From positions 1-33,638 of the forward strand of contig LADZ01000058.1 in NCBI GenBank assembly GCA_000961845.1: a stretch of 33,638 bases of DNA, in the 5' to 3' direction. The position numbers were made by a program, and so were the translations under genes. Below are positions 1 through 33,638 of the stretch, in pieces; within the stretch, counting starts at the first letter, position 1, and each line of letters begins with the position of its first letter. Origin of the DNA: Flavobacteriales bacterium BRH_c54 (GTDB lineage Bacteria > Bacteroidota > Bacteroidia > Flavobacteriales_E > Vicingaceae). The notes under the pieces were generated by a model that was not told the DNA's origin, searched no databases, and worked only from the letters and a program-made list of their open reading frames with translations.

Positions 1-3000
1 AATTCGAATGTTAGTTTAAATGGTTCTGTTACAGGAGCAACAGGCGGAAGTTGGTCAGGAGGATTGGGAACTTTTACACCCAATAACACCACTTTAAATG
101 CAACTTATTCTCCTACTGCCGCAGAAATAGCTGCTGGAACTGTAAACCTTACGTTAACCACAACAGGTAATGGAAACTGTAATGCAGTAACTGATAACAT
201 GACCATTACCATAACCCTAGCTCCAACCGTAAATGCAGGAGTAGATCAAACGGTTTGTGGAAATAATGCATTAGTAACCTTAAATGGATCGGTTACGATA
301 GCTTCAGGCGGAATTTGGTCAGGAGGAACAGGAACATTTACTCCTAACAATACCACACTTAATGCAACTTATATGCCTTCAGCTGCTGAGATAACCGCAG
401 GAACAGTAACACTAACGTTGACCACTACAGGAAATGGTAGTTGTAATTCGGAAACTGATAACATGACCATTACGATAACTCCTGCCCCTCAAGTTAATGC
501 AGGAGCTAACCAAACATTATGTGCGAATAATGCAAGTGCAACACTTTCCGGAGTGGTTTCTGGAGCAACAGGAGGAGTTTGGTCGGGAGGAACTGGCTCA
601 TTTAATCCAAGTGCTACAGCTTTAAATGCTATTTATACTCCTTCTGCAACTGAGATTTCTAATGGTAGTGTAATACTTACATTAACCTCTACAGGAAATG
701 GTTTGTGTAATGCTGTTTCGGACAATGTTCAATTAACATTTACACTGCCACCAACTGCTAATGCAGGAGCAGATCAAACCTTATGTTCTAACAATGCTGC
801 CATATCTTTAAATGGTTCAGTTACTATTGCAACTGGTGGAGTTTGGTCAGGCGGGTTAGGAGTATTTACACCAAATAATAATACGCTAAATGCAACCTAT
901 AACCCAACTGCCGGAGAAATTGCTTCAGGTTCGGTAACACTAACATTGACAACAACCGGAAATGGCAATTGTGCTTCTACATCAGATAATATGACAGTTT
1001 TCTTTACAACATCACCAACTGTTGAAGCTGGAGTAAATCAAACGGTATGCGCTAATAACCCAACAATTACATTAAATGGTTCTATAACAATAGCAACAGG
1101 AGCTGTTTGGACGGGAGGAAGTGGAACATTTACTCCAAACAATAATACCTTAAATGCTACTTATACTCCTTCAGCAACAGAAATTACAGCTGGTTCAGTA
1201 GTACTTTACCTTACTACAACAGGAAATGGAAATTGTTTAGCAGTTACTGATAGTATGACTTTAACAATAACACCAATCCCAACAGCTAATGCGGGTGCTG
1301 ATTTGACATCGTGTAGTAATAACCCTACAGTTACTCTAAATGGTTCCGTAACAGGAGCAACAGGAGGAGTTTGGTCAGGTGGGGCAGGAGTATTTACTCC
1401 AAGTAATACATCATTAGGAGCAACCTATACTCCTTCAGCAGGAGAAATAACAGCAGGTATGGTAACGTTAACATTAACTACAACAGGAAATGGAAATTGT
1501 AATGCTGTATCTGACAATATGACGATTACAATTACTCCACCACCAACAGCCAATGCAGGAGTAGACCAAACAGTGTGTGCCAATAATGCAAATGTTACTT
1601 TAAATGGTTCGGTTAATTTAGCTTCAGGTGGTCAGTGGACAGGTGGATTAGGAATATTTACACCGAGTAACACTGCGTTAAATGCTATCTATACACCAAC
1701 AAGTGGTGAAATAGCCTCCGGAAGTTTAACATTAACGTTAACTACAACAGGAAATGGCAATTGTAATCCGGAAGCTGATCAAATGGTTATTACCTTTACG
1801 CCAGCCCCAACAGTTAGTGCAGGTGTAGATCAATCTGTGTGTGCTAATAACGCAACAGCAACATTAAACGGAGCAGTTAGCATTGCAACTGGAGCTCAAT
1901 GGTCGGGAGGTTTAGGTGCTTTTGCTCCAAATAATACTACTTTAAATGCAACCTATACACCAACTGCTTCAGAAATAGCAAATGGTTCTGTAATGTTATA
2001 CCTAACATCTACAGGAAATGGAAATTGTTTAAGTGTTGTTGATTCTATGTTGTTGACAATAACACCAGAACCTTTAGTTAATGCAGGTCCTGACCAAACA
2101 ATATGTGTAAATAATTTAAGTGTAAATTTAAGTGGTTCTGTTAGTGGACCAACTTCAACAGGTGTTTGGACAACTTCGGGAACAGGTGTTTTTGTTCCTA
2201 GTAATACCAATTTGAATGCGGTTTATCAAGCTAGTGCTCAAGATTCGATAGCAGGAACAGTAACATTAACGTTAACATCAACAAATAATGGCAATTGTAA
2301 TGCTGTTTTTGATGATATGGTAATCACTATTTTACCTGCCGGAGGAGCAAATGCAGGAGCGGATCAATCTGTTTGTGCGAACAATGCTAATGTAAGTTTA
2401 ACCGGAATAATAACAGGAAATGCATCAGGTGGAGTTTGGTCAACAAGTGGAACAGGAGCATTCTCTCCAAACAATACCAATTTAAATGCAACTTATCTTC
2501 CTAGTGCGGCAGATATAGCTAGTGGTTCGGTAACCATTACACTAACTGCAAATAGTTGTAATAATGCAACTGATGATATGATAATAACTATTACACCATC
2601 ACCAGTTGTAAATGCAGGTAATGATACAACAGTTTGTGTTAGTAATTTAAATGTTCCTTTAAATGGAAGTGTATCGGGAGCATCTAACACAGGAAGTTGG
2701 TCAACAAGTGGAACAGGAACATTTACGCCAAACAATACTACGCTTAATGCTACTTATAATGCGAGTGCAGCAGATTCTGTAAATCAAGGGGTTGTTTTAT
2801 ATCTTACAGCAACCAATATTGGAAATTGTGCTCCTGTAACAGATACAGTTGTTATTAACTTGTTTCCAACAGGAACAGCCAATGCAGGAGCGGATCAAAC
2901 GGTTTGTGCTAATAATGCAACAATAACCTTAAATGGTTCAATTACAGGAGGAGCAACAAGTGGACAATGGACTACTTCAGGTTCTGGTACTTTTGTACCT

Positions 3001-4986
3001 TCTGACACTGTTTTAAATGCTACTTATATACCAAGTAGTGCAGATACTGCTGCCGGTTCGGTTAATTTAGTATTGAATGCAACCAATAGTTGTAGTCCGG
3101 CAGCAGATTTTATGGTGCTAACCATTACACCAGCTCCTATTGTTGAAGCAGGACTTGACCAAGTTGTATGTGGAACAAATGCTACGTTTAGTTTAAATGG
3201 CTCTGTTAGTGGTTCAACTACAACAGGAACATGGACAACAAGTGGAACAGGAACTTTCTCAAATAATACTATAATGAACCCAACATATACTGCAAGTGCT
3301 GCAGATATATCTAATGGAGGAGTTACTATTTACTTAACTTCAACCAATAACGGGTTATGTAATCCTGTTATGGATTCATTATTAATTTCAATAACTACGG
3401 GTATTGGTGTTAATGCTGGTCCAGATCAGTCGGTTTGTTTAACAAGTACTCAACTGCAATTGATGGGAGCTGTATTTAATGGTTCTACTACCGGACAATG
3501 GACTACCACCGGAACAGGAACATTCTTTCCACATGATTCTGTTATGACACCAATTTATCAGATTACTTCAGCAGATACAACTGCAGGAACGATAATGTTT
3601 ATTTTAACATCAACCAATAATGGTAACTGTGCAGCAGCATCTGATACTATGATAGTGACATTTGGAAGTGCAGCATACGCTAATGCCGGAGTAGACCAAA
3701 CTATTTGTGCTGACAACTTAAATGTACCATTAACTGGAATTGTTTCAGGAGGTTCTTCTACAGGAATATGGACAACCAATGGAACAGGAGCATTTAATCC
3801 GTCAGATACTGTTTTAATTACTTCTTATATGGCAAGTGCAGCAGATTCTGCAGCAGGTTCTGTAGATATCTATTTAACAACAACAAATAATGATGGAGGT
3901 TGTTCTTCAGGAAATGATACTATAACCATCAACTTTGACTATGTGCCAATTGCTAATGCAGGAACTAATCAAACCATTTGTACTACAGTTGATTCGGTTC
4001 AGTTAAATGGTAATGTACAACATGCTACTGGAGGAACATGGACAACAAATGGAACGGGTACTTTTGTTCCTAATAATACAGATTTGAATGCTGTTTATGT
4101 GATGAGTGCTGCTGATATTACTAATGGAGGTGTTCAGATAATATTAACAACAATTAGTGGAACTACCTGTTCTGATAGAGCGGATACAATGACCATTACG
4201 GTTAATAATCCGTTAACGGTTGATTTCAGCTTTTCCGGTCAATGTGTTGAACAACCAATTAATTTTTATGATAGCACCTTGGTTGCATCAGGAAGTATAT
4301 TAAGTTGGGAATGGAACTTTGGTGATGGTGGGTTTGGATTTGTTCAAAATCCTACACATACTTATCTTTCTGCCGGAAATTATACCATTACCTTAGTGGT
4401 AACAACTACTACAGGCTGTAAAGACAGTATTTCTCAGTCCATCACAATTAATCCTTTACCAATTGCCAATTTTAGTTTTGGACTTCCACCTTTCTATGCC
4501 GGAGTTGATGTAAATATGAATGATCAATCGTCAGGAGCAAGTTCATGGAACTGGGATTTTGGAGATGATTTAGGAACATCAAATATTCAAAACCCTGTAT
4601 ATAATTATACCGTTCCGGGAGTATATGTAATTACTCAATATGTTACGAGTGCTGCTGGTTGTGTTGATTCTACAAGCAAAGAAATTAAAATTGAGGAAGA
4701 TAATATCATTATTTATCCTCCTAATTTCCCTACTGCTTTTACACCTAATGGTGATGGAAATAATGATGTGTTCTTTGTGAGGGGAGGTCCATTTGTGTAT
4801 GCTAATTTCAGAATCTATAATGAGTGGGGAGAAATGATTTTTAGTTCTAATGATGCACAGGATGGTTGGGACGGAACACACAATGGAGAAGAAGTTCCAA
4901 TAGGTACCTATGTTTACACCATTAAAGCGGAAACCATTGATGGGGTTAAATATGATAAATCAGGAAAAATTGCTTTAATAAGATAA
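1..4986 (+). CDS. Giant repeat adhesin with T9SS type B (CHU_C) sorting domain, 5' partial
   Basis: The reading frame is open at base 1, so the N-terminus lies outside the window; a TTG at 64 is only the first internal start-like codon. The visible part (about 1660 residues) has one partial and fifteen full repeats of about 88 residues, each opening like NAGxDQTVCANN and carrying a second Cys near its end (GNGNC). Two PKD domains follow at about 4219-4455 and 4456-4690 (NFGDG and DFGDD motifs). The C-terminus is a gliding-motility-associated CHU_C domain, with FTPNGDGNNDVF, YNEWGEMIF and a final GKIALIR. This domain is known to send proteins through the type IX secretion system to the cell surface. 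The protein is probably a surface adhesin; ligand unknown. A PorP/SprF gene starts 30 bp downstream, a pairing common for type B cargo. Confidence 0.93.
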   Translation, partial: NSNVSLNGSVTGATGGSWSGGLGTFTPNNTTLNATYSPTAAEIAAGTVNLTLTTTGNGNCNAVTDNMTITITLAPTVNAGVDQTVCGNNALVTLNGSVTIASGGIWSGGTGTFTPNNTTLNATYMPSAAEITAGTVTLTLTTTGNGSCNSETDNMTITITPAPQVNAGANQTLCANNASATLSGVVSGATGGVWSGGTGSFNPSATALNAIYTPSATEISNGSVILTLTSTGNGLCNAVSDNVQLTFTLPPTANAGADQTLCSNNAAISLNGSVTIATGGVWSGGLGVFTPNNNTLNATYNPTAGEIASGSVTLTLTTTGNGNCASTSDNMTVFFTTSPTVEAGVNQTVCANNPTITLNGSITIATGAVWTGGSGTFTPNNNTLNATYTPSATEITAGSVVLYLTTTGNGNCLAVTDSMTLTITPIPTANAGADLTSCSNNPTVTLNGSVTGATGGVWSGGAGVFTPSNTSLGATYTPSAGEITAGMVTLTLTTTGNGNCNAVSDNMTITITPPPTANAGVDQTVCANNANVTLNGSVNLASGGQWTGGLGIFTPSNTALNAIYTPTSGEIASGSLTLTLTTTGNGNCNPEADQMVITFTPAPTVSAGVDQSVCANNATATLNGAVSIATGAQWSGGLGAFAPNNTTLNATYTPTASEIANGSVMLYLTSTGNGNCLSVVDSMLLTITPEPLVNAGPDQTICVNNLSVNLSGSVSGPTSTGVWTTSGTGVFVPSNTNLNAVYQASAQDSIAGTVTLTLTSTNNGNCNAVFDDMVITILPAGGANAGADQSVCANNANVSLTGIITGNASGGVWSTSGTGAFSPNNTNLNATYLPSAADIASGSVTITLTANSCNNATDDMIITITPSPVVNAGNDTTVCVSNLNVPLNGSVSGASNTGSWSTSGTGTFTPNNTTLNATYNASAADSVNQGVVLYLTATNIGNCAPVTDTVVINLFPTGTANAGADQTVCANNATITLNGSITGGATSGQWTTSGSGTFVPSDTVLNATYIPSSADTAAGSVNLVLNATNSCSPAADFMVLTITPAPIVEAGLDQVVCGTNATFSLNGSVSGSTTTGTWTTSGTGTFSNNTIMNPTYTASAADISNGGVTIYLTSTNNGLCNPVMDSLLISITTGIGVNAGPDQSVCLTSTQLQLMGAVFNGSTTGQWTTTGTGTFFPHDSVMTPIYQITSADTTAGTIMFILTSTNNGNCAAASDTMIVTFGSAAYANAGVDQTICADNLNVPLTGIVSGGSSTGIWTTNGTGAFNPSDTVLITSYMASAADSAAGSVDIYLTTTNNDGGCSSGNDTITINFDYVPIANAGTNQTICTTVDSVQLNGNVQHATGGTWTTNGTGTFVPNNTDLNAVYVMSAADITNGGVQIILTTISGTTCSDRADTMTITVNNPLTVDFSFSGQCVEQPINFYDSTLVASGSILSWEWNFGDGGFGFVQNPTHTYLSAGNYTITLVVTTTTGCKDSISQSITINPLPIANFSFGLPPFYAGVDVNMNDQSSGASSWNWDFGDDLGTSNIQNPVYNYTVPGVYVITQYVTSAAGCVDSTSKEIKIEEDNIIIYPPNFPTAFTPNGDGNNDVFFVRGGPFVYANFRIYNEWGEMIFSSNDAQDGWDGTHNGEEVPIGTYVYTIKAETIDGVKYDKSGKIALIR
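232..4218 (+). repeat. Tandem 264-bp coding repeats
   Basis: Fifteen full in-frame units start at codons 232, 496, 760, 1024, 1288, 1552, 1816, 2080, 2350, 2611, 2881, 3145, 3412, 3682 and 3955. The first eight steps from 232 to 2080 are each about 264 bp with no indel. Later steps vary from 261 to 273 bp. Units before 2080 carry an ATGGVWSGG-like core; units from 2080 on mostly carry STGxWTTSGTG, so the array has two subfamilies. This is duplication within a gene, not a CRISPR. Confidence 0.9.
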
Positions 4987-5016
4987 GATAGTTAATGTTT
5001 TAAAATTTAAAAACGT

Positions 5017-5997
5017 ATGAAAAATATATATATAATTTCAATAGTAGTGGTTTTTGGTTTTTGTAATCAACTAAAAGCTCAAGACGCTCATTTGTCCCAA
5101 TATGATGCTTCTCCTATATTATTAAATCCTGCATTAACGGGACATACAGATAATGGAGATTTTAGAATTGGTGCTCTGTATAGAACACAATGGGGATCAA
5201 TATCTTCCTCTAGTTTTACTTCAACGGGAATAACTTTCGATACTAAATTGAATGCTAGGTGGGGAGTTGGGGCTTATGCTACCAATAATGATTTAGCCGG
5301 ATTTATTAATGCTTTTAACTTTATGATTTCAGGAAGTTATCAAATTTCAGATCCGCTGCAAAATAAGTACAAGATTCTTACGGGTTTACAAGCAGGAGCC
5401 TTATATAAGAGGATTGATCAGCAAGAATTTATTTTTGATAGCCAATATAGTAATGGTGGTTTTAATGAGGATATTCCTTCAGGAGAAATGTTTAGTAAAA
5501 ACAATTTAGTAGTTCCCGATTTTAATTGGGGAGTTGCTTATGTGTATACCGATAAAGAATCAAAAATAAGACCTTATGTTGGAGCTTCATTGTTTCATAT
5601 CAATATGCCAAAAGAATCGTTTACAGATGCAAGCGATTCTAAGTTGCCAATTAGATGGACTTTTAATGGAGGAAGTAAGTTTGATATAAATCCGAACTTA
5701 ATGATAGATGTACGTTCGTTGTTTCTTTTACAAAGAACAGCTAAAGAAATAAATTTTGGAGCATTGGCGTATTATAAACTGAAAGACAATGATTATACAT
5801 TAGTTGGTGGAGTTGACGTAAGATGGAATGATGCAGTAATAATTAATGCCGGAATTATGCATAAAAACATTATTTATAGAATGAGTTATGATTATAATAC
5901 TTCATCTTTAAATAATTCAAGTAATGGAAGAGGTGGAACAGAACTTTCTATTATTTATACTCCATCAAAAATTCGTTCGACACCTTCTTATAATTAG
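5017..5997 (+). CDS. PorP/SprF family type IX secretion membrane protein
   Basis: 326 residues. A signal peptide (about residues 1-21, ending LKAQ) is followed by AHLSQYDASPILLNPALTG, which matches the N-terminal signature of PorP/SprF proteins. The rest alternates in a beta-barrel-like pattern (GVGAYATNND, YVGASLFHINMP, GVDVRWNDAVIINAGI). Family members are outer-membrane proteins tied to T9SS and gliding motility, and paralogues often sit beside type B cargo genes. Here it starts 30 bp after the CHU_C adhesin on the same strand, so the two are probably co-transcribed and this copy may help secrete or anchor that adhesin (inference). It converges with moaA across a 30-bp gap, with no clear terminator hairpin. 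Confidence 0.88.
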   Translation: MKNIYIISIVVVFGFCNQLKAQDAHLSQYDASPILLNPALTGHTDNGDFRIGALYRTQWGSISSSSFTSTGITFDTKLNARWGVGAYATNNDLAGFINAFNFMISGSYQISDPLQNKYKILTGLQAGALYKRIDQQEFIFDSQYSNGGFNEDIPSGEMFSKNNLVVPDFNWGVAYVYTDKESKIRPYVGASLFHINMPKESFTDASDSKLPIRWTFNGGSKFDINPNLMIDVRSLFLLQRTAKEINFGALAYYKLKDNDYTLVGGVDVRWNDAVIINAGIMHKNIIYRMSYDYNTSSLNNSSNGRGGTELSIIYTPSKIRSTPSYN

Positions 5998-6027
5998 CTT
6001 GGGGATTGAATTTATTAGATTTATTAG

Positions 6028-7032
6028 TTAACCTCCAATAGCTATCATTGTTCTGTTGTTGGCATTTTTCTCAGGGTCAAAAAAATCTTTGTCGGAAGTC
6101 ATGCCGCCTCTCACTTGTTTTTTGTGGTAAATGCCATCTATAATAATGGGTTTAATATCCTCACCATTTCTAAGTGGTGTTAAAAGATTGGTCTCTGAAG
6201 AGGAGAATAAACAATTTTTTATTCTTCCGTTAGCTGTTAATCTAATTCTGTTGCAGCTATCGCAAAATGGATTAGAAACAGTGCTAATAACTCCAAAAGA
6301 ACCTTTGTATCCCTTTATTTGAAAGTTTTTAGCTGTTCCGTTTTTCTTGCTTTTTAGTTTGATAATGTTTTCAGAACCATATTTTTCTTCGGCAACCGAT
6401 AAAATTTCATTAAAGGTAATTACTTTTTCGTTGTTCCATTTATTCCCATCAAAAGGCATAAACTCAATAAATCGGATGGCAACATTTTTATCTTTTGTAA
6501 ATTCTATAAAGTCGGTTATTTCATTATCATTAACCCCTTTAATAATTACGTTATTAATTTTTACATTAAAACCATTTGCCTCATAAAGGTTGATGTTATT
6601 GACAACTCTATCAAAATAATCTCTCCTGGTAATTTCTTCAAACTTTCTTTTATCTAGCGTATCTAAACTAATATTTACATCTTTAACTCCTGAAGCTTTA
6701 AATAATTCAACATAATTGTCGAGTAAAATACCATTGGTAGTAATGCCTAAATTTATGGGCAGTTGAGTTAGTTCAGTAATAATTTTTTCAATATTTTTTT
6801 TAATTAAAGGTTCTCCACCAGTTAATCTAATTTTTTTTACCCCCATTTCCACAAAAGTTTTGGCGATGGCAATTACTTCTTCATGACTCATTAAATGAGA
6901 TTTTTCAGAGAGTTCAATACCTTCTACAGGCATGCAATAAAAACATCTTAAATTACATCTTTCTGTAAGAGAAATTCTTAAGTAGTCGTGAACTCTACCA
7001 AATTGATCTTTTATTTGAGATGTTGGGCTCAT
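6028..7032 (-). CDS. moaA: GTP 3',8-cyclase MoaA (molybdenum cofactor synthesis)
   Basis: 334 residues, a usual length. The radical-SAM cluster motif is C26-x3-C30-x2-C33 in ERCNLRCFYCMP. The second, substrate-side cluster is C257-x2-C260-x13-C274. The protein ends in the GG typical of MoaA, and RLTGGEPL lies in the radical-SAM barrel. MoaA is known to convert GTP to 3',8-cyclo-dihydro-GTP, the first step of molybdopterin synthesis. Molybdopterin is needed by nitrate reductases, which fits the nitrate transporters nearby although no nitrate reductase is in the window. It lies 76 bp after the hemerythrin gene on the same strand and may share its FNR-type promoter. Confidence 0.95.
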   Translation of the reverse strand: MSPTSQIKDQFGRVHDYLRISLTERCNLRCFYCMPVEGIELSEKSHLMSHEEVIAIAKTFVEMGVKKIRLTGGEPLIKKNIEKIITELTQLPINLGITTNGILLDNYVELFKASGVKDVNISLDTLDKRKFEEITRRDYFDRVVNNINLYEANGFNVKINNVIIKGVNDNEITDFIEFTKDKNVAIRFIEFMPFDGNKWNNEKVITFNEILSVAEEKYGSENIIKLKSKKNGTAKNFQIKGYKGSFGVISTVSNPFCDSCNRIRLTANGRIKNCLFSSSETNLLTPLRNGEDIKPIIIDGIYHKKQVRGGMTSDKDFFDPEKNANNRTMIAIGG

Positions 7033-7108
7033 GTTTTTTTACTAATTACCTTTTTAATAAAGGGTGTTTGTTTTATTTTGATTGAAAATTACTCAATTTT
7101 AGATAAAA

Positions 7109-7801
7109 TTAATGCAATTCTAACTGAATGGCTTTTAATTCTTCAGCACTTAAAAATTTCTGAGCAAGCGGAAAGAGGGTATTATCTTCTCTAAAAATAT
7201 GAAGCTTAAGCAGTTCAACCAGCTCTTTAGCATTGTTATAAGCTACATCATAGGTAAACATTCTGGCTTGAACATCTCTATACCTAGGGGCTAAACCTAA
7301 AAGATTAAAAGTAAGTGAGCCAAGTTGAATAAACTTTATATGATCATCTTCCATAAGGTCAACGGCTGTAATTGGTTCTTCTCCTGTGCCATGTTCATTG
7401 TTGGCTAAAAGTGCTTTATTAAGAATAGGGAAAAGAATTTTTTCTTCTTTTCTGTTATGAGGCAGTAAATTGTTATCGAAAAAATCAAAAAACTGTTTAA
7501 AACTGTTGTTTATTTCATCATTAATTACATACTGAGCTTCTTTAAATGCACTTAACGCTTTTTCAAAGTCATCAATAATTTTAGATAGTTCTTTATGTTC
7601 TTCAACAAAAACACTCAGTGCATCATTAAAAGGGGTGTCTTCATTTTTCAACTGAGCAAGAGTTGAATAGGCATCAGGAGGATCCATTGGAGAAAGTTCA
7701 CTTTCAATGGAAATTTCGTCTTTCTCGGCATTTGCTTTTACAGGGTCAGAAGTTTTTAACTCTTTTAGTCTTTTTCCTGTTTCATGATCTATTATCTTCA
7801 T
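7109..7801 (-). CDS. Hemerythrin-domain protein
   Basis: 230 residues. After a polar N-terminal ~60 residues comes a four-helix hemerythrin domain with diiron-type ligands: H69 (EEH), H115 with E119/E120 (LPHNRKEEKILFP), H154 (MEDDH), H201 and E205 (LKLHIFREDNTLFP). Related proteins bind O2 or NO or act as iron or redox sensors. The exact role is unknown; NO or O2 handling under denitrification is a reasonable inference because an FNR-type promoter precedes it. It differs from the RIC protein at 31928-32650, which has an extra CC-containing N-terminal domain. moaA lies downstream. The start at 7801 is supported by the promoter 64 bp upstream. Confidence 0.85.
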   Translation of the reverse strand: MKIIDHETGKRLKELKTSDPVKANAEKDEISIESELSPMDPPDAYSTLAQLKNEDTPFNDALSVFVEEHKELSKIIDDFEKALSAFKEAQYVINDEINNSFKQFFDFFDNNLLPHNRKEEKILFPILNKALLANNEHGTGEEPITAVDLMEDDHIKFIQLGSLTFNLLGLAPRYRDVQARMFTYDVAYNNAKELVELLKLHIFREDNTLFPLAQKFLSAEELKAIQLELH

Positions 7802-7864
7802 TTTTTTCTGTTTTTATCAATTTAAATATCTATGATGCTTTTCACATTAATATTTCATTTTTGA

Positions 7865-7907
7865 TAAAATTACTGCTGATTTGTAGCTTAAAAAATGATA
7901 TAAATCA
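7865..7907 (-). promoter_or_regulatory. FNR-type promoter of the hemerythrin gene
   Basis: The palindrome TGATATAAATCA (7896-7907) is followed on the minus strand, 23 nt later, by TAATTTTA (7872-7865), one mismatch from the Bacteroidota -7 element TAnnTTTG. The spacing is identical to the other sites in this window. The spacing puts the site centre about 41.5 bp upstream of the likely transcription start (near 7860). Confidence 0.65.
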
Positions 7908-7924
7908 TCAAAAGAGTGGTTTCC

Positions 7925-9001
7925 TTAGTAAAAGTCGGGATTATTAATAAATGTAGAATCAGTTAAGGTGCGTAAAAAAGCTAATAAATCTATTTTGTCG
8001 GATGCAGACAATTGAGCTCCTCCTTGATTAATATGTGTCATTAGGGGATCTACAGTTGCGGATTGTTGCAAACCACTACTGTAAAAATCGATAACTTCTT
8101 CTAACGTTGCAAAACGATTGTCGTGCATATAAGGAGCTGTTAATGCAATGTTTCTCAATGTTGGTGTTCTAAATTTCCCCATATCCGCTGGGTTTACAGT
8201 AACTAAAAACCTTCCTTGGTCAACACCTGAAAAAGAACTGTTTAAGCCATTGTTGTGGAATTCACCATCGGTCCAAAGTGGATTTCCAGCACTTCCGTGG
8301 CAGTGGTAACAATCTCCACGGTTATCGTCCATATAAACAACAAAGCCATTCATTTCAGAAGAAGTTAACGCAGCTTCTCCACGCATGTATTTATCAAATT
8401 TAGCATCTCCGGAAACCATGCTACGCATAAATTGAGCTAGTGCATAGCTGATATATTTCTGTCTTTCTGGAGTGCTTAATTCGGTAATTTTTATACCAAA
8501 TGTTTTCCAAAAAGCTTTTTGATAGAACTCGTTTCTTTTAAATCTATTAAGAATGCTATCGTTATTGGCATTTAAAAAGGGATTGCCTTCAGCTAAATCT
8601 GCAAGAGCAACATCATCCAAATGATGCTCGCCACCATTCCAACCATGATATTGATGCCAACCAATGTTTACATGTGGAAGCACTGCTGTTCCTGTGGGCC
8701 CCATAATAGAAATGGAATAGGATTCTTCTTTTAAATGGCAAGAAGAGCAAGAAAGTCCGTTGGTACTCAATATTTTGTCGTAATATAAACTTTTCCCGAG
8801 AGCAACACCTTCAGCACTCATTTTATTAAATTCCGGATTTCTCATTGGAGGCAAGTAGGTGAGGCTAGGAGGAGACATGTAAGTAGGATGATAATCTCCA
8901 TAAAAATCTTCTTCGGGACTGAAAGGCGTAATGTTCTTTTCTTTTTTACAGCCACTTAATACAATTAGCAGAAGCAATAATAGTTGGATAGATTTTGACA
9001 T
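7925..9001 (-). CDS. Diheme cytochrome c peroxidase/MauG family lipoprotein
   Basis: 358 residues. A lipoprotein signal ends in the lipobox LSGC (lipidated C18). Two c-type heme motifs are present: C85-SSC-H89 and C231-YHC-H235. The sequence FRTPTLRNIALTAPYMHDNRFATLEEVIDFY is typical of the bacterial diheme peroxidase/MauG family. Members reduce H2O2 with electrons from a small cytochrome or oxidise protein substrates; which applies here cannot be told. It starts 9 bp after the small cytochrome lipoprotein gene, a likely electron partner, and both follow one FNR-type promoter. A role in peroxide defence at the oxic-anoxic switch is inferred. Confidence 0.9.
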   Translation of the reverse strand: MSKSIQLLLLLLIVLSGCKKEKNITPFSPEEDFYGDYHPTYMSPPSLTYLPPMRNPEFNKMSAEGVALGKSLYYDKILSTNGLSCSSCHLKEESYSISIMGPTGTAVLPHVNIGWHQYHGWNGGEHHLDDVALADLAEGNPFLNANNDSILNRFKRNEFYQKAFWKTFGIKITELSTPERQKYISYALAQFMRSMVSGDAKFDKYMRGEAALTSSEMNGFVVYMDDNRGDCYHCHGSAGNPLWTDGEFHNNGLNSSFSGVDQGRFLVTVNPADMGKFRTPTLRNIALTAPYMHDNRFATLEEVIDFYSSGLQQSATVDPLMTHINQGGAQLSASDKIDLLAFLRTLTDSTFINNPDFY

Positions 9002-9010
9002 GGGTTTTTA

Positions 9011-9379
9011 TTATTTAGGATAATACAGGTTTATCCATTTGGTTATTAATTTTTTTTCTTTGTTTAACAGTGGATTTGAAGGGGGCATCAATCGTGGATT
9101 TTCATCAAAAATAGTAGAAACCAGTGTGCCGTTTTCAGCCTCAAATTTTACTTCTTCATAATTGGTTAGATAAGGCAATATGTTTAATGTTTGTGGATGA
9201 TGACATCCACCGCAATTTTGGTCTATTATAGGTTTAATGTTTTTGTTGTAAGTAATGTTTTCATCAGCTATAGTATTTGTATTGGTTGGAGTGGTTTCAA
9301 CGGGTTCAATAGCATTTTTTACACATCCTGAGCATACACTTATAATTAAAACGGATAATATGGTAGTGGTTGTCTTCAT
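9011..9379 (-). CDS. Small monoheme cytochrome c lipoprotein
   Basis: 122 residues from the start chosen at 9379; a longer frame reaches 9421 but would put 14 charged residues before the signal peptide and would extend past the predicted transcription start. The signal peptide leads to SVCSGC (likely lipidated C19). One heme motif, C56-GGC-H60, lies in a short domain containing LMPPSNPLLNKEKKLITKWI, the usual C-terminal part of small PSCyt/cytochrome c modules. It is the first gene of a pair with the diheme peroxidase (9-bp gap) and is probably its electron donor or a shared periplasmic carrier (inference). Confidence 0.82.
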   Translation of the reverse strand: MKTTTTILSVLIISVCSGCVKNAIEPVETTPTNTNTIADENITYNKNIKPIIDQNCGGCHHPQTLNILPYLTNYEEVKFEAENGTLVSTIFDENPRLMPPSNPLLNKEKKLITKWINLYYPK

Positions 9380-9402
9380 TAGTTTGTTATCAACTTGTCT
9401 AA

Positions 9403-9445
9403 CAAAGTTAATTTTAAACAATTTTAGAAGTTATGATGTGCATCA
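9403..9445 (-). promoter_or_regulatory. FNR-type promoter of the cytochrome/peroxidase pair
   Basis: TGATGTGCATCA (9434-9445) lies inside a longer inverted repeat, TATGATGTGCATCATA. After 23 nt comes a perfect -7 element TAACTTTG (9410-9403). The predicted transcription start is near 9398, giving a leader of about 19 nt before the ATG at 9379. This supports that start over the longer frame. Confidence 0.75.
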
Positions 9446-9459
9446 TACTTTGAGTAACC

Positions 9460-9548
9460 AAAAAGGCCGCAACCTGAGAGGTGTGCGACCTTTTGACCTA
9501 ACTAAAAAACTACATGTTTTTGTAAACTACTTACGGTTACTCTAAAAC
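9460..9548 (-). ncRNA. Candidate FNR-controlled small RNA (~90 nt)
   Basis: An FNR-type promoter (9553-9595) points into this stretch and predicts a start near 9548. The only ATG in the transcript is followed at once by TAG, so it appears non-coding. It ends in the strong hairpin and U-run at 9461-9494. The layout of regulated promoter, short non-coding body and intrinsic terminator is that of a bacterial sRNA. Alternatives are a 3' UTR product of the porin mRNA or a distal promoter for the cytochrome genes, although the terminator argues against the latter. Confidence 0.4.
9461..9494 (-). terminator. Strong intrinsic terminator
   Basis: On the minus strand the arms AAAAGGTCGCA and TGCGGCCTTTT pair over 11 bp with one U-G pair. 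After a 1-nt bulge four more pairs (ACCT/AGGT) close a 3-nt loop. The RNA 3' side continues as CCTTTTTGG. It lies downstream of the porin stop (9612) and just upstream of the cytochrome promoter, insulating the two. It also has four Ts on the plus strand. Confidence 0.8.
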
Positions 9549-9552
9549 TAAG

Positions 9553-9595
9553 CAAATGTAGCTATGAAAATTCTTTTTGTTTATGATGTTTATCA
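9553..9595 (-). promoter_or_regulatory. FNR-type promoter with no downstream ORF before a terminator
   Basis: TGATGTTTATCA (9584-9595) sits in an 18-bp palindrome, TTATGATGTTTATCATAA (9581-9598), the most extended in the window. After 23 nt comes a perfect -7 element TACATTTG (9560-9553). It lies right after the porin stop codon rather than upstream of an ORF. It is proposed to drive the small RNA candidate at 9460-9548. Confidence 0.65.
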
Positions 9596-9611
9596 TAAGA
9601 CGAATATTTTT

Positions 9612-11078
9612 TTAATTAAGGGTTGGAGTTTCTTTTTTCTCTTCTCCAGTAATAAATTTTGGTTTAATGGTTAACATTAACCAACCCCATCCATTATGAG
9701 TACCTTCAACTCCTCTACCATTAGCATCTGTAACGCCTTTTAAATAAGATAAGGTTTCAGTGTTTATCAATACAGAATATCCACCTTTAACATCTACACC
9801 TTTAGAAAGTTTAAAACCTAATGTAAAATCTATTTCTGTTCCTAAATAGCTATCCATTGCTTGTAATTGGTCAATTTCAGAAAGCGGAGTTCCTGCCGCA
9901 ATTGCAGCATTATTGTCTAATTGAATTTTGTAGCCATCACGTACTTCTTCGGCAGCTAAGAAATAGTGAACATCAGCTCCTAACCAAAACTTTTTATGCG
10001 TGTATTTTAAGCCAAAAAAAGCATCATTTAAACCAACAGAATTAATATGGTTGCCTACATAGAAGTAATCCATGTAGCCATTAAATTTGTGGTTAGTACC
10101 AAAATGAGGCGTGAATGAATGGTTTACTGTTCTGTAGCTAAAAGAGGTGTCTGTTTGACTTTGACCACTGAGGTGCTCAAAACCTGCATGTACAGCAAAT
10201 TTTTCTGATATTTTATAGTTGGCTTCCAATCTAACATTTATAGCTTGAATTTCTCTGTTATATTCGCCTTTTACATCAGTAAAAACAGTATTTCTATTGC
10301 CATCAATACCCATTTGGTAGTAAAAAGCACCTGCTAATTGAAATTTATCTTTTTTGTAAACCAATCTGGTTCCTGCAGTTTGACTATAATTATCTTTATA
10401 GTAAACAGTAGCAGTTCCCGGAGCGACACCTGAACTATCATAATCTAATTGCTCTTTGCCTAAATTTAAAAAGAGAATGCTGGCATTAAAATTATCAGAT
10501 AGTTTATGGTTTAACCACATGTATTGCATGGCTTTGTATGTGCCAAATTGAGCATCTGTACCGCTAAGTGCTGCTTTATCCTGATTGTAAGCAACACCAA
10601 AATCTATTTTTGTTTTTTCATTTTTAAATTTTAATAAAGCCGCATCATGAGCTCTTGATTGCTGTGCCCAACCTAAATCCCCGAAAATACGATGATCATC
10701 ATAAGCAATTTCTTGACGACCAAATTTTAACGACCATTTTTCATTTAATAATGCTTCTACCCAAGCTTCATGAACAGCAATGTAAGCTCCGTTATTATTT
10801 TGTTGAGCAGCTGTTCCTACTGTTTGTGGTTGGCTACCCCATACACGAATATCTTGAACGGTAATTTTAAAAATGTAGCCATCTGTTTTATAGCCAAAAT
10901 TTAATCTTGTTCTTTGATCAACAAACGCAGCAGGGCTTTGTGTAGAATCGAGTATGTTTTTAAAACCATTTCGGTATTCAAATCTTGGCCTTATTTCGCC
11001 ATCTAGCGTAAACTGAGCGATTGTAGGTAGGCTTAATAAAATACCCAATCCCAGTAATAATTTTTTTATAGTTTCCAT
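9612..11078 (-). CDS. Outer-membrane porin, alginate-export-like
   Basis: 488 residues from the start chosen at 11078, where METIKKLLLGLGILLSLPTIAQ gives a clean signal peptide; an in-frame start at 11144 would add 22 residues before it. The mature protein has alternating strands with many aromatic residues (FGYKTDGYIFKITVQDIRVWG, WSLKFGRQEIAYDDHRIFGD, DNFNASILFLNLG), like the alginate-export/OprD-like beta barrels of Bacteroidota. Substrate is unknown. It follows two nitrate/nitrite transporter genes (99-bp gap) and has its own FNR-type promoter, so passage of nitrate or nitrite across the outer membrane is a reasonable inference. A strong terminator follows. Confidence 0.78.
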   Translation of the reverse strand: METIKKLLLGLGILLSLPTIAQFTLDGEIRPRFEYRNGFKNILDSTQSPAAFVDQRTRLNFGYKTDGYIFKITVQDIRVWGSQPQTVGTAAQQNNNGAYIAVHEAWVEALLNEKWSLKFGRQEIAYDDHRIFGDLGWAQQSRAHDAALLKFKNEKTKIDFGVAYNQDKAALSGTDAQFGTYKAMQYMWLNHKLSDNFNASILFLNLGKEQLDYDSSGVAPGTATVYYKDNYSQTAGTRLVYKKDKFQLAGAFYYQMGIDGNRNTVFTDVKGEYNREIQAINVRLEANYKISEKFAVHAGFEHLSGQSQTDTSFSYRTVNHSFTPHFGTNHKFNGYMDYFYVGNHINSVGLNDAFFGLKYTHKKFWLGADVHYFLAAEEVRDGYKIQLDNNAAIAAGTPLSEIDQLQAMDSYLGTEIDFTLGFKLSKGVDVKGGYSVLINTETLSYLKGVTDANGRGVEGTHNGWGWLMLTIKPKFITGEEKKETPTLN

Positions 11079-11120
11079 GATATATAATGTTTTATAGATT
11101 TCTCTTTTTATTTTACTCAA

Positions 11121-11163
11121 CAAAGGTATTCTCAAAATACGCATAAAAGTATGAGATATGTCA
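11121..11163 (-). promoter_or_regulatory. FNR-type promoter of the porin
   Basis: On the minus strand TGACATATCTCA (11163-11152) matches the TGAnnnnnnTCA core with both inner half-site bases changed. Exactly 23 nt later is a perfect -7 element TACCTTTG (11128-11121). Predicted start near 11116, about 38 nt before the chosen ATG. It lies between the narK-type stop (11178) and the porin, giving the porin its own control. Confidence 0.55.
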
Positions 11164-11177
11164 GTTATTATGCATCT

Positions 11178-12785
11178 TTATGGGTTATCGAATTCACGTT
11201 TTGGTCCTTGATAGTACCACCAATTTAATACTAAACAAATAAGATAATAAGCGGTAAATCCATAAAGCGCATATTCCGGAGTTCCGGCTTTAATTTGCTC
11301 GCCAAAAACTTTTGGAATAATAAAAGCTCCATAAGCGGCAATAGCGGCTGTCCAGCCTAAAACAGGTCCCGCTTGTTCTTTATTAAAAATGTAAGGAATA
11401 CTTCTAAAAGTAGAGCCATTTCCGATGCCTGTAGCCAAAAATAATAACATAAAACAAGCAAAAAATGGCCACCAATAGGTTTCGGGAGTTGCAGCATCTC
11501 TAGCTTGGATTATAAAATAAGCTACTGCTATAGCTCCAACAACTTGTAGTAAGGTGCTTACCATAGTTACTTTTGCTCCGCTGTTAAATTTATCAGATAA
11601 GATTCCTCCAATTGGGCGAACTAAGGCACCAATTGCCGGTCCGATAAAAGCCCATAACATAAAGTTGGGAGCATTTGGATTGATATAAGAAGGATCGTCA
11701 GGATTGGTATAAACAAATATATCCTGACATAATTTTGGGAAAGCAGCTGAAAAGCCGATAAATGAACCAAAAGTCATGGTGTAAATAATGGTCATAATCC
11801 AATTATGTTTATTGCTTAATATAGAAAATTGTTTGTTTAGGTTGGCTTTTATTTCGCCCGGAGTAGCATATTTCATAAGCAATATAGCCAATATGATTAC
11901 TACAGGTAAAACAATCCACATGTTTACTTTTAATCCTACTAATAAGTAAGAACCAATGGCTGAGGCAATAACCCCAAGGGTAACCATGTATAACGTTTTG
12001 CCTACTCCTTGAGCGGTGCTTGGTAATTTAGGGGTGCCTGTAATTACATTGTTCATTCCGAAAAAAGCACCTACAACAGCAGCTAAAAGTAAGGGAACCC
12101 AAACCCATCCAGCGTTTTGTACACCTGCTAACGGACCACCACCTTCAACACCAAGAGAAGTCCCTGCTACACCAAATAAAGAAAAACCAACCGCAAAAGG
12201 AATTAATTTTTGCATGGTGGCCACTCCTAAATTTCCTATTCCGGCATTCATTCCCAATGCATAACCTTGCATTTTCTTGGGAAAGAAAAAACTGATGTTG
12301 CTCATAGATGAAGAGAAATTTCCACCTCCAAAACCTGAGAGCATTGCCATGATGGCAAATACCATATAAGAAGTATTTAAATTGCTTAAGGCTATGCCTG
12401 TACCAACAGCTGGAATAATTAGTAGTGCGGTAGTAACAAAAACTACATTTCTTCCACCTCCTAACGAAATTAAAAATGAGTTGGGAAGTCGTAAGGTAGC
12501 TCCTGCTAGTCCGGCTATGGCGGGAAGCGTGTAGTAGAGGTTGTTTACTTCGGCAAGGGCATTGTTGAATTCATCAGAACCGGGTGTTAGCCCATCTGTT
12601 AAGCCAAAATTATATCCAAAGTCTTTCATGTATTTGATAATCACTCCCCACATAATCCATACTGCAAAAGCTAAGAGTAGGGCAGGGATGGAGAACCAAA
12701 GATTTTTATTTGCTATTTTTTTTCCTGTTGAACGCCAGAAGTTATCATCTTCAACATCCCACTGTTCTATGTTTGTTTTTGACAT
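11178..12785 (-). CDS. narK: NarK-type nitrate/nitrite transporter (second of pair)
   Basis: 535 residues, a major facilitator with about 12 membrane segments. Nitrate-signature-like glycine-rich stretches are visible: SGFGGGNFSSSMSNISFFFP, NAGIGNLGVATMQKL and GWTAAIAAYGAFIIPK. A conserved loop (RPIGGILSDKF) is also present. NarK/NNP proteins carry nitrate by proton symport or exchange nitrate for nitrite; sequence reading alone does not settle which. The gene starts 31 bp after the first narK, so the two are probably one transcript, a pattern like the narK1-narK2 pairs of denitrifiers. Confidence 0.88.
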   Translation of the reverse strand: MSKTNIEQWDVEDDNFWRSTGKKIANKNLWFSIPALLLAFAVWIMWGVIIKYMKDFGYNFGLTDGLTPGSDEFNNALAEVNNLYYTLPAIAGLAGATLRLPNSFLISLGGGRNVVFVTTALLIIPAVGTGIALSNLNTSYMVFAIMAMLSGFGGGNFSSSMSNISFFFPKKMQGYALGMNAGIGNLGVATMQKLIPFAVGFSLFGVAGTSLGVEGGGPLAGVQNAGWVWVPLLLAAVVGAFFGMNNVITGTPKLPSTAQGVGKTLYMVTLGVIASAIGSYLLVGLKVNMWIVLPVVIILAILLMKYATPGEIKANLNKQFSILSNKHNWIMTIIYTMTFGSFIGFSAAFPKLCQDIFVYTNPDDPSYINPNAPNFMLWAFIGPAIGALVRPIGGILSDKFNSGAKVTMVSTLLQVVGAIAVAYFIIQARDAATPETYWWPFFACFMLLFLATGIGNGSTFRSIPYIFNKEQAGPVLGWTAAIAAYGAFIIPKVFGEQIKAGTPEYALYGFTAYYLICLVLNWWYYQGPKREFDNP

Positions 12786-12816
12786 GATGTGTAAGTTTTA
12801 GTTTATATATCAGTTA

Positions 12817-14400
12817 TCAGTTTTCAAATTCATCCTCTTCATCTTCTCCATGAGCGTCTTTTGGTTCTTCGAGCATTAGCCAACAAAAGATAAAGCTTAG
12901 TGCAGCTCCTGCTGCTACTATGTAGAAGAATGTTTTGGCATCTACTAAAGAGAAAATTACAAGGTAGATTACAGCACCTACATTTCCGTAAGCACCTGCC
13001 ATACCTGCAATTTGACCTGTCATTTTTTTATTTACCATGGGAATTACTGCAAAGGTGGCTCCTTCAGCTCCTTGCACAAAGAATGAACAACCAATAGTAA
13101 TGATTACAGAAACAACGAGCCACCACATCCCATCAAACATAGGAATAATCGTTTGCTCTCCTTCTACTACTGCATCATATTTTCCTATTAATGCCATTCC
13201 GAAAAATCCAATAGCAATTCCTATCATGTAAATAAGCATGGTTCGTTTTCTGCTGCTCATCATGTCGGAAAGTAACCCTCCTAAGGGACGAGCTACCAAG
13301 TTTACAAAGGCAAAAGAACCGGCAACTAATCCTGCCATTTCAGCTGTCATAATTTTTTCTCCGGCATCATTCATTAATGGAGCAAAAACTGATTCGAAAA
13401 ACATCGGCAACATGGAAACTACGGCTAACTCAGCACCGAAATTTGCAAAGTACGTACTGTTTAGAGCAGCTACACTTCCCCAGCTGTACTTGTCTTTTTC
13501 GGGGACTCCTGCTTTTAAATAAGGAAGGTTAACTTGTAAGGTTTTAATTACATGTCCGACATACAATAAAGCTAGCACACCATAAATAATATACAATACA
13601 TTTTCAGAGTATAAGTTATGAGATAACCCATCTGTAACAATTTGCACGGTTTGAATTTTCCAAGCTAATACGCCCATAGCACCAACTAATGGGAATGACC
13701 ATAAGATGTATTGAACTAAATCTTTGTAAGAAGTAACCATCATGGGTTCGGTTTTCTTAGCCATTACTTGCTTCTTTCCTGGGGGATTATCTTTTACTAA
13801 GAACCAATAAACCACTCCATAAATCATACAAATAAGTGCATTAAGAAACAAGGTCCATCTCCAACTGTCATCTCCAAACCCTAACCATTTGTCCATTATA
13901 TGTATGGTGAAAAAAGGTAAACTTCCTGCTGCTGCTGCCGACCCGAAATTTCCCCAACCTGCATAAAGTCCTTCGGCTCTTCCTACCATTTTTGCAGGAA
14001 ACCAGTTGGCAACCATTTTAATCCCAATAACAAAACCGGCACCTATAGACCCTAATATTAATCGGGCAATCATTAGTTGAATAAAAGAGTTTCCGAAAGC
14101 AAAGAAAATGGCAGGAATTCCCATAACAACCATTAAACCTGAAAAAACCCTTCTAGGACCATATTTATCTATCATGGCACCAACTACAATACGAGCCGGT
14201 ATGGTAAGGGCAACGTTACATATCATTAATACCTTTATGTGCGATTTAGTTAACCAATCAATACTATCGAGCATAGTGGTTGCTAATGGAGCCATATTAA
14301 ACCAAACATAAAAAGTTAGAAAAAATGCGATCCATGTGAAATGTAAAACCCTTATGGGTTCTTTAGAAAAATCGAATAACTTAAGTTCTGTTGCAGCCAT
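12817..14400 (-). CDS. narK: NarK-type nitrate/nitrite transporter (first of pair)
   Basis: 527 residues, major facilitator fold with about 12 membrane segments. It shows the NNP nitrate signature twice: AGWGNFGSAAAAGSLPFF in the first half and GMAGAYGNVGAVIYLVIFS in the second. MFS loop motifs MIDKYGPRRVF and RPLGGLLSDMMSSRKR follow helices 2 and 8. The C-terminus is acidic (DAHGEDEEDEFEN). It is first in a two-transporter operon and has an FNR-type promoter. Its partner at 11178 is a divergent paralogue, suggesting one imports nitrate and the other exchanges nitrate and nitrite (inference). No nitrate reductase lies in the window. Confidence 0.9.
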   Translation of the reverse strand: MAATELKLFDFSKEPIRVLHFTWIAFFLTFYVWFNMAPLATTMLDSIDWLTKSHIKVLMICNVALTIPARIVVGAMIDKYGPRRVFSGLMVVMGIPAIFFAFGNSFIQLMIARLILGSIGAGFVIGIKMVANWFPAKMVGRAEGLYAGWGNFGSAAAAGSLPFFTIHIMDKWLGFGDDSWRWTLFLNALICMIYGVVYWFLVKDNPPGKKQVMAKKTEPMMVTSYKDLVQYILWSFPLVGAMGVLAWKIQTVQIVTDGLSHNLYSENVLYIIYGVLALLYVGHVIKTLQVNLPYLKAGVPEKDKYSWGSVAALNSTYFANFGAELAVVSMLPMFFESVFAPLMNDAGEKIMTAEMAGLVAGSFAFVNLVARPLGGLLSDMMSSRKRTMLIYMIGIAIGFFGMALIGKYDAVVEGEQTIIPMFDGMWWLVVSVIITIGCSFFVQGAEGATFAVIPMVNKKMTGQIAGMAGAYGNVGAVIYLVIFSLVDAKTFFYIVAAGAALSFIFCWLMLEEPKDAHGEDEEDEFEN

Positions 14401-14424
14401 TTTTTTAGTCTTTAAATTATGGTG

Positions 14425-14467
14425 CTAAGTTAGATAGGATAGGGTGGAGGTAAAATGAGATAAATCA
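14425..14467 (-). promoter_or_regulatory. FNR-type promoter of the narK pair
   Basis: On the minus strand TGATTTATCTCA (14467-14456) has one half-site mismatch. After 23 nt comes TAACTTAG (14432-14425), one mismatch from TAnnTTTG. Predicted start near 14420, about 20 nt before the ATG at 14400. The 299-bp region 14401-14699 holds this promoter, a second palindrome at 14478 and the divergent plus-strand promoter at 14541. Confidence 0.55.
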
Positions 14468-14477
14468 GTATTGTATA

Positions 14478-14489
14478 TGATTGTAATCA
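14478..14489. promoter_or_regulatory. Extra FNR-type palindrome between divergent genes
   Basis: TGATTGTAATCA is a perfect TGATnnnnATCA site inside an 18-bp inverted repeat (14475-14492). No -7 element lies at the usual spacing on either strand. Its centre is 22 bp from the narK site and 63 bp from the 14541 site, both near whole helical turns. It is probably an auxiliary site for one or both divergent promoters. Confidence 0.5.
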
Positions 14490-14540
14490 TATAAATAGCT
14501 ATTAATCAAGGTAAATATTCACTTAGTGTATTCTGCTATA

Positions 14541-14583
14541 TGATTTATATCATTTCAGGAATAAAGTGATTAAGGTACTTTTG
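14541..14583 (+). promoter_or_regulatory. FNR-type promoter of the unknown gene at 14700
   Basis: TGATTTATATCA (14541-14552) is a perfect site, followed after 23 nt by a perfect -7 element TACTTTTG (14576-14583). This is the only plus-strand copy of the arrangement. Predicted start near 14588, leaving a leader of about 110 nt before the ATG at 14700. Confidence 0.75.
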
Positions 14584-14617
14584 AATAAAATTTAGAGTAT
14601 AAACATATGAAACGACC

Positions 14618-14689
14618 ATGAGTAAAAAATTTCTCACACTGGAGGAATGATTATTAAGGGAGTTCCATATGACCGATAAAAAACAATAA
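14618..14689 (+). other. Chain of three overlapping micro-ORFs in the leader
   Basis: Within the predicted leader of the 14700 gene three tiny frames overlap: 14618-14650 (MSKKFLTLEE), 14647-14679 (MIIKGVPYDR, sharing ATGA with the first) and 14669-14689 (MTDKKQ). AAGGGAG precedes the third start by about six bases. They may be leader peptides, a broken small gene or chance. Confidence 0.2.
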
Positions 14690-14699
14690 ATATTAACTT

Positions 14700-15161
14700 A
14701 TGAAAGCATTAGAACCTAATACCGTTGAAAGTAGTGAATTAGTTGAACAAACTTTTAATTTTTGGTTTTCTGATAATGAACACATTCGTTCACCATTTCC
14801 GGAATACATTCGTCCTATTTTAAAAGAAAATGCGGTAGATGCATTTTTTAAGTGGGTAAGTAACCTCAATCCTAAAGCTAAAGAAGAAGTAAATGATGAG
14901 ATGATAGCTGAAAAGTTTGAAGAAATAATTTTTGAGACAGCTATGGGCTTGGTACATACTGAAGATGAAAAAATTACCATTCAGTATCCTTTTTTACCAA
15001 GAGTGGATGATGAGATTAGAAATAATGAGGAGGATATACAGATAAGTAAAATTATAGACAGAACATTAACAAAAGAAGGAGATACTCAATTTTTAAAAGT
15101 GAAATTAGAAAATGTGGGTGACCAACAAGTTTGGGAAACTAAATTTGAGTTACCGTTGTAG
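14700..15161 (+). CDS. Unrecognised acidic cytoplasmic protein, FNR-type promoter
   Basis: 153 residues, not recognised. No signal peptide, membrane segment, Cys motif or heme motif is visible; it has no cysteine at all. The N-terminal half looks helical (ELVEQTFNFWFSDNEHIRSP, EMIAEKFEEIIFETAMG). The C-terminal part (TQFLKVKLENVGDQQVWETK) looks beta-rich. It is transcribed divergently from the narK pair and has one of the best FNR-type promoters in the window, so a role in anaerobic nitrate or nitrite metabolism is likely, but the function is unknown. Downstream is a short GC-rich hairpin (15182-15196), then a convergent gene. Confidence 0.75.
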   Translation: MKALEPNTVESSELVEQTFNFWFSDNEHIRSPFPEYIRPILKENAVDAFFKWVSNLNPKAKEEVNDEMIAEKFEEIIFETAMGLVHTEDEKITIQYPFLPRVDDEIRNNEEDIQISKIIDRTLTKEGDTQFLKVKLENVGDQQVWETKFELPL

Positions 15162-15181
15162 GTTTTTATTTAACTTAGCCA

Positions 15182-15196
15182 CCAGCGGGACGCTGG
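15182..15196. repeat. GC-rich REP-like hairpin
   Basis: CCAGCG-GGA-CGCTGG is a perfect 6-bp stem with a 3-nt loop, followed by AGGTAGCGGGGG, in otherwise AT-rich DNA. It lies between two convergent genes (15161 and 15221) and has no U-run, so it is a poor intrinsic terminator. It resembles short GC-rich palindromes dispersed in Bacteroidota genomes (from memory). Confidence 0.4.
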
Positions 15197-15220
15197 AGGT
15201 AGCGGGGGTATTTGTTTCAT

Positions 15221-15850
15221 TTAGTAAGTGGGTGCAGTTTTTCTGAGTCCCAAAACTTTGGCAGATATTTTAAGTATCAAATCCACAGCACTTAAAAATG
15301 CAGAGGAAGTCAACATTTTGGTTTTCTTAGGGTTTAATATGTGTGCATCACCGTTACGGAGTTCTCTTAATCCATTCGCAAAGTGAAATTCCTCAGGTGT
15401 GATAAATTTTTCATCTCGTGCATGCTCAATAAAATCAACAAGTGCAGGAGCTTTTCTTCCCTTCTTTTTTGCTTTGTTAATTAATACGGTGTCAGAGGAA
15501 TACTTTTCCTTCAGTAAATTTTCAATAATTTTTGTTAGAACGCCAATTGCTTTAGAGAATTCTTTTATTTCTATTAGCGAAGAAGCAGACATTAATTCTT
15601 GCGTTACGTCATTGTCAACATTCTGGTATTGTTGAATTAGTTTTTCTAATTGTTTTTTGACTTCGAGAGGAATTTCTGTTGATTCTTCAATTGTCTCTTG
15701 AAGTTTTTTATTTATGTCGTCTTTCTCCTTGTTCTTTTTGTCAAGTTCAGTAATCTTTAAATTTTTTTCCATTCTGTCTAGGACAAGCCAAATGATTACA
15801 AGCCCAGCTACTGCACCTATTACATAAAATACTGTCTTGTTATTACTCAT
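15221..15850 (-). CDS. Membrane-anchored coiled-coil protein with HEPN-type RNxxxH motif
   Basis: 209 residues. One N-terminal membrane helix (about residues 7-25) is followed by a charged coiled coil (about 27-75). A helical C-terminal domain contains RELRNGDAH, in which R165-N-GDA-H170 fits the HEPN ribonuclease motif RNxxxH; the setting is also like DUF4145-type domains. With the short N-terminus outside, the domain would face the cytoplasm or periplasm; orientation is not certain. It follows the soluble HEPN gene by 66 bp on the same strand. A role in defence or RNA cleavage is inferred from the motif and neighbours. It could instead be a non-catalytic DUF4145 protein. Confidence 0.7.
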   Translation of the reverse strand: MSNNKTVFYVIGAVAGLVIIWLVLDRMEKNLKITELDKKNKEKDDINKKLQETIEESTEIPLEVKKQLEKLIQQYQNVDNDVTQELMSASSLIEIKEFSKAIGVLTKIIENLLKEKYSSDTVLINKAKKKGRKAPALVDFIEHARDEKFITPEEFHFANGLRELRNGDAHILNPKKTKMLTSSAFLSAVDLILKISAKVLGLRKTAPTY

Positions 15851-15866
15851 TCTGTCTGTTTTTAAA

Positions 15867-15898
15867 ATAACCGCACTTTTAGATAGGTGCTGTGTTAT
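15867..15898. other. Imperfect hairpin between HEPN genes, attC-like
   Basis: On the minus strand ATAAC-aca-GCAC-(10 nt)-GTGC-g-GTTAT forms two stems (ATAAC/GTTAT and GCAC/GTGC) separated by unequal unpaired bases. That layout resembles an integron attC site (outer arms, unpaired spacer, inner arms), but it is short and no integrase is in view. Could also be a simple mRNA hairpin. Confidence 0.25.
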
Positions 15899-15916
15899 CG
15901 GCTGACGTTCTGTTTT

Positions 15917-16624
15917 TCATTTTCTAGCCGTCACCAATAAATGCTTTATATGTTTATCCAATTCTTTGTCTAATAGTTCGGAAAGTATTTTTAGAAACTT
16001 TATTGCTTCTTTTTGTGATGCCTTTGTGATATTAAGTGTGTCAGCAGTATGAGCAACAACGTGTCTAACATTTACAATTTCATTTAGCTTATCTTCAATA
16101 AATGTTGCAGCAACAACACTTCCCCATTTTGTTTCAAAGTCTGTTTTGATAACGACAAAAATATTAGCTATACCAACTTCCTTAAACTTAGTCTTTACAG
16201 TATCACTATTTGGATTGCTGTTTGTCTCTGAAAATGTTGATGGATTTATGTGTTCTCCAATTAGATGTTTGCAAGCTGTCAGAACTGAATCTATTCTATC
16301 AACCTTTTGAGTGGTTGGTCCGTATTTAGGTGCTTTCATTGGTGTATTCAGCCCATCAAATACAATTTTTATTTTCAAATTTTCTGGTAACTTTATCAAG
16401 TCTATTGATGGAGGACTTGTATTTAGTCTTGCAATGTTTTCTTCAAAAAGTCTTCTTAGATAAAGTTCAAAAGATGCTACCATTAAAACTGCAGAACCAC
16501 CTCGTAACCCCATTTTAAAAGGTTGGTCAACTTGTCTATTTCTCGCGTACTTATCTGTTTCAATTTTTCGCAAGGAAATAGCAAGTTCTAATGACTCTTT
16601 AAACTTGTCAAGTGCTATTCCCAT
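15917..16624 (-). CDS. HEPN-domain protein paired with DUF262
   Basis: 235 residues, no signal or membrane segment. The C-terminal helical part carries VNVRHVVAHTADT, where R187-HVVA-H192 fits the HEPN Rx4-6H ribonuclease motif. The N-terminal GLRGGSAVLMVASFELYLRR resembles RiboL-PSP/MAE_28990-like HEPN families (from memory). It starts 1 nt after the DUF262 stop codon, so the two are translationally coupled and surely one unit. HEPN proteins of this kind act as RNases in toxin-antitoxin and phage-defence systems; the pairing suggests the DUF262 protein senses or controls it (inference). Confidence 0.75.
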   Translation of the reverse strand: MGIALDKFKESLELAISLRKIETDKYARNRQVDQPFKMGLRGGSAVLMVASFELYLRRLFEENIARLNTSPPSIDLIKLPENLKIKIVFDGLNTPMKAPKYGPTTQKVDRIDSVLTACKHLIGEHINPSTFSETNSNPNSDTVKTKFKEVGIANIFVVIKTDFETKWGSVVAATFIEDKLNEIVNVRHVVAHTADTLNITKASQKEAIKFLKILSELLDKELDKHIKHLLVTARK

Positions 16625-16625
16625 G

Positions 16626-17744
16626 CTACAAATAATTATTTATTATCTCCTCAAGCTTATTTATCCTGTAATGAAAACGAACAGGCGTTGCAGTTGAAGA
16701 TTCTATTGATTCAATGAATGTTGAATCTTGTGAAAAAAGAGTTTTAAAATCATTTACAATATTTTCTTTGTTCTCAATGATTAATTTTTTGTTTTTGCCG
16801 TAAAGGGCAAACATTTGCATATCATAAATGGGAGCTGAAATTTGTTGCTTCCATTTATTGCTTAGTGGAATCCACCTTCTAAATGAACCTTCTGTACCAA
16901 ATACTTTTTGAACACTATCTAATGTTTCCTTAAACTCCTTTTCAAGTTCAGTAACAACATCTTCTTTTAGATTTTGGTTTTTGTCAAGATAATTATCTAG
17001 GATATTTTTTAGCCCACCACCATAATTCTTAAAAGTATCTTTTAATGCGAAGAATCTTAAAACCAGTTCAGCATCTTTCATTTCCTGATAAATTCTCGAT
17101 TTGGTTTTAGACTTAATCCCCATAATCTTATGAAATAATTTATCTTCAGATAAGTCTAGAATCTTGTCGTTTAGAAGTCCCGGAAATGCACTATTCCTGA
17201 TTTCTTGTGCATTTAATTTTACACCACCAGTGTTTAATCGTTGAAAAACTTCGTATTTAATATCCTTGTCTGACTGTCTTAAAAGAATGATAGCTCTTAC
17301 TGTTGCTCTAATTTTTAAAGAATTTTGGAACTCAATTGGTAAATCAAAAAAGTTTAAGTTATTCAAATCTTTGAATACAAGCAGTCCTTTTAATGTTAGT
17401 TTTCCTGTAATAAATTCGTGTATTGCAGATAGTCTTTGTTTGCCATCGATAACACTATATTTTCCAAAATCATCTTCATTTAAAAAAATAGGAGGTACAG
17501 GAACATTCATTAGGAATGATTCTATTAGTTTTGATTTACGATTGACGTCCCACCTGAATCTCCTTTGATATTTTGGAGCTAAATCTATAACTCTTTTTGT
17601 TATAAGGTTTGTAAGACCTTCTAAATTGTAGTCAATCGTACTTGTAAGGAGTTCTCTCTGCTTTTTGTCTAAAAAATTTACAGGTGATACTTCTTCAGAT
17701 TGATTTTCAGTTTCTTCAATGTCATTTTTATATTCTTCTGTCAT
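16626..17744 (-). CDS. DUF262 (ParB/GmrS-like) protein
   Basis: 372 residues. The DUF262 motifs are clear: Y59-QRRFRW (PKYQRRFRW), D100-GKQR (VIDGKQRLSAI), F167-QRLNTGG and Q180-EIRN. DUF262 is a ParB-like nucleotide-binding or nuclease fold found in GmrSD-type modification-dependent restriction enzymes and other defence genes. This protein has no obvious DUF1524 HNH domain at its C-terminus, so it is the short, GmrS-like form without its own nuclease; the adjacent HEPN protein may supply the effector. The gene is the first of a coupled pair (1-nt gap), with a repeated promoter-like element about 85 bp upstream. Confidence 0.88.
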   Translation of the reverse strand: MTEEYKNDIEETENQSEEVSPVNFLDKKQRELLTSTIDYNLEGLTNLITKRVIDLAPKYQRRFRWDVNRKSKLIESFLMNVPVPPIFLNEDDFGKYSVIDGKQRLSAIHEFITGKLTLKGLLVFKDLNNLNFFDLPIEFQNSLKIRATVRAIILLRQSDKDIKYEVFQRLNTGGVKLNAQEIRNSAFPGLLNDKILDLSEDKLFHKIMGIKSKTKSRIYQEMKDAELVLRFFALKDTFKNYGGGLKNILDNYLDKNQNLKEDVVTELEKEFKETLDSVQKVFGTEGSFRRWIPLSNKWKQQISAPIYDMQMFALYGKNKKLIIENKENIVNDFKTLFSQDSTFIESIESSTATPVRFHYRINKLEEIINNYL

Positions 17745-17827
17745 ATTGTATGTTTAAAGCTATTGATGTTGTTTATTTATGCTTGCCAGTAATCTATATA
17801 TGTATGAAAGTCATCAAACTTTATGTT

Positions 17828-17885
17828 CCCAAATATATAAAAAAAAGTTTATAAATCAACTAATTGGTTTTTATGGTTGGTGTTT
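17828..17885 (-). repeat. Repeated promoter-bearing intergenic element, copy A
   Basis: The plus-strand segment contains GTTTATAAATCA and TTTTTATGGTTGGTGTT, shared with copies at 18466-18525 and 19061-19131. On the minus strand it ends in TATATTTG (17837-17830), a perfect -7 element, giving a likely start near 17825 for the DUF262 gene at 17744. It lies immediately after the GNAT stop. Confidence 0.6.
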
Positions 17886-17887
17886 TC

Positions 17888-18439
17888 TTAATACCAATAT
17901 CCCAATAGGTCTAATTCTCCGTCAGACCATTCTTTATTGCCTACTTTTTTATACATCAGGTAGCAATCGTCAACTTGTTCGCTGCCAATACCATAATTTT
18001 TTCCTTGATTTATTTTAAGCCAAGTAACCTTTTGTATGGTTTTGGTATAGCCCAATCGCTCATAAAAAAGTGGTTGATCTGTTACAAGAAAAATAAAATC
18101 AATATTGTTGTTATTCTCTATAGCAATCCTTTCCAACTCTTTCATTAACTTAGTTCCAAGTCCATTTTTCTGAAATGAAGGGTGAATTACTAAATCAATA
18201 ACTCCAAAAACGGTTACCAAGGTTTGATTTAAGTTCATGGCTCGGTAATCAATGGCAAGTTGCCCGATTAACTTATTATTAAGCTTCATTAAGAGTCGGT
18301 AGTGAGGGATTTGTTTAAAGAATGTTCTGCCTTCATAATTAAATTCAGGAAAACAAATGGTTAAAAGGTTATTGAGTTCAGATTTTGTGTTTTCCTCCAT
18401 CTGAAATTCATTTGCAAAGCTTATGGTTGGACTTGTCAT
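17888..18439 (-). CDS. GNAT family N-acetyltransferase
   Basis: 183 residues from the chosen start at 18439 (MTSPTISFANEF); a longer frame to 18469 would run into the predicted -7 element. The acetyl-CoA binding motif A is seen in DLVIHPSFQKNGLGTKLMKELE (QxxGxG form), with FYERLGYT as the usual C-terminal motif. Substrate unknown. Such genes are common cargo in accessory islands and cassette arrays. It has repeat copy B just upstream and copy A just downstream. Confidence 0.85.
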   Translation of the reverse strand: MTSPTISFANEFQMEENTKSELNNLLTICFPEFNYEGRTFFKQIPHYRLLMKLNNKLIGQLAIDYRAMNLNQTLVTVFGVIDLVIHPSFQKNGLGTKLMKELERIAIENNNNIDFIFLVTDQPLFYERLGYTKTIQKVTWLKINQGKNYGIGSEQVDDCYLMYKKVGNKEWSDGELDLLGYWY

Positions 18440-18465
18440 TAATAATTTATTTCTAAGGTATTTCC

Positions 18466-18525
18466 CCAAAAATAGAAAATAAATAGTTCATAAATCAGCC
18501 AAATGACTTTTTATGATTGATGTTT
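18466..18525 (-). repeat. Repeated promoter-bearing intergenic element, copy B
   Basis: It shares TTCATAAATCAGCCAAATGA and TTTTTATGATTGATGTT with copies A and C. On the minus strand TATTTTTG (18474-18467) is a perfect -7 element about 28 bp upstream of the chosen GNAT start. Copies B and C share the longest identical core. Confidence 0.6.
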
Positions 18526-18620
18526 TTAGTTAACAAATCATTTTAGTTACTTGTATGTGTGAGCAAATGTATTACAAAAGCACTCGAAGATAGGGGGCAG
18601 GTATTGTTATAACTGGTTTT

Positions 18621-18974
18621 CTATGAATCTATTTTTCGGAGGGTGTAAAAAGCAAGTTCTTTACGAGATTTGGCTACTTTCCCGTTTTCTTTAAATGTCC
18701 AAACATTGTGAAATTTAATTTCGGAGTTATTGTCTTTTAAAATTACTTTTTTACCCTTCATCTTCCAAATCCCTTTAACCATAATTTTTTTGTCTGGGAT
18801 AGAGAAATCCTGATAATAAAATGTGTGGTCAGCATTGATTGTTAGCTTAATTTTTGAAGGGTTTGATTCGGAAACACCATAAGTCCCAATAAATTCATTT
18901 GAACTCTTATATGTAAAGGAAAACAACATGAGTAGTGTTGTTAAAACAGTCAGTAATTTAATTGATTTTATCAT
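18621..18974 (-). CDS. Small exported protein, lipocalin-like, unknown function
   Basis: 117 residues. The N-terminus has a signal peptide or membrane helix (KLLTVLTTLLMLFSF). The rest reads as a run of short beta strands (EFIGTYGVSE, KIKLTINADHTFYYQDFS, VKGIWKMKGKKVILKDNN), the pattern of small lipocalin-like or copper-resistance-NlpE-like domains in Bacteroidota. No catalytic motif is visible. It stands alone on its transcript, with repeat copy C about 90 bp upstream. The gap to the GNAT gene below contains no other ORF. Confidence 0.7.
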   Translation of the reverse strand: MIKSIKLLTVLTTLLMLFSFTYKSSNEFIGTYGVSESNPSKIKLTINADHTFYYQDFSIPDKKIMVKGIWKMKGKKVILKDNNSEIKFHNVWTFKENGKVAKSRKELAFYTLRKIDS

Positions 18975-19060
18975 AGTTATTTAGTTTACTTGTTTTTCGT
19001 TTTGTTGTCAAATTGGCTATAATGTATATAAATAATAGGATGACTTAGTCATACATACCA

Positions 19061-19131
19061 TTTCCAAATATACAAAAAAATGGTTTATAAATCAAATAAA
19101 TCAGCCAAATGACTTTTTATGGTTGGTGTTG
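19061..19131 (-). repeat. Repeated promoter-bearing intergenic element, copy C
   Basis: It contains GGTTTATAAATCA, AAATCAGCCAAATGACTTTT and TATGGTTGGTGTT, nearly as in copies A and B. The AAATCA part is doubled here. On the minus strand it ends in TATATTTG (19072-19065), a perfect -7 element about 90 bp before the gene at 18974. Confidence 0.6.
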
Positions 19132-19161
19132 CTTCAGTTATGGTATTTATGAACAAAGGTG

Positions 19162-19530
19162 TTATGCATCTCGTAGAATTTTTTCCATCTTACGGCCTTT
19201 AGCTAATTCATCCACTAATTTATCTAAATACCTTACTTGTTGTGTTAATGGATTTTCAATTTCTTCTATGTGGTATCCGCAAATTACTCCTGTAATAAGG
19301 TGAGCATTTGGGTGTATAGAAGCTTGTTGAAAGAAGGTTTCAAAAGTTACTTTATTATCAATGAGTTCTTGTAGTTTTTTATCATTAAAACCGGTTAGCC
19401 ATGTTATCACTTGGTGCAATTCCTCTTTTGTTCTGCCTTTTTTCTCTACTTTGGTAACATAGTGTGGATATACCGATGCAAAAGTCATTTTTGCGATACG
19501 TTCATTATGTTCAGGTGTTGGTTTCATCAT
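19162..19530 (-). CDS. DUF2200 family protein
   Basis: 122 residues. The opening [20 protein letters not shown] and the later [21 protein letters not shown] match the DUF2200 family as I recall it. Small soluble protein of unknown function. Two Met codons in a row at the start leave the first residue open by one. It starts 27 bp after the DUF1801 stop on the same strand, so the two are probably co-transcribed. DUF2200 and DUF1801 proteins are frequent cargo of accessory regions. Confidence 0.85.
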
Positions 19531-19557
19531 TTTATGTTTTAAAGTTAAGCACTAAAA

Positions 19558-19950
19558 TTATTTTAACCTTTCTAACTGACCTTTCCTTTTTATAAGGTTT
19601 TTATAGTCCCACTGAATTTCTCTTGATTTTTTCAACCAATTTGTTAGGTCTTTTGTATTGATTTGTTCAACAGCTGTATAGAAAATAGAAGCATCTTTAA
19701 ATTTTTTGCCTCTTATGTTTAGTTTTTCTTCTTTAAAATCTGCTCCACTCCAAAACATTAAACGTAAACCTGCTTTTTGTTTGCTGTAACCTACAATTGG
19801 ATTGTCGTCTAAAAACCAGACAGGGTGTGCATGCCAAATTTTGCATTTGGCTTCAGTTAGTTCATTGTCAATTGTTGTTGCTAGTAAGTAGCAAATTTCT
19901 TTGTCAACTGGTGTTTGCTTGTTGTTATATGCTTGGATTTCTGTGTTCAT
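19558..19950 (-). CDS. DUF1801 (YdhG-like) family protein
   Basis: 130 residues. The stretches KIWHAHPVWFLDDNPIVGYS and GLRLMFWSGADF fit the DUF1801/YdhG fold, a small frataxin-like domain of uncertain role. There is no signal peptide. It heads a likely two-gene unit with DUF2200. Its upstream region is the 407-bp gap 19951-20357, which holds a palindromic repeat element but no recognisable gene. Confidence 0.8.
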   Translation of the reverse strand: MNTEIQAYNNKQTPVDKEICYLLATTIDNELTEAKCKIWHAHPVWFLDDNPIVGYSKQKAGLRLMFWSGADFKEEKLNIRGKKFKDASIFYTAVEQINTKDLTNWLKKSREIQWDYKNLIKRKGQLERLK

Positions 19951-20065
19951 TGGTCGCTGCTAACTTTTTTGTAAAGATACTATTTATACTAAATTGTTAA
20001 AAAGGTTGTTGTGCGTTTTGTGTCAATCTTTATGTTCATGAATATAAAATTATGTGTCCTAAGTT

Positions 20066-20226
20066 AAAAGATTTCTCTAGCTTCATTTTACTAAGTTTCG
20101 TTCCTCAACTTGTAAAATTTTGTTCGAAATGACATTCAATTACTAGTAAATTACCCTTTAGTGTCATTTCGAGCAATATTTTTCAGTTGCTTTAGCAATT
20201 AGAAAAATGTAGTCGAGAAATCTTTT
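20066..20226. repeat. Dispersed palindromic element with a decayed second copy downstream
   Basis: AAAAGATTTCTC (20066-20077) and GAGAAATCTTTT (20215-20226) are perfect inverted ends. Inside, CGAAATGACA (20125-20134) and TGTCATTTCG (20162-20171) form a second inverted pair. The left half (TTCATTTTACTAAGTTTCGT and on) recurs with changes at 20279-20351. The composition (CATTTCGAGC, GAGAAATC) is typical of palindromic repeats spread through Bacteroidota genomes (from memory). It sits between the sco stop (20358) and the DUF1801 start, at the edge of the accessory island. Confidence 0.65.
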
Positions 20227-20357
20227 TTCTTTGAAACCAATACACCCAATTAAGAATTCAAATCCTAAGCAACAAAATATCTCAAGTTTCATTTTACTAA
20301 ACTTCATTCCTCAGCTTGTGAAATTTTCTTCGATGTGAGACTTGAAATGGTTTATGA

Positions 20358-20966
20358 TTAGGGGGCTACCAATTCAATGATTTTATTAACGGTGGCTTTA
20401 TTGTCAACGCCTAAGCCTTCTTGTTGGTGAACTAACACTCCTTGTTGATTGAAAACACTAATAATGTTAGAGTGAGAGAAATCTATAGGAGATATTTCTT
20501 TGTATTTTACCGCTAAAATATTGGCAAATTCTCTGGTGTTTTCATCCGACCCCTGTAGGAAAACCCATTGTTCACTGTCCATTTGGTTTTCAATAGCAAA
20601 AGCTTTTAACTTTTCAGGAATGTCTGTTTCAGGATCTATGCTTACTAAAATGTATTTAACAGGCTGATTTGCTTCAGATTTAACTTTAGCTTCAATATTT
20701 CGCATATCGGCAACTAACCTTGGGCATGCAGCTTTGCATGAGGTATAAATCATTACTACTACCAATACTTCACCTTGAAAATCTTTAAACTCAACTGTTT
20801 CATTATTTTGGGTTTTCCAGGTAGAAGGTAGTTGAAAAATAGACATTTCGTCAAATTCTTCTGTAGCTTCAACTGTATTGTTTGTTGGGTTTGTTTCGTC
20901 TGTTGTTGTATTGTCACACGAAAACAAAGCGAACACTGATAGTAAAAGTAGGGTGTAGCTTTTCAT
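20358..20966 (-). CDS. sco: SCO1/SenC family copper chaperone lipoprotein
   Basis: 202 residues from the start chosen at 20966; the frame to 20996 would overlap the nirV stop and put ten charged residues before the signal. Lipobox LFSC (lipidated C17). The Sco metal site is present: C77-KAA-C81 in YTSCKAACP and H165 in DFSHSN. Sco proteins deliver copper to cupredoxin or CuA sites or act as thiol reductases. It is third in the nirK-nirV-sco unit, so copper loading of NirK is the natural inference. The inverted repeat element follows. Confidence 0.88.
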   Translation of the reverse strand: MKSYTLLLLSVFALFSCDNTTTDETNPTNNTVEATEEFDEMSIFQLPSTWKTQNNETVEFKDFQGEVLVVVMIYTSCKAACPRLVADMRNIEAKVKSEANQPVKYILVSIDPETDIPEKLKAFAIENQMDSEQWVFLQGSDENTREFANILAVKYKEISPIDFSHSNIISVFNQQGVLVHQQEGLGVDNKATVNKIIELVAP

Positions 20967-20980
20967 ATGTTTAGTTAATT

Positions 20981-21739
20981 TTAATCTTTTACGCATCTAA
21001 AACCTAAGTTTTTAATGCAAAAATTGGCTTTTAAACTCCCTCTAAAGGCGTAGCGCATAAAAGCAGCATAATTCATTAAGTCTTTAGCACCTACAGCACC
21101 ACCGGCACAAAATAAATTCCTATCGGTATCTACATCTTTTCTAGATTCTCCTGAAATTAATACAGAATTAAAATCTAATGTCCATTCCCAAACTAAGCCA
21201 TGCAAATCGTAAACACCCCAAATATTTTTATTGGTTTTTCCTACTTGTTTTAGGTAGGTTTTTGGTGTTTCGTAGCTGCTTAATATTTTTTGATTGTAGA
21301 GGCTGTCCACACGAGCATCTTTTTTTGTTTCGTCAGCCATGGCCACATATTCCCATTCATCCACTGTTGGTAATCTTTTGCCAACATATTCGCAATAGGC
21401 TTTTGCTGCATACCAAGAAACGGTATTTACAGGAGAGTTAGAAATCGTATTACTGAAAGTAGTATCGCTAGTCCAATCCATTAGGTAACCTTTATCAGCA
21501 AACAAGCGTGTTACTTTGTTTTTTTTCCATTTAGGATTAGCAATTACAAAATCTAAATATTGTTGGTGTGTTACCGGATGGATGTCCATATGGAAATCTT
21601 TAACTGTAACAACAGAAGAATCTGTACCATAAAGGGGGATGTATTTCCCCCCTTTGATGGCAACAGTTTTTGTTGATTGTTGAGCAATTGCAATATTGCT
21701 TAACAGGATTAATATTAATGGTAAGACGTTGAATTTCAT
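20981..21739 (-). CDS. nirV: NirV, formylglycine-generating-enzyme-like protein
   Basis: 252 residues. A signal peptide (ending NIAIAQ) precedes an FGE-sulfatase/SUMF1 domain: IKGGKYIPLYG, DIHPVTHQQYLDFV, PVNTVSWYAAKAYCEYVGKR, LPTVDEWEYVA, GVYDLHGLVWEWT and the C-terminal LGFRCVKD. In many nirK denitrifiers the gene after nirK is nirV, a member of this family with unclear function. The start overlaps the nirK stop by one base (TAATG), so translation is coupled. Formylglycine formation is not implied; the role may be structural or in copper-site maturation. Confidence 0.88.
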   Translation of the reverse strand: MKFNVLPLILILLSNIAIAQQSTKTVAIKGGKYIPLYGTDSSVVTVKDFHMDIHPVTHQQYLDFVIANPKWKKNKVTRLFADKGYLMDWTSDTTFSNTISNSPVNTVSWYAAKAYCEYVGKRLPTVDEWEYVAMADETKKDARVDSLYNQKILSSYETPKTYLKQVGKTNKNIWGVYDLHGLVWEWTLDFNSVLISGESRKDVDTDRNLFCAGGAVGAKDLMNYAAFMRYAFRGSLKANFCIKNLGFRCVKD

Positions 21740-23190
21740 TATTTTTTCTTGTTTCTTACAGCTTTTACCATTGATGGAGTAACTTCAGTTTTATTGTTTC
21801 CCCAATTGTTGTAGACGTAAGTTAATACATTAGCAATTTCTTCATCAGTAATGTTTTGAGCAGTCATTACACTATTATATTTGTTTCCGTTTACAGTAAT
21901 TTCTCCTGTTAAACCGTTTAGTACAATGTCGATAGCTCTGTTTACATCGGCATTTAAGAAATCAGCTTTAGCTAAAGGAGGAAATGCATTTGGTAAACCT
22001 TCTCCATTTGCTTGGTGACAAGCCACACAAGTTTGAGAATATACTTGTTTACCCATTTCAATTCTTTCGGCTACTGTAGTAGCTATTTTAGCAGTAGGAG
22101 CTTCACCTGCATTAGGCATTTCCTGAATTCCACCACCTTCCGGCTTGTAAATTCCTTCCATTAATTCTCCAGAGTAAACTTTTTTGTTTTTTTCTCCACT
22201 TACTTTTAACATACCTAACGCACCTTTGTTAAATGCTCTAAAAATAGAGTGGTCAACCAAGATAAAAGTACCGGGAACTTCAACTTTAAATTCTACAATG
22301 GCAGCACCACCGGCAGGAACTAAAGTAGTTTGGATGTTTTCGTTAATGGTAGTTCCGCCTTCAGCATATACTTTATCGAAAATTTCACCAATAACATGGA
22401 AGGAAGAAACTAAGTTTGGTCCACCATTACCTACAAATAACCTAACTGTTTCACCAACATTTGCAGTAATAGCATTGTCACCGGTTAATGCACCCACTTT
22501 TCCGTTAAAAACTACATAGTCAGCATGTTCATCAACAGCTTTTTGCATATCGAAAGGTTGTAAACCGGGTTGTCCATTTTTTCCTTTAGTATAGAAATCA
22601 CCTTGCATTACATAATATTCTTTGTCAACAGCAGGAAGACCACCTTCCGGTTCAACCAGAATTAATCCGTACATTCCGTTGGCAATGTGCATGCCGACAG
22701 GAGCAGTGGCACAGTGGTAAACGTATAAACCAGGATTCAATACTTTGAAAGAAAAAACTTTTTCATGTCCAGGAGCAATAAATGAAGACTCTGCTCCACC
22801 GCCCGGTCCCGTTACAGCATGTAAATCGATGTTGTGAGGCAATTTGTTGTCAGGGTGATTTTTTAAATGAAATTCTACTTCATCGCCTACTCTAGTTCTG
22901 ATGAAAGAACCAGGAACGCTACCTCCAAAAGTCCAATAAACATAGCTAACTCCATTAGCCATTTCACCTTCTTGTTCTAGAATTTCCATATGAACAATTA
23001 GTTTTTTAGCAGCTCTATCGCCAATTGGTTTTGGTACCAATGGTGGTGATGTTAATTCTGCATTCATTTCTCCATCAATGGGAATTGAAGTTGCATCAAC
23101 ATCTTTTATAGCTTTCTTTTCAGATGGGTTGTTGCAAGCAAATGCAAACAATGCTATTGAAATTAAAAAGATTAAATTCGTTTGTTTCAT
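21739..23190 (-). CDS. nirK: Copper nitrite reductase NirK with C-terminal cytochrome c domain
   Basis: 483 residues, lipoprotein (LFAFAC, C19). Two cupredoxin domains carry the expected ligands: H119, D122 and H124 (LPHNIDLHA), H159-C160 (YHC), H168 and M173, then H265 ([11 protein letters not shown]) and H314 (LVDHSIF). From about residue 375 a cytochrome c domain follows, with C388-VAC-H392 and likely axial M442. NirK reduces nitrite to NO; the tethered heme would feed electrons to the type 1 copper. It is longer than the usual ~380 residues because of the fusion. Membrane anchoring places it on the periplasmic side. It heads nirK-nirV-sco under an FNR-type promoter, with a leader of about 100 nt. 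Confidence 0.96.
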
Positions 23191-23296
23191 GATATTTAGG
23201 TTTTTGATTTACAGGTTAAATTCTTATTGTGATAAAGTTAATAAAAACAATGATACTAGTCATAGAATTCCATTTTTATTTTTCCTAATCATACCT

Positions 23297-23339
23297 CAAA
23301 TTTAGTGGTAAAAACAGCCATAGTAAATGATGTATTTCA
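23297..23339 (-). promoter_or_regulatory. FNR-type promoter of nirK
   Basis: On the minus strand TGAAATACATCA (23339-23328, one half-site mismatch) is followed after 23 nt by a perfect -7 element TAAATTTG (23304-23297). Predicted start near 23292. The 340-bp gap 23191-23530 holds this promoter, a distal site at 23372 and no ORF. Confidence 0.65.
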
Positions 23340-23371
23340 TTATAAAAGCAAAGATTTGGAAGTTTATTTTG

Positions 23372-23383
23372 TGATATAAGTCA
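23372..23383. promoter_or_regulatory. Distal FNR-type site at nirK
   Basis: TGATATAAGTCA has one mismatch from TGATnnnnATCA. Its centre is 44 bp upstream of the proximal nirK site, the same distance as the two sites at norC. There is no -7 element at the usual spacing, so it is probably an auxiliary binding site. Confidence 0.45.
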
Positions 23384-23530
23384 TGTTTTAAAGCAACATA
23401 AAATTAGAGTTTCTAGTAATCTGTTTAACTTACTTAAAATAAATTACTTATGATGTCTGTCTTATGAGAGAAGATAAATATTGTATTTTTAATATTAAAA
23501 ACAATATAAATAAAGCTTTTGGAAATGGTC

Positions 23531-24643
23531 TTAGTATTTTGAATTTAGCTTAATAATAACATTTTCTTTATCTGCTAATTTTCTGTCAGAATATCTATAT
23601 TCTTTTAATATTTCTGGATAAGGTTGGGTAATATCATATAAACATTTATCGGAAACAAATCTTATAGTGCCTTTTTCTGTATCTAAAACAGCTCCCTTTA
23701 TAGTTGGATTTGTTGAAATACCATCATCAAAAGCTGCAAAAATAAATCCTCCTACTAGTCCACCTGTAATTCCTACAAATAAGTATATTGTTGGGTCAGA
23801 GTTTTTGGTAATAGGAACTCTACCATAAAAATAAATGTATTTGCCGAAGTATTTTGATTTTAAGTACTGATTATTGATTGTTTGAGTGTAAATGTGTTCA
23901 CCATCAGAAATGAATTGGATTAATTTTGTGTTTATTTTGTTCTCAAAATCTATACTATAAGTTTCTAATTTTTTAGTTTGTTTAGCTTCAACGACTTTAA
24001 AATCTATACTATTTAGAGGAGATTTTCTTACCATTTGGGCGTAGCTAAAATAAACGCCTTTAGGAGGAACATTTTTGTAATCAAATACAATTTCTTTTTC
24101 AAAATCTTCAATTAATATCCCTGTTTTATTTTTCCAGTCGGTATTATCAAATTTTATTAAACATTCTTGAAGAGCTTGTAAAACTCTTTTGTTGTGTGTG
24201 GTTTCTACATGAAAGCCATTCTCGTAAACACTATGGTTTATTGTTCCCAATGAATACAAAAGTGTATCTATTTGTTTTAGGAACTCAATTTCTATATCAC
24301 AATATCCGTATTGGTTCATTGTACCTATATTTTCTGATACTTTTAAATTATGAAAAACTAATAATAAAGGATTCGTATTATTTTCAGGAATTAGTTTGTT
24401 GATAGTTGCTGTTAAATGTGCTTCGAAATTATCAAAAAGATGTATTTGAGTGTTATTGCTTCCAAGTCCTCTAGAAACAACCCCAATATTATCTTTAAAC
24501 TCTCTTTTATCAATTATTTTAAGACATGAAAATCCAATTTCATTTAAAATAGTGTCTGGTAATAAAGTAAGTGTAATGTCTCCAGCTTGAGAAAATTTAT
24601 TAAAACAGGCGAAAGAAAGCAGTAATAGAACTTTTAACTTCAT
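23531..24643 (-). CDS. Secreted protein of unknown function
   Basis: 370 residues, not recognised. A signal peptide (MKLKVLLLLSF..FSQA) precedes a mostly soluble region. A glycine-rich hydrophobic stretch near residue 295 (YLFVGITGGLVGGFIFAAF) could be a membrane or hairpin segment. No heme, Cys or nuclease motif is evident. It follows norF by 75 bp on the same strand but has its own TATTTTTG -7 element (24678-24671), so membership in the nor unit is doubtful. Its stop is followed by the nirK promoter region. Confidence 0.65.
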   Translation of the reverse strand: MKLKVLLLLSFACFNKFSQAGDITLTLLPDTILNEIGFSCLKIIDKREFKDNIGVVSRGLGSNNTQIHLFDNFEAHLTATINKLIPENNTNPLLLVFHNLKVSENIGTMNQYGYCDIEIEFLKQIDTLLYSLGTINHSVYENGFHVETTHNKRVLQALQECLIKFDNTDWKNKTGILIEDFEKEIVFDYKNVPPKGVYFSYAQMVRKSPLNSIDFKVVEAKQTKKLETYSIDFENKINTKLIQFISDGEHIYTQTINNQYLKSKYFGKYIYFYGRVPITKNSDPTIYLFVGITGGLVGGFIFAAFDDGISTNPTIKGAVLDTEKGTIRFVSDKCLYDITQPYPEILKEYRYSDRKLADKENVIIKLNSKY

Positions 24644-24670
24644 TAGTTTATTTTAGTTTTTGTATGGAAG

Positions 24671-24678
24671 CAAAAATA
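24671..24678 (-). promoter_or_regulatory. Likely -7 element for the secreted protein gene
   Basis: TATTTTTG matches TAnnTTTG and lies 28 bp upstream of the ATG at 24643. No FNR-type site lies at the spacing used elsewhere, so this promoter looks constitutive or differently controlled. Confidence 0.3.
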
Positions 24679-24718
24679 GTTAAAACATATTTGTTATTTA
24701 ATAATACTAGGATAGCCT

Positions 24719-24964
24719 TTAATTCAAGACAAACACTCCTATTAGAAAAGTAACAACAAATAGGCTTACCAATATTTTCCAGAAGAGGTTAGCTTTTTTG
24801 GTTTCCATAAATTGAAAACTTACTGCAATGAATTTTACAGCTGTTAGACTTGCTATAATAGTAAAAGAAGTATTTGCTTTGTTTTCTGCTAATAGGTAAA
24901 TTGTAATAATAAGTACAAGTAAAACAGTAAGTATTATGGTATTTATTTTTATTTCTTTCAGCAT
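24719..24964 (-). CDS. norF: NorF-like small membrane protein (cytochrome oxidase subunit IV family)
   Basis: 81 residues with three hydrophobic segments. The central AVKFIAVSFQFMETKKANLFW matches the small subunit IV/NorF family pattern (K-F-x-x-V-x-F-x-F-M-E). It starts 11 bp after norE. NorEF pairs are accessory membrane proteins of NO reductase gene sets and affect NO reductase activity; they are not catalytic. Confidence 0.72.
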   Translation of the reverse strand: MLKEIKINTIILTVLLVLIITIYLLAENKANTSFTIIASLTAVKFIAVSFQFMETKKANLFWKILVSLFVVTFLIGVFVLN

Positions 24965-24975
24965 AGTTGTTAGGT

Positions 24976-25548
24976 TTAAATAAGATAAAATATAGGGAAA
25001 ATTAATATCCAGATTAAATCACACAAATGCCAATAAGTGGCAGATGATTCTACATCAAAATAATTTTTTGAGTGATAGGTGTTTTTGTTAATTCCAATAT
25101 ACATGTAAGAAAGCAGTCCTATTCCAAAAAGTACATGAATAAAATGAAAACCGGTCATCATCCAATAAAAAGTAAAAAAAGTATTGTCGCTAAAACCAAT
25201 ACCTTGTTCTATTTTAACGTAGTATTCGGCAGATTTAATCATTAGAAAAGTTACTCCTAACAGTAAGCTGATTAAAATAGAACGAGCAGCTTTTTTATTT
25301 TCTCCGTTTTTAATAAAATGGATGCTGTTAGCAATAAAATATCCGCTAATAATCAAAACTATTGTATTTATTGTTCCGATTAAGGGGTTTAGTTGTTGTT
25401 GAGCTTCTTGAAATAAAGTAAGCTCTTCTGTTCGGTAGTTCAGAAAAACCATAATTCCGCCTAAAAAGGTAAAAATTTCTAAAATAATTAACAACCAGAT
25501 GAGTATGCCACCTGGTGGGTAGTAAATAGATTTATGTTGTTCATTCAT
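24976..25548 (-). CDS. norE: NorE-like protein (cytochrome c oxidase subunit III family)
   Basis: 190 residues with five membrane segments. GFHFIHVLFGIGLLSYMYIG and SSATYWHLCDLIWILIFPIFYL are the family's typical late motifs (HxxH-like FHFIHV and YWHxxDxxW). The family is subunit III of heme-copper oxidases; the short single-gene form next to norCBQD is NorE. It starts 13 bp after norD and is followed closely by norF. A role in assembly or stability of NO reductase is known for the family only in general terms. Confidence 0.82.
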   Translation of the reverse strand: MNEQHKSIYYPPGGILIWLLIILEIFTFLGGIMVFLNYRTEELTLFQEAQQQLNPLIGTINTIVLIISGYFIANSIHFIKNGENKKAARSILISLLLGVTFLMIKSAEYYVKIEQGIGFSDNTFFTFYWMMTGFHFIHVLFGIGLLSYMYIGINKNTYHSKNYFDVESSATYWHLCDLIWILIFPIFYLI

Positions 25549-25561
25549 TTTAATAGCTTTG

Positions 25562-27328
25562 TTAGGTTAACATTAATTGTTTATAAAATTTAGCAAAAGC
25601 ATAAGGCAGCTCTGTCGGATTGGGAAGTATGGCGTAGTTTTTATGTCCGAACATTTGAGGTAAATAGTATTTTGCTTGAGCTTCTATAGCCAACGAGAAT
25701 GTTTTTATGTGTTTGTTTTTGAGTTCTTGTAATGCTTTTTTTACATCATGAATACCGTATTGTCCTTCGTAAGTGTCGTAATCATTAGGTTTGCCATCAG
25801 AAAGTAAGATAATCCACTTTTTTTGAGTGGGTTCTTGTTCTATTAAACTTCCGGCATGGCGAAGAGCTGTACCAATTCTGGTGAAATCTTCAGCTTCTAT
25901 AGCACCAATTTTATTACGAGCTTTTATCCAATTTTCATTAAAGGTTTTTATGCTTTTGTAAGAGCAGTTATTTCTCGTTCTGGATGAAAAAGTATCTATC
26001 TGAAAATTAACATTAAACTCGTTGAGGGCTTCTCCAAAAAGTAACACAGCGGTTTTTTCTACATCTAATACTTTGTGGTTGTTGGCATACCCATCTGCCG
26101 AAAGGCTGGTGTCCATCAATAATAAAACAGAAAGGTCTTTTTTTCTTTTTCGGGAAGTGTTGTAAATTTTTTCCGAAGGTGTTTTGTTGCTAAAAATTTC
26201 GGTTAACGCATCGGTTGTAGCGTCAATATTAATTTCTTCGCCAAAATTTACTCGGGTAATTTTTTCATATTCCTGATGAATGTTTGCAAATATTTTGAGC
26301 AGATGTTGCTTGGTTTTTTTGTTTTTACTAATTATTTGTTGAGCAAAGTCAGTATTGTTTTGTGAGGCTTTTTTAGGAAATACCCGACAAAAGTCTGTTT
26401 TGTAAATTCTGTTTTTGTAATCCCATTCATCGTAATGCAAAAAATGACTTTCAGCATTATCTGTTTCGGCTAAAATGGAGTTGGTGCTATTTACAAATTC
26501 TGCCTGATATACAGAATGATTGGACTCATCGGTTCTAATAGTATGTTTTAAGCTCAGCTCTCTTAATGCTTCTTCATCATCGCTTAAGGTGTCATCGCCA
26601 TCCATCTCTTTAAATGTACCGTTAAACTCCGATAGGGTATCTACTTTTTCGAACTGATTATGAGCCACACTGTCTTCTGCTTGTTTCTGATCTATAGCAA
26701 CTGTTTCTACTTCATCACTTGGATTAGCAGCTAATTCGGTAGTGATTTCATTTTCTTCCAACAGACTTTTTAAATCATTTAAAGCTTCAGTTTTGGCATT
26801 AAAAGCTTTTTGATTGATGCGCATCCATTTGCCATAAAGCCAACTGTAGTCAGGAGCTAATTCTTTACCGGCATAATAGTTTTCAAGATTGGTTTTCTGA
26901 TTTTTATAAATGGATTTGGTGGCAGGATATTCATTAAATAAAGCCGATAAAATATGTTCTGCATTTTCTAACGCTTTTTCTTTTGCTTCTAAGGCTGTAA
27001 ATTCATCATCATCTTTCCAATTTAATTTTAACTGCTGTTGAACAGATAAATATAGTGTTCTGAAAAGGTAGAAATTAATATTATCTTCGGTAGTAAGGTT
27101 AAAAGATACTTTTTCGGGCAAATAAAAATTTAAACCCGACCAGCCACCTTCACGTTCTGAAGTGATAATATCGTTTTGTAAACCAGACAAAGCTCTTGCC
27201 AGAAGTGTTAGTCTGGGTTTTAAAGGTTCTAAAACTACTGTTCTAACTTGTTCCTCTTCATCAACTTTGTCGGTGAATTTTTTATAGAATTTATAAAACC
27301 TTTTAAATAATATTTGATCGATTTCCAT
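25562..27328 (-). CDS. norD: NorD, von Willebrand factor A domain protein for NO reductase maturation
   Basis: 588 residues, no signal peptide. The C-terminal third is a VWA domain with the metal-binding motif DTSLS (LLLMDTSLSADG), IDTFSSRTRN and IILLSDGKPNDYD. The N-terminal two thirds is helical and acidic, as in NorD. It works with the AAA+ protein NorQ to load or insert metal (FeB iron) into NorB; the equivalent pair in Rubisco activation is CbbO/CbbQ. It begins 75 bp after norQ. Confidence 0.9.
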   Translation of the reverse strand: MEIDQILFKRFYKFYKKFTDKVDEEEQVRTVVLEPLKPRLTLLARALSGLQNDIITSEREGGWSGLNFYLPEKVSFNLTTEDNINFYLFRTLYLSVQQQLKLNWKDDDEFTALEAKEKALENAEHILSALFNEYPATKSIYKNQKTNLENYYAGKELAPDYSWLYGKWMRINQKAFNAKTEALNDLKSLLEENEITTELAANPSDEVETVAIDQKQAEDSVAHNQFEKVDTLSEFNGTFKEMDGDDTLSDDEEALRELSLKHTIRTDESNHSVYQAEFVNSTNSILAETDNAESHFLHYDEWDYKNRIYKTDFCRVFPKKASQNNTDFAQQIISKNKKTKQHLLKIFANIHQEYEKITRVNFGEEINIDATTDALTEIFSNKTPSEKIYNTSRKRKKDLSVLLLMDTSLSADGYANNHKVLDVEKTAVLLFGEALNEFNVNFQIDTFSSRTRNNCSYKSIKTFNENWIKARNKIGAIEAEDFTRIGTALRHAGSLIEQEPTQKKWIILLSDGKPNDYDTYEGQYGIHDVKKALQELKNKHIKTFSLAIEAQAKYYLPQMFGHKNYAILPNPTELPYAFAKFYKQLMLT

Positions 27329-27403
27329 GCTTGAATAAGTTTAAGGTTCTTGAAATTTGAGGTTATTTGTTAAGCTCCTAACTTCCGTCTTCCGACTTCA
27401 ATC

Positions 27404-28177
27404 TCACAAACTCAAACTAATTAAATCTTTAATAGCATTAGTGGTATCTTCATCATCGCTCAAAGGTTCGGCAATGGCTACATCGCACGAAAGTCGTTGA
27501 GGTAAGCCGCTTTTAATTAATAAAGCAGCATCAACCAGTAAACGAGTAGAAACTGTTTCTGCCAAACCGAGTTCTGTTAGGTTTCTGATTTTAGCTCCAA
27601 GTTTTACTAATTTATTAGCAGTTTCATTATCAATACCTGTTTCTTTTATTAAAATTTCAGATTCAATTTCTTTTTTAGGATAGTTGAATGATAAGGAGAT
27701 GAATCGTTGACGAGTAGAAGGTTTTAGTTCTTTAAAACCTCTTTGATAACCGGGGTTATAAGTAGCAACTAACATAAAGTTTTCATCGGCAGTAATGGTT
27801 TCACCAGTTTTATCTATGTACAAACTTCTACGGTGGTCGGTTAGTGAGTGTAGTGCTACAATAATGTCCGGACGAGCTTCTGCAATTTCATCTAAATATA
27901 AAAAGGCACCTTCTTTTACAGCTCTGGTCATGGGGCCATCTATCCAAACAGTTTCAGCACCTTTTAAAATGTATCTGCCAATTAAATCGGTGGAGGAAGT
28001 TTCTTCATGACAAGCAATGGTGTATAGTTTTTTACCCATTTTTTGAGCCATAAATTCCACAAACCTTGATTTCCCAGTTCCGGTTGGTCCTTTGAGCAAA
28101 AGAGGTAACTTATTTTTATAAGCATGTTCAAAAATTTCTTGCTCTTTATCTATTGATTTATAAAATATTGTTTCCAT
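27404..28177 (-). CDS. norQ: NorQ, MoxR-type AAA+ ATPase for NO reductase maturation
   Basis: 257 residues from the start chosen at 28177 (METIFYKSID); the frame extends to 28267 but that part would run through the norB terminator. Walker A is G30-PTGTGKS37, Walker B is FLYLDE near residue 95, and sensor-like NPGYQRGFKEL and STRQRF follow. This is the NorQ/CbbQ group. With NorD it drives metal insertion into NorB using ATP. A TATTTTTA sequence upstream of the start could serve as a weak promoter after the terminator. Confidence 0.92.
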   Translation of the reverse strand: METIFYKSIDKEQEIFEHAYKNKLPLLLKGPTGTGKSRFVEFMAQKMGKKLYTIACHEETSSTDLIGRYILKGAETVWIDGPMTRAVKEGAFLYLDEIAEARPDIIVALHSLTDHRRSLYIDKTGETITADENFMLVATYNPGYQRGFKELKPSTRQRFISLSFNYPKKEIESEILIKETGIDNETANKLVKLGAKIRNLTELGLAETVSTRLLVDAALLIKSGLPQRLSCDVAIAEPLSDDEDTTNAIKDLISLSL

Positions 28178-28214
28178 GATTTTTTTAGTTAAGTGGTTAT
28201 AAAAATAGTTTCTA

Positions 28215-28256
28215 GAAAAAACAGGGGGCTTAAAATTATGAGCTTTTCGCCCCCTG
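28215..28256 (-). terminator. Intrinsic terminator or attenuator between norB and norQ
   Basis: On the minus strand CAGGGGGC and GCCCCCTG form a perfect 8-bp GC-rich stem (28256-28249 and 28229-28222), followed directly by six Ts and TCTAG. It lies 28 bp after the norB stop. It should stop most transcripts after norCB and let less reach norQDEF. Confidence 0.82.
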
Positions 28257-28283
28257 ATTCCCATCAATCAATAACAAAATTTA

Positions 28284-29621
28284 TTATGATGCAGCTACAA
28301 GAGCTTCATTGGTTGGTTTTCCGAATTTAAAAAAGTTGATAATATACAATGTTACTCCTGTTGTAAAACCTGAAGCACAAAGTACTAACACTAAAAAGTG
28401 AGGTTCAATTTCCTTTTGAGTTTCCATGAAGTCAACTCCTAAAATTCTTTCTAAATAAACTTGAGCAACACCTGCAACACCAAATGCTACTGTCATACCA
28501 ATCATTCCAATATTACTTAACCAAAAGGCGTATTGAGAAATTCCGTTGTTGAATAATTTTCTTCCGGTAAGGTTAGGCATTGCATAAGCTATAATTGCTA
28601 ACACTATCATTGCGTAAGCTCCCCAGAAAGCCATGTGTCCGTGCATTGCTGTTACTAAAGTTCCGTGAGTGTAAAGGTTTACATTTGGTAACGTATGGGC
28701 AGCACCAAGTAAACCAGCACCAACAAATGAAGTAATTGCAGCACCTAACGTCCAGTTTAAAGCGGTTTTGTTTGGATGTTTTTTCTCTCCTTTTCTGTAC
28801 ATATTTAGAGCGAATAAAGCCATTGCTAAGAAAGCTAATGGTTCTAATGCTGAGAAGATACCTCCAATCCATAACCAGTAAGAAGGGGCTCCAATGTAGT
28901 AAAAGTGGTGTCCAGTTCCTAAAATACCTGATAAGAAAGTTAATCCTACAATTACGTACAGCCATTTTTCAATAACTTCTCTATCAACACCAGTAATTTT
29001 AATTAATAAGAAAGCTAAAATACCTCCCATAATTAATTCCCAAACGCCTTCAACCCAAAGGTGAACTACGTACCATCTGTAAAAAGAGTCTAAAGTTTGA
29101 CTATCAAACCAAATCATTCCGGGTAAGTAGAGTAGGGCAGAGAATAATAATCCCATAGTTAAAACTAAAGCTGTTGTGGTTTGTCTTTTTCCTTTAAATA
29201 AGGTCATTAATATATTAAATAAGAAGGCTAACACATTAACCACCACTAAATAATCTAGTGGACGAGGAATTTCTAAGAATTTACGTCCTTCCCACCAGTT
29301 GAAGTGGTAAGCAATAACTGCTGTAACACCAACTGCTAAAAAGCTAATAAGTTGTATGTAGGCAAGTTTTGGTGAGTACAATTCATTTTGCGATTCTTCA
29401 GGGATGATGTAATAAGCGGAACCCATAAATCCTAATAACAACCAACAAACTAACAAGTTGGTATGAACTGCTCGTGCAGTATTAAAGGGAATAAAATCGT
29501 GTAAACCATCCATTCCCATGTGGGCAAACCCCATTATAAAACCATAAACGATTTGCAGAGCTAATAGTCCTAATGCCGATAGGAAGAACCAATAAGCTAC
29601 TTTTTGTGTTGTATATTTCAT
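28284..29621 (-). CDS. norB: Nitric oxide reductase catalytic subunit NorB (cNOR type)
   Basis: 445 residues, about 12 membrane helices. The heme b and FeB ligands can be seen: H in ARAVHTNLL, HLWVEGVWEL, the HH pair in GTGHHFYYIG, and HGHMAFWGAY. The short N-terminus and the adjacent norC show the cytochrome-c-dependent type rather than the quinol type (qNor). It reduces NO to N2O in the cytoplasmic membrane with electrons from NorC. It starts 26 bp after norC. Confidence 0.96.
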   Translation of the reverse strand: MKYTTQKVAYWFFLSALGLLALQIVYGFIMGFAHMGMDGLHDFIPFNTARAVHTNLLVCWLLLGFMGSAYYIIPEESQNELYSPKLAYIQLISFLAVGVTAVIAYHFNWWEGRKFLEIPRPLDYLVVVNVLAFLFNILMTLFKGKRQTTTALVLTMGLLFSALLYLPGMIWFDSQTLDSFYRWYVVHLWVEGVWELIMGGILAFLLIKITGVDREVIEKWLYVIVGLTFLSGILGTGHHFYYIGAPSYWLWIGGIFSALEPLAFLAMALFALNMYRKGEKKHPNKTALNWTLGAAITSFVGAGLLGAAHTLPNVNLYTHGTLVTAMHGHMAFWGAYAMIVLAIIAYAMPNLTGRKLFNNGISQYAFWLSNIGMIGMTVAFGVAGVAQVYLERILGVDFMETQKEIEPHFLVLVLCASGFTTGVTLYIINFFKFGKPTNEALVAAS

Positions 29622-29647
29622 GATATTAAATTTTAGTTATTGTTTAA

Positions 29648-30091
29648 TTATTTAGTTTTTTTAATTTCATATTTTGGTTTAGCAGGGAAACCGTTTAAGT
29701 CAACCTTTCCTATCCATTCAAAATACGATATAAGGTTGTTGGCTTCTTCTTCAGAAAAACCATAAGCCACCATTTTTCTTCCACTGGTATGCTCTCCCCA
29801 AGGAGTTGGCGACATTAAAACACCTTTTACATAAGGAGCACCTCTACGTTCAATTACTTTGGTAAGCTCAGGTGCATAATAGGCACCTTCTCCAAATATG
29901 GTATGACAGCCCATGCAGTTGTTGGCTTCCCATAAATGTTTTCCGGCAACAACTTCTGGTGTTATTTTATCTGCATTGGTTTGGTCGTCATGCTTGTTTA
30001 CATGAGTGTCGTACGACAATCCAAGAAATAATACGGAGAAAATAATTGTTCCTGCTAGGAAGAATATTTTCGCTTGACTTTTTGTTAGCAT
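29648..30091 (-). CDS. norC: Nitric oxide reductase cytochrome c subunit NorC
   Basis: 147 residues. An N-terminal membrane anchor (about residues 9-27) is followed by one cytochrome c domain with C59-MGC-H63 and the family stretch GEGAYYAPELTKVIERRG. NorC passes electrons from periplasmic cytochromes to NorB. It is the first gene of the nor unit and is preceded by two FNR-type sites and a candidate Rrf2 operator, so it should be induced without oxygen and in the presence of NO. Confidence 0.95.
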   Translation of the reverse strand: MLTKSQAKIFFLAGTIIFSVLFLGLSYDTHVNKHDDQTNADKITPEVVAGKHLWEANNCMGCHTIFGEGAYYAPELTKVIERRGAPYVKGVLMSPTPWGEHTSGRKMVAYGFSEEEANNLISYFEWIGKVDLNGFPAKPKYEIKKTK

Positions 30092-30131
30092 AGCTTTTTG
30101 TTTTTAGTTTATAATTATTTTAATAAATATT

Positions 30132-30152
30132 AAAAGACCTTTATATCTTTTA
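30132..30152. promoter_or_regulatory. Candidate Rrf2/NsrR-type operator at norC
   Basis: The motif AAAAGACCTWWATATCTTTT plus one base occurs here and at 32714-32734 upstream of ric, identical at 19 of 21 positions. Its ends AAAAGA and TCTTTT form an inverted repeat over an 8-nt centre. Here it covers the predicted norC transcription start, a repressor position. Known NsrR sites have similar AAGAT-ATCTT ends. Confidence 0.5.
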
Positions 30153-30156
30153 TTTT

Positions 30157-30200
30157 CAAAAATACAGATAACCTCTTATTATGGTTGTTGATATAAATCA
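30157..30200 (-). promoter_or_regulatory. FNR-type promoter of norC
   Basis: TGATATAAATCA (30189-30200), a perfect site, is followed on the minus strand after 24 nt by a perfect -7 element TATTTTTG (30164-30157). The gap is one base longer than at the other promoters. Predicted start near 30152, about 60 nt before the norC ATG. Confidence 0.7.
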
Positions 30201-30232
30201 ATTAAGACAGCTTTATTTGGAAGGAATTGGTA

Positions 30233-30244
30233 TGATATAAATCA
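30233..30244. promoter_or_regulatory. Distal FNR-type site at norC
   Basis: A second perfect TGATATAAATCA, identical in sequence to the proximal site and centred exactly 44 bp upstream of it. It lies just after the stop codon of the FNR-like regulator gene and has no -7 element of its own. Confidence 0.55.
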
Positions 30245-30255
30245 TCAATAATCTA

Positions 30256-30966
30256 CTAAATATTTACTATCTCCTTTAGTTTTTTAAGGTTGATAATTTT
30301 TATTTTTTTATTGTCTGTTTCCAGAATGTTGTCCTCTTTTAAATCAGCTAAAATTTTTGTTACCTGATTAGAGTTTAATCCTACTAATTCGGCAATATCT
30401 TGTCTGCTTAGTTCATGAGCATGATTAATTTCATTTTCTTTATTAAGCCCATAAGCAGCGATAATGGTTATTAGTGCTTTAGCAACTTTTTCTCTAACGT
30501 TAAAAATGGCGAGGTCTCTAAGTTTGTTTTCCCCGTGATTAAGTTCATTAGCAAAATAAAGCATGAGGTTAAAAGTAAGTTCAGGAGTAGATTTTAATAG
30601 TTTAAAGAAAAAAGGTTTATCAAAACTACAAATCATGGTATCGGTTATAGAAGTTGCTGAAATACTAAACTTTTCGGCATCGGATAAACCTCTATGTCCA
30701 AAAATTTCACCATCAGAAATTAGGCGTATAATTTGGTCTTTACCAAAAGCTCCTTTTTTAAAAACTTTTACCCTTCCAGACTGAATGAAATTAATGCTGT
30801 CAACAAAATTTCCTTCCATAAAAATTAATTGGTTTTTAGTGTATCTATTGACGAATTTGTTTTCATGTATTCTAACAGATTGTTCAATATTATCTAAACA
30901 ATGCTTTTTAATGAAACAATTGGTGTTTTCACAATCTATACAATTAATTTTATTGTTATGCCTCAT
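30256..30966 (-). CDS. CRP/FNR family regulator with FNR-like Fe-S cysteines
   Basis: 236 residues: cyclic-nucleotide-type sensor domain (about 40-150) and winged helix (about 155-236). Five cysteines suggest a [4Fe-4S] sensor: C9-x2-C12-x4-C17-x5-C23 at the N-terminus and C113, which aligns with C122 of E. coli FNR. The recognition helix reads LSRQDIAELVGLNSNQVTKI; residues matching E. coli FNR E209, S212 and R213 are N200, T203 and K204. It is the likely regulator of the FNR-type sites in this window. It is last in the ric-Rrf2-cytochrome operon and lies just upstream of norC. Confidence 0.88.
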   Translation of the reverse strand: MRHNNKINCIDCENTNCFIKKHCLDNIEQSVRIHENKFVNRYTKNQLIFMEGNFVDSINFIQSGRVKVFKKGAFGKDQIIRLISDGEIFGHRGLSDAEKFSISATSITDTMICSFDKPFFFKLLKSTPELTFNLMLYFANELNHGENKLRDLAIFNVREKVAKALITIIAAYGLNKENEINHAHELSRQDIAELVGLNSNQVTKILADLKEDNILETDNKKIKIINLKKLKEIVNI

Positions 30967-30991
30967 AAATTTTATGGAAGGAAATAAAAAA

Positions 30992-31423
30992 TTATTTGTT
31001 GCTTAATATGTAATCAGTTAATGCATTCAATTCTGCTTCAGGTAGTGCTTTTGTTACAGCAAGTTGTGGTTGCATAACAGCAGCTTGTGCGGGATCAACA
31101 ATAGCTTCACCTTCTTCTTTTAAGAAAGCAGTTAATCCTTCTTTATTGCCATCATAAGCAGCAGCAATATCTTTTAAAGAAGGTCCAACAGTTTTCGTTT
31201 CTAATTGGTGACAAGCTACACAACCTTTAGATGTAAATACTTCTTCACCAGAAATAGTAGCTTCAACTACTTCTTCTTTAACTTCTTCTACAATTTCTGT
31301 AGCTTCTTCAACAGCATCTTTTGCAGTTTCTTTAGTTTCTTCAGAAGAACCACCACAAGCTACCAAAGTAGCCATACCAAACATTAGGGTTATTGTTAAT
31401 ACGTTTAATGTTACTTTTTTCAT
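30992..31423 (-). CDS. Cytochrome c lipoprotein, probable denitrification electron carrier
   Basis: 143 residues. Lipobox LVAC (C23), then an acidic, Ala/Glu-rich linker to about residue 57, then a small class I cytochrome c domain with C68-VAC-H72 and the likely axial Met in AAVMQPQ. It is held to a membrane on a flexible tether and could carry electrons between the quinol-oxidising complex and NirK or NorC (inference from position). It lies 33 bp after the Rrf2 gene and 25 bp before the FNR-like gene. Confidence 0.88.
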   Translation of the reverse strand: MKKVTLNVLTITLMFGMATLVACGGSSEETKETAKDAVEEATEIVEEVKEEVVEATISGEEVFTSKGCVACHQLETKTVGPSLKDIAAAYDGNKEGLTAFLKEEGEAIVDPAQAAVMQPQLAVTKALPEAELNALTDYILSNK

Positions 31424-31456
31424 TTTTAAATTATTTTAATTGTTTTTATAATATGT

Positions 31457-31903
31457 TTAATTTTTTGTGTTTAAATTTCGGACAAAAGCATTACCATCTT
31501 CAACTTTTTTAACCAAATCGTTTATTGCTTTGGTGGAGAAAATTTTATTCAATCCTTCTCTAAAAACGATAAAGTCATCGTGTAGCGGACAAGGATGTGA
31601 GTCTGAACATTCATGCATGCCTAAGCCACATTTGTGAAAGAACGATAATCCGTCAATTATTTCAATTATTCTAATGAGCTTTATTTTACCCGATGCTTCA
31701 TTGATATAAAAGCCACCATGAGGACCTTTTGTAGACTGAAGAATGTTGTGTTTAACTAACAGTTGAAGAATTTTACTCAAAAAGTGTACAGGTAAATCTA
31801 GTTCTTCACCGATTTCTTTAATGCCAATTTTATGATTTTCGGAACCGTTATGTCCGACATAAACAATGGCTCTTAGGGCATATACACAAGATTTTGACAA
31901 CAT
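31457..31903 (-). CDS. Rrf2 family regulator, NsrR/IscR-like
   Basis: 148 residues. The start MLSKSCVYALRAIVYV and the helix-turn-helix (LDLPVHFLSKILQLLVKHN, STKGPHGGF) are typical of Rrf2. Three cysteines, C92-x6-C99-x5-C105, are placed as the Fe-S ligands of NsrR/IscR. With ric upstream and NO-handling genes around, an NO-sensing NsrR role is likely. A possible operator lies at norC and upstream of ric, so autoregulation is probable. It cannot be told from an IscR-like protein by sequence alone. Confidence 0.85.
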   Translation of the reverse strand: MLSKSCVYALRAIVYVGHNGSENHKIGIKEIGEELDLPVHFLSKILQLLVKHNILQSTKGPHGGFYINEASGKIKLIRIIEIIDGLSFFHKCGLGMHECSDSHPCPLHDDFIVFREGLNKIFSTKAINDLVKKVEDGNAFVRNLNTKN

Positions 31904-31927
31904 AATTCAGACCTCAAAATTATCAAA

Positions 31928-32650
31928 TTAATTTAACATTTCGGCTTCTAAAGCAATGGCTTTTGGAAATAAAATATTATTTTCTAAATGAATGTGTTGG
32001 AACAAATCATTTTGGAATTCTTCCAGCTTTGCGTATAAAGCTCTAAAAGTGTTGCAAGCACCCGATGGAGGATTGAAATCGTTGGTTAATTCTTTGATTT
32101 TAAAAAGAATTTCTCCGGCTCCGGTATGTTCATCTTCCATCATGTTTATAGGATTTTGTATGGTGCCAAAATGTGGTGTTGGAATTTTTTCTCCTTTCTT
32201 TTTTGCCGCAGCTAATTCTTTTATATATGGGAATAAGATGCCCTCTTCTTTTTGCATATGACTGCTTAACTCATTGGCAATTTCAATGAACAATTTGTTA
32301 ATTTCAATTGTTTCGGTGTAGTGATGTCCATGAACTTTTGCCACTTTTTCTGCATACTGAGCAATAATTAAGCTAGCTTCTTGCACGTATTTGTGGTGTG
32401 TATTAATGATGTAATCGCTAAGAAAATCTAAGTCCCAAGTGTTAAAATCATGACTACCTTGTTGCTGGTTTTCTATTTTCATGATTTCTTCTTTTAAACT
32501 AGCATAATCAATGCCTTTTTTAGCACATACTTCCTGCACAGAAACATGTCCGCCACAGCAAAAATCTATACCGTTTTTCTTAAATACATCAGCTGTTTTA
32601 ATGTTTTCTGTAACTATTTCGGCTACAGTTTTGTTATCTATGTTTTCCAT
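31928..32650 (-). CDS. ric: RIC/ScdA/YtfE family di-iron repair protein
   Basis: 240 residues. The N-terminal ScdA domain holds the CC pair C31-C32 in GIDFCCGGHVSV and C42. The hemerythrin-like domain has H85/H86, H131 with E135, H175 (MMEDEH), and H219/H221 with E223 (HIHLENNILFP). RIC proteins repair iron-sulfur clusters damaged by NO or peroxide. It is first in an operon with the Rrf2 regulator, a cytochrome and the FNR-like regulator (gaps of 24, 33 and 25 bp). Confidence 0.94.
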   Translation of the reverse strand: MENIDNKTVAEIVTENIKTADVFKKNGIDFCCGGHVSVQEVCAKKGIDYASLKEEIMKIENQQQGSHDFNTWDLDFLSDYIINTHHKYVQEASLIIAQYAEKVAKVHGHHYTETIEINKLFIEIANELSSHMQKEEGILFPYIKELAAAKKKGEKIPTPHFGTIQNPINMMEDEHTGAGEILFKIKELTNDFNPPSGACNTFRALYAKLEEFQNDLFQHIHLENNILFPKAIALEAEMLN

Positions 32651-32682
32651 AACTTTTTGGTTTTAGTTGGTTATTTATAGGG

Positions 32683-32690
32683 CAAATATA
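32683..32690 (-). promoter_or_regulatory. -7 element of the ric operon
   Basis: TATATTTG matches TAnnTTTG and predicts a start near 32678, about 28 nt before the ric ATG. No FNR-type palindrome lies at the usual spacing, in contrast to norC and nirK. Confidence 0.5.
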
Positions 32691-32710
32691 CAACTTTTTT
32701 AATACAAAAT

Positions 32711-32770
32711 ATAAAAAGACCTAAATATCTTTTAATATTTTAATTATCAGAAGATATTTGTTGTTTAGGT
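32711..32770 (-). terminator. AT-rich terminator hairpin after the small lipoprotein gene
   Basis: On the minus strand ACCTAAA and AAATATCTT (32770-32751, with 4 extra nt between them) can pair with AAGATATTTAGGT (32731-32719), followed by CTTTTTAT. It lies 32 bp after the stop at 32803. The stem is AT-rich with a bulge, so weaker than the other two terminators. Confidence 0.4.
32714..32734. promoter_or_regulatory. Candidate Rrf2/NsrR-type operator upstream of ric
   Basis: Near-identical to the norC motif (19 of 21 positions; AA instead of TT in the centre). It is centred about 46 bp upstream of the predicted ric start, not over it. Part of it also serves as the 3' arm of a hairpin (32719-32770), so its conservation might have two causes. 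Confidence 0.42.
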
Positions 32771-32802
32771 GGGTTTTTTAATTAATATTTTGAGTGGGAT
32801 AA

Positions 32803-33006
32803 TTATTTATCAACACATGTACATCCATCAGAAATCATAACATCAACTTCATCATCAAAGTTTGATTTTTTTTCAAAGTCATCTTCGCAAAGTGTTGTAT
32901 TGGCTTTTGTTTTGCAGTTTGTACATTCTCTACAGTTATCATTTCCACAGGAATTAAAAATAAAAGTTGAAAGAAAAATGGTTGTTAAAAAGGTGATTTT
33001 TTTCAT
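32803..33006 (-). CDS. Small Cys-rich lipoprotein
   Basis: 67 residues. A lipoprotein signal ends in FNSC (C20). The mature part has six more cysteines (C25, C28, C31, C40, C62, C64) in NCRECTNCKTK and DGCTCVDK, with an acidic middle. The paired cysteines suggest disulfides or metal binding. No heme motif. Not recognised. Upstream (33007-33146) is AT-rich and holds no other gene. Confidence 0.65.
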   Translation of the reverse strand: MKKITFLTTIFLSTFIFNSCGNDNCRECTNCKTKANTTLCEDDFEKKSNFDDEVDVMISDGCTCVDK

Positions 33007-33146
33007 AAGTTACAAGTTAAGTTTATATGTTATATAATATAAAGATTACTCGTAAAGGTAATTTATTCTACACTTTATTGTATTAAGGTATTGTTAAACG
33101 ATATTAAATTATTATTAATTAGTTGCTTTGATATTGGAGTGGATTA

Positions 33147-33638
33147 TTAAAACTTAATTAGTTTGTATTGTAATATGGTATCTTTTTCTAATTCTAGTTC
33201 GAGGAAATAAATCCCTTTTGGAAGGGTGGATACATTTATTTCAGTTGAAAATTTTGCCTTAATTAATTCTTTTCCTACACCGTTGTATATTCTTACTTGT
33301 TTAACCTGATGAGAATTTGTTTTATTTTGAATAAAAAGTGTGTTTTTAATAGGATTCGGATAAATGGTAAAGTCGTTTATAAGCTCTTTATCGTTTATTC
33401 CTGTTGGTTCTATAACATAAAAAGTCGTTTTAAAGGTATCTAGTGTGGTTAGACCAGCAGCAACTGGCCAAACGACTACAATGTTTCCTCCAACTCTGTA
33501 TCCGTTTTGTTGATTAGCGGTGTCAATAAAAGGAATAATTACGGTATCATTAACTAAATTTGAAACTGTTCTAACTCCCAATGTATCTATTGATGTTAGT
33601 CCGGCAGAGCTATCTACTCCGCCTACTAAATATATATT
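33147..33638 (-). CDS. T9SS cargo protein with type A sorting domain, 5' partial
   Basis: The frame stays open to the window edge at 33638; a TTG at 33581 is not a real start. The visible 163 residues end in a Por secretion system C-terminal domain: INDFTIYPNPIKNTLFI, VRIYNGVGKELIK, INVSTLPKGIYFLEL and a final KLIKF. This sends the protein through T9SS. The upstream part (GGVDSSAGLTSIDTLGVRTV) resembles a surface-exposed repeat region. The function of the full protein cannot be told from this part. Confidence 0.85.
   Translation of the reverse strand, partial: NIYLVGGVDSSAGLTSIDTLGVRTVSNLVNDTVIIPFIDTANQQNGYRVGGNIVVVWPVAAGLTTLDTFKTTFYVIEPTGINDKELINDFTIYPNPIKNTLFIQNKTNSHQVKQVRIYNGVGKELIKAKFSTEINVSTLPKGIYFLELELEKDTILQYKLIKF

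Follow-up and report, generated by a model that had tools for sequence, protein, structure and literature searches.

The roughly 90 nt that follow the porin gene on the minus strand of this contig are probably a base-pairing small RNA, which in ancestry would be derived from a 3′ untranslated region (3′ UTR) like the NarS RNA of Salmonella and which would have gained an FNR-type promoter of its own in the clade of the source genome. The original prediction had placed here an anaerobically induced small RNA downstream of the porin. A small RNA transcribed from an FNR-type promoter still appears to be the best reading, but it had been overlooked that the same unit is also the 3′ UTR and terminator of the porin mRNA. 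We propose that the ancestral form was the 3′ end of the porin mRNA of the nitrate locus (in one genome also that of the narK2 mRNA), in which a conserved UUAGUUAGGU preceded an intrinsic terminator. The sequence UUAGUUAGGU would pair with ACCUAACUAA just 5′ of start codons, most often that of narK2 beside the porin, and this pairing would hinder ribosome entry. With the FNR-type promoter gained by the 3′ UTR in the source clade, synthesis of the RNA could become independent of the porin mRNA. The best sites in this clade would now be those before norQ (NO reductase activation) and before a membrane phosphatase gene. We infer that the RNA is processed, pairs in the cell and represses, the last being assumed from the location of the sites in the ribosome-binding region. 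Our guess as to the effect of the own promoter is that more RNA is made without oxygen and that norQ or the phosphatase gene is held back.

Genomic Setting

The window (the whole stretch of 33,638 nt analysed) constitutes contig 63 in a genome of 2.9 Mb and carries on its minus strand a denitrification cluster. The cluster comprises moaA, genes for a hemerythrin-domain protein, a MauG-type cytochrome, a small cytochrome-like lipoprotein and an alginate-export-like porin, genes for two NarK-family transporters and a copper nitrite reductase, norD, norQ, norB and norC, and genes for a Crp/FNR regulator, an Rrf2 regulator and an iron-sulfur repair protein. The names of moaA and of the nor genes are our assignment from sequence and gene order, and the family matches for the porin, NarK and Crp/FNR proteins lie below the curated cut-offs. 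Among the named relatives of the porin is that of Vicingus, and on this ground the family of the genomes compared is here called Vicingaceae. Positions 1–4986 are taken up by a single repeat-rich open reading frame of more than 1600 amino acids, which extends past the contig start. For comparison, 46 genomes of the Vicingaceae were used, to which labels such as G001 refer. The coordinates of the features discussed are given in Table 1.

Table 1. Features of the window related to the candidate small RNA, its promoter and its predicted target sites.
Feature	Position	Strand	Remarks
Candidate small RNA, also porin 3′ UTR	9461..9549	-	start inferred near 9548-9549
Conserved motif TTAGTTAGGT, proposed seed	9496..9505	-	TTAGTTA invariant in 12 aligned elements
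Terminator hairpin, 15 pairs, 3-nt loop, five-U end	9461..9494	-	8/9 consensus pairs with two-sided change
FNR-type dyad TTATGAT-AAAC-ATCATAA	9581..9598	-	shortly after porin stop codon; paired changes in G001
−7 element TACATTTG, Bacteroidota type (TAnnTTTG)	9553..9560	-	22 nt exactly from 14-nt dyad core
Second FNR-type dyad, cytochrome-gene promoter	9432..9447	-	same 22-nt gap
−7 element TAACTTTG of cytochrome promoter	9403..9410	-	gap 22
Porin, Alginate_exp-like (slightly under curated cut-off)	9612..11081	-	element would form the end of its mRNA
Weak pairing stretch AACTAAAA before narK2, source genome	12796..12803	-	eighth among 29 starts
Proposed target site ACTTAACTAAAAAA before norQ start	28181..28194	-	14 contiguous pairs, one G-U
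Crp/FNR-family regulator, candidate activator	30256..30966	-	FNR-like N-terminal cysteines; matches under curated cut-offs

A Probable FNR-Type Promoter Behind the Porin Gene

The porin stop codon (9614–9612, minus strand) is followed by the FNR-type dyad, the −7 element and the roughly 90 nt of the candidate RNA. The dyad had been described as an 18-bp palindrome and as the most extended one of the window. There is indeed an FNR-like dyad, but it consists of two 7-bp arms around a 4-nt spacer rather than of 18 unbroken base pairs, and arms of 8 or 9 bp were found at eight other places of the window by a script that accepts only perfect arms and spacers of at most 8 nt. The longest of these inverted repeats, at 14474–14493, is FNR-like and lies in the narK1 leader. 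Beside it, at 14540–14583 on the plus strand, is a third promoter of the kind described below, directed at a plus-strand gene (14700–15161).

By themselves, 7-bp arms with a 4-nt spacer are not above chance: there are 7 in the window, as compared with 0 to 8 in 20 mononucleotide shuffles. The combination of such a dyad with TAnnTTTG after 22 nt is above chance. This promoter grammar (gap 22 only) is matched 99 times in the 46 family genomes and twice by the reversed pattern, which served as control; in the source genome the numbers are 6 and 0. Three of these six matches are in the window and include the promoter at 9598–9553 and that of the cytochrome genes, which had been correctly predicted to have a promoter of their own at 9403–9445 (found at about 9446–9403, with the same 22-nt gap). 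The element preceding the candidate RNA thus has the features of a Bacteroidota promoter with an FNR-type site, namely TAnnTTTG at a fixed distance from the dyad, and the −7 element at 9560–9553 on the minus strand is as perfect as had been claimed. The 22-nt gap is found also in the G001 and G005 copies of the promoter, and in G001 the dyad is altered on both arms (ATGAC..GTCAT) with retention of symmetry. Because of the specificity of the grammar and of these symmetry-keeping paired changes, a functional FNR-type promoter at 9598–9553 is likely. It is restricted to three close species and is not found in G002 and G003, which belong to the same genus. As to which protein binds the dyad and in response to which signal, the regulator encoded at 30256–30966 is a candidate. 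Its cysteines are FNR-like (CIDCENTNCFIKKHC), and by reading its sequence the recognition helix appears to differ from that of FNR.

Predicted Transcript Body and Terminator

The RNA would start near 9548–9549. In agreement with the claim that these 90 nt contain no usable open reading frame, the sole ATG on the transcribed strand is directly followed by TAG. The hairpin at the end (9494–9461) has the predicted 15 pairs, 3-nt loop and U-run and in addition a 1-nt bulge. It is not the single strongest of the window, as had been stated, since it ties with the norB-norQ hairpin near 28218, both having a fold of −18.6. The latter, terminator-like hairpin (28218–28260, minus strand) lies just before the proposed norQ target site. 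A consensus scan for terminators listed none within positions 8500–11000. The 105-nt strand from 9549 to 9445 folds with −33 kcal/mol, as compared with −16.4 (sd 3.2) for shuffled sequences, 0 of 200 of which were as good, and part of this fold energy comes from an 8-bp outer stem that uses sequence past the U-run. This stem (GAGTAACC/GGTTACTC) was considered as a conserved feature and rejected, as it is disrupted in G005 and, in part, also in G001.

In the 5′ part plus motif, 3 of 54 aligned sites differ in G001 and 2 of 54 in G005 (with 3 and 1 gap columns besides). At four-fold sites of the porin gene, 36 of 163 and 42 of 171 differ. Since the body differs far less than these porin sites, it is by this comparison constrained within the promoter-bearing clade. 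With the 4227 families of Rfam 15 no match in the window reached the gathering score, and assignment to the FnrS family by a match to a described RNA family of Rfam 15 was thus not obtained. A repeat or mobile element was considered and rejected, the genome containing a single strong match, and the plasmid collection gave no match.

Conservation of Motif and Terminator

A porin match is present in 20 family genomes, in 14 of which the porin is a close one (at least 57% identity). The 3′ UTR can be read in 13 of these 14, that of G044 ending with its contig. In 12 of the 13 readable close-porin loci, G017 being the exception, TTAGTTA[AG] is found just upstream of the terminator. There are ten more distant or second porins in the family, and the motif occurs in none of the nine that are readable. 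A set of 76 porin loci contained 12 of the readable close set, 59 other readable ones (37 + 22, two of the 22 with an uncertain stop) and five unreadable ones; the motif occurs in 1 of the 59, 156 nt past the stop, which was taken as chance. In G002 and G003, where dyad and −7 element are both missing, TTAGTTAG and a terminator come a short distance after the porin stop. The hairpins of the 12 aligned elements are wholly different between genera, TTAGTTA being unchanged, and two-sided changes are seen in 8 of 9 consensus hairpin pairs, for an alignment that is rough in the hairpin. It should be noted that openness of the seed, as judged by folding, is uneven: it is low in G016 and partly so in G005 and G045.

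A covariance model was built from the 12 elements and used to search the family (E < 0.001, training set set aside). There were two new matches. One is a further copy in G021, which lies close behind narK2 and is independent of the porin; the other is a relic in G004. The G021 copy would act on its own mRNA. In G004 (locus L318, contig C191, 1480–1555) the porin appears to have been deleted save for its last few bases, and the adjacent element is decayed. This locus was considered as a case of porin-independent conservation and rejected, since comparison with G002 points to a decayed remnant adjoining what is left of the lost porin. Of the weaker matches of the model, the four inspected, in G005 (C34), G001 (C6), G029 (C8) and G007 (C12), look like ordinary terminators and were discarded. 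Also rejected was a general terminator motif: with at most two mismatches TTAGTTAGGTNAAAAG is rarer in the source genome than its reversed form (23 vs 42).

The original prediction was to be refuted if relatives kept only a terminator as part of the porin mRNA. By this test the own promoter fails outside the three species. Motif and terminator are conserved across genera in the absence of the promoter, mostly in the porin 3′ UTR and once, in G021, independently of the porin. Since the motif is conserved upstream of diverged hairpins, more than a terminator is kept.

Predicted Target Sites

The complement ACCTAACTAA was sought at most 24 nt upstream of ATG. In the three promoter-bearing genomes (C or T allowed at the third place) it was found 12, 16 and 10 times and the reversed control 10, 12 and 18 times, which is no excess, and in most of the 46 genomes the raw counts before ATG were not above the reversed control. 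Because the reversed control has another word content, the sites were classified by location instead. Of 94 complement matches, 4 that were antisense to elements and 6 that repeated a site already counted were excluded, so that 84 remained, and a true 5′ UTR was defined as lying outside open reading frames of at least 100 amino acids and before one of at least 80. Of the sites in the 13 element-bearing genomes (G044 counted among them, its 3′ UTR unseen), 20 of 37 are in true 5′ UTRs, as compared with 7 of 47 in the 33 others (Fisher p 0.00015). After hand-collapsing of orthologues on both sides the numbers are 13 of 26 and 6 of 45 (p 0.001; other collapsings p 0.002 to 0.004). Without G044 they are 17 of 32 for the element-bearing genomes (p 0.0004), and with G044 put with the others p is 0.0015. 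Permuted 10-mers of the same letters (14 stretches) fall in 5′ UTRs in 54 of 1164 cases and those with two TAA in 9 of 38, the comparison with the complement giving p 0.00007 (collapsed 0.003). By location, therefore, complements are in excess in the 5′ UTRs of element-carrying genomes.

The site recurring most often is that in the narK2 leader, between narK1 and narK2, which is present in G002, G003, G043 (two in tandem), G044 and G045. As a start predicted to pair with the element, narK2 ranks best in G001, G002, G003 and G043, whereas it comes second in G005 and in G045 and only eighth of 29 in the source genome. In G021, where narK2 has CTAACTAAA, it is third of eight for one copy of the element and seventh for the other. 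Complements are found also before NhaD in G016, G044 and G019 (74% complete, no porin match) and before ccoN in G044. In the source clade they stand before norQ, a SpoIIE-type membrane phosphatase gene and a SulP transporter gene. The labels NhaD, ccoN and SpoIIE are names that we take these genes to have; profile matches to a SiaA-type phosphatase and to SulP are both below the cut-off.

The norQ site is present in all three promoter-bearing species. In the source genome the predicted pairing amounts to −17.1 kcal/mol for norQ and −18.3 kcal/mol for the phosphatase, with 1 and 0 of 155 background starts as good, values that describe rather than test the pairing because the genes were picked for their match. 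Both sites are absent from the relatives without promoter that were compared, which is expected if the RNA moved to other targets, but the three species represent one clade. The sites, each from one clade and chosen for its match, may thus reflect shared ancestry or choice. On the porin-side stretches of G016, G018, G024 and G025 no complement site was seen. Further 5′-UTR sites belong to genes without evident link to respiration in G005, G002 (within a repeat), G021, G024 and others; these are presumably fabF (G005), a gene for a sigma-54-type regulator (G002) and genes for secreted proteins (G021, G024). In G042, which has no porin match, the gene of an FNR-family-like regulator (L386) carries ACCTAACTAA in its leader.

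Alternative Explanations

The motif might be bound by a protein or nuclease and thereby determine mRNA stability. In that case the complements in 5′ UTRs would be coincidental or would represent a leader motif typical of genomes rich in A. The raw complement counts, which do not exceed the reversed control, fit this explanation, as do the seven leaders with a complement in genomes without the element, among them those of NhaD in G019 and of the FNR-type gene in G042. We nevertheless regard it as unlikely, because the share of complements located in 5′ UTRs differs with the presence of the element and from that of composition-matched 10-mers, and because the site is carried by narK2 genes of two unlike kinds, those of G043 and G045 being different from the others. 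It is also quite improbable that the motif acts only in cis, folding back on the narK2 ribosome site of a long mRNA or protecting its end, with no free small RNA formed. Between narK2 and porin no terminator-like hairpin was found in the source genome, G002, G003 and G044, and there are only negligible hairpins in G001 and G005, so that at least in G002, G003 and G044 motif and complement could share a transcript (the 3′ UTR of G044 being unseen). In G043 and G045, however, the match is kept despite a strong terminator-like hairpin in this interval (−13.9 and −16.1), which makes a shared narK2-porin transcript unlikely there and for which reason self-control of one narK-porin operon was rejected as the rule. 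Complements at unlinked genes (NhaD, ccoN, SpoIIE-type phosphatase, SulP) and the own promoter in the source clade, by which the motif would be made separately from narK2, also speak against action in cis. Depending on whether the hairpin is present, the 3′ end of the porin transcript could in some species act on the mRNA to which it belongs, and in others it would act on a separate one.

Very improbable, in our view, is that 9598–9553 serves only as an additional, distal promoter for the cytochrome genes, with read-through at the porin terminator and without the function of a separate RNA. Strand and promoter type are the same as those of the cytochrome promoter, but a hairpin that is joint strongest in the window intervenes, the cytochrome genes already possess a promoter with the same spacing, and the body of the RNA is conserved.

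Relation to Known Small RNAs

The preferred reading, a small RNA derived from a 3′ UTR, has its closest analogues probably in RNAs such as NarS rather than in FnrS, with which the element had originally been compared. FnrS is a stand-alone gene, whereas the element doubles as the 3′ UTR of a protein gene and has no Rfam match. What holds of the comparison is the FNR-type promoter grammar and the predicted short RNA, FnrS being described in the passages on it in PMC8139620 as an FNR-controlled short RNA made without oxygen. According to the passages on NarS in PMC8139620 and PMC9438474, this RNA of Salmonella comes from the 3′ end of the FNR-controlled narK mRNA, is processed from it by RNase E, binds Hfq and acts on another gene of nitrogen-oxide handling, nirC. 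Such a position behind a nitrate transporter gene is found in G021, where a copy follows narK2; the element of the source genome follows the porin that adjoins narK1-narK2. In contrast to NarS as described there, the element belongs to another phylum, has an own promoter in the source clade, and has as its commonest predicted match narK2 itself and in the source clade norQ. OppZ of Vibrio cholerae originates at the end of an operon, two cistrons of which flank its pairing site, as outlined in PMC9438474 (cf. PMC7398697). The narK2 site between narK1 and narK2 resembles this arrangement of the autoregulatory 3′-UTR RNAs OppZ and CarZ; the difference is that pairing of the element is only predicted and that a shared narK2-porin transcript is possible in G002 and G003 but split by a hairpin in G043 and G045.

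Small RNAs of the same phylum include FopS and GibS of Bacteroides, FopS having a single-stranded stretch before its intrinsic terminator (relevant parts of PMC11697453), and Rfp18 of Flavobacterium (relevant parts of PMC9723704). As far as these sources treat the matter, they are tied to bile salts, polysaccharides or proteases rather than to oxygen or nitrate, and Bacteroides is said to be without classical RNA chaperones (PMC11697453). In the sections concerned, the review PMC8139620 describes small RNAs that control nitrate respiration in Proteobacteria and Firmicutes; the word Bacteroidetes has 0 occurrences in its main text. In the open-access literature no report was found of a small RNA of nitrate respiration in Bacteroidota, nor of the element.

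Significance

We consider it possible, as a tentative extension, that a 3′-UTR RNA controlling the adjacent nitrate transporter arose in the Vicingaceae independently of NarS and OppZ, that in one clade its terminator region acquired an FNR-type promoter, and that what had been a by-product of the porin mRNA thereby became a free-standing anaerobic regulator and moved to genes of NO-reductase maturation and signalling, with earlier and decayed stages in sister species. If true, a new RNA regulator would have evolved independently in Bacteroidota for the control of anaerobic respiration, and the clade would display stages on the way from 3′ UTR to small RNA gene: the element without promoter, with promoter, and as a relic after loss of the host gene. 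The 22-nt grammar of FNR dyad and TAnnTTTG could be used to map the regulon across the Vicingaceae. If the small-RNA reading is true, one short RNA would tie nitrate transport to NO reduction, with possible effects on the release of nitrite, NO and N2O.
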